Of a stretch of 64,000 nucleotides of DNA, positions 1-64,000 are shown one piece after another. This DNA comes from Burkholderia sp. HI2500 (GTDB lineage: Bacteria > Pseudomonadota > Gammaproteobacteria > Burkholderiales > Burkholderiaceae). The number at the start of each line of letters is the position of its first letter. Position 1 is the first letter of the stretch. Location: NCBI RefSeq assembly GCF_002223055.1, contig NZ_NKFL01000004.1, forward strand, positions 1-64,000, given 5' to 3'. The position numbers and the translations under genes were made by a program. Under the pieces are notes generated by a model. It saw nothing but the letters and a program-made list of their open reading frames with translations, was not told the origin of the DNA and ran no database searches.

Positions 1-2
1 TT

Positions 3-117
3 TGCCTGATGACCATAGCGAGTCGGTCCCACCCCTTCCCATCCCGAACAGGACCGTGAAACGACTCTACGCCGATGATAGTGCGGATTCCCGTGTGAAA
101 GTAGGTAATCGTCAGGC
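3..117 (+). rRNA. rrf: 5S ribosomal RNA
   Basis: Component of the large ribosomal subunit. The 5' end (TGCCTGATGACC) pairs with the 3' end (GTCAGGC), and the conserved internal segment CCCATCCCGAACAGGACC is present at about 38-55. Length of about 115 nt is normal. It lies at the window edge, so it is read as the last gene of an rRNA operon whose 16S and 23S genes are outside the window. The exact ends are estimated from the terminal stem. Confidence 0.96.
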
Positions 118-131
118 TCCCTAAGCCAAGA

Positions 132-157
132 ACCCCCGCCCGAAAGGCGGGGGTTTT
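132..157 (+). terminator. Rho-independent terminator of the rRNA operon
   Basis: The stem CCCCCGCC / GGCGGGGG with a CGAAA loop is followed by TTTTT. It sits about 15 nt after the 5S rRNA, where an rrn operon terminator is expected. Confidence 0.9.
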
Positions 158-557
158 TGCATTTGGGCGGCGGAAATGCATGGGCGCGCGGAGTGGACGG
201 CCTGGCTGGAGTTTCCTCATCGCCTACTCCCAATTAGAAGCGCTCGCAGCTCCCGGCACGCCAATCGGCCAGTATCATCCGCGATCCCTTGGCCTATTGC
301 TGCTATCTCCGATCAAAGCTGCAATTTCTCTCTCCCGCGCCTCGGTTGGCACACTCGGACGTGATTAGCTTGCCATCGTCGACAACGAGTGTCGGGTCAC
401 CATGCAAATCCCCCGCGGACGACGCACCAAACCACCGAAACCGAGCCGATTCCCCCCATCGCGTTTCGGCCAAATACCTCAGAAACCGTACGAAATGAAC
501 GTTTTATTCGGCGTGTCCACGTAAAATTTGCGAATCCCCATCTCTGCACACAAAACG
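158..557. other. Intergenic region, no gene supported
   Basis: About 400 bp between the rRNA terminator and the oxidoreductase gene. It is visibly less GC-rich than its surroundings. Short frames on both strands show no recognisable protein. A TAAAAT hexamer at 522-527 could be a -10 element for the downstream gene, but no matching -35 is present at the right distance. It may hold worn remnants of an older gene. Confidence 0.5.
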
Positions 558-2633
558 ATGAACGCCGCCATTCAGGTAGCTCGGGCCGTTTGCCCGCATG
601 ATTGTCCGGACACGTGCGCAATGCGTGTGACTGTCGAAAACGGCAAGGCGATCAAGGTCACGGGCGATCCGGACCATCCGCCGACACAAGGCGTGTTGTG
701 TACGAAAGTCAGCCGATACGCCGATCGCGTTCATCACCCCGACCGCCTCACCGTCCCGCTCAAACGTATCGGTGCCAAAGGGGAAGGGCATTTCGTACCC
801 ATCAGCTGGGATGAGGCGTTCGATGAGATCGGCCGTCGTCTCGGTGAAATCGCGGCGCGCACACCGGAAGCAATCGTGCCGTACAGCTATGCGGGGACGA
901 TGGGGCTCGTGCAGGGGGAGGGGATCGCCCAGCGATTCTTCCACAAGCTCGGTGCCTCGCGACTCGAACGCACGATTTGCGCGGCGGCCGGTGCAGCGGG
1001 GTTGCGTTACACCTATGGCGGTAGTCTCGGCATGCACCTCGAGCATTTCGAGGAAAGCGAGCTGATTCTGATTTGGGGAGCAAACCCGATCGCGTCGAGC
1101 CTGCACTTCTGGACGCGTGCGCAGGAAGCGAAGCGCCGAGGCGCACGTCTTGTCGCCATCGATCCGTATCGTTCGCTGACAGCGGAGAAGTGTCATCAGC
1201 ACATCGCGTTGAAACCCGGTACCGACGGCGCGTTCGCACTCGGCATGATGCATGTGCTGATGACCGAAGACCTGCTCGATCACGATTACATCGCCAGCCA
1301 TACGCTCGGCTTCGACGCGCTCAAGGAGCGGGCGATGTCCTATCCCCCGGAACGCGTTGCGCAGATCTGCGGGATCGACGCGTCGGAGCTGATCGACCTT
1401 GCACGTCGTTACGGTGCCACCCGCAAGGCATCGATCCGTCTCAACTACGGCATGCAGCGTGTTCGCGGTGGCGGCAACGCCGTGCGCGCGATCGCAAGCC
1501 TGCCTGCGCTGACGGGCGCCTGGCGGGACCGGGCCGGCGGGCTGTTGCTCTCGTCGTCGGAATCCGCGCCGGTCAATCAGGCTGCGCTGCTTCGCCCGGA
1601 TTTGATGCCGGGCTGGCCGCACAAACTGCCGCGCATCATCAACATGAACGCGATCGGCGACGCGCTGCTGCACCCGGGCGATGCCACCTTCGGGCCGAAG
1701 GTCGAAGCGGTGATCGTATACAACTCGAACCCGGTGGCTGTCGCGCCGGATTCATCGAAGGTCGCGGCAGGGTTCGCACGTGACGATCTGTTCACGGTCG
1801 TTCTCGAGCATTTCAAGACAGATACCGTCGATTTCGCCGATATTGTGTTGCCGGCCACTACCCAGCTCGAGCATCTGGACATCCACAAATCGTACGGTCA
1901 CACCTATGTGATGGCGAACCTGCCGTCGATTCCTCCGGTGGGAGAGGCTCGGCCGAATACGGAGATCTTCCGCGGCATCGCGCGCAGCATGGGGCTCGAC
2001 GAACCCGCGCTTTATCACAGCGACGAAGAGGTCGCGCGCGCGGCGCTCCGCTGGGACGATCCGGTGCTCGACAGCGATTGGGACACGCTCAAGCGCGATG
2101 GCTGGTTGAAGCTCAAGCTGCCGGAGGCGCCGTTCGCGAACGGCGGTTTCCGCACGCCGTCCGGCAAGTGTGAGTTCTACAGCCCCCGACTCGAGCAGAT
2201 GGGCGCGGATCCCGTGCCCGACTACCTGCCGCCATTCGAGTCGGCCGAGGCCGCGCCCGATCTCGCCGCACGCTATCCGCTCGCGATGATCTCGCCGCCG
2301 GCTCGCCACTTCCTGAACAGTACGTTCGTGAACGTCGACAGCCTGCGTCATACCGAAGGCGAGCCGCATCTCGACATCCACCCGTCTGACGCCGATGCGC
2401 GCGGTATCGCGGAAGGTGACGTCGTTCGCATCTTCAACGACCGCGGATCGATGCAGGCGCTCGCGAGAATTACCGATCGCGCGCGCGCAGGGCTCGTCGT
2501 CGGGCTGTCGATCTGGTGGAAGAAGCTGTCGCCGGACGGCAGAAACGCGAACGAAGTGACGAGCCAGGCACTCACCGATCTCGGCAATTCGGCGACGTTC
2601 TACGACTGCCTCGTGGAAGTTGAGCGCATTTGA
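558..2633 (+). CDS. Molybdopterin-dependent oxidoreductase with 4Fe-4S cluster
   Basis: A 691-residue member of the molybdopterin oxidoreductase superfamily (formate dehydrogenase/BisC/thiosulfate reductase-like). The N-terminus carries the [4Fe-4S] ligand pattern Cys12-x3-Cys16-x3-Cys20-x27-Cys48. The large middle part is the molybdopterin-binding catalytic region, and the last ~120 residues (from about HFLNSTFVNV) match the C-terminal dinucleotide-binding domain. There is no twin-arginine signal, so a cytoplasmic location is inferred. The ATG at 558 is preferred over an upstream TTG at 528 because the Fe-S domain starts right after it. The substrate cannot be told from sequence. No partner subunit or cofactor-biosynthesis gene is adjacent, so it probably acts alone. 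Confidence 0.88.
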   Translation: MNAAIQVARAVCPHDCPDTCAMRVTVENGKAIKVTGDPDHPPTQGVLCTKVSRYADRVHHPDRLTVPLKRIGAKGEGHFVPISWDEAFDEIGRRLGEIAARTPEAIVPYSYAGTMGLVQGEGIAQRFFHKLGASRLERTICAAAGAAGLRYTYGGSLGMHLEHFEESELILIWGANPIASSLHFWTRAQEAKRRGARLVAIDPYRSLTAEKCHQHIALKPGTDGAFALGMMHVLMTEDLLDHDYIASHTLGFDALKERAMSYPPERVAQICGIDASELIDLARRYGATRKASIRLNYGMQRVRGGGNAVRAIASLPALTGAWRDRAGGLLLSSSESAPVNQAALLRPDLMPGWPHKLPRIINMNAIGDALLHPGDATFGPKVEAVIVYNSNPVAVAPDSSKVAAGFARDDLFTVVLEHFKTDTVDFADIVLPATTQLEHLDIHKSYGHTYVMANLPSIPPVGEARPNTEIFRGIARSMGLDEPALYHSDEEVARAALRWDDPVLDSDWDTLKRDGWLKLKLPEAPFANGGFRTPSGKCEFYSPRLEQMGADPVPDYLPPFESAEAAPDLAARYPLAMISPPARHFLNSTFVNVDSLRHTEGEPHLDIHPSDADARGIAEGDVVRIFNDRGSMQALARITDRARAGLVVGLSIWWKKLSPDGRNANEVTSQALTDLGNSATFYDCLVEVERI

Positions 2634-2769
2634 TCGGATATCACCGTATCATCAGACGAATTTCCACTGAAGTTCGAAGTGGACATCTAACCCTGTTGTC
2701 TCGGAACGAGCGAGCCGTTACGATGCGTTTTAGCACGACCATTCGAAAATCTGTGAGGAGACGCGCGGT

Positions 2770-4443
2770 ATGGACAAAATTTGGCTGAAATCGTACCCAC
2801 CCGGCGTTCCAGCCGAAATTGACGCGTCTCCTTATCCCTCCGTTCCCGACCTGCTCGACGAAAGCTTCCGGCAGTATCGCGACCGCACGGCATTCGTCTG
2901 CATGGGCAAGGGCATCACGTACGGCGAACTCGACACGCTGTCGCGCCAGTTCGGCGCGTGGCTGCAATCGCGCGGGCTTGCGCGCGGGGCGCGCGTCGCG
3001 ATCATGATGCCGAACGTGCTGCAGTACCCCGTGGCGATCGCCGCGGTACTGCGCGCGGGCTACACCGTCGTCAACGTCAACCCGCTCTATACGCCGCGCG
3101 AGCTCGAGCATCAGCTGAAGGACAGCGGTGCGGAGGCGATCGTCATCCTCGAGAATTTCGCGTCGACGCTGCAGGCCGTCATCGCGAATACGGGCGTCAA
3201 GCACGTCGTCGTTGCATCGATGGGCGATCTGCTGGGCATCAAGGGATGGCTCGTCAACTACGTCGTGCGCAACGTCAAGAAGATGGTGCCTGCCTGGCAG
3301 CTGCCGTCGTTCACGCGCTTCAAGGCCGCACTGTCGGAAGGTGCGCGCCAGGCATTCAAGGCGCAGAAGATCGGCCCCGATGACGTCGCGTTCCTGCAAT
3401 ACACGGGCGGTACGACCGGCGTGGCGAAGGGGGCGACGCTGCTGCACCGGAACATCGTGTCGAACGTGCTGCAGGCGGGCGCCTGGCATCATCCGGCTCA
3501 CGAGAAGTTTCCGGACGTGAAACAGTTCGTGACCGTTGTCGCGCTGCCGCTGTATCACGTGTTCGCGCTGACCGTCTGCGGCTTCCTGACGATGCGTACC
3601 GGTGGCATGGGCATCCTGATCCCGAATCCGCGCGACATCGCCGGCATGATCAAGGAGCTGAAGGGCTACCAGATCTCGACGATCCCGGCGGTCAACACGC
3701 TGTACAACGCACTGCTGAACCATCCGGAATTCAGTCAGCTCGACCTGTCGAAGCTCGTGATCGCCAACGGCGGCGGCATGGCGATCCAGGAAGGCGTCGC
3801 GAAACGCTGGTATGAAAAGACCCATACGGCGATTATCGAGGGTTATGGGCTGTCTGAAACGTCGCCGGTGGCGACCTGCAACCCCGTGACGGCCACCGAG
3901 TACAGCGGGACGATCGGCTTGCCGCTGCCGTCGACCGAAGTGGCGATTCGCGACGACGCGGGCAACGACGTCGCGCTCGGCGAACCCGGCGAGATCTGCA
4001 TCCGCGGGCCGCAGGTGATGGCCGGCTACTGGAACCGGCCGGACGAAACCGCGAAGGTCATGTTCGCGGACGGCTTCTTCAAGACGGGCGACGTCGGCGT
4101 GATGGATGCGCGAGGTTACGTGAAGATCGTCGACCGGAAGAAGGACATGATCCTCGTGTCGGGCTTCAACGTGTACCCGAACGAAGTCGAGGACGTGGTG
4201 GCGTCGCATCCGGGCGTGTTCGAGGTGGCAGCGGTCGGCGTGCCCGACGAGCATTCCGGCGAAGCCGTGAAGCTGTTCGTCGTGAAGAAGGACCCGGCGC
4301 TCACCGACAAGGACATCCTTGCCTACTGCAAGGAGCGTCTCACAGGCTACAAGCGGCCGAAGCTGGTCGAGTTCCGTACGGAGCTGCCGAAAACGAACGT
4401 CGGCAAGATCCTGCGGCGCGAACTGCGCGACGGACGCGCATAA
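2770..4443 (+). CDS. fadD: Long-chain fatty acid-CoA ligase
   Basis: A 557-residue ANL-superfamily adenylating enzyme that activates fatty acids to acyl-CoA for beta-oxidation or lipid synthesis. The P-loop-like AMP motif YTGGTTGVAKGA lies near residues 213-224, YGLSETSP near 359-366, KTGDVG near 437, and the hinge/C-domain signature RKKDMILVSGFNVYPNEVE near 455-473. All are intact, and the length matches FadD. The ATG follows a GAGGAG ribosome site 8-9 nt upstream. It lies 136 bp after the oxidoreductase gene and is closed by its own terminator. Related acyl-CoA ligases share the fold, so chain-length preference is inferred from overall similarity. Confidence 0.93.
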   Translation: MDKIWLKSYPPGVPAEIDASPYPSVPDLLDESFRQYRDRTAFVCMGKGITYGELDTLSRQFGAWLQSRGLARGARVAIMMPNVLQYPVAIAAVLRAGYTVVNVNPLYTPRELEHQLKDSGAEAIVILENFASTLQAVIANTGVKHVVVASMGDLLGIKGWLVNYVVRNVKKMVPAWQLPSFTRFKAALSEGARQAFKAQKIGPDDVAFLQYTGGTTGVAKGATLLHRNIVSNVLQAGAWHHPAHEKFPDVKQFVTVVALPLYHVFALTVCGFLTMRTGGMGILIPNPRDIAGMIKELKGYQISTIPAVNTLYNALLNHPEFSQLDLSKLVIANGGGMAIQEGVAKRWYEKTHTAIIEGYGLSETSPVATCNPVTATEYSGTIGLPLPSTEVAIRDDAGNDVALGEPGEICIRGPQVMAGYWNRPDETAKVMFADGFFKTGDVGVMDARGYVKIVDRKKDMILVSGFNVYPNEVEDVVASHPGVFEVAAVGVPDEHSGEAVKLFVVKKDPALTDKDILAYCKERLTGYKRPKLVEFRTELPKTNVGKILRRELRDGRA

Positions 4444-4464
4444 CGGCGGTCGATCGATCGGAAC

Positions 4465-4497
4465 GAAAAAGCCCGGCTTGTGCCGGGCTTTTTCGTT
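4465..4497 (+). terminator. Rho-independent terminator after fadD
   Basis: Stem GCCCGGC / GCCGGGC (4471-4477 and 4482-4488) followed by TTTTT. It begins about 20 nt after the fadD stop codon. The A-run before the stem could let it work on the other strand too. Confidence 0.9.
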
Positions 4498-4667
4498 TGC
4501 GGCTTGACCCGGATGAGGCTGTTTCCGCGCGAGGCGGCTTCTGGCGTGGCTCGATGCGGCAGCAATGCGTTACGACGCAGCAAGGACAGGACGGTGCCTT
4601 CTCGATGAGCGCATCGGAGTCGATACGGTTCGCCACGCTCCGGCTTCGCGGCTGCACCGACCGGAAA

Positions 4668-4692
4668 AGAAAAAGGCGCCCGAAGGCGCCTT
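4668..4692 (-). terminator. Rho-independent terminator after the porin gene
   Basis: On the minus strand the stem GGCGCC / GGCGCC with a TTCG loop is followed by CTTTTTCTTTT. It is about 30 nt beyond the porin stop codon. Confidence 0.88.
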
Positions 4693-4722
4693 CAATATGC
4701 TGCGGCTTGCCAGGCAAGCTGA

Positions 4723-5874
4723 TTAGAACTTGTGACGGATGCCGACGCGTGCTGCGACCTGGTTGGCCGAGCTCGAACCTGCGAGACCGTTGATCGCTGC
4801 CGTCGCCTTCAGGACGTTGCCGTTCGAGTCGAGCACGTTGCCCGATGCGTGCTGGTACACGCCGATTGCGTACACGTCGGTACGCTTCGACAGGAAGTAG
4901 TCGACGCCCAGCGAGCCTTGGTGGTACTTGGCTGCCGAGTTGCCGTCGATCTTGCTGCCTTGCGTGTAGTCGTACGCAGCGCCGAGAATCAGCGCCGGGG
5001 TCAGCTGATACTTGAAGTTGATTTCGCCGTTGTTGAACGTCGCGGTCTGGTTCACGAACGGGCCTGCCGAGAAGCCCTTGAACTTCGTGTTCGAGTACGT
5101 CGCGCCGATCGTCGCTGCGCCGAACGTGTAGGCGCCGCCTGCACCGATGACCTGGTACGTGTTCGCGTTGTTCGCGTACCCGCCGTAGATCGGCGACGAG
5201 ACCGACGAAGACGCCGAGCCGTTGTTGAACATGCCGCCGAACTGGTTCGGCGTACGTGCGTTCAAGTAGCCGACGCCCAAGACCAGCGGGCCGTTGTTGT
5301 AGCCTGCGCCGAGCGACCAGACCTGGTTCTTCGAGAACTGGCCTGCCTGACCGCCGAAGCTGTACAGGCCGCCGAACGAGAAGCCGCCGTAGGTCGGGCT
5401 CGTGAACTTGACTGCGTTGTTCACGCGATACGCGTTGTTGAAGTTGTCGAGGTCGCCCGGGTGAGCGGCGATGTAGCCGCCCCACTGGTCGCCTGCCTCG
5501 AGCGGGCCGACGAAGTCGACGACGGAGTCGTATTGACGACCCAGCGTGACCGTACCGTACTGGCTCGACAGGCCGACGTAAGCCTGACGACCGAACATCA
5601 GGCCGCCCTGACCGAGCTTGCCGCTGTTCACGTCGAAACCGTTTTCGAGGGTGAAGATCGCCTTCAGGCCGCCACCGAGGTCTTCGGTGCCGCGCAGGCC
5701 GAAGCGGCTGCCTTGCATCACGCCGCTGGCCATGCTGTACAGATGCTTGCCGCCCGCGTTGTTGTTGAAGAGCAGGCCTTCATCGATGATGCCGTAAAGC
5801 GTCACGCTGCTTTGCGCATGGGCAGCGCCAGCGAACGCGCCCAGCGCGACGAGCGCGAGAAGCGACTTTTTCAT
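4723..5874 (-). CDS. Outer-membrane general porin (OmpC/Omp38-type)
   Basis: A 383-residue Gram-negative porin that forms a trimeric beta-barrel for diffusion of small solutes. The N-terminus is a typical signal peptide (MKKSLLALVALGAFAGAAHA, cleavage after AHA), and the mature protein begins QSSVTLYGIID, a hallmark of betaproteobacterial porins. The chain alternates beta strands with Gly/Asn-rich loops and ends in the outer-membrane insertion signal with C-terminal Phe (GIRHKF). An in-frame start seven codons upstream was rejected because the signal peptide should begin with MKK. It is a single-gene unit with its own terminator. Burkholderia carries many paralogues, so no specific symbol is given. 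Confidence 0.94.
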   Translation of the reverse strand: MKKSLLALVALGAFAGAAHAQSSVTLYGIIDEGLLFNNNAGGKHLYSMASGVMQGSRFGLRGTEDLGGGLKAIFTLENGFDVNSGKLGQGGLMFGRQAYVGLSSQYGTVTLGRQYDSVVDFVGPLEAGDQWGGYIAAHPGDLDNFNNAYRVNNAVKFTSPTYGGFSFGGLYSFGGQAGQFSKNQVWSLGAGYNNGPLVLGVGYLNARTPNQFGGMFNNGSASSSVSSPIYGGYANNANTYQVIGAGGAYTFGAATIGATYSNTKFKGFSAGPFVNQTATFNNGEINFKYQLTPALILGAAYDYTQGSKIDGNSAAKYHQGSLGVDYFLSKRTDVYAIGVYQHASGNVLDSNGNVLKATAAINGLAGSSSANQVAARVGIRHKF

Positions 5875-5929
5875 TAACGGATCTCCAAAATTCACTGAAT
5901 TTTTCTGGCGGGGCGGATAGTTATGTTCT

Positions 5930-5948
5930 GTTGACGGGCCCCATCAAC
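5930..5948. promoter_or_regulatory. Dyad-symmetric site upstream of the porin gene
   Basis: The 19-bp imperfect palindrome GTTGACGGGCCCCATCAAC lies about 56 bp upstream of the porin start codon. Porin genes are commonly controlled from this region, but no known operator consensus is recognised here. It could also act as a leader hairpin. Confidence 0.3.
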
Positions 5949-6150
5949 TTCGCAAGAAGTCGCACGTAATGTAGCAAAACCGTTTTTTGCCACAAAGCGA
6001 AATGCCGAAGCTCAAGGTCGCCATGTTTCCTTTATGCAACAATGGTTAAAATCACGGGTTAACCGCAATTTCCGCTGAATAATCAAGTCGGTTACGCAGC
6101 GGACTCGTGCCCTTGCCGCTCGCGGCAGCACCTGCAGCCAGGAGAACAGG

Positions 6151-6777
6151 ATGGTGTTGGATGAACTGATCAGCGAATTCGATCGCGGCCTGCGATCGCT
6201 GACCGGCATTAGCCGGATGAGCCGGCCGGTGCCCGCGCCGGCGGAGGCGCCGGCCGTCGAGCTGACGCCTGCGGAGCGTACGCATGCCGCCGGGCTGATG
6301 CGCGTGAACCACGTCGGCGAGGTCTGCGCGCAGGCGCTGTACCAGGCGCAGAAACTCACCGCGCGCACGGCGTCGGCGAAGGCGATGTTCGAGGAGGCCG
6401 CACGCGAGGAGGAGGATCACCTCGCGTGGACCGCGCATCGCCTGAAAGAGCTCGACTCGCGCCCGAGCCTGCTGAACCCGCTCTGGTATGCGGGTTCGCT
6501 CGCAATCGGCGTGGCGGCCGGCGCGCTCGGCGACAAGGTCAGCCTCGGCTTCATGGCCGAGACCGAGCGGCAGGTCGAGAGCCATCTCGAAGGCCACATG
6601 TCCGAGTTGCCGGCGGCTGATACCGCGTCGCGCGCGATCGTCGACCAGATGCGGATCGACGAGGTGAAGCACGGCAAGGCCGCGGCCGACGCAGGCGGGA
6701 TCGAGCTGCCGCTGCCCGCGCGGATGCTGATGCGCGCCGCGTCGAAAGTCATGACGAGCACTGCGTACTATCTGTGA
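6151..6777 (+). CDS. coq7: Demethoxyubiquinone hydroxylase (ubiquinone biosynthesis)
   Basis: A 208-residue diiron carboxylate enzyme that hydroxylates 2-polyprenyl-3-methyl-6-methoxy-1,4-benzoquinol, the penultimate step of ubiquinone synthesis. Ligand motifs of the family are visible: [12 protein letters not shown] near residues 50-61, EEEDHLAW near 89-96, the E-x-x-H of [10 protein letters not shown], and RIDEVKHGK near 169-177. The AGGAGAACAGG site lies just before the ATG. Length fits the betaproteobacterial Coq7 group, which replaces UbiF in these organisms. It is monocistronic, facing the dcw promoter region. Confidence 0.94.
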
Positions 6778-7028
6778 GATTCCCACCGGGGCGATGCGTG
6801 ACGTCGCCCCGGTTCCCCACCGCTGATACCGCCCGTTTATTCCTCGTTTTCCCGCCCCCGAAAGCCCCGTCCGCACACCCGTCTGGCCCGCCTTTCTCAC
6901 GTATCACCTTCACAAGTTGCACTAGCTCATTCATTTATAACGGTTTTTAGAATGAGGGGCCGCATGAGCATGTGCGCGTAAGTCCTTGTTCTAACTAACA
7001 AAATTCGTCAAAAAAGCGGGCCGCTCCC

Positions 7029-7057
7029 TTGACCGTGCCACACCCTTCCTCTAAAGT
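7029..7057 (+). promoter_or_regulatory. Pmra: sigma-70 promoter of the division and cell wall cluster
   Basis: TTGACC (7029-7034), a 17-bp spacer, and TAAAGT (7052-7057). The -35 matches consensus at 5 of 6 bases and the -10 at 4 of 6. Predicted transcription would begin near 7064, inside the MraZ repeats, giving a leader of about 100 nt before mraZ. Position and overlap with the operator support it as the main dcw promoter. Confidence 0.65.
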
Positions 7058-7100
7058 GGGAGACAGTGTGAGAAAGTGTATTTTTGTGTGATTTGGCGGG
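7056..7100 (+). promoter_or_regulatory. MraZ operator: five direct repeats at 10-bp spacing
   Basis: GTGGG, GTGTG, GTGTA, GTGTG and GCGGG begin at 7056, 7066, 7076, 7086 and 7096, exactly one helical turn apart. Known MraZ operators are TGGGN repeats separated by 5 nt in front of mraZ, bound by an MraZ ring. The array begins inside the -10 element, so bound MraZ would block the promoter. This implies autorepression of the whole cluster. Confidence 0.75.
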
Positions 7101-7163
7101 CTATTCCGGCTAAATTCTCAGCATTGAGCGGGTGCTTCGGTGCCCTGAACGGGAGAGCGGAAA

Positions 7164-7592
7164 GTGTTCCAAGGGGCGTCGGCGCTGACGCTCGATGCGA
7201 AAGGGCGGATGTCGGTGCCGGCTCGCTATCGCGAAGCGCTGCAAGGACAGGCAGAAGGACGGGTGACTGTGACCAAGCACCCGGACGGCTGCCTGTTGCT
7301 GTTTCCGCGCCCGGAATGGGAGGTATTCCGCGCCAAGATCGCCGCGCTGCCGATGGACGCGCACTGGTGGCGGCGCATTTTTCTCGGCAATGCGATGGAT
7401 GTCGATCTCGACAGCGCGGGCCGGATTCTCGTATCGCCCGAGCTGCGCATGGCAGCCGGACTGGAAAAGGAAGTCATGTTGTTGGGAATGGGTAGTCACT
7501 TCGAGCTGTGGGATTCGCAGACCTACAACGCGAAGGAGCAGGCAGCGATGGCGCAGGGCATGCCCGACGCGCTGAAGAATTTCACGTTCTGA
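7164..7592 (+). CDS. mraZ: Transcriptional regulator MraZ
   Basis: A 142-residue DNA-binding protein with two SpoVT/AbrB-like halves (residues ~1-50 and ~75-120), including the family start [15 protein letters not shown] and a second DSAGRI repeat near residue 82. MraZ forms a multimeric ring that binds tandem TGGG-type boxes and represses the dcw operon. The start is GTG at 7164 with a GGGAGAG ribosome site 9 nt upstream. It is the first gene of the cluster, directly downstream of its own predicted operator, and rsmH starts 23 bp after its stop. Confidence 0.96.
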
Positions 7593-7615
7593 TTGCGGTG
7601 ACGGAGACGCCCGCG

Positions 7616-8557
7616 ATGGGAAACGAATTGCAGCATCGGACCGTGTTGTTGGACGAAGCGGTCGAATCGCTCGTGACGCGACCGGACGGCATTTATGTCG
7701 ACGGTACGTTCGGGCGCGGCGGCCATAGCCGTGCGGTGCTCGCGCGGCTGGCGCCGGGCGGGCGGCTGATCGCGTTCGACAAGGATCCGAGGGCGATCGA
7801 GACGGCGCAGGGCATCGAGGATGCGCGCTTCTCGATCGTGCATAACAGCTTTGCATCGATGCGCGACGCGCTTGCGGCGCGCGGCGTCGAGAAGGTGTCG
7901 GGGGTGTTGCTCGACCTGGGCGTGTCCTCGCCGCAGGTGGACGATCCGGCGCGCGGCTTCAGCTTCCGCGCCGATGGTCCGCTGGACATGCGGATGGATC
8001 CGACGCGCGGCGAGTCGGCGGCGGAATGGCTCGCACGGGCTTCGGTGCAGGAATTGACGGAGGTGATACGGGATTATGGGGAAGAACGGTTTGCTTTTCA
8101 GATTGCAAAGGCGCTTGTTGCTCGCCGGGCAGAGTCCGACCGTCTTGGGCCTCTCGACACCACGGGCGAGCTTGCCCAAATCGTGGGTCACGTCGTCAAA
8201 ACCCGTGAGAAGGGCAAGGATCCGGCAACCCGCACCTTTCAGGCTATACGGATTCACGTCAATCAAGAGCTTGCGGACCTGCAAGTCGTACTAGACGCGG
8301 CACTGTCGTTGCTGGAGCAAGGGGGGCGGCTGGTGGTCATCAGCTTTCATTCACTCGAGGACCGGATCGTCAAGCGATTCATGCAGGCGCACGCGAGTGC
8401 GCCTGCGGTCGATCGTCGCCTGCCGATCCGCGCCGTCGACCTCCCGAGCCCGCCGCTCAAGATCATCAGCCGCCAGTTTCCGAGTGAAGCGGAAGTCGCT
8501 GCGAATCCGCGCGCCCGCTCCGCCGTGATGCGCATTGCGGAGCGCGTCACGCCATGA
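7616..8557 (+). CDS. rsmH: 16S rRNA m4C1402 methyltransferase
   Basis: A 313-residue SAM-dependent methyltransferase (formerly MraW) that methylates N4 of C1402 in the 16S rRNA decoding centre. The start [16 protein letters not shown] is the family N-terminus. The SAM-binding segment [16 protein letters not shown] is at about residues 23-38, [20 protein letters not shown] near 98-117, and [14 protein letters not shown] near 242-255. The ATG at 7616 was chosen over longer in-frame starts because it matches the family start. Its TGA overlaps the ATG of ftsL (ATGA), which indicates translational coupling. Confidence 0.96.
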
Positions 8558-8895
8558 GCCGCTTCAACATCTTCCTGCTGATCATCGTGATGGGTTGCGC
8601 GCTGTCGGTCGTCAATTCGACGAACCAGCAGCGTCAGATCTTCATCCAGCTGCAGCGTGCGCAGTCGCAGGAGCGTCAGCTCCAGCAGGACTACGCGCAG
8701 CTTCAATATCAGCAGAGCGCGCTGTCGAAGACGTCGCGCATCGAGCAGCTCGCGAACGATTCACTGAAGATGCAGCCGATCACGACCGGCCGCACGCAAT
8801 ACCTGACGCTGCCGCCGGGCGCGGCGAAGGCGATCGATGCGCCGATCCCGGCTTCGGCGGACACGGCCGGCAAGGGCAAGGGAGGCGCGCGATGA
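8554..8895 (+). CDS. ftsL: Cell division protein FtsL
   Basis: A 113-residue bitopic divisome protein. Residues ~4-20 form the single membrane helix ([17 protein letters not shown]). Residues ~24-70 are Gln/Arg-rich with a heptad pattern, the coiled coil that pairs with FtsB and bridges FtsQ to FtsI and FtsW. Sequence conservation of FtsL is low in general, so the call rests on topology, size and position between rsmH and ftsI. It overlaps both neighbours by 4 bp. Confidence 0.9.
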
Positions 8896-10739
8896 AGCCG
8901 TCCCACAAGCGCCAGAACGTGAAGTTCTCGTCGAGCCCCGTGCTGGGCGTGCATCTGCCGATGTGGCGCTCGAAGCTCGTCGTGTTCCTGCTGTTCATGG
9001 CGTTCGTCGCGCTGGCCGCGCGCGCGTTCTGGATCCAGGGGCCCGGCAACGCGTTCTATCGGAAGCAGGGCGAAAGCCGCTACCAGCGCACGATCGATCT
9101 GCCGGCGACGCGCGGCAAGATTCTCGACCGTAACGGGCTCGTGCTCGCGACGAGCCTGCCCGTGCGCGCGATCTGGGCGATTCCCGACGCGGTGCCGGAC
9201 GATCTCGATGCCGACAAGGTCAACCAGCTCGGCAAGCTCCTCGGCATGACGTCGAAGGAACTGCGCGTGAAGCTGTCGGAAGACAAGGGTTTCGTCTACG
9301 TCAAGCGCCAGGTGCCGATCGACGTCGCGGACAAGGTCGCCGCGCTCGACATTCCCGGCATCTATCAGCGCAACGAATACAAGCGCTTCTATCCGGAAGG
9401 CGAGATCACCGCTCACCTGATCGGCTTCACGAACGTCGAGGACGAAGGGCAGGAGGGCGTCGAACTGGGCGACCAGAAGATGCTGTCCGGCACGTCGGGC
9501 ATGCGTCGCGTGATCAAGGACCGGATGGGGCACATCGTCGAGGACGTCGCCGAGCAGATCCCGCCGCACAACGGCACCGACGTCGACCTGTCGATCGACA
9601 GCAAGATCCAGTACATCGCGTACGCGAACCTGAAGGCCGCCGTCGAGAAGTTCAAGGCGAAGGCCGGCGCGGCGATGGTCGTCGACGTGCGCACCGGCGA
9701 GGTGCTCGCGCTCGTCAACTACCCGACGTACAACCCGAACGACCGCTCGCGCATGACGGGCGAGCAGTTGCGCAACCGGATCATGACCGACGTGTTCGAG
9801 CCGGGCTCGATCATGAAGCCGTTTACGGTGTCGCTCGCGCTCGACCTGCACCGCGTGACGCCGAACACGCTCGTCGAGACGGGCAACGGGCATTTCGTGC
9901 TCGACGGCGCGCCGATCACCGACGACGCGGGTTTCGGCACGCTGACGGTCGGCGGCGTGATCCAGAAGTCGAGCAACATCGGCGCGACCAAGATCGCGAT
10001 GACGATGCGGCCCGAGGAAATGTGGAATATGTATACGAGCATCGGCCTCGGCCAGGCGCCGAAGGTCGGGTTCCCGGGCGCGGTGGCCGGCCGCCTGCGT
10101 CCGTGGAAGAGCTGGCGCCGCATCGAGCAGGCGACGATGTCGTACGGCTACGGCCTGTCGGTGTCGCTGTTCCAGCTCGCGCGCGCCTACACGGCGATCG
10201 CGCATGACGGCGAGCTGATGCCCGTGACCATTTTCAAGACCGACCCCAACCAGCCGGTCGCGGGCACGCAGGTGTTCAACCCGACCACCGCGCGCGAAGT
10301 GCGCGCGATGCTCGAGACGGTGGTGGCGCCGGGCGGCACGTCGCCGGATGCGGCCGTGCCGGGCTATCGCGTCGGCGGCAAGAGCGGTACCGCGTACAAG
10401 CATGAAGGCCACGGCTACACGCGCAAGTACCGCGCGTCGTTCGTCGGAATGGCGCCGATGCCGAATCCGCGCATCGTCGTCGCGGTGTCGGTCGACGAGC
10501 CGACCGCCGGCAGCCACTTCGGCGGCCAGGTGTCCGGCCCCGTATTCTCGGCGATCGCCGGCGACACGATGCGTGCGCTGAACGTGCCGCCGAACATGCC
10601 GATCAAGCAGCTCGTCGTGTCTGACGATTCGCCGACAGCACCTTCCGCGACGGGGCCGCAAAAGCTGCCCGCGGGTGGCGGTGCGAAGCATATGATCGTG
10701 TCCAGCACGACGCGTAATTCACCAGGAGTTGTTCGATGA
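8892..10739 (+). CDS. ftsI: Septal peptidoglycan transpeptidase PBP3 (FtsI)
   Basis: A 615-residue class B penicillin-binding protein that cross-links septal peptidoglycan in complex with FtsW. There is a short cytoplasmic N-terminus, a membrane helix at about residues 26-46, a pedestal domain, and a transpeptidase domain with all three active-site motifs: Ser306-x-x-Lys309 (SIMK), Ser360-Ser-Asn362 and Lys497-Ser-Gly-Thr. Spacing matches E. coli PBP3. The start overlaps the ftsL stop and the stop overlaps the murE start. This is a main target of beta-lactams such as aztreonam and ceftazidime. Confidence 0.97.
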   Translation: MKPSHKRQNVKFSSSPVLGVHLPMWRSKLVVFLLFMAFVALAARAFWIQGPGNAFYRKQGESRYQRTIDLPATRGKILDRNGLVLATSLPVRAIWAIPDAVPDDLDADKVNQLGKLLGMTSKELRVKLSEDKGFVYVKRQVPIDVADKVAALDIPGIYQRNEYKRFYPEGEITAHLIGFTNVEDEGQEGVELGDQKMLSGTSGMRRVIKDRMGHIVEDVAEQIPPHNGTDVDLSIDSKIQYIAYANLKAAVEKFKAKAGAAMVVDVRTGEVLALVNYPTYNPNDRSRMTGEQLRNRIMTDVFEPGSIMKPFTVSLALDLHRVTPNTLVETGNGHFVLDGAPITDDAGFGTLTVGGVIQKSSNIGATKIAMTMRPEEMWNMYTSIGLGQAPKVGFPGAVAGRLRPWKSWRRIEQATMSYGYGLSVSLFQLARAYTAIAHDGELMPVTIFKTDPNQPVAGTQVFNPTTAREVRAMLETVVAPGGTSPDAAVPGYRVGGKSGTAYKHEGHGYTRKYRASFVGMAPMPNPRIVVAVSVDEPTAGSHFGGQVSGPVFSAIAGDTMRALNVPPNMPIKQLVVSDDSPTAPSATGPQKLPAGGGAKHMIVSSTTRNSPGVVR

Positions 10740-12274
10740 GCGCCGCTCGCAGTTCCCATCCGGCGCATCAGCAGATTGCAGCCGCGCTTGCGTGGCTGCG
10801 TCAGCATGTGGCCGCCGCAGCGCAACTGCATGCCGACACGCGCAGCCTCGAGGCGGGCGACGTGTTCTTTGCGTATGCGGTCGACGGGGCCGACAACCGC
10901 GCATTCATTGCCGAAGCCGTCGCGCGCGGTGCGGCCGCCGTGCTGTATCAGCCGGAAGGGCTGGCGGCTGCGCCGGCCGTTCCTGTCGCGCTTGCCGTGC
11001 CGGCGCTCGACCAGCTCGCCGGCGAGATCGCCAGCGGCTGGTATGGCGATCCGAGCGACAACCTGCTCGCGGTGGGGGTGACCGGCACGAACGGCAAGAC
11101 CTCGTGCACGCAGTGGATCGCCACCGCGCTGACGGCGCTGCACCAGCCGTGCGCGGTGATCGGCACGCTTGGCACCGGGATGCCCGGCCACCTCGTGCCG
11201 ACCGGTTTCACGACCCCCGATGCACCGCAACTGCAGCGCAGCCTCGCGCAATTGCGCGACGCGGGCGCGAAGGCCGTGGCGATGGAGGTGTCGTCACACG
11301 CGCTGCACCAGGGGCGCGTAAACGGTACGGCTTTCGACATCGCGGTGTTTACGAACCTCACGCAGGATCACCTGGACTATCACGGCACGTTCGACGCGTA
11401 CGAAGCCGCGAAGGCGAAGCTGTTCGCATGGCGCGGCCTGCGCGCGGCGGTCGTCAATCGCGACGACGTAGCAGGTCGGCGCCTGCTCGAGAAACTGGCC
11501 GGTCGCGTGCGTACGATCGCGTACGGGATCGGTGACGCGCCGGCGCCGGACGCCGATCGCGAACTGGTCGCGTTCGACGTGCGCGCCACCGCGACCGGCA
11601 CGGCGTTCCGCCTGCGTTCGCCGTGGGGCGACGCGGACGTCGAGGTCGGCACGCTCGGCACGTTCAACGTCAGCAACCTGCTTGCCGTGCTCGGCTCGCT
11701 GCTCGCGGCCGATGTGCCGTTCGACGCGGCGCTCGCCGAGATCGCACGGCTCGAGTCCGTCAACGGCCGGATGCAGCGGCTCGGCGGCCGGCTGCAGAAC
11801 GACGAACCGCTCGTCGTGATCGACTACGCACACACGCCCGACGCGCTCGAAAAGACGCTCGACGCGCTGCGCCCGATCGCTACGGCACGCGGCGGGCGGC
11901 TCGTCTGCATGTTCGGCTGCGGCGGCGACCGCGATACGACGAAGCGCCCGCTGATGGGCGCGATCGCGGAGCGGCTCGCCGATGAAACCGTCGTCACGAG
12001 CGACAACCCGCGCAGCGAGGATCCGCAGCGCATCATCGACCAGATCGTCGCAGGCATGACCGCGCCCGATCACGCACGCCGTATCGAGGATCGCGCGAGC
12101 GCGATCCTGCAGGCCGTGCGCGGCGCGGCACGCGAGGATGTCGTCGTGCTGGCCGGCAAGGGCCACGAGGCCACGCAGGAAATCATGGGCAAGAAGCGCA
12201 CGTTCTCCGACCAGGATCACGCGCGGCTCGCGCTGGCAGCGCGCGCGACGCACGGCAAGGGAGGCGCCGAATGA
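10736..12274 (+). CDS. murE: UDP-MurNAc-tripeptide ligase (meso-diaminopimelate adding)
   Basis: A 512-residue cytoplasmic Mur ligase that adds meso-diaminopimelate to UDP-MurNAc-L-Ala-D-Glu. The ATP-binding motif TGTNGKTS is at residues 116-123. The meso-DAP specificity motif Asp-Asn-Pro-Arg is at 423-426, which argues against a lysine-adding enzyme. The C-terminal Mur ligase domain is complete. It overlaps ftsI and murF by 4 bp each, so the three are probably translated in a coupled way. Confidence 0.97.
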   Translation: MSAARSSHPAHQQIAAALAWLRQHVAAAAQLHADTRSLEAGDVFFAYAVDGADNRAFIAEAVARGAAAVLYQPEGLAAAPAVPVALAVPALDQLAGEIASGWYGDPSDNLLAVGVTGTNGKTSCTQWIATALTALHQPCAVIGTLGTGMPGHLVPTGFTTPDAPQLQRSLAQLRDAGAKAVAMEVSSHALHQGRVNGTAFDIAVFTNLTQDHLDYHGTFDAYEAAKAKLFAWRGLRAAVVNRDDVAGRRLLEKLAGRVRTIAYGIGDAPAPDADRELVAFDVRATATGTAFRLRSPWGDADVEVGTLGTFNVSNLLAVLGSLLAADVPFDAALAEIARLESVNGRMQRLGGRLQNDEPLVVIDYAHTPDALEKTLDALRPIATARGGRLVCMFGCGGDRDTTKRPLMGAIAERLADETVVTSDNPRSEDPQRIIDQIVAGMTAPDHARRIEDRASAILQAVRGAAREDVVVLAGKGHEATQEIMGKKRTFSDQDHARLALAARATHGKGGAE

Positions 12275-13680
12275 CGATGCTCAGTCTCGGCGAAGCCGCT
12301 CGCCTGATCCCCGGCGCAACTGTTCACGGCGACGCGGGCGTCACGTTCGACCGCGTGTCGACGGACAGCCGCACGGCCGGCCCCGGCGACCTGTTCGTCG
12401 CATTGAAAGGCGAGCGCTTCGATGCGCACGACTTCCTCGGCGATGTCGCCGCGCGCGGTGCTGCCGCGGCGCTGGTCGCGCACGTGCCGGCGGGGGGCGT
12501 CACGATGCCGGTGATCGAAGGCGGTGAAACGCGTGCCGCGCTCGGCGCGCTTGCGCATGGCTGGCGCCAACGATTCGCGCTGCCGCTCGTCGCGGTGACG
12601 GGGAGCAACGGCAAGACGACCGTCAAGGAAATGATCGCGTCGATCTTCGCGGCGGCGGTCGGCGCCGACGCGCGGCTCGCGACGGCCGGCAACCTGAACA
12701 ACGATGTCGGCCTGCCGCTGACGCTGCTGCGCCTGTCGGCCGCGCATCGTCTCGCGGTGATCGAGATCGGGATGAATCACCCGGGCGAGACGGAAGTCCT
12801 TGCGCGCCTCACGGCGCCGACGGTCGCGCTCGTCAACAACGCGCAGCGCGAGCACCAGGAGTTCATGGCGACGGTCGAAGCCGTCGCGCTCGAGCACGCG
12901 GCCGTGATTCACGCGCTGCCGCCGGACGGCGTCGCGGTGTTCCCGGCCGACGACGCATACGCGGGCATCTGGCGCGTTGCGGCAACCGGCAACCGGATCC
13001 TCGATTTCGCGCTGCACGATGCCGAACGGCAAAGCGACGCGCAGGTTACGGGCCGCCTGCACGGCGGCGAACTCGCGATCGACACGCCCGCGGGCGCCGT
13101 CACGGTGCGGCTGCGTGCGCTCGGCGAGCACAACGCGCGCAACGCGCTGGCCGCCACGGCGGCGGCGCTGGGCGCCGGCGTCGCGCTGTCGGCGATCAAG
13201 CAGGGTCTCGAATCGTTCGAACCGGTCAAGGGCCGGCTGCAGGTAAAACAGGCGATCGCAGGCAGCCTCGCGGGGGCAACGGTCGTCGACGATACGTACA
13301 ACGCGAATCCCGATTCGATGCGTGCCGCGATCGACGTGCTCGCCGCGCAACCGGCGCCGCGCGTGCTGGTGATCGGCGACATGGGCGAGGTCGGCGACGA
13401 AGGCCCGGCCTTCCATCGCGAGGTCGGTGCCTACGCGCGCGAGCGCGGAATCGACGCGCTGTTCGCGCTCGGCGACGCGTCGCGCGATGCCTGCACCGCG
13501 TACGGCGACACGGCCCGCCATTTCGGCGACGTCGGCGCGCTGGTCGGCGCATTGCTCGCGGCGGGTTACGGCGCGCAGGCGACGCTGCTCGTGAAGGGCT
13601 CGCGGTACATGAAGATGGAGCGCGTGGTCGACGCGCTGACGAACCAACCCGCGGCGGGCACGACGCCCGCTGCACACTGA
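12271..13680 (+). CDS. murF: UDP-MurNAc-pentapeptide synthetase (D-Ala-D-Ala adding)
   Basis: A 469-residue Mur ligase that joins D-Ala-D-Ala to the UDP-MurNAc-tripeptide, the last cytoplasmic step. The ATP site GSNGKTTVKEM begins at residue 111, and EIGMNHPGE near residues 166-174 and DDTYNANPDSM near 346-356 are family signatures. It overlaps murE by 4 bp and lies 16 bp before mraY, which has its own AGAAGGAAGG ribosome site. Confidence 0.96.
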   Translation: MTMLSLGEAARLIPGATVHGDAGVTFDRVSTDSRTAGPGDLFVALKGERFDAHDFLGDVAARGAAAALVAHVPAGGVTMPVIEGGETRAALGALAHGWRQRFALPLVAVTGSNGKTTVKEMIASIFAAAVGADARLATAGNLNNDVGLPLTLLRLSAAHRLAVIEIGMNHPGETEVLARLTAPTVALVNNAQREHQEFMATVEAVALEHAAVIHALPPDGVAVFPADDAYAGIWRVAATGNRILDFALHDAERQSDAQVTGRLHGGELAIDTPAGAVTVRLRALGEHNARNALAATAAALGAGVALSAIKQGLESFEPVKGRLQVKQAIAGSLAGATVVDDTYNANPDSMRAAIDVLAAQPAPRVLVIGDMGEVGDEGPAFHREVGAYARERGIDALFALGDASRDACTAYGDTARHFGDVGALVGALLAAGYGAQATLLVKGSRYMKMERVVDALTNQPAAGTTPAAH

Positions 13681-13696
13681 GTAGAAGGAAGGAAGC

Positions 13697-14866
13697 ATGC
13701 TGCTGGCGCTGGCGCAATGGCTGCAAGGAGACGCAAGCTTTTTGCGCTTGTTCACGTACCTCACGTTCCGTGCGGTGATGGCCACCATCACCGCGCTCGG
13801 GATCGGGCTCGTGTGCGGACCGTGGGTGATCCGCAAGCTGACGCAAATGAAGGTCGGTCAGGCCGTGCGCAAGGACGGTCCGCAGACGCACCTGGTCAAG
13901 TCCGGCACGCCGACGATGGGCGGCGTGCTGATCCTGATCGGCATCGCGGTCGCGACGCTGCTGTGGGGCGACCTGACGAACCGTTTCATCTGGATCGTGA
14001 TGCTCGTCACGTTCGGTTTCGGCGTGATCGGCTGGGTCGACGATTACCGCAAGGTCGTCCACAAGGACCCGCGCGGGATGTCGTCGCGCGAGAAGTATTT
14101 CTGGCAATCGGTGATCGGGCTGTTCGCGGCCGTCTACCTCGCCTTCAGCGTGTCCGAGGCGAACAACGTGCGCGTGTTCGACCTGTTCATGGCATGGGTG
14201 AGGAGCGGCCTGTCGATGGGGCTGCCGGCACGCGCCGACCTGATGCTGCCGTTCCTGAAGTCGATCAGCTACCCGCTCGGCGTATGGGGTTTCATCGTGC
14301 TGACGTACTTCGTGATCGTCGGCGCGAGCAACGCGGTGAACCTGACCGACGGCCTCGACGGCCTCGTGATCATGCCGGTCGTGCTGGTCGGTGCGTCGCT
14401 GGGTGTGTTCGCGTACGTGATGGGCAGCGCGGTCTATTCAAAATACCTGCTGTTCCCGCACATTCCGGGCGCGGGCGAATTGCTGATCTTCTGTTCCGCG
14501 ATGGGTGGGGCAGGGCTCGCGTTCCTCTGGTACAACACGCACCCCGCGCAGGTGTTCATGGGTGACGTCGGCGCGCTGGCGCTCGGCGGCGCGCTCGGCA
14601 CGGTCGCGGTGATCGTGCGCCAGGAAATCGTGCTGTTCATCATGGGCGGCATCTTCGTCGCGGAAACGCTGTCGGTGATGCTGCAGGTTTCGTGGTTCAA
14701 GTACACGAAGAAGCGTTACGGCGAAGGGCGGCGCCTGCTGAAGATGGCGCCGCTGCATCACCATTTCGAATTGTCCGGCTGGAAGGAAACGCAGGTGGTC
14801 GTGCGTTTCTGGATCATCACGCTGATGCTGTGCCTGTTCGGTCTGACCACCCTCAAGCTGCGGTAA
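13697..14866 (+). CDS. mraY: Phospho-MurNAc-pentapeptide transferase (lipid I synthase)
   Basis: A 389-residue integral membrane enzyme with about ten predicted helices that transfers phospho-MurNAc-pentapeptide onto undecaprenyl phosphate. Family signatures are visible: [17 protein letters not shown] near residues 59-75, the Asp pair in GWVDDYRK near 112-119, NLTDGLDGL near 215-223, and the HHHFE segment near residue 354 that contacts the nucleotide. It is somewhat longer than the E. coli protein (360), mainly in periplasmic and loop segments. murD begins 16 bp downstream. Confidence 0.97.
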
Positions 14867-14882
14867 AGGAAAGGTAACAAGG

Positions 14883-16409
14883 ATGTCTGGCGAGATGTTT
14901 GGAGATCGGCAACGGCCGATGGTGCTCGTACTGGGGCTCGGGGAATCGGGTCTCGCGATCGCGCGATGGTGCGCGAGGCACGGGTGCCGGCTGCGTATTG
15001 CCGATACCCGCGAGGCGCCGCCGAACCTTGCCGCGCTGCAGGCCGAAGGCATCGATGCGGAATTCGTCGGCGGGGCGTTCACGCCTGCATTGCTCGACGG
15101 CGGTATCGAGCTCGTCGGGCTGAGCCCGGGGCTGTCGCCGCTCGAACCGGCACTCGCGGCGCTGGTCGCGGCCGCCAACGAGCAGGGCGTCGCGGTGTGG
15201 GGCGAGCTGGAATTCTTTGCGCAGGCGCTGCGCGCGCTCGGCACGAGCGGCTACCAGCCGAAGGTGCTCGCGATCACCGGCACCAACGGCAAGACCACGA
15301 CGACGAGCCTCACCGGCCTGCTGTGCCAGCGCTCGGGGAAGAAGGTCGCGGTCGCGGGCAATATCAGCCCTGCGATGCTCGACCGGCTCGCCAGTGCGAT
15401 CGACGAAACCGCGCTGCCCGACGTGTGGGTGCTCGAACTGTCGAGCTTCCAGCTCGAGACCGCGCGCACGTTCGCGCCCGATGCGGCCGCGATCCTCAAC
15501 ATCACGCAGGACCACCTCGACTGGCACGGCAGCTTCGACGCGTATGCGCAGGCAAAGGGCCGGATCTTTGGCGCGACGACCACGCGCGTGCTGAACCGCG
15601 ACGATGCGGCGGTGATGAAGTTCGCCCCGGCAGCCGGCGCGGCCGACGCGCCGCGCACGGTCACGTTCGGCCTGAACGAACCGGTGCAGGACGGCGACTA
15701 CGGCCTGTCGCGCGATAACGGTATCGCGTGGCTGGTCGAAGCGGTCGATCGCGACGCCCCGGATGAAACCGCGACGACGACCCGTCGGCGCAAGCGCGAT
15801 GCCGCGCATACGCCCGACATCGCGCAGAAGCGCCTGATGCCGGCCGACGCGCTGCGCATCCGCGGGTTGCACAACGCGGCGAACGCGCTGGCCGCATTCG
15901 CGCTCGCACGCGCGATCGACCTGCCGGCCGCGCCGCTGCTGCACGCGCTGCGCGAGTACCGCGGCGAAGCGCATCGCGTCGAAGTGATCGCGACGATCGA
16001 TGACGTGGACTACGTCGACGACAGCAAGGGCACGAACGTCGGCGCGACGGTTGCCGCGCTCGACGGGCTGGCGCAGAAGATCGTGCTGATCGCGGGCGGC
16101 GACGGCAAGGGGCAGGATTTCGCACCGCTGGTCGCGCCGGTCGCGCGCTGGTGCCGCGCGGTGATGCTGATCGGCCGCGACGCACCGGCGATCCGCGACA
16201 CGCTCGCCGAAACGGGCGTGCCGCTCGCCGACCACACGACGCTCGAAGGGGCCGTGCACGCGGCGGCCGACCTCGCGGAGCCGGGCGACGCGGTGCTGCT
16301 GTCGCCTGCATGCGCGAGCCTCGACATGTTCAGGAACTACGCCCATCGCGCGGATGTGTTCCGCGCGGCGGTCGACGAAATCGCCATCGACAAAGGAGCG
16401 ACGCCATGA
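14883..16409 (+). CDS. murD: UDP-MurNAc-L-alanine:D-glutamate ligase
   Basis: A 508-residue Mur ligase that adds D-glutamate to UDP-MurNAc-L-Ala. The N-terminal Rossmann segment [15 protein letters not shown] is at about residues 15-29 and the ATP site [10 protein letters not shown] starts at residue 132. It is about 70 residues longer than E. coli MurD. Part of this is a charged, Arg-rich, probably disordered insertion at about residues 285-320 (including [12 protein letters not shown]) between the central and C-terminal domains. The stop overlaps the ftsW start by 4 bp. Confidence 0.95.
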
Positions 16410-17689
16410 GCTGGTCCGATCGCCTCGTCTCCCGTTTCAACGATCGTCGCGACACCGGCGGGAATGCCGCGGGCGGCCGCGTCGCGTCGGCCACGCGCGC
16501 CGCGACGGGCGGCCTCGCGAGCGTCGTCAACGGCGTGCGCCCGAGCCGTTCGCGGATGCTCGACTTCGACTACTCGCTGCTGTGGGTCGCGATCGCGCTG
16601 CTCGGGCTCGGCGTCGTGATGGTGTATTCGGCGTCGATCGCGATGCCCGATTCGCCGAAATATGCGTCGTATCACGATTACGCATTCCTGATGCGCCACT
16701 GCATCTCGCTCGCCGTCGCGTTCATCGCGGCGGTGATCGCGTTCCGCGTGCCGGTGTCGACGTGGGACAAATACGCGCCGCAACTCTTCCTGATCGCGCT
16801 CGTCGGCCTCGTGATCGTGCTGATCCCGCACGTCGGCAAGGGCGTGAACGGTGCGCGCCGCTGGATTCCGCTCGGCATCACGAACATGCAGCCGTCGGAA
16901 ATCATGAAGCTCGCGGTGACGATCTACGCGGCGAACTACACGGTGCGCAAGCAGGAATACATGCAGAGCTTCGCCAAGGGCTTCCTGCCGATGGCGTTCG
17001 CGGTCGGCCTGGTCGGTGCGCTGCTGCTGCTCGAGCCGGACATGGGCGCGTTCATGGTGGTCGCAGCGATCGCGATGGGCGTGCTGTTCCTCGGCGGCGT
17101 GAACGGCAAGCTGTTCGGCGGCCTCGTCGCGACCGCGATCGGCACCTTCACGATGCTGGTGTGGCTGTCGCCGTGGCGTCGCGAGCGGATCTTCGCGTAC
17201 CTCGATCCGTGGGACGAGCGCTACGCGCAGGGCAAGGCGTACCAGCTCACGCACTCGCTGATCGCATTCGGCCGCGGCGAGTGGTTCGGTGTCGGCCTCG
17301 GCGGCAGCGTCGAGAAGCTGAACTACCTGCCGGAAGCGCATACCGACTTCATCCTCGCGGTGATCGGCGAGGAGCTCGGTTTCGTCGGCGTGCTGGTCGT
17401 GATCCTGCTGTTCTACTGGATCGTGCGCCGCGCGTTCGAGATCGGCCGCCAGGCGCTCGCACTCGATCGCACGTTCGCGGGCCTGATGGCGAAGGGTATC
17501 GGCATCTGGTTCGGCGCGCAGACCTTCATCAACATGGGCGTGAACCTCGGGCTGCTGCCGACCAAGGGCCTGACGCTGCCGCTCGTGAGCTACGGCGGCT
17601 CGGGCATTCTGCTGAACTGCGTCGCGCTCGCGGTGCTGCTGCGGGTCGACTACGAAAATCGCGTACTGATGCGGGGAGGGAAGGTATGA
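16406..17689 (+). CDS. ftsW: Septal peptidoglycan glycosyltransferase FtsW (SEDS family)
   Basis: A 427-residue SEDS polymerase with about ten membrane helices that polymerises lipid II at the septum with FtsI. The first ~50 residues are a basic, cytoplasmic extension before helix 1. Catalytic-loop and family signatures are present: [20 protein letters not shown] near residues 310-329 and PLVSYGGSG near 392-400. The ATG at 16406 overlaps the murD stop and is preceded by AAAGGAG. The last six residues (MRGGKV) and the ATGA stop are duplicated 125 bp downstream, see the repeat entry. Confidence 0.96.
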
Positions 17690-17816
17690 CCTCCCCGCGT
17701 CAGTACGCGATTTCGGTGAAGGCTAACTTCGTGCGCGAAGCGCGCGAAGTTAAGCGAAGCGGCCGTAGCCAAAACATTCGTTCAGTCTTGCCGATGCGGG
17801 GAGGGAAGGTATGACC
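17668..17816. repeat. 125-bp insertion with duplicated ftsW-murG junction and inverted copy
   Basis: A perfect 24-bp direct repeat covers 17668-17691 and 17793-17816. Each copy holds the end of an MRGGKV frame, the ribosome site GGGAGGG and an ATGACC. Right after the first copy, 17691-17713 is a 23-bp inverted copy (one mismatch, a G-T wobble) of 17656-17678 in ftsW. The middle contains a second stem, 13 bp with one mismatch, around TTCGTGCGCGAAGCGCGCGAA at about 17729-17757. The layout suggests an inserted palindromic element or a template-switch duplication at a former ATGA overlap. Confidence 0.85.
17686..17814 (+). CDS. Bridging short frame between ftsW and murG (42 codons)
   Basis: This frame begins on the ATG that overlaps the ftsW stop and ends on a TGA that overlaps the murG ATG, so stop/start coupling is kept on both sides. 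The product starts [10 protein letters not shown] and ends MRGGKV, identical to the FtsW C-terminus because of the direct repeat. It is basic (many Arg and Lys), and no family is recognised. It has the same GGGAGGG ribosome site that murG has in the second copy. It may be translated only to carry ribosomes to murG; a stable product is not shown. Confidence 0.4.
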
Positions 17817-18914
17817 GCGTCGCAACGCACGCTGATGGTGATGGCAGGCGGCACCGGGGGCCACGTGTTCCCGGGGCTCGCGGTCGCGCACCGGATGGAA
17901 GCGGCGGGCTGGCGCGTCGTGTGGCTCGGCAATCCGGCCGGGATGGAAGCGACGCTCGTGCCGAAGCACGGCATTCCGATGGAATACGTGCGGTTCGGCG
18001 GGCTGCGCGGCAAGGGTTTGAAGACGAAGCTGACGCTGCCGTTCAACCTGCTGCGCGCATGCGGGCAGAGCCTCGCCGCGCTGCGCCGCGTGCGGCCCGA
18101 CGTCGTGCTCGGGATGGGCGGCTACATCACGTTCCCGGCGGGCGTGATGACCGCGCTGTCGGGCCGTCCGCTCGTGCTGCATGAACAGAATTCGATCGCG
18201 GGCCTGACGAACAAGGTGCTCGCGAAATTCGCGAAACGCGTGCTCGTCGCGTTCCCCGGCGCGCTGCCGCACGCGGAATGGACAGGTAACCCGATTCGCG
18301 CGGAACTTGCCGGCACGCAAGCGCCCAAAGCACGCTATGCATCGCGCAGCGGCCCGCTGAACGTGCTGGTCGTCGGCGGCAGCCTCGGGGCGGCCGCGCT
18401 GAATGAAGTCGTGCCGCGCGCGCTGGCGATGCTGGCGCCGGGCGAACGCCCGCGCATCGTGCACCAGGCCGGCGCGAAGCACATCGAAGCATTGAAGGCG
18501 AATTACGAAGCGGCCGGTTTCGCGGCCGGCGAAGACGTGCGGCTCGTGCCGTTCATCGACGACATGGCGGCCGCGTATGCGGCGGCGGATCTCGTGATCT
18601 GCCGGTCGGGCGCGATGACGGTGTCGGAGATCGCGGCGGTGGGCGTGGCGGCGCTGTTCGTGCCGTTCCCGTACGCGGTCGACGATCACCAGACGAGCAA
18701 CGCCGCGTTCCTCGCCGATGCGGGCGCGGCCGTGCTGGTGCAACAACGCGACCTGTCGGCGGAACTGCTTGCCGACTGGCTGCGCGGCCAGTCGCGGGCA
18801 TCGCTCGCGGACATGGCGGAACGTTCGCGCTCGCTGGCGAAGCCCGAGGCCACCGACGAAGTCGCGCGCGTGTGCGCGAAGGCGGCCGGCGCGAACCTGG
18901 AACAACTTAAATGA
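17811..18914 (+). CDS. murG: UDP-GlcNAc:lipid I N-acetylglucosaminyltransferase
   Basis: A 367-residue GT28 glycosyltransferase at the inner membrane face that converts lipid I to lipid II. The Gly-rich motif GGTGGH is at residues 13-18. [12 protein letters not shown] near 124-135, the second Gly-rich loop [13 protein letters not shown] near 187-199, and [14 protein letters not shown] near 284-297 are MurG signatures. The start lies in the second copy of the junction repeat, and its stop overlaps the ATG of another short bridging frame. Confidence 0.97.
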
Positions 18915-18997
18915 AACAACCCCCACGCTCACTTCGTTCGCTGCCCCCCGAGGGGGCGGTCAGCCTCCTTGGGGCGGCCCGGCGGAGGCTGACATGA
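18911..18997 (+). CDS. Bridging short frame between murG and murC (28 codons)
   Basis: It starts on the ATG that overlaps the murG stop and ends on a TGA that overlaps the murC start. The translation begins [10 protein letters not shown] and ends RRRLT, a basic Pro/Arg-rich peptide with no known relatives recalled. The whole frame lies in the inserted repeat. Ribosomes reading it would melt the stem that hides the murC ribosome site, so a coupling role is plausible. A stable peptide product is doubtful. Confidence 0.4.
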
Positions 18998-19001
18998 AAC
19001 A
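18911..19001. repeat. 83-bp insertion with duplicated murG-murC junction and two hairpins
   Basis: ATGAAACA occurs at 18911-18918 and again at 18994-19001, flanking an insert of 83 bp. Inside are two perfect stems: GCCCCC/GGGGGC (18943-18948 and 18952-18957) and GTCAGCCTCC/GGAGGCTGAC (18959-18968 and 18984-18993). The sequence class (CCCCCACGCTCACTTCGTTC followed by G/C-rich stems) resembles dispersed intergenic repeats recalled from betaproteobacterial genomes; that likeness needs a search. The second stem ends on the base before the murC ATG and contains its GGAGG ribosome site. Confidence 0.8.
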
Positions 19002-20391
19002 CATCGTCAAACACATTCATTTCGTCGGGATCGGCGGCGCGGGCATGAGCGGCATCGCCGAAGTGCTTGTCAACCTCGGTTACGAGGTCAGCGGCTCGGA
19101 CCTGTCGCGCAACGCGGTGACCGATCGCCTCCAGGCGCTCGGCGCGCGGATCGCGATCGGCCACGACGCGGCGAACATCGAGGGCGCGAACGCGGTCGTC
19201 GTGTCGACGGCCGTGCGTTCGGACAACCCGGAAGTGCTGGCCGCGCGCGCGCAGCGCGTGCCGATCGTGCAGCGTGCGGTGATGCTGGCGGAGCTGATGC
19301 GCCTGAAGCAGGGCATCGCGATCGCCGGCACCCACGGCAAGACCACGACGACGAGCCTCGTCGCGAGCGTGCTCGCGGCGGGCGGGCTCGATCCGACCTT
19401 CGTGATCGGCGGGCGCCTGATCAGCGCCGGCGCGAACGCGCGGCTTGGCACGGGCGACTTCATCGTCGCCGAGGCCGACGAGTCGGACGCATCGTTCCTG
19501 AACCTGTATCCGGTGATCGAAGTCATCACGAACATCGACGCCGACCACATGGACACCTACGGCCACGATTTCGCGCGGCTCAAGCAGGCGTTCATCGAAT
19601 TCACGCAGCGCCTGCCGTTCTACGGCAGCGCGGTCGTGTGCGTCGACGATCCGAACGTGCGGCAGATCATCCCGTTCATTTCGAAGCCGGTCGTGCGCTA
19701 CGGGCTGTCGCCGGACGCGCAGGTGCGCGCCGAAGACATCGATGCACGCGACGGCCGCATGCATTTCACGGTGATCCGCGAAGGGCGCGCGCCGCTCGCG
19801 GTCGTGCTGAACATGCCGGGCCTGCACAACGTGCAGAACGCGCTCGCGGCGATCGCGATCGCGACCGATCTCGGCGTGTCGGACGACGCGATCCAGCTGG
19901 CGCTCGCGGAATTCAACGGCGTCGGCCGGCGCTTCCAGCGCTATGGCGACGTGCCGACCGCGGACGGCGGCCAGTACACGCTGATCGACGACTACGGCCA
20001 TCACCCGGTCGAGATGGCCGCGACGATCGCGGCCGCGCGCGGCGCGTTCCCGGGCCGCCGCCTCGTGCTGGCGTTCCAGCCGCACCGCTACACGCGTACC
20101 CGCGACTGCTTCGACGATTTCGTCAACGTGCTGTCGACGGTCGACGCGCTGGTGCTGACCGAAGTCTATGCGGCGGGCGAGGCGGCGATCTCGACCGCCA
20201 ACGGCGACGCGCTGTCGCGTGCGTTGCGCGCGGTGGGGAAGGTTGACCCGGTGTTCGTCGCGACGGTCGACGACGTGCCGGACGCATTGGCGAAGGTCGC
20301 GCAGAACGGCGACGTGGTGATCACGATGGGCGCGGGTTCGATCGGCGGCGTGCCGGCGAAGGTTGCGCAGCACACTCAACAGAAGGCATGA
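18994..20391 (+). CDS. murC: UDP-MurNAc-L-alanine ligase
   Basis: A 465-residue Mur ligase that adds L-alanine to UDP-MurNAc, the first peptide step. The start [20 protein letters not shown] includes the Gly-rich UDP-sugar site ([14 protein letters not shown] at about 12-25). The ATP motif GTHGKTTTT starts at residue 112, and [10 protein letters not shown] near 331-340 is a family signature. GGAGG precedes the ATG by 5 nt but lies within a stem-loop. The frame is open upstream, but the family start and the ribosome site fix 18994. ddlB follows after 1 bp. Confidence 0.97.
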
Positions 20392-20392
20392 C

Positions 20393-21334
20393 ATGAGCGG
20401 GATTGATCCGAAACGTTTCGGCAAGGTGGCGGTGTTGTTCGGCGGCGAGTCCTCGGAGCGCGAGGTGTCGCTCACGTCGGGCAAGCTCGTGCTGCAGGGC
20501 CTGCGCGACGCGGGCATCGACGCGCACCCGTTCGACCCGGCCGAGCGCCCGCTGGCGGCGCTGAAGGATGAAGGGTTCGTGCGCGCGTTCAACGCACTGC
20601 ATGGCGGTTACGGCGAGAACGGCCAGATCCAGGGCGCGCTCGATTTCTACGGCATTCGCTACACGGGCAGCGGTGTGCTCGGGTCGGCGCTCGGCCTCGA
20701 CAAGTTCCGCACGAAGCTCGTGTGGCAGCAGACGGGCGTGCCGACGCCGCCGTTCGAGACGGTGCTGCGCGGCGACGACCTCGCGGCGCGCGCGACGGAC
20801 ATCGTCGCGAAGCTCGGCCTGCCGCTGTTCGTGAAGCCGGCGAGCGAGGGCTCGAGCGTGGCGGTGCTGAAGGTGAAGACGGCCGACGCGCTGCCGGCCG
20901 CGCTCGCGGAAGCCGCCAAGCATGACCCGATCGTGATCGTCGAAAAGAGCATCGAAGGCGGCGGCGAGTACACCGCCTGCATCGCCGGCGATCTCGACCT
21001 GCCGGTGATCAAGATCGTGCCGGCCGGCGAGTTCTACGACTATCACGCGAAGTACGTCGCCGACGACACGCAATACCTGATTCCGTGCGGGCTGCCCGCC
21101 GACAAGGAAGCGGAGCTCAAGCGCGTCGCGCGCCGGGCGTTCGACGTGCTCGGCTGCACCGACTGGGGCCGCGCGGACTTCATGCTCGACGCCGACGGGA
21201 ACGCGTACTTCCTGGAAGTGAACACCGCGCCGGGCATGACCGACCACTCGCTGCCGCCGAAGGCCGCGCGCGCGGTCGGCATCAGCTATTCGGAGCTGGT
21301 CGTGAAGGTGCTGTCGCTCACGCTCAACGACTGA
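20393..21334 (+). CDS. ddlB: D-alanine-D-alanine ligase B
   Basis: A 313-residue ATP-grasp enzyme that makes D-Ala-D-Ala for MurF. Signatures: [17 protein letters not shown] near residues 12-28, the small loop [16 protein letters not shown] near 67-82, [10 protein letters not shown] in the ATP-grasp domain near 144-153, and the metal-binding ...[15 protein letters not shown] near 273-287. The Tyr/Ser residues of the dipeptide (not depsipeptide) enzymes cannot be checked with certainty here. It lies tight between murC and ftsQ. Confidence 0.96.
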
Positions 21335-21353
21335 CGCAGGAACGGAACGACGT

Positions 21354-22106
21354 ATGTGGAACAACGTTCGCCAACTCAACCTTGCCGCCAGCGCGCTGTA
21401 CGCGCTGCTGCTGCTCGTGTTGGCGGCGGCCGGCTGCTACTGGCTGATCCAGCGCCCGACGTTCGCGCTGCGGGAAATCCGGATCGACGGCGACACCGAG
21501 CACATCAATTCACCGACGGTGCGCGCGGGCGTGGTCGGCCGGCTGAAGGGCAATTTCTTCACGGTCGATCTCGACGCCGCGCGCGCCGCGTTCGAGCAGA
21601 TGCCCTGGGTGCGCCATGCGAGCGTGCGCCGGGTGTGGCCGAATGCGCTGGCTGTCACGCTCGAGGAGTACAAACCGCTCGGGACCTGGGGCAGTGACCA
21701 GCTCGTGAGCGTCGATGGCGAGCTGTTCACCGCGAACCAGGGCGAGCTGGAGCAGGAGCTGCCGGCGTTCGACGGCCCGGAGGGCAGTGCGAAGGAAGTC
21801 GTCACGCGGTATCGCGACTTCGGGAAATGGTTTGCGCCGCTGAAGGCGGCGCCGGAAGAAGTGACGCTGTCGGCGCGGTACGCGTGGACGGTGAAGCTGT
21901 CGAACGGCATGCAGGTCGAGCTGGGCAAGGAACGCAACAGCGAGTCGCTGCATGACCGGAGCCAGCGTCTGGTCGCTGCATGGCCGGCCGTCACGGAACG
22001 CTGGGGCAACGACATCGAGTACGCGGACCTGCGCTATCCGAACGGATTCGCGATTCGCGCGGCAGGCATGCGGTTCCTGACCGATACCGACAAGCGCAAG
22101 AAGTAA
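21354..22106 (+). CDS. ftsQ: Cell division protein FtsQ
   Basis: A 250-residue bitopic divisome protein. There is a short cytoplasmic tail, a membrane helix at about residues 13-33, a POTRA domain (about 38-108, starting ALREIRIDGDTEHIN), and a beta domain that contacts FtsB/FtsL (PNALAVTLEEYKPLGTWG is in the join). The ATG at 21354 has an AGGAACG site 10 nt upstream. It lies 19 bp after ddlB and 26 bp before ftsA. Confidence 0.95.
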   Translation: MWNNVRQLNLAASALYALLLLVLAAAGCYWLIQRPTFALREIRIDGDTEHINSPTVRAGVVGRLKGNFFTVDLDAARAAFEQMPWVRHASVRRVWPNALAVTLEEYKPLGTWGSDQLVSVDGELFTANQGELEQELPAFDGPEGSAKEVVTRYRDFGKWFAPLKAAPEEVTLSARYAWTVKLSNGMQVELGKERNSESLHDRSQRLVAAWPAVTERWGNDIEYADLRYPNGFAIRAAGMRFLTDTDKRKK

Positions 22107-22132
22107 CGAGAGATCACACGCAAGAGCACTTT

Positions 22133-23365
22133 ATGAGCAAAGACTACAAGGATCTGCTGGTTTCCCTCGACATCGGCACGTCGAAGGTGGTGGCCATCGT
22201 CGCCGAGCTGAAGGGCGAAGGCCACTACGAGGTGATCGGTCTCGGCCAGAGCGAGTCGAAGGGTCTGAAGAAAGGTGTGGTGGTCAACATCGAGGCCACC
22301 GTGCAGTCGATCCAGCGCGCGCTCGAGGAAGCCGAGCTGATGGCCGACTGCAAGATCACCAACGTGTTCACGGGGATCGCGGGCAGCCACATCCGCAGCT
22401 TCAACTCGAGCGGGATGGTCGCGATCAAGGACAAGGAAGTCACGCAGACCGACGTCGCGCGCGTGATCGAGACCGCGAAGGCGATCAACATCCCGACCGA
22501 CCAGCAGGTGCTGCACATCCTCACGCAGGAATTCATCATCGACGGCCAGGAAGACGTGCGCGAGCCGATCGGCATGAGCGGCATCCGGCTGGAAGTGAAG
22601 GTGCACATCGTGACGGGCGCGGTGAGCGCCGCGCAGAACATCGTCAAGTGCGTGCGCCGCTGCGGGCTCGAAGTGAACGACCTGATCCTGCAGCCGCTCG
22701 CGTCGTCGCTGGCCGTGCTGACGGAAGACGAGAAGGATCTCGGCGTGGTGCTGGTCGACATCGGCGGCGGCACGACGGACATCGCGATCTTCGCCGAAGG
22801 CGCGATCCGCCACACCGCGGTGATTCCGATCGCCGGCGACCAGATCACGAGCGACATCGCGATGGCGCTGCGCACGCCGACGCCGGACGCGGAAGACATC
22901 AAGGTCGGCTACGGGATCGCGAAGCAGGCGCTCGCCGATCCGGACGAAATGGTCGAAGTGCCGGGCCTCGGCGAACGCGGCCCGCGCACGCTGTCGCGCC
23001 AGGCGCTGGCAGCGGTGATCGAGCCGCGCGTCGAGGAGCTGTTCTCGCTCGTGCAGCAGGTCGTGCGCGAATCCGGTTACGAAGAACTGCTGAGCTCCGG
23101 CGTGGTCATTACCGGCGGGGCATCGATGATGCCCGGCATGGTCGAGCTCGGCGAAGACATTTTCCTGAAACCGGTGCGCATCGGCGCGCCGGAATATGCA
23201 GGCGGCCTCTCCGACGTCGTGCGCAATCCGCGCTACTCGACGGCGATGGGGCTGCTCGTCGAAGGCAGTGCCCAGCGCATGCGCGGCCGCAAGGTCGCCG
23301 TGCAGTCCGGCAACGCGGGACAAGTGTTCTCGCGGATGAAGGAATGGTTCCTGAGCAACTTCTGA
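22133..23365 (+). CDS. ftsA: Cell division protein FtsA
   Basis: A 410-residue actin-like ATPase that tethers FtsZ filaments to the membrane and recruits later divisome proteins. Actin-fold motifs are visible: LVSLDIGTSKVVAIVAEL near residues 8-25 (phosphate 1), VLVDIGGGTTDIAIF near 206-220 (phosphate 2), and GVVITGGASMMPGM near 322-335 (adenosine). The C-terminus ends in the amphipathic membrane-targeting helix (VFSRMKEWFLSNF). A longer in-frame start exists upstream but MSKDYKDLLVSLD is the family start. Confidence 0.97.
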   Translation: MSKDYKDLLVSLDIGTSKVVAIVAELKGEGHYEVIGLGQSESKGLKKGVVVNIEATVQSIQRALEEAELMADCKITNVFTGIAGSHIRSFNSSGMVAIKDKEVTQTDVARVIETAKAINIPTDQQVLHILTQEFIIDGQEDVREPIGMSGIRLEVKVHIVTGAVSAAQNIVKCVRRCGLEVNDLILQPLASSLAVLTEDEKDLGVVLVDIGGGTTDIAIFAEGAIRHTAVIPIAGDQITSDIAMALRTPTPDAEDIKVGYGIAKQALADPDEMVEVPGLGERGPRTLSRQALAAVIEPRVEELFSLVQQVVRESGYEELLSSGVVITGGASMMPGMVELGEDIFLKPVRIGAPEYAGGLSDVVRNPRYSTAMGLLVEGSAQRMRGRKVAVQSGNAGQVFSRMKEWFLSNF

Positions 23366-23482
23366 CGAATCGAACCGAATCGAAATTCGCGCTGGTGCCG
23401 GCGGCTGGCGCGCGACAGGGGGTTGCCCGATCTCCTGCCGAATAACGGCCGAGTAGCAGTCATTCTCTTGACGGAGGCAACA

Positions 23483-24679
23483 ATGGAATTCGAAATGCTG
23501 GAAACCGAGACCAACGGCACCATCATCAAGGTGGTCGGCGTTGGCGGCGCTGGCGGCAATGCCGTCCAGCACATGATCAACCGCGGCGTGCAGGGCGTCG
23601 ACTTCATCGTGATGAACACGGATGCGCAGGCGCTGTCGCGTTCGCGCGCATCGTCGGTGATCCAGCTCGGCAACACGGGCCTGGGCGCTGGCGCGAAGCC
23701 GGAAATGGGCCGTGCGGCAGCGGAAGAAGCGCGTGAGCGCATCGCCGACGCACTGCGCGGCGCGCACATGGTGTTCATCACGGCCGGCATGGGTGGTGGC
23801 ACGGGCACGGGCGCGGCGCCGGTGGTCGCGCAGATCGCGAAGGAGATGGGCATCCTGACGGTCGGTGTCGTCAGCAAGCCGTTCGAGTTCGAAGGCGGCA
23901 AGCGCATGCGCGTCGCTGAAGCCGGTTCGCAGCAACTGGAGGATCACGTCGACTCGCTGATCGTCGTGCTGAACGACAAGCTGTTCGACGTGATGGGCGA
24001 CGACGCCGAGATGGACAAGTGCTTCCAGTGCGCCGACGACGTGTTGAACAACGCGGTCGCAGGCATCGCTGAAATCATCAATGTCGATGGCCTCGTGAAC
24101 GTCGACTTCGAAGACGTGAAGACGGTGATGGGCGAGCAAGGCAAGGCGATGATGGGCACGGCGACGGTCGCCGGCGTCGATCGCGCACGCCTCGCGGCGG
24201 AACAGGCCGTGGCGAGCCCGCTGCTCGAAGGCGTCGATCTGTCGGGCGCGCGCGGCGTGCTGGTCAACATCACGTCGAGCCGTTCGCTGCGTCTGTCGGA
24301 AACGCGCGAAGTGATGAACACGATCAAGAGCTACGCGGCGGAAGATGCGACGGTGATCTTCGGTGCGGTGTACGACGACGCAATGGGCGATGCGCTGCGC
24401 GTGACGGTCGTGGCGACGGGTCTGGGCCGTGCGGCGAAGAAGCAGCAATCGGCACCGATGACGCTGCTGCGCACGGGTACGGACAACCAGCCGGTCAGCG
24501 CGGTGTCGCACGGCTATGCACCGACGCATCACGTCAGCACGGCAGACTACGGCGCGCTCGACACGCCGGCGGTGTGGCGCAATTCGCGCGAAACCGCGGC
24601 ATCGCACGTGCAGGCGCTGCAGGAGAAGGGTGTCGACACGTACGACATCCCGGCTTTCCTGCGCAAGCAGGCTGACTGA
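23483..24679 (+). CDS. ftsZ: Cell division protein FtsZ
   Basis: A 398-residue tubulin-like GTPase that forms the Z ring. The tubulin signature GGGTGTG is at residues 104-110, VGVGGAGGNAVQHMI near 17-31 is the nucleotide loop, and the T7 loop and C-terminal linker follow. The conserved tail DTYDIPAFLRKQ binds FtsA, ZipA and ZapD. ACGGAGG lies 8 nt before the ATG. A 117-bp gap separates it from ftsA, long enough for an extra internal promoter, though none is clear. Confidence 0.98.
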   Translation: MEFEMLETETNGTIIKVVGVGGAGGNAVQHMINRGVQGVDFIVMNTDAQALSRSRASSVIQLGNTGLGAGAKPEMGRAAAEEARERIADALRGAHMVFITAGMGGGTGTGAAPVVAQIAKEMGILTVGVVSKPFEFEGGKRMRVAEAGSQQLEDHVDSLIVVLNDKLFDVMGDDAEMDKCFQCADDVLNNAVAGIAEIINVDGLVNVDFEDVKTVMGEQGKAMMGTATVAGVDRARLAAEQAVASPLLEGVDLSGARGVLVNITSSRSLRLSETREVMNTIKSYAAEDATVIFGAVYDDAMGDALRVTVVATGLGRAAKKQQSAPMTLLRTGTDNQPVSAVSHGYAPTHHVSTADYGALDTPAVWRNSRETAASHVQALQEKGVDTYDIPAFLRKQAD

Positions 24680-24867
24680 CGCAAACACAGGCGAAGCCGC
24701 GGCGAATCTGCCGCGGTATCGCCGGCGTGACGGATGCTACGGACCACGACAGGCCGCGTCGGCTGCGACGCCGGGCCGGGAAACGTGCCCTCTCCGCTCA
24801 AGCGGGGCGGGATGGACCGTGCTGTCCGCGACACGCTGAAAAACCGTATCGCTATGAGGGACCAGCC

Positions 24868-25374
24868 ATGATTCAAGTGGGCGACGCGCTGCCCGACGCG
24901 CAATTGTTCGAGTACATCGACGACGCGCGCGAAGGGTGCACGCTGGGGCCGAACGCCTACAGCGTGCGCGACCAGGTTGCGGGAAAGCGGGTGGTGATCT
25001 TCGGATTGCCGGGCGCTTTCACGCCGACCTGCTCGGCGCAGCATGTACCGGGCTATGTCGAACACGCCGAGCAATTGCGCGCGGCGGGCATCGACGAGAT
25101 CTGGTGCGTGTCCGTCAACGACGCATTCGTGATGGGCGCATGGGGACGTGATCTGCACACCGCGGGCAAGGTGCGCATGATGGCGGACGGCAGCGCGGCT
25201 TTCACTCATGCGCTGGGGCTGACGCAGGATTTGTCCGCGCGTGGCATGGGAATTCGTTCCCTGCGCTACGCGATGGTGATTGACGGCGGTGTGGTCAAGA
25301 CGCTGGCCGTCGAGGCGCCGGGCAAATTCGAAGTGAGCGATGCGGCGAGTGTTCTCGCGACGTTGACGTCCTGA
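24868..25374 (+). CDS. Peroxiredoxin (Prx5 type)
   Basis: A 168-residue thiol peroxidase that reduces hydrogen peroxide or alkyl hydroperoxides. The active-site segment GLPGAFTPTCSAQHVPGY (about residues 44-61) holds the peroxidatic Cys in the P-x-x-x-T-x-x-C motif, as in the Prx5 group. A second Cys in EIWCVSVND may be structural or resolving. No glutaredoxin domain is fused, so the reductant is unknown. It stands alone between ftsZ and lpxC, which is its usual place in Burkholderia as far as recalled. The ATG at 24868 matches the Prx5 N-terminus; the longer frame upstream is rejected. Confidence 0.9.
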   Translation: MIQVGDALPDAQLFEYIDDAREGCTLGPNAYSVRDQVAGKRVVIFGLPGAFTPTCSAQHVPGYVEHAEQLRAAGIDEIWCVSVNDAFVMGAWGRDLHTAGKVRMMADGSAAFTHALGLTQDLSARGMGIRSLRYAMVIDGGVVKTLAVEAPGKFEVSDAASVLATLTS

Positions 25375-25434
25375 TCGTGCGGTGCGCCGTTGCCTTCCGG
25401 CAACGCTGCTCACCGGCCTCAGGGCAGTTGTAAC

Positions 25435-25479
25435 ACGGGCCGATGACCGGAAACGCCTCCGTTCCGGGCATCGGCCCGT
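25435..25479. other. Long stem-loop between peroxiredoxin gene and lpxC
   Basis: A perfect 11-bp outer stem (ACGGGCCGATG, 25435-25445, with CATCGGCCCGT, 25469-25479) encloses an inner CCGGAAACG/CGTTCCGG stem. There is no T-run after it, so it is not a classic terminator. It lies about 75 bp before the lpxC -10 element and may protect the 3' end of the peroxiredoxin mRNA or act on either strand. Confidence 0.6.
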
Positions 25480-25553
25480 CCCGTATCGGCGCGGGTAAAC
25501 AGTCGAAACAGATTGATACGCAGTTTCAAACTACGCTGAATAGGGAATTACGC

Positions 25554-25559
25554 TATAAT
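25554..25559 (+). promoter_or_regulatory. lpxC promoter -10 element
   Basis: A perfect TATAAT at 25554-25559, with no good -35 hexamer 16-18 bp upstream. It would give a leader of about 50 nt before the lpxC ATG. The surrounding 25500-25600 is distinctly AT-rich for this chromosome, as expected of a promoter. Confidence 0.55.
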
Positions 25560-25614
25560 CTCCCCTATCGAATATAACTCCTGATTGATATCTTCAATCA
25601 CGACGAAGAACATC

Positions 25615-26532
25615 ATGCTGAAGCAGCGCACCATCAAATCCATCGTGAAGACCGTGGGTATCGGTGTCCACTCGGGCCGCAAGATCGAGCTGACGCTCCG
25701 TCCTGCCGCACCCGGCACGGGCATCGTCTTCTCGCGCGTCGACCTTCCCACGCCCGTCGACATTCCCGCCGTGGCGACGTCGATCGGCGATACGCGGCTC
25801 GCGTCGGTGTTGCAGAAGGATGGCGTGCGCGTGTCGACCGTCGAGCACCTGATGTCGGCATGTGCCGGCCTCGGTATCGACAACCTCTATGTCGACGTGA
25901 CGGCCGAGGAAATCCCGATCATGGACGGCAGCGCGGCGACCTTCGTGTTCCTGATCCAGTCCGCCGGGATCGAGGAGCAGAACGCGCCGAAGCGCTTCGT
26001 CAAGGTGAAGAAGACGGTCGAAATCCGTGATGGCGACAAGTTCGCGCGTCTCGATCCGTACTTCGGTTTCAAGCTGAAATTCTCGATCGACTTCCGTCAC
26101 CCGGCCGTCGACAAGACCGGCCAGGAGCTCGAGGTCGATTTCGCCAATACGTCGTACGTGCGCGAGATTGCCCGTGCACGCACGTTCGGCTTCGCACATG
26201 AAGCCGAGATGCTGCGCGAGATGGGTCTCGCCCGTGGCGGCAGCATGGAAAACGCGATCGTGCTCGACGAGTACCGCATCCTGAACAACGACGGGTTGCG
26301 CTACGACGACGAGTTCGTGAAGCACAAGATGCTCGACGCGATCGGCGACCTGTACGTGATCGGCCATCCGCTGCTGGCGTCGTACACGGCGTACAAGTCG
26401 GGCCACGGGCTGAACAACGCGCTGCTGCGCGAACTGCTCGCGAACGAGGATGCGTACGAGATCGTCACGTTCGACGATCCGCAGGCAGCGCCGAAGGGCT
26501 TCGCGTTCGACATGCAGACGGCCTTCGCCTGA
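25615..26532 (+). CDS. lpxC: UDP-3-O-acyl-N-acetylglucosamine deacetylase
   Basis: A 305-residue zinc amidase, the committed step of lipid A synthesis. Zinc ligands His78 (VEHLMSA, Glu77 catalytic), His237 and Asp241 (HKMLDAIGD) are in place, and the catalytic His is in KSGHGLNN near residue 264. Length equals that of E. coli LpxC. It has its own promoter and terminator, separate from the dcw cluster. Enzyme level is controlled by FtsH proteolysis in enterics; whether that holds here is not visible. Confidence 0.98.
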
Positions 26533-26550
26533 TCTGCGTTCCGTGCAAGC

Positions 26551-26585
26551 AATAAAAAAGCAGCCTTCGGGCTGCTTTTTTATTG
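26551..26585. terminator. Bidirectional terminator between lpxC and the DciA-like gene
   Basis: AATAAAAAAGCAGCC-TTCG-GGCTGCTTTTTTATT is a near-perfect dyad with an A-run before and a T-run after, so it can stop transcripts from both converging genes. Confidence 0.93.
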
Positions 26586-26605
26586 GCCGGCTGCGGGGCG
26601 TGCCG

Positions 26606-27082
26606 TCAGCGTGGTTTAGCGCCATGCCGGGCCGCCATCCGCGCGAGCGCGTCCTGCAGCGGTGACGGTTCGAGATGATCTGCCAGGTCGCGCAACGCGG
26701 CCGCGCCGACCGACGTCATCCGCGCCTGCTTCACGTGGGGCGGCTCCGGCGCATCCTTCGGGCGCACGCGTACGCGTAGCGTCGAGACCGGCCAGCCGCG
26801 TTTTTGCAGATCGCCGAGCAACCGCGGTTCGACCTGTCGCAGACGAGCGGCCAACGCGTTGTGCGCAGCAAAGAGGGTCAGGGTGCCGTCCTTGATGAAG
26901 CCCGGTTCGACATGATTCGCCAGGTAGTCGGGCAGGAGCGCGGCAAGATCGCGCTGCAGCGACGCGATCTGTTCGACGCCGGCGCGCAACGCCGCGAACG
27001 CGTCGGTGCGGCCCAGCACTTCGGACACGGGTTGCGGGCGATACGGGGCGAGCGGGCCGAAACGCTTGGAAAATCGGTTCAT
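26606..27082 (-). CDS. DUF721/DciA-like protein
   Basis: A 158-residue protein of the DUF721 family. The N-terminal ~90 residues resemble the KH-like fold found in DciA, the replicative-helicase loader used by bacteria that lack DnaC (RPQPVSEVLGRTDAFAALRAG at the start, then a central ...LTLFAAHNALAARLRQVEPRLL segment). Burkholderia has no DnaC, so a role in DnaB loading is a reasonable inference. The C-terminal part is basic and less conserved. It is transcribed toward lpxC and diverges from secA, sharing a 256-bp upstream region with it. Confidence 0.78.
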   Translation of the reverse strand: MNRFSKRFGPLAPYRPQPVSEVLGRTDAFAALRAGVEQIASLQRDLAALLPDYLANHVEPGFIKDGTLTLFAAHNALAARLRQVEPRLLGDLQKRGWPVSTLRVRVRPKDAPEPPHVKQARMTSVGAAALRDLADHLEPSPLQDALARMAARHGAKPR

Positions 27083-27338
27083 CGAGACATTCTTCGGGCG
27101 CGCACGCGCGCGGACGTTGACGCCGATTGTACCCGTGCGGGCCCGTGCGCGGGCGGCTTTCGCCCCGATGGCCCGGCGGTCGGCGCGCAGTGTCCGTCCG
27201 GCCGAGACACGGGCGCACGCTTCCCCGCGTGCTAAAATTCATCGTTTGAGTCCACTAATTCGCTAAGCCGCCGAGGCTCGGGCGCCGGGGCGCGCAACAC
27301 GCGCCGGGCGCCGGTGCTGCGACGCAGGATCCGATCCG

Positions 27339-30137
<2,799 letters not shown>

Positions 30138-30239
30138 TCGACGGCGGCGCGCATCACGCGTGCCGCTTCGTTCGCAGTTTCGAGTGAGTGAGGTGAGTTG
30201 CGGCGGCCCGCGCGTGCGGCCGCTGGTTCTTCCAATCGA

Positions 30240-30261
30240 TGCCGGCGCATGCCGGCATTTT
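30240..30261 (+). terminator. Short terminator-like hairpin before argJ
   Basis: TGCCGGC-GCAT-GCCGGCA followed by TTTT, about 105 nt after secA and only ~20 nt before the argJ ATG. It may end secA transcripts, or lie in the argJ leader and act as an attenuator if argJ starts upstream. The T-run is short. Confidence 0.5.
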
Positions 30262-30281
30262 CCATCCGGCAGGTGTGCCCC

Positions 30282-31523
30282 ATGGCTGTCAATTTTCCGT
30301 CGATCGATCCCGCCCAACTGCATCCCGTCGCCGGCGTCACGCTCGGCTGGGCGGAAGCGAACATCCGCAAGCCGAATCGCAAGGACGTGCTGGTCATCTC
30401 CGTCGACGAAGGCGCGACGGTCGCGGGCGTGTTCACCGAAAACCGTTTCTGCGCAGCGCCGGTCACCGTCTGCCGCGAGCACCTGGCGAAGGTGCGCGCG
30501 GGCGGCGCGGGCATTCGCGCGCTCGTCGTGAATACGGGCAATGCGAACGCGGGCACCGGCGAGCCGGGCCTCGTGAACGCACGCGAAACCTGCACGGAAC
30601 TTGCGCGCCTCGCGGGCATCGAGCCGGCACAGGTGCTGCCGTTCTCGACCGGCGTGATCCTCGAGCCGCTGCCGATCGAGCGCCTGAAGGCCGGCTTGCC
30701 GGCCGCGCTCGCGAACCGCAAGGCCGCGAACTGGTTCGACGCCGCGCAAGCGATCATGACGACGGACACGCTGCCGAAGGCCACGTCGCGCCAGGTGACG
30801 ATCGACGGCCATACGGTCACGCTGACGGGCATCAGCAAGGGCGCGGGCATGATCAAGCCGAACATGGCGACGATGCTCGGCTTCCTTGCGTTCGACGCGA
30901 ACGTCGCGCAGCCGGTGCTCGACACGCTCGTGAAGGAAGTCGCGGATCGCTCGTTCAACTGCATCACGATCGACGGCGACACGTCGACGAATGACTCGTT
31001 CATCCTGATCGCGTCGGGCAAGAGCACGCTGCCGGCGATCACGTCGACCGATTCGCCGGCCTATGCGGCGCTGCGCGATGCGGTGACGGAAGTCGCTCAA
31101 GTGCTGTCGCAACTGATCGTGCGCGATGGCGAAGGCGCGACGAAATTCATGACGGTGCAGGTCGAAGGTGGCAAGAATGTCGCGGAATGCCGCCAGATCG
31201 CTTACGCGATCGGCCATTCGCCGCTCGTGAAGACGGCGTTCTACGCATCCGACCCCAACCTCGGCCGGATTCTCGCGGCAATCGGCTATGCGGGCGTCGC
31301 GGATCTGGACGTCGACAAGATCGACCTCTATCTCGACGACGTGCTCGTCGCGAAGGCGGGCGGCCGCAACCCGGCTTACCAGGAAGAAGACGGCCAGCGC
31401 GTGATGAAGCAGAGCGAAATCACGATCCGCGTGCTGCTCGGCCGCGGCGACGCGCAGGCCACCATCTGGACGTGCGACCTGTCGCACGACTACGTGAGCA
31501 TCAACGCGGATTACCGCTCCTGA
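30282..31523 (+). CDS. argJ: Bifunctional ornithine acetyltransferase/N-acetylglutamate synthase
   Basis: A 413-residue enzyme of the cyclic arginine pathway that moves acetyl from N-acetylornithine to glutamate. The self-cleavage region [16 protein letters not shown] (about residues 187-202) holds the invariant Ala-Thr-Met, where Thr becomes the nucleophile of the beta chain. [13 protein letters not shown] near 85-97 and [11 protein letters not shown] near 230-240 are also typical. ATG at 30282 fits the family start; the longer upstream frame is rejected. Whether it is truly bifunctional (accepts acetyl-CoA) cannot be read from sequence. Confidence 0.95.
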
Positions 31524-31542
31524 TCGGGAGCGTTCGAACGAC

Positions 31543-32412
31543 ATGGACAAGCTTGAACAGTTTCTGACGCGCGCCGAAGCGCTGCTCGGCCGTCTCGAGG
31601 GGATGCTGCCGCCCGCGCCGGCCGCGGTCGACTGGAATGCCGCGCACGCTTTCCGCTGGCGCAAGCGCCAGGGGCGCGGCTATCTGCAGCCGGTGCCGGC
31701 CGTGTCGTCGATCACGCTCGACGATCTGCACAACATCGATCGCCAGAAAGGGCTGATCGAACAGAACACGCGGCAGTTCGTACAGCAGAAGCCGGCCAAC
31801 AACGTGCTGCTGACCGGCGCGCGCGGTACCGGCAAATCGTCGCTGATCAAGGCGTGCCTGAACGCGTATGCGAACGAGGGCCTGCGCCTGATCGAAGTCG
31901 ACAAGGACGACCTGCACGATCTCGGCGACATCGTCGACCTGATCTCGCAGCGTCCCGAGCGCTTCATCGTGTTCTGCGACGACCTGTCGTTCGAGGAAGG
32001 CGAGTCGGGCTACAAGGCGCTGAAGGTCGCGCTCGACGGCTCGATCGCCGCGCAGTCGGACAACGTGCTGATTTACGCGACGTCGAACCGCCGCCATCTG
32101 CTGCCCGAGTACATGAGCGACAACGAGTCGTACAAGCATCTTCCGGATGGCGAGATTCACCCCGGCGAAGTCGTCGAGGAAAAGATCTCGCTGTCGGAGC
32201 GCTTCGGCCTGTGGGTCAGCTTCTATCCGTTCAAGCAGGACGACTACCTCGACATCGTCGGGCACTGGCTGCGTCATTTCGGCTGCCCGGATGCGGAGAT
32301 CGAATCCGCACGCGGCGACGCGCTCGTGTGGGCGCTCGAGCGCGGTTCGCGCTCGGGGCGCGTCGCGTGGCAGTTTGCGCGTGACTGGTCGGGCCGCAAG
32401 GAGCGGGCATGA
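31543..32412 (+). CDS. DUF815 family P-loop ATPase
   Basis: A 289-residue AAA-like ATPase of unknown physiological role. Walker A (TGARGTGKSS) is near residues 90-99, followed by a Walker B stretch (RFIVFCDDLSFEEGE near 140-154) and a sensor-like TSNRRHLLPEYM segment near 182-193. The N-terminal ~70 residues are family specific. Its stop overlaps the mutT start by 4 bp, so the two are probably made together. No function is proposed beyond ATP binding. Confidence 0.85.
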   Translation: MDKLEQFLTRAEALLGRLEGMLPPAPAAVDWNAAHAFRWRKRQGRGYLQPVPAVSSITLDDLHNIDRQKGLIEQNTRQFVQQKPANNVLLTGARGTGKSSLIKACLNAYANEGLRLIEVDKDDLHDLGDIVDLISQRPERFIVFCDDLSFEEGESGYKALKVALDGSIAAQSDNVLIYATSNRRHLLPEYMSDNESYKHLPDGEIHPGEVVEEKISLSERFGLWVSFYPFKQDDYLDIVGHWLRHFGCPDAEIESARGDALVWALERGSRSGRVAWQFARDWSGRKERA

Positions 32413-32852
32413 GCGCGGATCTCGCACAAGGCGCGGTGCGCGCGCCCGATGGCCGCAGGGTGACGGAAGTCGCGGTCGGCGTGATGGTGCAGCCGGACGG
32501 AAGCTACCTGCTCGCGCAGCGGCTGCAAGGCAAGCCGTATGAAGGCTACTGGGAGTTTCCTGGCGGCAAGCTGGAGGCCGGTGAAAGCGTCGAGGACGCG
32601 CTTGCGCGCGAACTGCACGAGGAGCTCGGCATCGAAGTCACGGCCAGCCACCGCTGGCACACGCTCGAGCACGATTATCCGCATGCGTACGTGCGGCTGT
32701 ATTTCTGCAAGGTGACGGGCTGGACGGGTGAGCCGCACAGCAAGGAAGGGCAGGCGTTCGTGTGGCAGCAACTGCCGGTCGCCGTCGCGCCGCTGTTGCC
32801 GGCCGCGCTGCCGGTGCTCGAACTGCTCGAGAAGGAAGCCGCGTCGAACTGA
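32409..32852 (+). CDS. mutT: Nudix hydrolase, 8-oxo-dGTP diphosphatase (MutT)
   Basis: A 147-residue sanitising pyrophosphatase that hydrolyses 8-oxo-dGTP and so prevents A-T to C-G transversions. The Nudix box GGKLEAGESVEDALARELHE begins near residue 53 and continues ELGIE, matching G-x5-E-x7-REUxEExGU. The N-terminal AVGVMVQPDGSYLLAQRLQGK strand and the WEFPGGK segment are typical of MutT rather than other Nudix groups. A short imperfect hairpin follows at about 32869-32886, where transcripts converge with yacG. Confidence 0.92.
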   Translation: MSADLAQGAVRAPDGRRVTEVAVGVMVQPDGSYLLAQRLQGKPYEGYWEFPGGKLEAGESVEDALARELHEELGIEVTASHRWHTLEHDYPHAYVRLYFCKVTGWTGEPHSKEGQAFVWQQLPVAVAPLLPAALPVLELLEKEAASN

Positions 32853-32912
32853 CGCCATGATGGCCTGCCGGAAAGGCGGGCCATATCACTAGCAGGCGGT
32901 GCTGCGCGCCGC

Positions 32913-33113
32913 TCAGCTGTCGCGGCGGCCGTCCGTGCCGTCTTCTTCCGACGAGGGGCCCTCGTCGGAGGATCCTCCGATCCGGTACTTTTCCGCGGCC
33001 CATGCGCCGAGGTCGAGCTGCTTGCAGCGGGCCGAGCAGAACGGGCGGAACTGATTTTCGGGCGTCCAGCGCACTTCGGCGCCGCACGACGGGCATTTCA
33101 CAACGGTAGTCAT
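32913..33113 (-). CDS. yacG: DNA gyrase inhibitor YacG
   Basis: A 66-residue zinc-finger protein that binds GyrB and inhibits gyrase. Four Cys ligands are arranged Cys-x2-Cys near residues 8-11 (CPSCGAEV) and Cys-x3-Cys near 27-31 ([12 protein letters not shown]), with the family AAEKYRI segment after them. The C-terminal tail is acidic and disordered. It is the last gene of a zapD-yacG pair, as in many proteobacteria, and begins 25 bp after the zapD stop. Confidence 0.93.
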
Positions 33114-33138
33114 ACGAAAGCGATCCGGCCCGCGGCCG

Positions 33139-33945
<807 letters not shown>

Positions 33946-34003
33946 TCACTCTCTACCCTAGCAACGCGCCAATTTCGTACACCATCACGATTGGGCTCGC
34001 GGT

Positions 34004-34612
34004 TCAGCGCGCGGCGGCCGCAAACGCGAGATAGCGTTGGTGCAGTGCATCGACCTGTGCGGCGAGCGTGTCGGGTGTCGTCGCGTCGTTGACGATCACG
34101 TCGTCGGCCGCCGCGAGACGGGCTTCGCGCGTCGCCTGTTTCGCGATGATCGCTTCGACCTGCTCGCGCGTGAAGCCGTTGCGCCGCATCACGCGTGCGA
34201 TCTGCGTTTCGACCGCGCAATCGACGACGAGCACGCGATCGCTGCGCGCCTTCCAGTTGCCTGACTCGACGAGCAGCGGCACGACGAACATCACGTACGG
34301 GCCCTGCGCTTCGCGGGCCTCGCGATCGGTTTCCGCGCGGATCAGCGGATGCGTGATCACTTCAAGGCGCCGGAGCGCGGCGTCGTCGCTGAAGATCAGT
34401 GCGCGCATCTTCGCACGATCGAGCGAGCCGTCGGCGGCAACGAAGCCGGGGCCGAATGCCTGTTCGATCGCCGGCATCGCGAGACCGCTCGGTGCGGTGA
34501 TGCGATGGGCGATCAGATCGGTATCGACCAGTGACGCGCCGCGGGCGCCGAACAGGTCGGCGACGGTCGTCTTGCCGCTGCCGATGCCGCCGGTGAGTCC
34601 AATTGCGAACAT
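34004..34612 (-). CDS. coaE: Dephospho-CoA kinase
   Basis: A 202-residue P-loop kinase for the last step of coenzyme A synthesis. The start [21 protein letters not shown] carries Walker A at about residues 8-15, then [14 protein letters not shown] near 32-45 and the DE/lid segment [15 protein letters not shown] near 87-101. It starts 1 bp after the pilD stop, a grouping (pilD-coaE-zapD-yacG) common to gamma- and betaproteobacteria. Confidence 0.95.
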
Positions 34613-34613
34613 G

Positions 34614-35525
34614 TCAGCCTCCGAGCGCCGAATAGAACGGGGTGCCGAAAAACAGCGTCGCGGCGCCGCCTGCCGCGAGGAACGGGCCGAACGGAATCGG
34701 CTCCTCGAAGCGCATGCGGCCGCGCCAGGTCGCGATGAGCCCGACGATCGCGCCCGTCACGGCGGCGAACAGCACGACCTGCGGCAATGCGGCCCAGCCC
34801 ATCCATGCGCCGAGCGCGGCGAGCAGCTTCAGGTCACCAAAACCGATGCCCTCGATGCCGCGCAGCCATTTGAACAGCCAGTAGATCGCCCACAGGAACA
34901 GGTAGCCGGCCATGGCCCCGATCACCGCCGAGCGCAGCGACGTGAACGTGCCGCCGAGGTTCAGCGCGAGCCCGGCCCAGAGGAGCGGCAGCGTCATCGA
35001 GTCGGGCAGGTAGCCCGTCCGGATATCGATCGCGCTCATCGCGAGCAGCGCGGCGCACAGCGCGAATGCGGCAAGGGCGGCGACGGTCGGGCCGAATACC
35101 GCGAGCGAGCCGGCGGCGAGCAGCGCGCACGCGAGCTCGACGAGCGGATATACGATGCCGATCGAATGGCCGCAGCGCCGGCAGCGCCCGCGCAGCATCA
35201 GAAAGCTGACGAGCGGGATGTTTTCCCATGCGCGCAGCACGTGGCCGCAATGCGGGCAGGCGCTGCGCGGGCGCCACAAATCGTAGCGCGGCGGGTAGCC
35301 GTCGTCGGGCGGAGCGCTCGCGTTGCCGGTCGCTTCATCGATCTCGGCCTGCCACGCACGCTGCATCATCACGGGCAGCCGGTGGACGACCACGTTCAGG
35401 AAGCTGCCGACGCAAAGGCCGACGACGACCGCGAATGCATACTGCAGCGCGGGCGGCAGCATCGCCAGCGCGAGCAGCGTGCTCTCGGGCGAATCGGTAA
35501 CGGAGTACAGGGGCGCTGGCGTCAT
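34614..35525 (-). CDS. pilD: Prepilin leader peptidase/N-methyltransferase
   Basis: A 303-residue polytopic aspartic protease that cleaves and N-methylates type IV prepilins and type II pseudopilins. The cytoplasmic methylation loop has the two Cys pairs CPHC and CRRC about 20 residues apart (near residues 80-110). The protease Asp residues are in [12 protein letters not shown] and in the GFGD motif ([10 protein letters not shown]). Eight or so membrane helices follow. ATG at 35525 is preferred to TTG at 35534. It lies 45 bp after pilC. Confidence 0.94.
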
Positions 35526-35570
35526 GAGGCTCAAGGTTCGGACTAAAAGGCGACAGAATCGGTTGCGATG

Positions 35571-36782
35571 CTACACCACGTTGCCGAGCTGAAGGATGGG
35601 GAGGTACATCGCGATCACGAGGCCGCCGACGAGTGCACCCAGTACGATCACGATCAGCGGTTCGCCGAGCGCGGCGAGTGCATCGAGACGCGCGTCGAGC
35701 TGGCGTTCGCACAGCGCCGCGATGTCGGCGAGCATCGTGTCGAGCGCACCCGTCTCCTCGGCGACGGCGATCGGCTGCACGACGTCGTCCGGAAAGCAGC
35801 CGGCCGACTGCATGGCGTCCGCGAGGCGTGCGCCGCGCAGCACGCGGGCTGCGATGTGCGCAGTGGCGTGCTCGAACACCGGATGGCCGGCGGTGCGCTC
35901 GAGCGTGGCGAAGGCGTCGGCGAGCGGCACACCGGCGCCGAGCAGTGTCGCCAGCGAGCGGCACCAGCGTGCGGCCGCGTACCGGCTGAGCGCGCTACCC
36001 GCGAGCGGCGCGTGCAGCAGTTGCCGCGCGACAGCGTGGCGCAGCGGTGCCGACCGCCGCAGCGCGTGATGTGCGGCCAGCACGGCTGCCGCGGCAATGG
36101 CAAGGAGCCCACCGCCCCATGCCGACAGCGCGGAGGACAGCGCGAGCAGCGCGCGGGTTGGCGCCGGCAGTGCGGCGCCGAAACCGTCGAAGATCTGGCG
36201 GAACGTCGGTACCACCCACACCATCAACGCGGCCGAGATCGCGAGCCCGAACAGGATGACGGCCGCCGGGTACGCGAGCGCGGCCCGCAGCTTGCGCCAC
36301 TGCGCTTCGGTGCGCTCGCGGTGTTCCGCGACCCGCGTCAGTACGATCCCAAGCGAGCCGGACGCTTCGCCGACCTCGATCAGTTGGCGATACAGCGTGC
36401 CGAACTGGGATGGATAGCGTGCGAGCGCGTCGGCGAAGCGCCGGCCGCCGACGATCTCGCGGGCGAGACCTGCGGCGATGCGCGGCAGGCCGTCGTGTGG
36501 CCGCGTACGCGCGAGCATCTCGAGCGACGGCGCGAGCGGCAACCCGGCCTGCAGCAGGCTCGCGAGCTGGCGCGTGAAGCGTGTGACGTCCCGCGCGCTG
36601 GCCGTGGGCGGCCGGGCCGGCCCGCGGACATCGAGCGACAGCACGGCGACGGCGTCGCGTGCGAGCGTGGCACGTGCGCTCGCGGCGTCGAATGCAATGA
36701 CGGTCCCGCGGCGCGATGTGCCGTCGCGACGGCGGCCACGCCATGCGAAGCGGGTTTCGCGCGGCGGCGTGTGCATGCTCAT
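35571..36782 (-). CDS. pilC: Type IV pilus/type II secretion inner-membrane platform protein
   Basis: A 403-residue GspF/PilC-family protein with two T2SSF repeats (about residues 65-185 and 270-390) and three membrane helices (near 165-190, 215-235 and 375-398). It anchors the assembly ATPase to the pilus base. FTRQLASLLQAGLPLAPSLEML and the related WCRSLATLLGAGVPLADAF mark the start of each repeat. It overlaps pilB by 4 bp. PilC is favoured over GspF because pilD follows. Confidence 0.9.
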   Translation of the reverse strand: MSMHTPPRETRFAWRGRRRDGTSRRGTVIAFDAASARATLARDAVAVLSLDVRGPARPPTASARDVTRFTRQLASLLQAGLPLAPSLEMLARTRPHDGLPRIAAGLAREIVGGRRFADALARYPSQFGTLYRQLIEVGEASGSLGIVLTRVAEHRERTEAQWRKLRAALAYPAAVILFGLAISAALMVWVVPTFRQIFDGFGAALPAPTRALLALSSALSAWGGGLLAIAAAAVLAAHHALRRSAPLRHAVARQLLHAPLAGSALSRYAAARWCRSLATLLGAGVPLADAFATLERTAGHPVFEHATAHIAARVLRGARLADAMQSAGCFPDDVVQPIAVAEETGALDTMLADIAALCERQLDARLDALAALGEPLIVIVLGALVGGLVIAMYLPILQLGNVV

Positions 36783-38065
36783 GCGGCAGGTGTCGCGGCG
36801 AGGGCTTCCGCGATGCTCGTCGTGCCGTCACGGACGCGCGCGAGCGCCGCGTCGCGCAGACTGCGCACGCCTTCGGCCGCCACGCATCGCGCGAGCTCGC
36901 CAACACTCGCCCGTGCGACGATGCGTTCCGCCAGCCCGGACGACACCGGCATCGTCTGATGCAGGCCGACGCGGCCGCGATAGCCGATGCCGTGACAGGC
37001 CGGACAGCCTCGCGCGACGAACGGCCGCCATCCGGTTGCGAGGGCGGCCGGGTCGCAGCCGGCTTCGCGCAGGACGGGCACCGGTGCGTCCGAGTGCACG
37101 CGGCAGGCGGTGCACAGCCGCCTGACGAGGCGTTGCGCGGTGACGAGGTGCAGCGCGGCCGCGAGGTTGTACGGCGCGACACCGATGTCGAGCAGCCGCG
37201 CGACGGCGGCCGGTGCGTCGTTCGTGTGCAGCGTCGACAGCACGAGATGGCCGGTCTGCGCGGCCTTGATCGCGACGTCGGCCGTCTCCGCATCGCGAAT
37301 CTCGCCGACCATGATGATGTCCGGATCCTGCCGCAACAGCGCGCGCAGGGCTGTCGCGAACGTGAGCCCGGCCTTTTCGGCGACGCCGACCTGGCTGATG
37401 CCGTCGAGCTGGATCTCGGCGGGATCCTCGACCGTGCAGACGTTGTGCGCGTCGCGATCGAGCATCTGCAGCGCGCAATAGAGCGACAGCGTCTTGCCGC
37501 TGCCGGTCGGACCCGTGACGAGTACGAGGCCATGCGGGGCGCGTATCGCGGCCTCCATCGCGGCCGCCTGCTGCGCGTCGAAGCCGAGGCGGGCGAGTGT
37601 GAGGTCGGTCGGCATGGTTTCGAGCCGCCGCAGCACCAGCTTTTCACCGAACAACGTGGGCAGCGAGCTGACCCGGTAGTCGCCGCGCGTACCGCCATCG
37701 ATCACGATGCGCAGCCTGCCGTCCTGCGGGAGCCGCCGCTCGGCGATGTCCATGCGCGCGAGCACCTTGATCCGGGTGACGAGCGCGTCGCGCAGATGAA
37801 GGGGCGGCCGTGCATGTTCGTGCAGCACGCCGTCGATGCGCAGGCGGATGCGCCAGCCGGCTTCGAATGGTTCGACGTGGATGTCGGATGCGTCGCGCAC
37901 GCGCGCTGCATGAAGCGTGTCCGTCAGCAGCCGCACGGCCGGCGCATCGTCGAGCTGGGCCGCGTCGAGCGCGCGCGGTGCGGTGGCGGGCGACGCATCG
38001 GCGTGGGCGGGTGGCTGCGTGCGCAGCGGCGCCCCGGGAGGAGGGAAGTGCATGTGAGCCGGCAC
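36779..38065 (-). CDS. pilB: Type IV pilus assembly ATPase, short form
   Basis: A 428-residue GspE/PilB-type secretion ATPase. Walker A GPTGSGKT is at residues 185-192, the Asp box at ~214 (VEDPAE), Walker B IIMVGEIRD at 250-258, and a C-terminal zinc domain with two Cys-x2-Cys pairs (CTAC and CPAC). It lacks the ~130-150-residue N-terminal MshEN/GspE-N domain of full-length PilB; the N-terminus is a Pro/Ala-rich stretch instead. The GTG at 38065 has an AGGCGG site; an ATG at 38053 is the alternative. Confidence 0.88.
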   Translation of the reverse strand: MPAHMHFPPPGAPLRTQPPAHADASPATAPRALDAAQLDDAPAVRLLTDTLHAARVRDASDIHVEPFEAGWRIRLRIDGVLHEHARPPLHLRDALVTRIKVLARMDIAERRLPQDGRLRIVIDGGTRGDYRVSSLPTLFGEKLVLRRLETMPTDLTLARLGFDAQQAAAMEAAIRAPHGLVLVTGPTGSGKTLSLYCALQMLDRDAHNVCTVEDPAEIQLDGISQVGVAEKAGLTFATALRALLRQDPDIIMVGEIRDAETADVAIKAAQTGHLVLSTLHTNDAPAAVARLLDIGVAPYNLAAALHLVTAQRLVRRLCTACRVHSDAPVPVLREAGCDPAALATGWRPFVARGCPACHGIGYRGRVGLHQTMPVSSGLAERIVARASVGELARCVAAEGVRSLRDAALARVRDGTTSIAEALAATPAA

Positions 38066-38136
38066 GCTGGCCGCCTGTTGACCGTGACCAGCAGATGGTC
38101 GCGCGTCGCGGGCGGCGCCGGCAGTCAGCCGTTCGG

Positions 38137-39429
38137 CTAGCGCGTGGTGGCGCGTGCGGTGCGCGAGCCGCGCGGCTTGAAGAGCTTGACGGTGCGCACG
38201 GCCTGATCGTCGCTGCGCATCACCTCGAGCATGACGTCACCGATTTTCAGGCACACGTCGTCTTCCGGAATTTCCTCGAGGATTTCGAGCACCAGGCCGT
38301 TCAGCGTCTTCGGCCCGTCAGTCGGCAGCTTCAGGTGCAGCCAGCGATTCAGTTCGCGCAGCGGCATGCTCGCCGAGACGATGCATTCGCCGTTCTCGTC
38401 CCAGCCGCCCTTGCGTTCGCTGCGCGGCATCGACGTCGTGAATTCGCCGATCAGCTCCTCGATGATGTCTTCGGGCGTGACGAGCCCTTCGAGCTCGCCG
38501 TACTCGTTGACGACGAGCGCGGTCCGCTGCCGGGTCTCCTGGAAAAACTGGAGCTGCTGGACCACCGGTGTGCCGGACGGCACGTAGTACGGCTCGGCGA
38601 GCAGCGCGCGCAGCGTCTCGCGGTCGAATTCCTGGTTGTGCAGCGCGGTCAGCGTCTTGCGGACGTGCAACACGCCGAGCACCTTGTCGATGTCGCCTTC
38701 GTAGGCGACGAGCCGGTTGTGATAGCAGGTTTCGAGCTGGTGCAGGACGTCGTCGAGCGGCGCGTAGAAATTGAGCGACTCGATCTGGCGGCGCGGCACC
38801 ATCACGTCGTCGACCGTGATGTTCTCGAGGTCGAACAGGTTGAGCAGGATGCTGCGGTGCTTGGTCGGCATGAAACTGCTCGACTCGAGCACGATGGCCC
38901 GCAGCTCGTCGGCCGACATTCTCTGGTCGCGACCCTTCTTCGTGTTGATGCGCAGCACCCACAGCACGCCGTTCGCGAGGGCGTTGACGAACCAGACGAC
39001 GGGCTTGAACACGCGCATCAGCGGCGCGATCACGAGGCTCGCGGGCAGCGCGATGCGTTCGGGGAACGTCGCACCGACGATCTTCGGCGCGATTTCGGCG
39101 AACACGATGATCAGGAACGCGACGATGCCGGTCGCGATCGACAGCGCAAGGTTGTTGCGGCCGAACGTATGCAGCGCGAGCGACGTCGTCAGGACCGGGA
39201 TGATCGTGTTGAACAGGTTGTTGCCGATCAGGATCACGCTGAGCAGCAGGTCAGTGCGCGTGAGCAGGCCTTGCGTGGTTTTCGCGCCGAGTGCGCCCTG
39301 GCTGGCGAGATGCTTCAGCCGATGGCGGTTGAGCGCCATCATCGCGGTCTCGGAAATCGAAAAGAAGCTGGAACAGAGGAGAAGCAGGAAGACGGCGCCG
39401 ATTTGCGCCCATAAGGGAATTTGGTCCAC
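38137..39429 (-). CDS. HlyC/CorC (CNNM-like) family membrane protein with CBS pair
   Basis: A 430-residue protein with an N-terminal DUF21/CNNM domain of three to four helices (about residues 5-150), a tandem CBS domain pair (about 205-325, including DDVMVPRRQIESLN and VNEYGELEGLVTPEDIIEE), and a C-terminal CorC/HlyC domain. Members are linked to magnesium or other divalent cation export. The start is GTG. It may be co-transcribed with pilB 71 bp downstream, but the pairing looks incidental. Paralogues differ in function, so no symbol is given. Confidence 0.88.
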   Translation of the reverse strand: MDQIPLWAQIGAVFLLLLCSSFFSISETAMMALNRHRLKHLASQGALGAKTTQGLLTRTDLLLSVILIGNNLFNTIIPVLTTSLALHTFGRNNLALSIATGIVAFLIIVFAEIAPKIVGATFPERIALPASLVIAPLMRVFKPVVWFVNALANGVLWVLRINTKKGRDQRMSADELRAIVLESSSFMPTKHRSILLNLFDLENITVDDVMVPRRQIESLNFYAPLDDVLHQLETCYHNRLVAYEGDIDKVLGVLHVRKTLTALHNQEFDRETLRALLAEPYYVPSGTPVVQQLQFFQETRQRTALVVNEYGELEGLVTPEDIIEELIGEFTTSMPRSERKGGWDENGECIVSASMPLRELNRWLHLKLPTDGPKTLNGLVLEILEEIPEDDVCLKIGDVMLEVMRSDDQAVRTVKLFKPRGSRTARATTR

Positions 39430-39529
39430 GCGTTGGAAGGCAGTGAAGGACTGGGATGGAAGGAATATAGCAGAGGCCGGCGACCGCGATGTGTCGTGCG
39501 CGACACAAGGGGCCTGCGGCGGCCGGGTA

Positions 39530-39563
39530 AAAAAAAACCGTGCACGAGGTGCACGGTTTTTTA
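39530..39563 (-). terminator. Rho-independent terminator after tRNA-Pro
   Basis: A perfect 9-bp stem ACCGTGCAC/GTGCACGGT (39537-39545 and 39549-39557) with a 3-nt loop. On the minus strand it is followed by a T-run. It begins about 13 nt past the tRNA 3' end. The T-run on the plus strand makes it symmetrical. Confidence 0.9.
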
Positions 39564-39569
39564 CAAATC

Positions 39570-39646
39570 TGGTCGGGGTGAGAGGATTCGAACCTCCGGC
39601 CTCTACGTCCCGAACGTAGCGCTCTACCAGGCTAAGCTACACCCCG
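39570..39646 (-). tRNA. tRNA-Pro, anticodon CGG
   Basis: A 77-nt cloverleaf with encoded CCA (39570-39572). The acceptor stem is CGGGGTG/CACCCCG, the anticodon stem CTACG/CGTAG with loop TTCGGGA, so the anticodon is CGG. The T loop is TTCGAAT. It reads CCG codons, which are abundant in this GC-rich genome. It has its own terminator. Confidence 0.97.
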
Positions 39647-39795
39647 ATTTTTGCTTTTCCGACTTCGCCCTCTTCGTTAAGAATCGCTGCGTCGTCACAA
39701 GCAAGAACGTAACTATAACGATGTTTTTTCTAAAAGGGAATACTTTGATGAAGAAAATTTTCGAGACAAGGCATCGCTTCGCGTTCGCGGCGTGT

Positions 39796-40791
39796 TTACG
39801 ATTGCCGCGACGTCGAGTATGAGCACAACCCGAGCAGGCTTTCCTTATAGATCGAGTCCGGGAACGCGGCGATCGCTGCTGCTGCCGCCTGCGCTTCCTG
39901 GCGTGCGCATTCGAGCGTGTGATCCAGTGCGCCCGAGCGCGTGATTGCTTCGAAGATCGTGTCGAAGCGATCGGTGCCGCCCTGTTCGATCGCCTCGCGT
40001 GCGAGTGCCGACTGTTCGGGCGTGCCGCGTTCGATCAGATAGATGAGCGGCAGCGTCGGCTTGCCTTCGCGCAGGTCGTCGCCGGCATTCTTGCCCATCG
40101 CCTCGGCCGTGCCCGCATAGTCGAGCCAGTCGTCCATGATCTGGAACGCGGTGCCGATCCGGCGGCCGTATTCGGCGGCGGCGGCCTCGGTCGGCGCATC
40201 GGCGCCGGCGAGCACCGCGCCCAGACGTGCCGAGGCCTCGAACAGCTTGGCCGTCTTGTAACGGATCACCTGCATGTAGCGCGTTTCGTCGACGTCCGCG
40301 TCGTGCATGTTGAGGAGCTGCAGCACCTCGCCTTCGGAAATGATCGTCGTCGCTTCCGACAGGATCTCCATCACGCGCATCTTGCCGACGCCGACCATCA
40401 TCTCGAACGAGCGCGAATAGAGGTAGTCGCCTACCAGCACGCTCGCCGCGTTGCCGAACAGCGCATTGGCGGTCTGGCGGCCGCGGCGCAGCTCGGATTC
40501 GTCGACGACGTCGTCATGCAGCAGCGTGGCCGTGTGGATGAACTCGACGACGGCGGCCAGCACGTGCCGCTGGTGCGACGTCTCGCCGAGCGCGCCGGCG
40601 ACGAGCAGCAGCAATGCCGGGCGCAGCCGCTTGCCGCCCGCGCCGATGATGTACTCGGCGATCTGGTTGATCAGCAGCACATCGGACGCGAGGCTTTGCC
40701 GGATAACGCGATTCACCTGCTCCATGTCAGTGGTGATCGGAGCGAGCAGATGGGCGGCGCTGAGGGTGGGGGAGGCGGTGGACGACGACAT
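39796..40791 (-). CDS. ispB: Octaprenyl diphosphate synthase
   Basis: A 331-residue trans-prenyltransferase that makes the C40 side chain of ubiquinone. Both Asp-rich motifs are present: LLHDDVVDESELRRG near residues 92-106 and QIMDDWLDYAG near 218-228. GGKRLRPALLLL near 53-64 is the usual substrate-binding segment. Chain length (octaprenyl) is inferred from Burkholderia having ubiquinone-8. It is divergent from rplU, sharing a 210-bp intergenic region. Confidence 0.93.
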   Translation of the reverse strand: MSSSTASPTLSAAHLLAPITTDMEQVNRVIRQSLASDVLLINQIAEYIIGAGGKRLRPALLLLVAGALGETSHQRHVLAAVVEFIHTATLLHDDVVDESELRRGRQTANALFGNAASVLVGDYLYSRSFEMMVGVGKMRVMEILSEATTIISEGEVLQLLNMHDADVDETRYMQVIRYKTAKLFEASARLGAVLAGADAPTEAAAAEYGRRIGTAFQIMDDWLDYAGTAEAMGKNAGDDLREGKPTLPLIYLIERGTPEQSALAREAIEQGGTDRFDTIFEAITRSGALDHTLECARQEAQAAAAAIAAFPDSIYKESLLGLCSYSTSRQS

Positions 40792-40917
40792 GATGATGGA
40801 ATTGGGTGATGCCGCGGATTATAAGTCGAATCCGCGATATGCCGGTCTGTCAGACGTACCAGCGGCGTGATTTTGGCCGTCCGGTAGAGGCCCGCGCGCG
40901 GCAATCGTCAATCGGCT

Positions 40918-40946
40918 TTGACTTGGGTGCTAACCCCATGTATAAT
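40918..40946 (+). promoter_or_regulatory. Sigma-70 promoter of rplU-rpmA
   Basis: TTGACT (40918-40923), a 17-bp spacer and a perfect TATAAT (40941-40946). This is the best consensus promoter in the window and sits about 50 nt upstream of rplU, as suits a ribosomal protein operon. Confidence 0.85.
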
Positions 40947-41001
40947 CACGTGTTTTCCGCGCGTGGTGTGCGGAAAAATTGGATCCAGAGTGAGGTTCTC
41001 A

Positions 41002-41313
41002 ATGTACGCGGTCATAAAAACCGGCGGCAAGCAGTACAAGGTTGCCGTTGGCGAAAAACTCAAAGTAGAACAGATACCGGCTGACATTGACGCTGAAATC
41101 ACGCTCGACCAGGTTCTCGCAGTGGGCGAAGGCGAATCGATTAAGTTCGGTACGCCGCTGGTCAGTGGGGCTTCCGTCAAGGCCACCGTTGTGTCGCACG
41201 GTCGTCATGCCAAGGTCACCATCTTCAAGATGCGTCGCCGGAAGCACTACCAAAAGCACGGCGGCCACCGCCAGAACTACACTGAGCTGCGCATCGACGC
41301 GATCAACGCGTAA
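41002..41313 (+). CDS. rplU: 50S ribosomal protein L21
   Basis: A 103-residue ribosomal protein that binds 23S r[23 protein letters not shown] is the typical start, and the conserved [20 protein letters not shown] segment lies near residues 75-93. It is first in the rplU-rpmA pair with rpmA 24 bp downstream behind an AAAGGAG site. Confidence 0.98.
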
Positions 41314-41337
41314 GCGCCTCGGTAAAGGAGCAATCAG

Positions 41338-41601
41338 ATGGCACACAAAAAGGCAGGCGGCTCTTCCCGGAACGGCCGCGACTCCGAGTCGAAACGTCTC
41401 GGCGTGAAAGTGTACGGCGGCCAGGCAATCAATGCCGGCGGCATCATCGTGCGTCAGCGCGGTACGCGCATGCACGCAGGCGAGAACGTCGGCATGGGCA
41501 AGGATCACACCCTGTTCGCGCTGGTCGACGGTCACGTCAAGTTCGCGACGAAGGGCGCGGACAAGAAGCATCTGGTCATCGTTGTCCCGGCGGCTGCCTA
41601 A
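41338..41601 (+). CDS. rpmA: 50S ribosomal protein L27
   Basis: An 87-residue ribosomal protein whose N-terminal tail reaches the peptidyl transferase centre. The start [20 protein letters not shown] is the non-processed proteobacterial type (no extra N-terminal leader). It is followed by a strong terminator, so obgE has to be transcribed from a separate promoter or by read-through. Confidence 0.98.
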
Positions 41602-41629
41602 GTTCAGGCACCCACGGGCTTCGTAGCCG

Positions 41630-41663
41630 AAAGGCCCCGCAGTCTTCGCGGGGCCTTTTTTTA
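41630..41663 (+). terminator. Rho-independent terminator after rpmA
   Basis: AAGGCCCCGC-AGTCTTC-GCGGGGCCTT followed by TTTTT, 30 nt after the rpmA stop codon. Confidence 0.93.
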
Positions 41664-41786
41664 TTTGGCCGCCGGGCGCGTGTGCGTTCGGGCGGCCATC
41701 GCGCAACCGGCGTACGATCGGCCGAACGGCAGATTGTTCAAGCGCGCCGGCGCGCGGCACAATAGCGGAAATACTGGGCGGAGTGA

Positions 41787-42902
<1,116 letters not shown>

Positions 42903-42992
42903 GCGATTCCGGAACGCGCCGGGCGTGCCGCCCGGCGCCGGCGTTCAATTGCGCCCGGTCGGAAAGGCAGCAGATACAGGAGACAGTGCAGG

Positions 42993-44111
42993 ATGCGTTC
43001 GATCATCGCGGATTCGAAGCGATTGGTGGTGAAGGTGGGCTCCAGCCTCGTGACCAACGACGGCAAGGGGCTCGATCATGCGGCAATCGGCCGTTGGGCG
43101 GCCCAGATCGCCGCACTGCGCGCGCAGGGCAAGGAAGTCGTGCTCGTCAGTTCGGGCGCGATTGCCGAAGGGATGCAGCGGCTCGGCTGGAGCAAGCGAC
43201 CACGGGAAATCGACGAGTTGCAGGCTGCCGCCGCCGTCGGCCAGATGGGGCTCGCGCAGGTCTATGAAAGCCGCTTCACCGAGCACGACATCCGCACCGC
43301 GCAGATCCTGCTGACGCATGCCGACCTGGCGGATCGCGAGCGTTACCTGAATGCGCGTTCGACGATGCTGACGCTGCTGCGGCTTGGCGTCGTGCCGATC
43401 ATCAACGAGAACGACACGGTCGTCACCGACGAAATCAAGTTCGGCGACAACGATACGCTCGGCGCGCTCGTTGCAAACCTGATCGAAGGCGATGCCCTGA
43501 TCATCCTGACCGACCAGTCGGGGCTGTTCACGGCCGATCCGCGCAAGGACCCGAACGCGACGCTCGTTGCGGAAGCCAATGCAGGCGCGCCGGAACTCGA
43601 GGCGATGGCCGGCGGCGCGGGCTCCAGCCTTGGCCGCGGCGGGATGCTGACGAAGATCCTCGCGGCGAAGCGCGCGGCGCACAGCGGCGCGAACACCGTG
43701 ATCGCGAGCGGCCGGGAGGCCGACGTGCTCGTGCGTCTGGCGGCCGGTGAGGCGATCGGCACGCAACTGATCGCACGTACCGCGCGGATGGCGGCGCGCA
43801 AGCAGTGGATGGCCGACCACCTTCAGGTGCGCGGCCATGTCGTGATCGACGCAGGCGCGGTCGAGAAGCTGACGGCCGGCGGCAAGAGCCTGCTGCCGAT
43901 CGGCGTGATCGACGTGCAGGGCGCGTTCGCGCGCGGTGAAGTCATCGCGTGTGTCGGCCCCGACGGGCGCGAGGTGGCGCGTGGGCTCACGAACTACAGC
44001 AGTGCGGAGACGAAACTGATTCACCGCAAGCCGAGCGGCGAGATCGAATCCGTGCTCGGCTACATGCTGGAGCCCGAATTGATCCATCGCGACAACCTGG
44101 TGCTGGTGTGA
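42993..44111 (+). CDS. proB: Glutamate 5-kinase
   Basis: A 372-residue enzyme that phosphorylates glutamate in the first step of proline synthesis. The amino-acid kinase domain (about 1-260) starts with [15 protein letters not shown], with [16 protein letters not shown] near 147-162. A PUA domain fills about residues 280-360 ([18 protein letters not shown]). Feedback inhibition by proline is usual for the family. It follows obgE by 90 bp and ends in its own terminator. Confidence 0.96.
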
Positions 44112-44140
44112 CCATTCGAGCAGGCTCCGGCTGCCAAACG

Positions 44141-44169
44141 AAAAAGCCCGCGTGATGCGGGCTTTTTTC
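44141..44169 (+). terminator. Terminator between proB and the CNP1-like gene
   Basis: AAAAAGCCCGCGTGATGCGGGCTTTTTT: a GCCCGC/GCGGGC stem with A-run before and T-run after. It can serve both converging genes. Confidence 0.92.
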
Positions 44170-44207
44170 TTGCGGCGAACAGGGGCGGCGGTGGGCGCCG
44201 CGCGCCG

Positions 44208-44765
44208 TCAGCGCAACTGGCTCATCGCGGTGCGGTGAAACCGGATGTTCTCCAGGATCTGCTGGGTCGAGCCCTGCGGCATCTTGTTCGCGCAGAAGTA
44301 GTCCTGATAGAGCGCCGAGTGGTAGGCATTCAGTTCGCCGTTCTCGATGCGCCGCCAGTCGTTTTCGACGGTGCGATCCCAGCCGTCGTGTTCCGAATTC
44401 AGGCCGGCATACTGGCGCCATTCGTAGGTGTCGCAGCGGATGCCTTCGTAGTTCACGTTGCGCGCGCCGGCCGGGCTCGTGATGACGACCGCGTAGCGCA
44501 CGACGCCATCGGTGCCGACCGCCAGCGACTTCGCATCGACGAAGAACTTGAGCGGCGTGTTCTGCGATACGTTGAACGGCAGCAGGTCGCCCGTCTGCGG
44601 CAGCGGCGGCAGCGAGTCGACCGTGTTTTCCTTCCACGTGCCCTGGCGGTCCAGCAGATACACGAACTCGCTGTCATCCTTGTTGGTGGGCGTCTTCGAA
44701 TTCGCGCAACCTGCCAGCGTGGCCACCGCGGCAATCGATGCGAGCGCGAGAGCAATCGCTTTCAA
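44208..44765 (-). CDS. CNP1-like family lipoprotein
   Basis: A 185-residue exported protein of the CNP1-like family, known mainly in Neisseria and Burkholderiales and without a defined function. A start (M)KAIALALASIAAVATLAGC gives a lipoprotein signal with lipobox Leu-Ala-Gly-Cys at residues ~18-21. The TTG at 44765 is chosen because it has AGGA about 9 nt upstream and yields a clean signal peptide; the longer GTG/ATG frame does not. Later segments such as RCDTYEWRQYAGLNSEHDGW (near 122-141) belong to the family. It lies 64 bp downstream of rppH on the same strand and may be co-transcribed. Confidence 0.78.
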   Translation of the reverse strand: MKAIALALASIAAVATLAGCANSKTPTNKDDSEFVYLLDRQGTWKENTVDSLPPLPQTGDLLPFNVSQNTPLKFFVDAKSLAVGTDGVVRYAVVITSPAGARNVNYEGIRCDTYEWRQYAGLNSEHDGWDRTVENDWRRIENGELNAYHSALYQDYFCANKMPQGSTQQILENIRFHRTAMSQLR

Positions 44766-44829
44766 TATGCATTCCTCGTAAAAAAAGGGCGCGACACCAA
44801 GGTCGCGCCCGGTCATGCAGTTCGATTCG

Positions 44830-45477
44830 TCATTTGCCGACGATCACGTGGGGCGGCATCTCGTCGAGCGTGCCCGCTTCCACTTCGATCTCCGAACAGA
44901 CTACCGATGTGTCGACAATCGTCAGCGTCTGCTGGGCCTCTACGCCAATGACGCGCGGATAGCGCGACAGACGCGGCCCACGCGGCTTCTCGGCTCGCTG
45001 CGCCGGGCGGCGCAGGAAGCGCGACAGTTCCGTCAGCGCCAACTGATAGACATCCCGCTTGAACTCGATCACCGCATCGAGCGGCACCCAGTACTCGTTC
45101 CAGCGCCACGCATCGAACTCCGGGTGGTCGGTCGCGCGCAAGCAAATGTCGCAATCGCGTCCAACCATCCGCAGCAGGAACCAGATCTGCTTCTGGCCGC
45201 GGTAATGACCGCGTACTTCGCGTTTAATGAACTTGTCAGGCACCTCATAACGCAACCAGTCGCGTGTGCGGCCGATTATCTTGACGTGTTCCGGGTGCAG
45301 GCCCGTTTCCTCGTGCAGTTCCCGGTACATCGCCTGCATGGGGGTCTCGCCGTACTTGATCCCACCTTGAGGAAACTGCCAGGAATGCTCGCGGAGCCGC
45401 TTACCCCAAAACACCTCGTTGCGCGCGTTCAAGAGGATGATGCCGACGTTCGGGCGAAAGCCTTCACGATCCAGCAT
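44830..45477 (-). CDS. rppH: RNA 5'-pyrophosphohydrolase
   Basis: A 215-residue Nudix enzyme that removes pyrophosphate from mRNA 5' ends and triggers RNase E decay. The start [20 protein letters not shown] is the RppH signature, and the Nudix box [20 protein letters not shown] begins near residue 37. The C-terminal ~50 residues beyond the catalytic domain are a longer, charged tail than in E. coli RppH (176 aa). A longer in-frame start at 45567 is rejected on family grounds. It is divergent from proS. Confidence 0.94.
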
Positions 45478-45510
45478 ACAACCACCTTCGAATCCTTTAA
45501 AATTGCTTTG

Positions 45511-45516
45511 ATTATA
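45511..45516 (-). promoter_or_regulatory. Candidate -10 element of rppH
   Basis: TATAAT on the minus strand, 34-39 bp upstream of the rppH start, in an AT-rich patch. No convincing -35 hexamer lies upstream of it. The same patch reads TATAAA on the plus strand, so it may also serve proS. Confidence 0.4.
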
Positions 45517-45656
45517 AACAGATAACGGGCGCTGCGCACCGTGACGGAGCGAATCCGCGCGGGGCACACCGGCTGAATTGTCCCTGATTAGTCTGCTACG
45601 TCATCTGCGCCATCGCCGTTCGTCGCGCGCAGCTTTTTCACCTTGAAACTTTTTCG

Positions 45657-45683
45657 GGCGCCCCGCCTGGGGGCGCCGTTTTT
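45657..45683 (+). terminator. Terminator-like hairpin in the proS leader
   Basis: GGCGCCC-CGCCTGG-GGGCGCC followed by GTTTTT ends only 13 nt before the proS ATG. The gene upstream (rppH) points away, so there is no plus-strand transcript that needs ending here except the proS leader itself. This suggests attenuation or an mRNA structure near the ribosome site. Confidence 0.55.
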
Positions 45684-45695
45684 GGAACCGTCCGC

Positions 45696-47432
45696 ATGAA
45701 AGCTTCCCGTTTCTTTATCGGCACCCTGAAAGAAGCACCCGCCGACGCAGAGATCGTCAGCCACAAGCTGATGGTGCGCGCCGGCATGATCCGTCGCGTC
45801 GCCGGCGGCATCTATAACTACCTGCCGGTCGGCTTGCGTTCGATTCGCAAGGTCGAGGCAATCGTGCGCGAGGAAATGAACCGGGCGGGCGCCATCGAGC
45901 TGCTGATGCCGGCCGTGCAACCCGCCGAACTGTGGCAGGAATCGGGCCGCTGGGAGCAGTACGGTCCCGAGCTGCTGCGCTTCAAGGACCGCAAGGACAA
46001 CGACTTCGTGATCGGGCCGACGCACGAGGAAGTCATCACCGACATCGCGCGCAACCAGATCAAGAGCTACCGGCAGATGCCGGTGAACTTCTACCAGATC
46101 CAGACGAAGTTCCGCGACGAGATCCGTCCGCGCTTCGGCGTGATGCGCGGCCGCGAATTCATCATGAAGGACGCATACTCGTTCGACAAGGACGCGGCCG
46201 GCCTGAACGAGTCGTATCGCAAGATGTACGACGCGTACGTGCGCATCTTCACGCGCCTCGGCCTCGAGTTCCGTGCGGTCGCGGCCGACAGCGGCTCGAT
46301 CGGCGGTAACTTCTCGCACGAATTCCACGTGATCGCCGACACCGGTGAAGACGCGATCGCGTACTGCCCGACGTCCGAGTTCGCGGCGAACATCGAGGCG
46401 GCCGAAGCGTTGCCGCTGATCGCCGAACGCGCGGCGCCGGCCGAAGCGATGGAGAAGGTCGCGACGCCCGGCAAGGCGAAGTGCGAAGCCGTCGCCGAGC
46501 TGCTGGCCATCCCGCTCGAGCGCACGATCAAGTCGATCGTGCTCGCGACCGACAACGAAGGCGCCGAGCCGACCATCTGGCTCGTGATGCTGCGCGGCGA
46601 TCACGACCTGAACGAGATCAAGGTGTCGAAGCTGCCGGGCCTGAAGAACCACCGCTTCGCGACCGAGCAGGAAATCGTCGAGTGGTTCGGCACGCCGCCG
46701 GGCTATCTCGGCCCGGTCGGCACGAAGAAACCCGTGAAGGTGATCGCGGACCGCACGGTCGCGAACATGAGCGACTTCGTCGTCGGCGCGAACGAGGTCG
46801 ACTACCACATCGCGGGCGTGAACTGGGGCCGCGACCTGCCCGAGCCGGACGTCGCCGACGTGCGCAACGTGAAGAAGGGCGACCCGTCGCCGGACGGCAA
46901 GGGTGTGATCGACATCTGCCGCGGCATCGAGGTCGGCCACGTATTCCAGCTCGGCACCAAGTATTCGGAAGCGATGGGTGCGACGTTCCTCGACGAGTCG
47001 GGCAAGCCGCAGCCGATGCTGATGGGCTGCTACGGCGTCGGCGTCACGCGCATTCTCGGCGCGGCGATCGAACAGAACTTCGACGACCGCGGCATCATCT
47101 GGCCCGAGTCGATTGCACCGTTCGAAGTCGTGCTGTGCCCGATGGGCTATGACCGCAGCGACATGGTGCGCGAGACCGCCGACAAGCTGTACGCGGAACT
47201 CGTCGCAGCCGGCATCGACGTGATCCTCGACGATCGCGGCGAGCGCCCGGGCGTGATGTTCGCCGACTGGGAGCTGGTCGGCGTGCCGCATCGCCTCGTG
47301 ATCGGCGAGCGCGGCCTGAAGGAAGGCAAGATCGAGTATCAGGGCCGCCGCGACGCCGAAGCGACGCTGCTGCCGGCCGACGCGGCTGCGGCGACGGTCG
47401 CGGAGAAGATCCGCGCCGCGCTCGCGCGCTAA
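45696..47432 (+). CDS. proS: Prolyl-tRNA synthetase (bacterial long type)
   Basis: A 578-residue class II synthetase. Motif 1 and 2 regions are seen around [18 protein letters not shown] and [13 protein letters not shown] (near residues 105-117). The YbaK-like editing insertion (about 225-400) removes mischarged Ala-tRNAPro, and motif 3 ([13 protein letters not shown], near 444-456) and an anticodon-binding domain follow. Length and insertion define the prokaryote-type enzyme. A hairpin with a T-run lies in its leader. Confidence 0.97.
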
Positions 47433-47453
47433 GCGCACCGACCGGGGAACGCG

Positions 47454-48056
47454 GTGGAATACACCTTCCTGTCGGCCACCGTGCTCCTGGTGCTGATCAC
47501 CGATCCGCTCGGCAACATCCCGCTGTTCATTTCGGCGATGCGGGATGTGCCGCGCGAGCGGCGCGTGAAGCTGATCCTGCGTGAAGTGGGGATCGCGTTC
47601 GTGATCCTGCTGTTCTTCATGCTGGTCGGTGATCGTTTCCTGCGGATGATGAGCCTCACCGACCTGTCGCTGCGGCTCGGCGGCGGGATCGTGCTGTTCC
47701 TGATCGCGCTGCGGATGATCTTCCCGCATCCGGACGGCGCGCTCGGCAACGATCCGCGTGCGGGCGGCGAGCCGTTCATCGTGCCGCTCGCGATTCCGGC
47801 GCTCGCCGGGCCGTCCGCGCTCGCGACGGTGATGCTGCTGACGTCGCAGGGACCCGGCAAGATGCTCGAGTGGGTCGGCGCGCTGACGGTCACGATGATC
47901 GTCTGCGCGGTGACGCTGGTGCTGGCCGAGCGGATCCAGCAATGGATCGGCGAGCGGACCGTCGCGGCGTTCGAGCGCCTGATGGGCCTCGTGCTCGTCG
48001 CGATTTCGGTCGAGATGATGCTGGGCGGCGTCCGCGCGTTCGTGCACCAGCTGTAG
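47454..48056 (+). CDS. MarC family integral membrane protein
   Basis: A 200-residue protein with six predicted helices. LLVLITDPLGNIPLFISAM near residues 9-27 and PLAIPALAGPSALATVM near 108-124 are the two conserved MarC/UPF0056 segments. Function is unknown; the old link to multiple antibiotic resistance was not upheld in E. coli. The start is GTG, 21 bp after proS, so it is probably co-transcribed with proS. Confidence 0.88.
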   Translation: MEYTFLSATVLLVLITDPLGNIPLFISAMRDVPRERRVKLILREVGIAFVILLFFMLVGDRFLRMMSLTDLSLRLGGGIVLFLIALRMIFPHPDGALGNDPRAGGEPFIVPLAIPALAGPSALATVMLLTSQGPGKMLEWVGALTVTMIVCAVTLVLAERIQQWIGERTVAAFERLMGLVLVAISVEMMLGGVRAFVHQL

Positions 48057-48083
48057 GGCGGGGCGGCGCACACCCAAGACGCC

Positions 48084-48127
48084 AAAAAAAGCGGCGCGCC
48101 GGGAAACCGGAGCGCCGCTTTCTATTT
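48084..48127. terminator. Bidirectional terminator between marC-like gene and hpt
   Basis: AAAAAAAGCGGCGC...GCGCCGCTTTCTATTTA: an 8-bp stem AGCGGCGC/GCGCCGCT with an inner CCGG-rich loop, an A-run before and T-rich tail after. It separates two converging genes. Confidence 0.85.
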
Positions 48128-48148
48128 ATATAGTGCGGAGCGGGGCGC

Positions 48149-48700
48149 TCAGACGTTCGTGGTCAGCGCACGGATCGTCGGCAGGTTGCGCCAGTAGCCC
48201 TTCGCATCCATCCCGCAGCCGAACACGTAGCGGTCCGGTACCGCGAAGCCGCAGAAGTCGGGGTGCAGCGGCTTCGCCTTCGCGAGCGTCTTCTCGCACA
48301 GCACGGCCGACATGAAGCGCTTGGCGCCCATGTCGAGAATGCGGTCGCGGATCGCGGCCATCGTCTCGCCTTCGTCGAGGATGTCATCGAGCACGAGCAC
48401 GATCCGGTCTTTCACCGATTCGCGCGGCGCGACGCGCCAGTGCATTTCCGGGCTGCCCTGCGTCGTGTTGCGGTAGCGGGTCAGGTGGATGTAGTCGAAT
48501 TCCAGCGGGAAATCGAGATGCGGCAGCAGCATCCCGGTAAACACCGCGGCGCCGCCCATCACCGAGAGAACGAGCGGGAACGCGTCGCCGATCTCGGCGC
48601 GGATCGCGTCGGCCATCTTGGAGATCGACGCGTTGACGGCGTCCGCCGAGACGATCTCTTCGGAGTGGTTGAAAATGTGGAGGGCTTCTTCGCGGTTCAT
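48149..48700 (-). CDS. hpt: Hypoxanthine-guanine phosphoribosyltransferase
   Basis: A 183-residue purine salvage enzyme. The PRPP-binding motif VLVLDDILDEGETM lies near residues 97-110, with the flexible-loop region YIHLTRYRNTTQG near 71-83. It belongs to the PRTase clade with hypoxanthine/guanine activity, but exact base preference cannot be read from sequence. ATG at 48700 (MNREEAL) is favoured over an upstream start at 48727. Confidence 0.87.
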   Translation of the reverse strand: MNREEALHIFNHSEEIVSADAVNASISKMADAIRAEIGDAFPLVLSVMGGAAVFTGMLLPHLDFPLEFDYIHLTRYRNTTQGSPEMHWRVAPRESVKDRIVLVLDDILDEGETMAAIRDRILDMGAKRFMSAVLCEKTLAKAKPLHPDFCGFAVPDRYVFGCGMDAKGYWRNLPTIRALTTNV

Positions 48701-48794
48701 GTGTTCTGGCGGGCAGTCGGTATACAAATAAGAATGAAGCAGAACGGCCGCCGCGCGCTACAGCAAAAACCCGCGCGCCGGCCGATGGGCGGAA

Positions 48795-50162
48795 TCAGCG
48801 CATGCCGGGCATCATGCCCTTCAGGCCGCGCATCATCTTCTGCATGTTGCCGCCCTTCAGCTTCTTCATCATCGTACGCATCTGGTCGTACTGGTTCAGC
48901 ATCCGGTTGACTTCCTGCACCGGCACGCCCGCGCCGGCTGCAATGCGGCGCTTGCGCGTCGCCTTGATGATCTCGGGTTTCGCGCGCTCGGCCGGCGTCA
49001 TCGAGCTGATGATGCCTTCCATCCGGCGGATCGACTTCTCGGCCTGGCCCATGTCGGCGCCGGCGGCCGCCTGCTGGAACTGCGCAGGGAGTTTATCCAT
49101 CAGCGACGACAGGCCGCCCATGTTCTTCATCTGCGAGATCTGCGCGCGGAAATCGTTCAGGTCGAAGTCGCCGCCTTTCTTGACCTTGTCGGCGAGCTTC
49201 TGCGCGGCCTGCACGTCGACGCCGCGCTGCGCCTCCTCGACGAGCGCGAGGATGTCGCCCATGCCGAGGATCCGGTTCGCCATCCGGTCGGGGTGGAACA
49301 CCTCGAGGCCGTCGAGCTTCTCCGCGACACCGACGAACTTGATCGGCTTGCCCGTGACGTGACGCACCGACAGCGCGGCGCCGCCGCGCGAGTCGCCGTC
49401 GAGCTTGGTCAGCACGACGCCGGTGAGCGGCAGCGTGTCGTTGAACGCCTTCGCGGTGTTGACCGCGTCCTGGCCGAGCATCGCGTCGACGACGAACAGT
49501 GTTTCGGCCGGCTTCAGCGTGCCGTGCAGCGCGGCGATTTCCTGCATCATCGCCTCGTCGATGCCGAGGCGGCCGGCCGTGTCGACGATCAGCACGTCAT
49601 GGTAGTGGCGCTTTGCCCAATCGACGGCCGCAATCGCGATGTCGACGGGCTTCTGGTCCGGCGTGGACGGGAAGAAGTCGGCGCCGACCTGTTCGCTCAC
49701 CGTTTTCAGCTGCATGATTGCGGCCGGGCGATACACGTCGCACGACACGGTCAGCACCTTCTTCTTGTACTTCTCGCGCAGCAGCTTCGCGAGCTTGCCG
49801 GCGGTCGTGGTCTTGCCCGCGCCTTGCAGGCCGGCCATCAGGATCACGGCGGGCGGCGTGACCGCGAGGTTCAGCTCGGCGGCCTTGCCTTCGTAGTCGC
49901 CGCCGATCACGGCGGTCAGTTCCTTCTGGACCACGCCGACCAGCGCCTGACCCGGCGACAGGCTGCTGATCACTTCTTCGCCGAGCGCCTTTTCCTTGAC
50001 CTTGGCGATGAATTCGCGGACGACCGGCAACGAAACGTCGGCCTCCAGCAGGGCGAGACGCACCTCGCGGAGCATCTCCTGCGTGTTCGCCTCGGTAAGC
50101 CGGGCCTCGCCGCGCAGCGTCTTGACGACGCGCGCCATCCGTTGAGTGAGATTGTCGAGCAT
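48795..50162 (-). CDS. ffh: Signal recognition particle protein Ffh
   Basis: A 455-residue SRP GTPase that targets inner-membrane proteins with 4.5S RNA. N domain (1-~85), G domain with G1 GLQGAGKTTTAGKL near residues 105-118, DTAGRLGID near 191-199 and TKLDGDSRGGAALS near 248-261, then the Met-rich M domain (about 298-455) that ends GNMQKMMRGLKGMMPGM. It starts divergently from a cytochrome c assembly gene across 89 bp. Confidence 0.97.
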   Translation of the reverse strand: MLDNLTQRMARVVKTLRGEARLTEANTQEMLREVRLALLEADVSLPVVREFIAKVKEKALGEEVISSLSPGQALVGVVQKELTAVIGGDYEGKAAELNLAVTPPAVILMAGLQGAGKTTTAGKLAKLLREKYKKKVLTVSCDVYRPAAIMQLKTVSEQVGADFFPSTPDQKPVDIAIAAVDWAKRHYHDVLIVDTAGRLGIDEAMMQEIAALHGTLKPAETLFVVDAMLGQDAVNTAKAFNDTLPLTGVVLTKLDGDSRGGAALSVRHVTGKPIKFVGVAEKLDGLEVFHPDRMANRILGMGDILALVEEAQRGVDVQAAQKLADKVKKGGDFDLNDFRAQISQMKNMGGLSSLMDKLPAQFQQAAAGADMGQAEKSIRRMEGIISSMTPAERAKPEIIKATRKRRIAAGAGVPVQEVNRMLNQYDQMRTMMKKLKGGNMQKMMRGLKGMMPGMR

Positions 50163-50251
50163 GGGGAGCGATGGACAGTGGGGCCCGAAGGCGCGGCGGA
50201 ACCGAACAAAGGGAGCCGTCGCGGGAAGGGGGCCTAGTGTAAACTTCGAAC

Positions 50252-51145
50252 ATGGATATTGTACTGTATGCCCTCACCGCATTCCTGTACGGCGGCCTCG
50301 CCGTCGCAGGCTGGCGCACGCACCGCCAGGGCGCGACGCCGCTCGTCGCGAGCGTGCCGGCCGTGCCGGTTCCCGCGTCCGCTGCGTCCGGGATGAGCGG
50401 GGCCGGCCGCGCGCTGCTGTTCGCCGCGCTGGTCGCGCACGGCGTGCTGCTCCATATGACGATCTTTCCGAACGACGCAATGGTGTTCGGCTTCGCGTTC
50501 GCGCTGTCCGCGATGTTCTGGCTCGGCGCCGGCATCTACTGGATCGAGAGCTTCTTCTTCCCGCTCGACAGCCTGCGCCTGCTGGTACTGCCGCTCGCGT
50601 GTGGCGCGTCGCTGCTGCCGCTCGTGTTCGGTGGCGTGCGGGTGCTTCCTTATGCCGCAGCGCCGTTGTTCAAGCTGCATTTCCTGATCGCGAACATCGC
50701 ATACGGCCTGTTCGCGATCGCGGCGCTGCACGCGATCCTGATGCTGATGGTCGAGCGGCGCCTGCAGTCGCTGCGGAGCGGCGGGCGCGACGGCTCGACG
50801 GGCTGGATCGCGAGCTGGCTCGAGACGCTGCCGCCGCTGCTCACGCTCGAGAAGCTGCTGTTCCGCCTGATCGGCGCCGGCTTCGTGCTGCTCACGCTGA
50901 CGCTCGCGTCGGGCATCCTGTTCAGCGAGCAGGTCGACGCGCGCGCGCTGCGGCTCGACCACAAGACGGTATTCGCGATCCTGTCGTGGCTGATGTTCGG
51001 CGGCCTGCTGGTCGCCCGCAAGACGTCGGGCTGGCGTGGCCGTGGTGCCGCGCGCTGGGTGCTCGTGTCGTTCGCCGCGCTGCTGCTCGCGTATGTCGGC
51101 AGCCGGTTCGTTTTCGAGGTGCTGCTGCACCGTTCCGTGGTTTGA
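50252..51145 (+). CDS. Cytochrome c assembly family membrane protein (CcsA/YpjD-like)
   Basis: A 297-residue protein with about eight helices of the CcsA/CcmC-like family, related to E. coli YpjD/CorE. Conserved segments are the HFLIANIAYGLFAIAALHAI helix (near 147-166), in which His is a likely haem ligand, and the C-terminal SGILFSEQ...HKTVFAILSW segment (near 220-245). The domain handles haem in cytochrome c maturation systems. Whether this copy does so is unknown, since no other ccm/ccs gene is near. It is followed by two small genes on the same strand. Confidence 0.85.
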   Translation: MDIVLYALTAFLYGGLAVAGWRTHRQGATPLVASVPAVPVPASAASGMSGAGRALLFAALVAHGVLLHMTIFPNDAMVFGFAFALSAMFWLGAGIYWIESFFFPLDSLRLLVLPLACGASLLPLVFGGVRVLPYAAAPLFKLHFLIANIAYGLFAIAALHAILMLMVERRLQSLRSGGRDGSTGWIASWLETLPPLLTLEKLLFRLIGAGFVLLTLTLASGILFSEQVDARALRLDHKTVFAILSWLMFGGLLVARKTSGWRGRGAARWVLVSFAALLLAYVGSRFVFEVLLHRSVV

Positions 51146-51158
51146 ACGCAGGTTTCCG

Positions 51159-51482
51159 ATGCGACAGATTCTTCTCCTGATTCTTCTCTTCTTCGCGGGT
51201 TCGTGGATCGCGCGCAAGCTGCGCCAGGCCCAGGAGCACGCGCAGGCGCGCACCGGCCGCGGCGCCGGTCACGACGGCATGCCCGGCGCCGGCGCCGGCG
51301 GCGCGGGTTCGGGGCGCCCGAACGGCGATGCGCGGGCGCTGCCCGAGCCGATGGTGCGCTGCGCCGAATGCGGCGTGCATGCGCCGAAGGGCGACGCCGT
51401 CGCCGCGGGCGGTGAATACTTCTGCAGCGCCGAGCACGCGCAGCGCCACGCCGCGCGGTCGAGCGGTCGCGACGCACGATGA
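51159..51482 (+). CDS. PP0621-like small membrane protein with zinc-finger-like tail
   Basis: A 107-residue protein. Residues ~1-17 form a hydrophobic helix (MRQILLLILLFFAGSWIARK), followed by a Gly/Ala-rich linker. The C-terminus holds CAECGVHAPKGD...YFCSAEHAQRH, a Cys-x2-Cys/Cys-x3-His arrangement that could bind zinc. Similar small proteins of unknown role are annotated as PP0621 family next to ampD. The stop overlaps the ampD start by 4 bp, so they are translated together. Confidence 0.78.
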   Translation: MRQILLLILLFFAGSWIARKLRQAQEHAQARTGRGAGHDGMPGAGAGGAGSGRPNGDARALPEPMVRCAECGVHAPKGDAVAAGGEYFCSAEHAQRHAARSSGRDAR

Positions 51483-52069
51483 GCGACACGCGGTTGCTGT
51501 CGGTCGACGCGCACGGCTGGGTGCGCGAAGCGCGCCATGCGCCGTCGCCGAACTTCGAGGTGCGGCCCGCGGGCGCGGTGCCGACGCTCGTGGTCGTCCA
51601 CAACATCAGCCTGCCGCCCGGCGAATTCGGCGGTGACGCGATCGAGGCGCTGTTCCTGAATCGTCTCGACTGCGATGCGCACCCCTATTACCAGAGCCAC
51701 CTGCGCGACGTGCGCGTGTCCGCGCACTTCCTGATCCGCCGCAACGGCGAACTCGTGCAGTTCGTGTCGTGCGACGAGCGTGCGTGGCATGCGGGCTCGT
51801 CCGAGTTCTTCGGCCGGGCGCGCTGCAATGACTTCTCGATCGGCATCGAGCTCGAGGGCGCGGACGACGTGCCGTTCGACGACGCGCAGTATGCGATGCT
51901 CGCCGCGCTCTCCCGCGCGCTCGCGGCACGCTACCCGGTCGACGCATTCGCGGGGCACTCGGACGTCGCGCCGGGCCGCAAGACCGACCCGGGCCCACAT
52001 TTCGATTGGCAACGCTTTGCGAGCGATGCCGGTTTTTCCGCCGAATACTTTCCTTTCCGTCAGCACTGA
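51479..52069 (+). CDS. ampD: 1,6-anhydro-N-acetylmuramyl-L-alanine amidase AmpD
   Basis: A 196-residue cytoplasmic zinc amidase for muropeptide recycling; its loss usually raises AmpC beta-lactamase through AmpR. The zinc ligands are visible: His in VVHNISLPPG (near residue 41) and the His/Asp pair in GHSDVAPGRKTDPG (near 160-173). HAGSSEFFGRARCNDFSIGI near 102-121 is also characteristic. It overlaps the PP0621-like gene and ends before the nrdA promoter region. Confidence 0.94.
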   Translation: MSDTRLLSVDAHGWVREARHAPSPNFEVRPAGAVPTLVVVHNISLPPGEFGGDAIEALFLNRLDCDAHPYYQSHLRDVRVSAHFLIRRNGELVQFVSCDERAWHAGSSEFFGRARCNDFSIGIELEGADDVPFDDAQYAMLAALSRALAARYPVDAFAGHSDVAPGRKTDPGPHFDWQRFASDAGFSAEYFPFRQH

Positions 52070-52179
52070 TCGCAGGGTTTTTGAGGGCGCGAAATTTTTT
52101 TTTCCGACCAATGCCTTGTCGCGTCTGAGCCTGTGCGGGGTGAGGGTGATGTCAATACCTCCATCGCAAATTATCCATT

Positions 52180-52207
52180 TTGACGTCCTCCGAATGTCCA
52201 CTATACT
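52180..52207 (+). promoter_or_regulatory. nrdA promoter
   Basis: TTGACG (52180-52185), a 16-bp spacer and TATACT (52202-52207). The -10 lies within the upstream NrdR box, which supports the assignment. Transcription would start near 52214, leaving a leader of about 317 nt. Confidence 0.72.
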
Positions 52208-52244
52208 TGGTGCCAGTTGAGCAGTTCTGCACTAGATATAGTGT
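52198..52244 (+). promoter_or_regulatory. Tandem NrdR boxes
   Basis: Two 16-bp sites, CCACTATACTTGGTGC (52198-52213) and GCACTAGATATAGTGT (52229-52244), match the known NrdR consensus ACACWATATATWGTGT; the second is the closer match. Their starts are 31 bp apart, about three helical turns, the spacing normally found for co-operative NrdR binding. The first covers the -10, the second lies just past the start site, which is a repressing layout. Confidence 0.85.
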
Positions 52245-52530
52245 GTGTCGCAGGGGAAACCCGAGCGGCACCGGCCGGCGGGCAACGCCGGCGGACAGGG
52301 TTCTCAGGGCGGCGCGTCAGGCCGGGCGGTCCGGGCGTCGCGATCAGCGCAGCGAACATCGACGGGGCGGGTACACATGACGAAGCACACGACCGGATCG
52401 GTTGTCGCGCATCGACCGAACCGGCTTCCCCGGCGCATCGCTCGCCTCTTACCGCTCGCGCACCGCGTTGCGCAGCGTTCGTTTTAATCCGCGGTTCTCT
52501 CCGCACCATCCAACACCAGGAGCTTTGCAC
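52245..52530 (+). other. Long nrdA leader, no gene supported
   Basis: About 285 nt between the second NrdR box and nrdA. It is GC-rich with a 7-bp stem GCCGGCG/CGCCGGC at 52274-52292. No known riboswitch core is recognised and no small frame has both a good start and a recognisable product. A CCAGGAG ribosome site lies 9 nt before the nrdA ATG. Confidence 0.5.
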
Positions 52531-55524
52531 ATGCAAACCACCGACAACGCGACGTCCCAGTACGAGAGCGCCTCGAGCCGTCCGCTCGGCGGGACCGAAC
52601 AGGGCGCGAAGGCGCTCGCGCCGCAGGCCACGTTCGCCGACTACAAGGTGATCCGCCGCAACGGCAGCGTCGTCTCGTTCGAACCTTCGAAGATCGCGAT
52701 TGCGGTGACCAAGGCTTTCCTGGCCGTCAATGGCGGGCAGGGTGCGGCATCGGCGCGCGTACGCGAGCAGGTCGAGCAACTGACGCACAACGTCGTGCGC
52801 GCGCTCGTGCGCAGCCGCCCGAACGGCGGTACGTTCCATATCGAAGACATCCAGGACCAGGTCGAACTCGCGCTGATGCGCGGCGGCGAGCACAACGTCG
52901 CGCGTGCGTACGTGCTGTATCGCGAGAAGCGTCACCTCGAGCGCCAGCATGCGGGCGAGGAAGCAGCGGCCGCCGGCGGCGAGGCGAGCACCGGCATCAA
53001 CGTCGTCGACAACGGCGTCACGCGCCCGCTCGACCTGAACGCGCTGCGCGCGCTGATCGTGTCGGCATGCGACGGCCTCGGCGCTGCGGTTAACCCTGAC
53101 CCGATCGTCGCCGAGACGGTGAAGAACCTGTACGACGGCGTGCCGATGAGCCAGGTCTACGACTCGGCGATCCTGGCTGCGCGCACGATGATCGAGAAGG
53201 ATCCGGCATACAGCCAGGTTACGTCGCGCATCCTGCTGCACACGATCCGCCGCGAGATCCTCGGTGAGGAAGTGGTGCAGGCCGAGATGTCGACCCGTTA
53301 CGCGGAATACTTCCCGCAGTTCCTGAAGCGCGGCGTCGACGCCGGCCTGCTCGACGACAAGCTGCTGCAGTTCGACCTGAAGCGCCTCGGCGAAGCACTC
53401 GACGCGAACCGCGACCTGCAGTTCGGCTACCTCGGCCTGCAGACGCTGTACGACCGCTACTTCCTGCACGTCGAAGGCACCCGCATCGAAATGCCGCAGG
53501 CATTCTTCATGCGCGTCGCGATGGGCCTGTCGCTGAACGAGATCGACCGCGAAACGCGCGCGATCGAGTTCTACAACGTGCTGTCCAGCTTCGACTTCAT
53601 GAGCTCGACGCCGACGCTGTTCAACTCGGGCACGCACCGCTCGCAGCTGTCGTCGTGCTACCTGACGACCGTCGCGGACGATCTCGACGGCATCTATGAA
53701 GCGCTGAAGGAAAACGCGCTGCTGTCGAAGTTCGCCGGCGGCCTGGGCAACGACTGGACGCGCGTGCGCGCACTCGGCTCGCATATCAAGGGCACGAACG
53801 GCAAGTCGCAAGGCGTGGTCCCGTTCCTGAAGGTCGTCAACGACACGGCCGTCGCGGTCAACCAGGGCGGCAAGCGCAAGGGCGCGGTCTGCGCGTACCT
53901 CGAATCGTGGCACCTCGACATCGAGGAGTTCCTCGAGCTGCGCAAGAACACGGGCGACGATCGCCGCCGGACGCACGACATGAACACGGCGAACTGGATT
54001 CCCGACCTGTTCATGAAGCGCGTGATGGAAGGTGCGGACTGGACGCTGTTCTCGCCGTCGACCTGCCCGGACCTGCACGACAAGTTCGGCGCGGAATTCG
54101 AGAAGGCTTACACGGCTTACGAAGACAAGGTCGCGCGCGGCGAGATCAAGCTGTTCAAGAAGATCCCGGCGCAGCAACTCTGGCGCAAGATGCTCGGCAT
54201 GCTGTTCGAGACGGGCCACCCGTGGATCACGTTCAAGGATCCGTGCAACGTGCGCTCGCCGCAGCAGCACGTCGGCGTCGTCCACTCGTCGAACCTGTGC
54301 ACGGAAATCACGCTGAACACGAGCGACACCGAAATCGCGGTGTGCAACCTCGGCTCGGTGAACCTCGTCGCCCACCTGGTGAAGCAGGCCGACGGCAGCT
54401 ACGCGCTCGACCACGACAAGCTGAAGCGCACGATCAGCGTCGCGATGCGCATGCTCGACAACGTGATCGACATCAACTACTACGCGGTGCCGAAGGCGCG
54501 TAACTCGAACCTGAAGCACCGTCCGGTCGGCATGGGCATCATGGGCTTCCAGGACTGCCTGCACCTGCTGCGCACGCCGTACGCGTCGGAAGCGGCGGTC
54601 GAGTTCGCCGATCGTTCGATGGAAGCGGTCTGCTACTACGCGTACTACGCGTCGACCGAGCTGGCCGAAGAGCGCGGCCGCTACTCGAGCTACCGCGGCT
54701 CGCTGTGGGATCGCGGCATCCTCCCGCAGGACACGCTGAAGCTGCTGACGGAAGCACGCGGCGGCTACGTCGAAGTCGATACCTCCGAATCGCTCGACTG
54801 GACGTCGCTGCGTTCGCGGATCGCCTCGCACGGCATGCGCAACTCGAACTGCGTCGCGATCGCGCCGACGGCGACGATCTCGAACATCATCGGCGTGTCG
54901 GCCTGTATCGAGCCGACCTTCCAGAACCTGTACGTGAAGTCGAACCTGTCGGGCGAATTCACGGTGGTGAACGAGTACCTGGTGCGCGACCTGAAGGAAC
55001 GCGGCCTGTGGGACGAAGTGATGGTCGCCGACCTGAAGTACTTCGACGGCATGCTGTCGCGCATCGACCGCATCCCGGCCGACCTCCGCGCGATCTACGC
55101 GACCGCCTTCGAAGTCGACCCGACGTGGCTGGTCGAAGCGGCATCGCGTCGCCAGAAGTGGATCGACCAGGCGCAGTCGCTGAACATCTACATGGGCGGC
55201 GCGTCGGGCAAGAAGCTCGACGAGGTCTACAAGCTCGCATGGCTGCGTGGCCTGAAGACGACCTACTACCTCCGCACGATGGCGGCGACGCACGTCGAGA
55301 AGTCGACGGTCGCACACGGCGCGCTGAACGCCGTGCCGACGGGCGGCGGTTCGAGCAGCGGCGGCGCGCAAGGCGCGGCTGGCGGCTTCGGTGCGGCAGG
55401 CGGCGATGCGTCGTCGGGCGCGGTCAACGCGGCACCGGCACTCGCACCGGTCGAGGCAGATGGTCCGGTGTGCACGATGCGTCCGGGCGATCCTGGCTTC
55501 GACGAATGCGAAGCGTGCCAGTAA
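52531..55524 (+). CDS. nrdA: Class Ia ribonucleotide reductase, large subunit
   Basis: A 997-residue ribonucleoside-diphosphate reductase alpha chain, longer than E. coli NrdA (761). It has an N-terminal ATP-cone (about 33-140, VIRRNGSVVSFEPSKI) and a second, more divergent cone-like/helical region (about 170-245). Catalytic Cys are in SSCYLTTV, SNLCTEIT (thiyl radical) and AVCNLGSVN, and the redox pair at the tail is in CEACQ. A ~45-residue Gly/Ala/Ser-rich linker precedes the tail. ATG at 52531 has a good ribosome site; an in-frame start at 52402 is rejected. Confidence 0.97.
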   Translation: MQTTDNATSQYESASSRPLGGTEQGAKALAPQATFADYKVIRRNGSVVSFEPSKIAIAVTKAFLAVNGGQGAASARVREQVEQLTHNVVRALVRSRPNGGTFHIEDIQDQVELALMRGGEHNVARAYVLYREKRHLERQHAGEEAAAAGGEASTGINVVDNGVTRPLDLNALRALIVSACDGLGAAVNPDPIVAETVKNLYDGVPMSQVYDSAILAARTMIEKDPAYSQVTSRILLHTIRREILGEEVVQAEMSTRYAEYFPQFLKRGVDAGLLDDKLLQFDLKRLGEALDANRDLQFGYLGLQTLYDRYFLHVEGTRIEMPQAFFMRVAMGLSLNEIDRETRAIEFYNVLSSFDFMSSTPTLFNSGTHRSQLSSCYLTTVADDLDGIYEALKENALLSKFAGGLGNDWTRVRALGSHIKGTNGKSQGVVPFLKVVNDTAVAVNQGGKRKGAVCAYLESWHLDIEEFLELRKNTGDDRRRTHDMNTANWIPDLFMKRVMEGADWTLFSPSTCPDLHDKFGAEFEKAYTAYEDKVARGEIKLFKKIPAQQLWRKMLGMLFETGHPWITFKDPCNVRSPQQHVGVVHSSNLCTEITLNTSDTEIAVCNLGSVNLVAHLVKQADGSYALDHDKLKRTISVAMRMLDNVIDINYYAVPKARNSNLKHRPVGMGIMGFQDCLHLLRTPYASEAAVEFADRSMEAVCYYAYYASTELAEERGRYSSYRGSLWDRGILPQDTLKLLTEARGGYVEVDTSESLDWTSLRSRIASHGMRNSNCVAIAPTATISNIIGVSACIEPTFQNLYVKSNLSGEFTVVNEYLVRDLKERGLWDEVMVADLKYFDGMLSRIDRIPADLRAIYATAFEVDPTWLVEAASRRQKWIDQAQSLNIYMGGASGKKLDEVYKLAWLRGLKTTYYLRTMAATHVEKSTVAHGALNAVPTGGGSSSGGAQGAAGGFGAAGGDASSGAVNAAPALAPVEADGPVCTMRPGDPGFDECEACQ

Positions 55525-55889
55525 CGCAGTGCGCCTGACCTGAGAAGCAGGTCAGCGCGGCGCACACGACGACCGATCGAGGTTGAAGTGTGCGCCGCTC
55601 TCAACTAAAAAAATGATAAGGAATCTGTAACGCGGCACCTGCGTTGCAGGCAGTGACAAGCGATCGAAACATCCCCGACGACGTCGCGTTTCGATCAGCG
55701 TTCGATGCGTCGAGCGCACCTTGCGATACACGCGCGACGCACATCGCGCGCTGCATGAACGACGATGCGTTGCTCAAAGTGTTGTATCGAGGTCGCAACG
55801 CGAATCGAAAAAAGGATTTTTCGTGAGCGAACCCTTTTATCGCTCAGGAAAAGATGGTACAAACCGTTCTAAATTGATGGTGAGAATTT
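55525..55889. other. nrdA-nrdB intergenic region with stem-loops
   Basis: This 365-bp gap has no convincing gene. It holds a perfect 11-bp inverted repeat GCGGCGCACAC/GTGTGCGCCGC (55557-55567, 55588-55598), a 7-bp CTGACCT-type stem at 55535-55556, and a 9-bp inverted repeat GATCGAAAC/GTTTCGATC (55662-55670, 55688-55696). No NrdR box is found here. The last ~100 bp before nrdB are AT-rich and may contain a promoter. Confidence 0.55.
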
Positions 55890-57101
55890 ATGCTCAACTG
55901 GGATGAAGAGAAGACTGCCGTAACTCCCGCGAGCGGAGCGCAGCAAAACGCGATGCGCACCTCCGCAGGAACGGCTGTCGGACTGCAGGCTGCAACGCCT
56001 GCCGCCCATCAGGTCCGCGACATTTTCGAAGGCGATCTTGCGGTGCCCCCGCAAGCATCGGCTGTTCCCGCCGGCGGTTCGGAAGCGCGGGTCAATGTCG
56101 CCGACAAGCGCATCATCAACGGCCAGACTGACGTCAATCAGCTGGTGCCGTTCAAGTACAAGTGGGCGTGGGAAAAGTATCTGGCCGGTTGCGCGAACCA
56201 CTGGATGCCGCAGGAAATCAACATGTCCCGCGACATCGCTCTGTGGAAGGACCCGAACGGTCTGACCGAGGACGAGCGCCGCATCGTGAAGCGCAACCTC
56301 GGCTTCTTCGTGACGGCCGATTCGCTCGCGGCGAACAACATCGTGCTCGGCACGTACCGCCACATCACGGCGCCCGAGTGCCGGCAGTTCCTGCTGCGCC
56401 AGGCGTTCGAAGAGGCGATCCACACGCACGCGTACCAATACATTGTCGAATCGCTCGGTCTCGACGAAGGCGAGATCTTCAACGCGTACCACGAGGTCAC
56501 GTCGATCCGCGCGAAGGACGAATTCCTGATCCCGTTCATCCACACGCTGACGGATCCGGCCTTCAAGACCGGCACGCTCGAAGCGGATCAGAAGCTGCTG
56601 AAGTCGCTGATCGTGTTCGCCTGCATCATGGAAGGCCTGTTCTTCTATGTCGGGTTTACGCAGATCCTCGCGCTCGGCCGCCAGAACAAGATGACGGGTG
56701 CTGCAGAGCAATATCAGTACATCCTGCGCGATGAGTCGATGCACTGCAACTTCGGCATCGACCTGATCAACCAGATCAAGCTCGAGAATCCGCATCTCTG
56801 GACCGCCGAATTCCGCGCCGAGATCCGCGAGCTGTTCAAGCAGGCTGTCGAACTCGAATACCGCTACGCCGAGGACACGATGCCGCGCGGCGTGCTGGGT
56901 TTGAACGCGTCGATGTTCAAGAGCTATCTGCGCTTCATCAGCAACCGTCGTTGCCAGCAGATCGGCCTCGATCCGCTGTACCCGAACGAGGAAAATCCGT
57001 TCCCGTGGATGAGCGAGATGATCGACCTGAAGAAGGAACGCAACTTCTTCGAGACGCGTGTGATCGAGTATCAGACGGGCGGCGCGCTGTCCTGGGAATA
57101 A
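55890..57101 (+). CDS. nrdB: Class Ia ribonucleotide reductase, small subunit
   Basis: A 403-residue R2 protein holding the diferric-tyrosyl radical. Iron ligands are in the Glu-x-x-His of [12 protein letters not shown] (near 172-183; the Tyr of HAYQYI is the radical site) and in DESMHCNFG (near 278-286). A variable N-terminal ~75 residues precede the ferritin-like core. The C-terminal TGGALSWE tail docks onto NrdA. It lies 365 bp after nrdA, a longer gap than usual for this pair. Confidence 0.96.
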
Positions 57102-57538
57102 CCCGCAGCAGCGAACCCGTCACATGATGGAACAGCCGGCGGCCTCTCGGCCCCGGCTCAAGGTTTAGGAGCAAGAACGCCTGATGCAAAGCATGCCCGG
57201 TGCCTTAACGGCACGACGACACGACAGGCACTTTGCGAACCCTTCAGTGGGATGGGCAAACTTCCCTCCGGAAAAAGCGGACGGCCGTGTGGCGGTCCGC
57301 TTGATCAAGCGATTAGGGGTAGCGGCGCGAGGTGCGCCGGCTACCGACTTGATTTGGCGCGCGAGGCCGGGTGGTCACGCGCGCCATACCGTATTCATTA
57401 GCGTAAGCGCGTGGTATCCGCGTACGCCGATGAATAGCCCGCTTCGAAGCGCACGTCCTGAACAGCGTCCGCGGGAAGCGGGTTTTGACGAAGGGTGTAG
57501 TTTGAACTGACTCTCATCTGAACCTGAAGGAGAACAAC
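57102..57538. other. nrdB-histone gene intergenic region with a minus-strand terminator-like hairpin
   Basis: A 437-bp gap. AAGCGGAC/GTCCGCTT (57275-57282, 57295-57302) with an inner GCC/GGC forms a stem that, read on the minus strand, is followed by TTTTT (57272-57276). A small stem GTGCC/GGCAC sits near 57210-57224. A 108-codon frame on plus (57184-57510) has no recognisable features and is not called. A TTGACG at 57485-57490 could be part of the histone gene promoter, but no -10 fits. Confidence 0.45.
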
Positions 57539-58231
57539 ATGGCACTTGCCAAGAAGAAACCGGCTGCAAAGAAGGCCGCAGTGAAGAAGGTCGCTGCGAA
57601 GAAGGCTGCTGCTCCGGCGAAGAAGGCCGTTGCAGTGAAGAAGGTTGCTGCGAAGAAGGTCGCGGTGAAGAAGGTTGCCGCGAAGAAGGCAGCACCGGCG
57701 AAGAAGGCCGCAGTGAAGAAGGTTGCTGCGAAGAAGGTCGCAACGAAGAAGGTTGCCGCCAAGAAGGTCGCAGTGAAGAAGGTTGCCGCGAAGAAGGCAG
57801 CACCGGCGAAGAAGGCCGCAGCGAAGAAGGTTGCCGCCAAGAAAGTCGCAGTGAAGAAGGTTGCTGCGAAGAAGGCCGCACCGGCTAAGAAGGCTGCTGC
57901 GAAGAAGGCCGCGCCGGCGAAGAAGGCTGCTGCGAAGAAGGCTGCGCCTGCGAAGAAGGCTGCCGCGAAGAAGGCTGCGCCTGCCAAGAAGGCTGCCCCT
58001 GCGAAGAAGGCCGCTGCTCCGGCGAAGAAGGCTGCCGCTGCTGCCCCGGCTGCGGCTCCGGCGAAGAAGGCTGCCGCTCCGAAGAAGGCTGCTGCTCCGA
58101 AGAAGGCCGTCGTGAAGAAGGCTGCGCCGGCAACGACCGCGTCGACCGCATCGGTTGCGCCGGCATCGGGCGTGAAGACCGCGCTCAACCCGGCAGCGGC
58201 ATGGCCGTTCCCGACCGGCAGCCGTCCGTAA
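57539..58231 (+). CDS. Histone H1-like, lysine/alanine-rich DNA-binding protein
   Basis: A 230-residue, extremely basic low-complexity protein built from KKAA, KKVA and APAKK units, with no folded domain. Such proteins resemble the C-terminal tail of histone H1, AlgP of Pseudomonas and chlamydial HctB, and bind DNA non-specifically. A 36-residue block is tandemly duplicated at residues 41-112. The last ~35 residues change character and end AAWPFPTGSRP. The AAGGAG site lies 9 nt before the ATG. Confidence 0.88.
   Translation: MALAKKKPAAKKAAVKKVAAKKAAAPAKKAVAVKKVAAKKVAVKKVAAKKAAPAKKAAVKKVAAKKVATKKVAAKKVAVKKVAAKKAAPAKKAAAKKVAAKKVAVKKVAAKKAAPAKKAAAKKAAPAKKAAAKKAAPAKKAAAKKAAPAKKAAPAKKAAAPAKKAAAAAPAAAPAKKAAAPKKAAAPKKAVVKKAAPATTASTASVAPASGVKTALNPAAAWPFPTGSRP
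57659..57874 (+). repeat. Tandem 108-bp repeat inside the histone-like gene
   Basis: Residues 41-76 and 77-112 are copies of a 36-residue unit that differ at two positions (Val/Ala and Thr/Val) and by a few silent bases. A shorter KKAAAKKAAPA-type repeat follows. The array can probably change copy number by slippage while keeping the frame. Confidence 0.85.
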
Positions 58232-58300
58232 TCGAGGCTGACCTGCACCACCCGGACACTCACGTGGTGTCCGTGGGTTGAGTAGCGCTACTCAATCAGT

Positions 58301-58333
58301 CCCGCCATCTGGCTCAGGTGGCGGGATTTTTTT
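58301..58333 (+). terminator. Rho-independent terminator after the histone-like gene
   Basis: CCCGCCA/TGGCGGG stem (58301-58307 and 58319-58325) followed by ATTTTTTT, about 70 nt past the stop codon. Two smaller hairpins, including GAGTAGC/GCTACTC-like, lie just before it. Confidence 0.92.
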
Positions 58334-58401
58334 CGTCCGTCCTTGCCGATGGATGTGCCCGCATACCGGACGCCCGTACGCCGACGGCGGCGAGTACGGA
58401 C

Positions 58402-58436
58402 GAAAAAAAACGCATGTGCAGCTTCGCACATGCGTT
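58402..58436 (-). terminator. Rho-independent terminator after the glycine-zipper lipoprotein gene
   Basis: AACGCATGTGC/GCACATGCGTT stem (58409-58419 and 58426-58436), followed on the minus strand by TTTTTTTT. It begins 34 nt past the stop codon. Confidence 0.93.
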
Positions 58437-58470
58437 CGACCGCGGCTTGCGCCGCGTGCTGAGGTACCTG

Positions 58471-58944
58471 TTAGTGCGTGACGCGCGTGACGCCGCCGCT
58501 CGACAGCAGTCGCACGCGTTCGCCGGCGCGGAACGCTTCGCCGCTTGCAGCCTGCGTGATCGAGCGCAGATCGCCGTTGTCGAGGCGCACGGTGATTTCG
58601 ACACCGTTCGCCGTGCTGAGGTTTTCGCCGACCGCGTTGCCCGCGACCGCGCCGACGAGGCCGCCGGCGATCGCGGTCAGGATCGACCCCTTGCCGCCGC
58701 CGATCGCGCTGCCTGCCACCGCGCCGAGCGCGCCGCCGCCGAGCGTGCCGATCGCGCTGCCGCCGCCGTCGGACTGGATGCGCACCGCGCGGACGCTTTC
58801 GACCGTGCCCATGCGGACCGTCTGTTCGCGCTGCGCCTGGCCGACGCTATAGACATCCGCCGAACCGGGTGCGGTGAAGCAGCCGGTGAGCGTCAGCGAG
58901 GCCGTCAGCATGGCCGCGAGCGTGAGGGTCTTTTTCGTCAACAT
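58471..58944 (-). CDS. Glycine-zipper outer-membrane lipoprotein (SlyB/Pcp type)
   Basis: A 157-residue lipoprotein of the 17-kDa surface antigen family. The signal MLTKKTLTLAAMLTASLTLTGC has lipobox Leu-Thr-Gly-Cys at residues 19-22. The core has two glycine-zipper stretches (about 63-105: GGGALGAVAGSAIGGGKGS then AGGLVGAVAGNAVGE), which pack as membrane-inserted hairpins. The C-terminus is a beta-rich module (ITVRLDNGDLRSITQ...). The family has a role in envelope integrity. It is a monocistronic unit with its own terminator. Confidence 0.9.
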   Translation of the reverse strand: MLTKKTLTLAAMLTASLTLTGCFTAPGSADVYSVGQAQREQTVRMGTVESVRAVRIQSDGGGSAIGTLGGGALGAVAGSAIGGGKGSILTAIAGGLVGAVAGNAVGENLSTANGVEITVRLDNGDLRSITQAASGEAFRAGERVRLLSSGGVTRVTH

Positions 58945-58963
58945 CTTTGCTCTCCCACAAAAT

Positions 58964-59902
58964 TCATTTGAGACTGTAACCGAATGCAGTCTCGAAGCGC
59001 GCGTCGATTTCGGCGCGCGTCAGTACGTAAGTCTGGGGCCCCTGGTGGGCGATCTTGATCGAGCCCATCAGGCTCGCGAGGCGGCCCGTGGTTGCCCAGT
59101 CGAGGCCATGCTCGATGCCGTACAGCAAGCCACCCCGGAAGGCATCGCCGCAGCCGGTCGGATCGGAGATCCGCTCGGCCGGCACGACAGGAATCTGCTC
59201 CGTGCCCTGCTTGTGGCGGATGGTCGCGCCGTGCTCGCCACGCGTGATGACGAGGGCGTCGACCCGGCTGGCGATTTCATCTTCGGACCATCCCGTCTTG
59301 TCGCTCACCAGCTTGGCCTCGTAGTCGTTGACCGCTACATAGGTCGCAAGTTCAATGCTGCGGCGCAGCGTCGCACCGTCGAACAGCGGCAGGCCCTGGC
59401 CCGGATCGAACACGAACGGCACGCCGGCCTTGGCGAGCTCTTCCACGTGCTGCACCATCCCGTCGAAGCCGTCGGGGCCGACGATCGCGAGCTTGATGCC
59501 CGGCGCGTCGCCCGCATGGTTCAGGTGCGACTGCATCATCGCGCCCGGGTGGAACGCCGTGATCTGGTTGTTGTCGAGATCGGTCGTGATCATCGCCTGC
59601 GCGGTATACGTGTCGGGCAGCACGCGAACGTGGTCGCGGCGCAGGCCGAGCTGGTCGAGCCGGTCGAGATACGGCTGCGCGTCGAGTGCGCCGATCGTCC
59701 CCATGATGCGCGCATCGCCGCCGAGCAGGTGCAGCGCGTACGCGATGTTGCCCGCGCAGCCGCCGAATTCGCGGCGCATCGTCGGCACCAGGAAGCTCAG
59801 GTTGATGAGGTGCACCTGGTCGGGCAGGATGTGCTCGCGGAACCGCCCTTCGAAGGTCATGATGGAATCGTAGGCGATCGAACCGCAAATCAACGTAGCC
59901 AA
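58964..59902 (-). CDS. PfkB-family nucleoside (adenosine-type) kinase
   Basis: A 312-residue ribokinase-fold sugar/nucleoside kinase. The N-terminal Gly-Gly segment (GGCAGNIAYALHLLGG, near 47-62) and the catalytic Asp motif DPTGCGDAFRGG (near 249-260) with the anion hole GCGD are present. A close relative of the same length from B. thailandensis is recalled as a broad nucleoside kinase acting on adenosine, inosine and others, so that activity is inferred. It lies 85 bp downstream of tpx on the same strand. Confidence 0.85.
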   Translation of the reverse strand: MATLICGSIAYDSIMTFEGRFREHILPDQVHLINLSFLVPTMRREFGGCAGNIAYALHLLGGDARIMGTIGALDAQPYLDRLDQLGLRRDHVRVLPDTYTAQAMITTDLDNNQITAFHPGAMMQSHLNHAGDAPGIKLAIVGPDGFDGMVQHVEELAKAGVPFVFDPGQGLPLFDGATLRRSIELATYVAVNDYEAKLVSDKTGWSEDEIASRVDALVITRGEHGATIRHKQGTEQIPVVPAERISDPTGCGDAFRGGLLYGIEHGLDWATTGRLASLMGSIKIAHQGPQTYVLTRAEIDARFETAFGYSLK

Positions 59903-59987
59903 GGTGTGCGTTCCTGTAGAAATGAGGGACCCTGCGCGACAACGCCGCGCGAAAGGCGCGGCGCGGCAGGGGAAAGCGAAAGAAAGC

Positions 59988-60491
59988 TTACTTCAGCGCG
60001 GCGAGCGCTGCATCGTAGTTCGGCTCGTCCTTGATTTCGCCGACGAGTTCCGCGTGGATCACCTTGTCCTGCGCGTCGAGCACGACGACCGCACGCGCGG
60101 TCAGGCCGTTCAGCGGGCCGCTCGTCACGTCGACACCGTACGCGTTCGCGAATGCGCGGCCGGTGCGGAACGTCGAAGCCGTCACGACATTCTCGAGGCC
60201 TTCGGTCGTGCAAAAGCGCGTCGCAGCGAACGGCAGGTCGGCGGACACGACGACGACAACCGTGTTGTCGAGCGACGATGCGGCTTCGTTGAACTTGCGG
60301 GTCGACGTCGCGCAGGTCGGCGTGTCGAGGCTCGGGACGATGTTCAGCACCTTGCGCTTGCCGGCGAAGCTGGCGAGCGACAGGTCGGCGAGGTCCTTGC
60401 CGACCAGCTTGAAATCGGCGGCTTGTGCGCCGACGGCCGGGAACGTGCCGGCGAGATCGATCGGGTTGCCACCCAGCGTAACTTTGCTCAT
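59988..60491 (-). CDS. tpx: Thiol peroxidase Tpx
   Basis: A 167-residue atypical two-Cys peroxiredoxin that reduces hydroperoxides, best with alkyl forms, using thioredoxin. The peroxidatic Cys is in [17 protein letters not shown] (near residues 53-69) and the resolving Cys in [10 protein letters not shown] near 89-98. Start [15 protein letters not shown] is the family N-terminus; the longer frame upstream is rejected. A GC-rich hairpin (59943-59963) follows but lacks a T-run. Confidence 0.95.
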
Positions 60492-60564
60492 GTTCGTGCT
60501 CCGAAATAGCGCGCCGCTCGGGCGCGCGGGTTGAGACGGGCGCGCAGGCGCGCGCCGCGGCGCG

Positions 60565-61902
60565 TCACGGATAGAAAATCTGGACGCGGAAATTCGAGGC
60601 GGGCGCACCGTTCGTGTCGACGCGGACGACCATCGTCTGCGTCGTGCCGGGCGGCAGCCCGGCGTCGATCGGCGTGCCCGGGCGCACGTAGTCGCGCGGC
60701 GCGAGTACGCGGCGCACGGTCACGTGGTTGGTGTCGTCGAGCAGCGTCAGCTCGAGCGACGGGTAGGCGAGTGCGACGCGGTAGCGGTTCGTCAGCGGCA
60801 CCTTCAGCTCGAGCTCGCGCGGGCCGTCGAGCTGGCGCAGGTCGGTCGCGTCGAGCCGCAGGCCGTCGATCGCGCGCGGCGGCGCAACCGTGCAGCCGAG
60901 CGGCGCGCAGGCCTGCCGGAACCAGCCCTGCGTGACGGGCCAGTAGATCATCAGCGTTTCGCGCTGCCACCATGCGAGTTGCCCGACGAGCAGCACGGCG
61001 AGCACGACAGCGACGAGGCCGCCGAAAAAGCCGCCGAGCATGCCGCGCCGCTGCGGCGCGCGCGTTTCGCGCGTGACGGTGAAATGCGGACGATCGTCGT
61101 CGGTCAGCGCAGCGGGGAAGGGGGCGGCCGGCGCGTGGGTCGTTGCGGCGGGCGTCTCGTCGTGCCGGGTGGTGCCGGAGTCAGGCTCGGGCCCGGCTTC
61201 GGTGACGGCTGGCGCCGGCGTGAACGCAAAGCGCGGTTCGCGCGGCGCGCGTTCGTCGTCCGGCACGGCGAAGTGCGCGGTACCGACGGGTTCGGCGGCG
61301 TCGCGAGCGGTCTCTGCGTCCGACGGACGGTGCGCGACGAAGCGGGGCTCACGCAGGTCGTGTTCGACGGGCGCGGCCGATGGTTCGGTATCCTGCGGCG
61401 TTTGCGTCTGCAGCGATTCGGCCGGCTGTTCGACGGCAGCGGACGGGGGCAGCTCGGCCGGCGAGGGCGCGAACGGTGCGGGCGTACCCGACAGGTGAAC
61501 GACGCCGGCTTCGATGGACGGAAGGGCAAGCGGGATCAGCGGCTCGGTGCGCAAGGTCTGCACGCTGTGCTGCAGCGACGGGTCGACGCCGGCATCGAGC
61601 CACGGCGCCCACATGTCCCAGCCTTCGGGCTTGTAATCGGTGTCGGAAGGTGACCCGGCCGGCGCTTCGGCAGCGAACAGCCGAGGCGGGGCCGGATGAT
61701 GCGCATCACCGTCATCCTGCGAGGCAGCCGGTTCGGTCAGGACCGGCTCGGGCTGCTGCGCGTGCTCGGGAACGAGCGACTCGGATGCGTTGAAGACTTC
61801 GTGGCAATGCCCGCAGCGCACGAGCCCTTGATGCAGCGAGAGCTGTTCCTGCTGCAGCCGGAAGACGGTTTCGCAATGAGGGCAGCGCGTCGCAAGAAGC
61901 AT
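60565..61902 (-). CDS. Zinc-ribbon and DUF3426 membrane protein
   Basis: A 445-residue protein common in Betaproteobacteria. Residues ~5-40 form an MJ0042-type zinc ribbon with two Cys-x2-Cys pairs (RCPHCETVF and RCGHCHEVF). A long Pro/Ala/Glu-rich disordered region follows (about 50-275), then a membrane helix ([20 protein letters not shown], near 286-305) and a periplasmic DUF3426 domain (about 315-445). The role is unknown. It starts 45 bp after prmA and is probably in the same operon. Confidence 0.85.
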
Positions 61903-61947
61903 GTCGAGCCGGGCGGCCTGCTGGCCAGAGTGAAGGACAGCGCTATT

Positions 61948-62850
61948 CTAATGGCTTTCGCGTCGGGTTCCGGCGAGGCATACCCAACCTTCGTGCTCAC
62001 GCCAGACCGAGATGTCGACGTAGCGTGCGTAGACGGCCGCCACTTCGTCCGCCTGGCGCGCGAGCACGCCCGACAGCGCGATGCGCCCGCCCGGCTTGAC
62101 CTTCGAGGCGAGCATCGACGCCATCAGCTTCAGCGGATTCGACAGGATGTTCGCGACGACGATGTCGAATTCACCGTCCGGGCATGCATCGGGCAGCCCG
62201 TACGTGACTTCCGCACGGTTGCGTTCGCTGTTCTGCCGCGCCGATTCGACCGCCTGCGGATCGATGTCGATGCCGATGACGGGGTTCGCCCCGCATTTCT
62301 TCGCGAGGATCGCGAGAATGCCCGAGCCGCAGCCGTAGTCGAGCACCGACTGGCCGGGCGTCACCGACTGCTCGAGCCATTCCATGCACAGGCGCGTGGT
62401 CGGGTGGCTGCCGGTGCCGAAGGCGAGGCCCGGATCGAGTTCGAGGATGAGCGCGTCGGGGTCGGGCGCATCGTGCCACGACGGCACGACCCAGATCCGC
62501 TCGCCGATCGGGATCGGCTCGAACTGCGATTGCGTGAGACGCACCCAGTCCTGCTCTTCGACTTCGCGGACGGTGAACGCCGGCGTCTCGGCGACGCCGA
62601 TCTCGTTCGCGGCCGCCGCGAGCAGCACGGCCGGCTCATGGTCGGCCGCGAGCAGCGCGACCACGCGCGAGTGCTGCCACGCGGTGCGGTCGGGCACGAG
62701 ACCCGGCTCGCCGAAGAGCGGCTGTTCGTCGGGCGTGTCGGCGTCGGCATCCTCGACGGACACCGACAGCGCGCCGAGTTCGAGCAGCGCGTCGGACAGC
62801 GCCTCCGCATGCTCACGGGCCAGTTCGACGACGAGTTCGCGATAGCTCAT
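61948..62850 (-). CDS. prmA: Ribosomal protein L11 methyltransferase
   Basis: A 300-residue SAM-dependent enzyme that trimethylates L11. The N-terminal substrate domain (about 1-60) starts [16 protein letters not shown]. The SAM motif [20 protein letters not shown] is near residues 167-186, [14 protein letters not shown] near 192-205, and the NPPF-like [11 protein letters not shown] near 238-248. It lies 2 bp after accC, the usual accB-accC-prmA order. Confidence 0.95.
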
Positions 62851-62852
62851 GC

Positions 62853-64000
62853 TTACGCTTCTTCCGGTGCGACCTGCTGCTTCTGGGCGAGCCGGTTTTC
62901 GAGGTAGTGGATGCTGGTGCCGCCTTCGACGAACTTCGAATCGATCATCAGCTCGCGGTGCAGCGGGATGTTGGTCTGGATGCCTTCGACGACCATTTCC
63001 GACAGCGCGATGCGCATCCGGCTGATCGCCTGCTCGCGCGTCGCGCCGTAGGTGATCAGCTTGCCGATCATCGAATCATAGTTCGGCGGCACGAAATAGC
63101 CATTGTAGGCGTGCGAATCGACGCGCACGCCGGGGCCGCCCGGCGTATGCCACGACGTGATCCGGCCCGGCGACGGCGTGAACTTGAACGGATCTTCCGC
63201 GTTGATCCGGCATTCGATCGCATGTCCGCGGAACTGGATGTCGCGCTGGCGCAGCGTGAGCTTCTCGCCGGCCGCGATGCGGATCTGTTCCTGCACGATG
63301 TCGACGCCCGTGATCAGCTCCGATACCGGGTGCTCGACCTGCACGCGCGTGTTCATCTCGATGAAGTAGAACTCGCCGTTTTCGTACAGGAATTCGAACG
63401 TGCCCGCGCCGAGATAGCCCATCTTCTTGCAGGCGTCCGCGCAGCGGTCGCCGATGCGGTCGATCAGGCGGCGCGGAATGCCGGGTGCCGGCGCTTCCTC
63501 GATCACCTTCTGGTGGCGGCGCTGCATCGAGCAATCGCGCTCGCCGAGCCAGATCGCGTTCTTGTACGCGTCGGACAGCACCTGGATTTCGATGTGGCGC
63601 GGGTTCTCGAGGAACTTCTCCATGTACACCTGCGGGTTGCCGAACGCACGGCCGGCTTCCTCGCGGGTCATGTTGACCGCGTTGACGAGCGCGGCCTCGG
63701 TGTGCACGACGCGCATCCCGCGTCCGCCACCGCCGCCTGCCGCCTTGATGATGACCGGATAGCCGATCGCGCGCGCAATCTTGACGATCTCCTTCGGATC
63801 GTCCGGCAACGCGCCTTCCGAGCCCGGCACGCACGGCACGCCGGTCTTGATCATCGTCTGCTTCGCGGTGACCTTGTCACCCATCATGCGGATCGTTTCC
63901 GGGCGCGGGCCGATGAACGTGAAGCCCGACTGCTCGACGCGTTCCGCGAAATCGGCGTTCTCCGACAGGAAGCCGTAGCCGGGGTGGATCGCCTCGGCAT
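62853..64000 (-). CDS. accC: Acetyl-CoA carboxylase, biotin carboxylase subunit (5' end outside window)
   Basis: The window holds about 382 codons of this ATP-grasp enzyme, which carboxylates biotin on AccB in the first step of fatty acid synthesis. The frame runs to the window edge from an upstream segment that reads [19 protein letters not shown], so the true start lies beyond 64000; the internal Met at 63887 is not the start. The Gly-rich ATP loop [28 protein letters not shown] and ECRINAEDP are present. About 70 residues are missing at the N-terminus. Confidence 0.97.

Follow-up and report, generated by a model that had tools for sequence, protein, structure and literature searches.

Two unrelated inserts with bridging reading frames at overlapping dcw genes of Burkholderia, one of them a member of a dispersed repeat family found mostly at gene starts

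Mycobacterial interspersed repetitive units (MIRUs) lie in tandem copies in the same orientation as the genes, and REP elements are extragenic and untranslated. According to a passage of a 2025 review, MIRUs are short repeats that appear to be mobile; they insert at start codons, and their open reading frame (ORF) is coupled to the gene at −4 nt (PMC12548453, citing Supply et al. 1997). On coupling, the same source states that efficiency is highest when the distance is short and that translation can open stems located at the downstream start (PMC12548453); a passage of another paper states that overlaps or very short distances are required for coupling (PMC10666635). Rickettsia palindromic elements (RPEs) are described in a further paper as palindromic repeats, some 150 bp long, that keep to the reading frame of the host gene (PMC10969869).

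Here, we compare these systems with two inserts in the dcw operon of Burkholderia sp. HI2500, a strain with a genome of 8.26 Mb. The window, i.e. the whole stretch of 64,000 nucleotides that was analysed, contains murD, ftsW, murG, murC, ddl, ftsQ and ftsA, recognised by sequence, with 125 additional bp at the ftsW/murG junction (insert J1) and 83 at murG/murC (insert J2). Both inserts are, in our judgement, likely to be translated coupling cassettes with a stem at the relay point, J2 being dispersed, mostly to gene starts, and J1 residing at ftsW/murG.

J2 resembles MIRUs as a short interspersed repeat found at many genomic places, located at start codons and, by position, endowed with its own ORF coupled to the gene at −4 spacing; J1, one weak uninspected match apart, is confined to a single site within the genus and departs from MIRUs in this respect. 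The cassettes also differ from MIRUs in belonging to another phylum and in having, on the Burkholderiales side, a covarying stem at the start codon, which holds the SD in Burkholderia. They are classed as working like MIRUs and not as MIRUs, the comparison being with a published description. RPEs are found inside ORFs, whereas J2 is mostly a separate cistron for which in-frame fusions are a minority: most units do not lie in frame inside a host ORF, the exceptions being L005, L007, L171, L187, L246 and L328. With REP/BIME elements and MITEs, J2 has in common that it is small, palindromic, dispersed DNA, its 83-nt unit being too short for a transposase gene; it differs from REP elements in that most J2 units read lie in sense at gene starts. 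Finally, both cassette ends in the window show the junction type of ATGA termination-reinitiation pairs, except that in this case an insert supplies the upstream cistron and thereby doubles the overlap.

The kind, a MIRU-like coupled repeat, is already known, since the review describes MIRUs in like terms in the passage concerned (PMC12548453); the Burkholderiales family, its start-codon stem and the joint change with ftsW appear to be new. None of these three was found in print in the open literature, and no description of the Burkholderiales element was recognised among open-access papers, subscription papers being mostly outside the scope of this search.

The ftsW/murG and murG/murC junctions

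Each insert is bounded by an ATGA at both ends (Table 1). The ftsW stop (17687-17689) lies within ATGA 17686-17689, on which the J1 frame opens, and the stop of this frame falls within ATGA 17811-17814, the murG start, at an offset of 125. The murG stop lies within ATGA 18911-18914, and the J2 frame runs from there to a stop within ATGA 18994-18997, the murC start, at an offset of 83. The first-pass annotation had read these junctions as two independent, stop-free insertions that retain ATGA coupling through bridging frames of 42 and 28 codons. The ORF coordinates bear this out: both added lengths are 2 modulo 3 and both frames are open. The two cassettes are unrelated. By position, stop and start at the cassette ends overlap or stand a few nucleotides apart, as in termination-reinitiation. 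Among 65 genomes of the genus and 80 named relatives, two samples that share some strains, both junctions are mostly simple ATGA overlaps, and the inserts are therefore real. The ftsW/murG junction is filled in 12 of the 65 genus genomes, one further genome (locus L108) being unscorable, and murG/murC is filled in seven.

Table 1. Positions in the window of the two inserts, their stems and the adjoining genes
Feature	Position	Strand	Basis
J1 stem, 5' arm, formed by the 3' end of the ftsW coding sequence and including most of the SD-like GGGGAGGG (17673-17680)	17654..17679	+	covariation
24-nt direct repeat, copy 1: SD, ftsW stop and start of bridging frame	17668..17691	+	sequence
J1 bridging mini-ORF, 42 codons, ATGA to ATGA	17686..17814	+	ORF list; relatives
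J1 stem, 3' arm, within the insert	17690..17714	+	predicted stem and covariation
J1 inner hairpin, CTAACTTCG...CGAAGTTAAG	17723..17754	+	predicted; uncounted
24-nt direct repeat, copy 2: SD and murG start	17793..17816	+	sequence
murG	17811..18914	+	ORF and sequence
J2 unit, member of the dispersed repeat, model R1 116.5 bits	18911..18993	+	profile match
J2 mini-ORF, 28 codons, ATGA to ATGA	18911..18997	+	ORF list
J2 G+C hairpin, GCCCCC CGA GGGGGC	18943..18957	+	covariation, weak within Burkholderia
J2 start-abutting stem, 5' arm GTCAGCCTCC, including anti-SD CCTCC	18959..18968	+	covariation
J2 start-abutting stem, 3' arm GGAGGCTGAC: SD GGAGG (18984-18988) and TGA, adjoining the murC ATG	18984..18993	+	covariation; GGAGG count
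murC	18994..20391	+	ORF and junctions of relatives

The J1 stem joins host and insert, CCTCCCC (17690-17696) in its 3' arm facing the SD of the bridging frame. Over 25 distinct J1 rows, 92.5% of the cells of the pairing between the ftsW 3' end and the insert were paired, against at most 88% in shuffles, and 55 cells were doubly changed, against at most 28 in shuffled and 11 in slid alignments. Two other counts gave no excess over shuffles, namely doubly changed pairs (6, the shuffle maximum being 6) and extra pair types (24, with a shuffle maximum of 26). The same positions in 77 distinct empty sites, used as a control, were 55.4% paired, with six doubly changed pairs and 23 doubly changed cells. 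The variable ftsW positions within the stem are synonymous by eye (third positions of Asn, Arg and Val codons, first position of a Leu codon). These synonymous sites of a core gene seem to be tied to the RNA stem of the neighbouring insert, and ftsW is offered here as an apparent case of such a tie. The inner hairpin is retained with altered arms in other genera, as judged by eye and uncounted.

Across the family, J1 is patchy at ftsW/murG. All 22 J1 rows of one set, in which some strains or species are present twice, get to murG via ATGA hops; their lengths are 125, 77, 98 or 128 nt for single units, with one insert of 203 nt read as a single frame and one of 250 nt made of two coupled units. 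Locus L123 holds a tandem pair of J1 units, both coupled by position. In other genera of the family, the site is occupied by single units (113, 116 or 77 nt), by 113-nt pairs or by arrays with a 114-nt unit that are read in one frame, and their 14 loci with both ftsW and murG all finish on the murG ATGA (L391, L393-L404, L406; the upstream side of L399 is unreadable). Over genus and family, single J1 units measure 77, 98, 113, 116, 125 or 128 nt, all 2 modulo 3.

On a murG tree, from which loci L009-L025 were omitted and which includes some strains twice, the 20 J1-filled rows among 127 require 18 state changes. J1 is a cassette of the ftsW/murG site, gained or lost there many times, and loss through the 24-nt direct repeats is plausible. 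A dispersed J1 repeat was considered and rejected: the genus search returned this single site and one weak, uninspected match elsewhere, and the strong matches of the family search, which scored four candidates per genome and left further weak matches uninspected, were again at ftsW/murG. One weaker match in another genus (L405, about 1501-1562) is a J1-like core outside this junction.

A dispersed family of J2 units at gene starts

J2 has 11 matches in the source genome, fragments included, and its family is present in 57 of the 65 Burkholderia genomes. In a sample of 200 genomes from the whole order Burkholderiales, model R1 matches in at least 25, source genome included, under stricter filters that lose weak matches. 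Named records with the family belong to Burkholderia (5), Paraburkholderia (4), Variovorax (3), Acidovorax (1) and Azoarcus (1). A census was made of 100 regions outside the source genome, the best matches listed in order of E-value with near rows merged, and eight from the source genome. It omitted three murG/murC rows already sampled and one short-contig row, weaker matches remained outside it, and with the 83-nt unit as its query it leans towards 83 nt. The J2 copies are related, and unit counts are not independent.

Grouped by downstream gene, the census comes to 34 loci among the best matches listed. Ten downstream proteins were scanned, of which six (dCTP deaminase, guanylate kinase, XdhC, D-alanine ligase, PurK and HisH) exceed the curated threshold of a suitable NCBIfam model and four (an oxidoreductase, an ABC ATPase, one protein resembling Hsp15 and a small iron-sulphur-like one) fall short of theirs; units thus stand at the starts of dcd, gmk, xdhC, ddl, purK, hisH and others. 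The nine murG/murC rows all bridge, with inserts of 83, 98 or 104 nt whose middles differ. At dcd, 11 of the 30 loci of the genus search are filled, 17 are empty and two lack a readable flank; the census added seven filled loci, three of them places already counted. The dcd inserts stand exactly before the ATG, and all filled ones measure 83 or 155 nt and end on ATGA. No close upstream gene was seen at dcd, and J2 units are therefore not limited to overlapping gene pairs. Insertion at the start codon, as described for MIRUs, is apparent from the empty and filled dcd sites and from the murG and murC junctions. The exception is L328 (1501-1555), on a plasmid of Acidovorax temperans, in which a J2-family core lies in frame inside pgk and not at a gene start.

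In Azoarcus sp. KH32C, a J2 unit links a kinase stop to the cheB start with ATGA at both ends, and in a genome of another family (G084, locus L354) a J2-family unit bridges an apparent ftsW/murG pair, identified by eye, which is the J1 site. The murC/ddl junction also holds J2 units in two other Burkholderia genomes (L182, 1566-1648; L248, 1545-1627), and three successive dcw junctions can therefore be occupied across the genus. Tandem J2 arrays with an 83-nt period are, by position, chains of coupled mini-ORFs. One genome of the genus (G016) contains unusually many near-identical J2 units, which suggests that the spread there is recent.

The lengths of J2 in the genus (62, 65, 83, 98, 104, 113, 131, 155 and 203 nt) are all 2 modulo 3; exceptions to this rule, J1 and J2 taken together, are 82 (twice), 84, 103, 130 and 132 nt and the one-frame arrays of 78- or 114-nt units. 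Among the best matches listed, 100 of the 113 units parsed in 100 loci stop on the next ATGA; the remaining 13 stop 4 nt before a start (4) or just after it (4), are startless at the end (4) or represent a parsing artefact (1). The small ORF at −4 spacing known from MIRUs is thus found by position in these 100 of 113 J2 units and in 22 of 22 J1 rows. Successive stop-start hops lead to a frame of at least 60 codons in 97 of the 108 J2 loci (best matches listed and source genome). Five loci are true in-frame fusions from the unit start (L005, L007, L171, L187, L246), three (L195, L228, L275) were scored as fused solely since a long mini-ORF passes the 60-codon rule, and three are unscored (L181, L210, L255), L181 nonetheless having a bridging unit. 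At L187 (about 1588-1680), the unit end has no start codon and the mini-ORF continues in frame into the downstream gene.

Counted by downstream gene among the best matches listed, 22 of the 34 loci have an ATGA stop and 25 are reached by hops only. ATGA starts are mildly enriched: they account for 22 of the 25 loci with an ATG start and for 50 of the 83 such genes in the background (p 0.014), which is one B. multivorans plasmid (99 genes, 83 with ATG) and not a chromosome. ATGA preference was not retained as strong evidence, weakened as it is by this 60% background.

A pattern search for genus units of 52-144 nt that left out the 83-nt class recovered 21, some shared with the main census. The units of 104 (9), 131 (6), 113 (1) and 65 nt (1) are in phase. 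Out of phase, the units of 103 and 82 nt (2) stop at −4, the one of 132 nt fuses in frame with the gene, and a unit of 84 nt reads in frame into a neighbouring unit. Such units still lead to the next start, and therefore keeping phase is not by itself decisive. In 93 of 100 distinct units, related as these copies are, all three sense frames of the J2 core are open, against 34% of shuffles. Several longer units (L185, L195, L220, L228, L288, L292) contain nested inserts, about 48 and 72 nt long and both multiples of three, that look palindromic by eye. At L256 and L275, units without an ATG of their own repeat in one frame and form a longer mini-ORF (54 or 80 codons), which stops on the ATGA belonging to a frame of 365 codons.

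Outside the genus, 54 of 59 matches were scored, four repeat places and one weak neighbouring unit in L374 having been dropped; two of the 54 (L367, L368) come from the source genome, which leaves 52. By a crude rule, 34 of these bridge: the stop precedes a start by 4 nt in 16 and lies on ATGA in 10, and eight bridge in another way. The 18 others comprise 10 startless by the rule, two of which stop on the ATGA of the next unit, three without a unit ORF, four in frame with a long ORF and one other. The length-phase rule is looser outside the genus, a stop 4 nt before the start being commoner there than the ATGA overlap.

J2 units span ATGAAAC... to ...CGGAGGCTGAC, and the start codon follows mostly directly 3'. 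In Burkholderia units, the stem formed by columns 49-58 and 74-83 has 95.3% of its cells paired and seven of its ten pairs doubly changed, with 22 doubly changed cells (at most seven in shuffles and 13 when slid); keeping one unit per locus (27 loci) leaves five pairs and seven cells. A second covariation count, taken on 43 sequences and both J2 helices jointly, was equalled in none of 500 shuffles. In a model-fitted alignment of 54 distinct matches, nearly all of which come from other families, each of the ten stem pairs is doubly changed, and both helices together give 233 doubly changed cells. The score is 0.605, compared with 0.140 for shuffled and no more than 0.111 for slid alignments. 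The G+C hairpin has one of six pairs doubly changed in the genus, which is weak, and four of six in matches mostly from other families. The energy-minimum fold of the unit was rejected as the kept structure, with two of 25 pairs doubly changed, no more than in shuffles. GGAGG lies inside the 3' arm in 97 of 100 distinct 83-nt Burkholderia units. Several other families have no SD in the stem, and SD masking is therefore not general; what is general is the stem next to the start codon, whose 3' arm often includes a TGA.

A relay of ribosomes and the alternatives

From these sequences we infer the following relay. Each cassette would add a short cistron that opens on the stop of the upstream gene and closes on the start of the next one, so that ribosomes would be handed on from ftsW to a mini-ORF, to murG, to a second mini-ORF and to murC. 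At the relay point, a stem would hold back uncoupled initiation until opened by an arriving ribosome. In J1 this stem would cover the start of its own mini-ORF and be built in part of ftsW codons; in J2 it would stand directly before the murC start with the SD in its 3' arm. J2 would spread as a repeat landing at start codons. The first-pass annotation had proposed selection for unbroken coupling in this operon. The family pattern backs coupling; the restriction to the operon did not hold, with J2 units at the starts of dcd, gmk, xdhC, ddl, purK and hisH. Its proposal to collect insertions across genomes and look for an excess of phase-preserving cases was followed in part, and the outcome favours coupling. 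A MIRU-like life style would then also exist in Burkholderiales, and the many natural filled and empty pairs of one junction, with one, two or more relay units, let two models of coupling, stem opening and reinitiation, be tested directly.

The inserts might instead be selfish repeats merely tolerated at gene starts, whose open frames and well-placed stops leave the expression of the operon unchanged, whose stems are DNA hairpins for mobility and which bring the host no gain. This is a serious competitor that we stop just short of calling probable; it has coupling itself in common with the relay reading, and the two estimates do not exclude each other or add up to certainty. Dispersal of J2, its tandem arrays and the near-identical copies of G016 fit such repeats, as does the patchy presence of the cassettes, and MIRUs are described much alike in the review passage (PMC12548453). 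The covarying J2 stem could serve DNA mobility rather than RNA coupling. However, this stem mostly adjoins the start codon, and one arm of the J1 stem is host ftsW coding sequence that varies jointly with the insert, which is hard to explain by mobility alone. We put forward with more hesitation, as a thought we incline to doubt, that Burkholderiales possess at least two unrelated classes of portable structured mini-cistron relays selected as coupling devices. Gain, loss and tandem change of these relays would tune the protein ratios of neighbouring genes, cell-wall enzymes included, and in one class the synonymous codons of the host would have co-evolved with the insert to keep the stem.

Transcription attenuators or terminators between operon genes are suggested by the G+C-rich hairpins, but the scan of 17600-19100 returned no terminator-like site, Rfam 15 gave no match at E up to 1 over 17300-19300, and units precede murC, ddl, dcd and gmk; we hold this explanation improbable. 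A promoter scan of this stretch of the window found none.

That the mini-ORFs encode functional small proteins is still less probable. Frames are retained across genera and J1 peptides look alike from one genus to another. On the other side, neither peptide matches Pfam, the J2 length classes tolerate unrelated middles, and J2 variability by codon position is 0.053, 0.066 and 0.047, figures that include the stems and concern J2 alone. Coding constraint on the J2 peptide was rejected on this ground. Six protein-database entries correspond to the J1 peptide, one of them probably that of the window, none named beyond hypothetical. Since substitutions show no codon-position bias, what is kept in J2 looks to be the frame and the stem and not the peptide, in agreement with the annotation's suggestion that the peptides may be no more than ribosome carriers.

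The annotation had also reasoned that a random insert keeps the phase one time in three and that this happened twice. The argument fails because the J2 repeat is copied with its phase built in and J1 was repeatedly gained or lost at one site, which does not make two random draws; two insertion events alone are weak evidence, and the family pattern is stronger. Pure chance, with both inserts happening to keep phase and lack stops, is scarcely credible: high G+C favours open frames, one shuffled J2-core frame being open in 71% of shuffles, but the family-wide frame pattern and the covariation contradict it.
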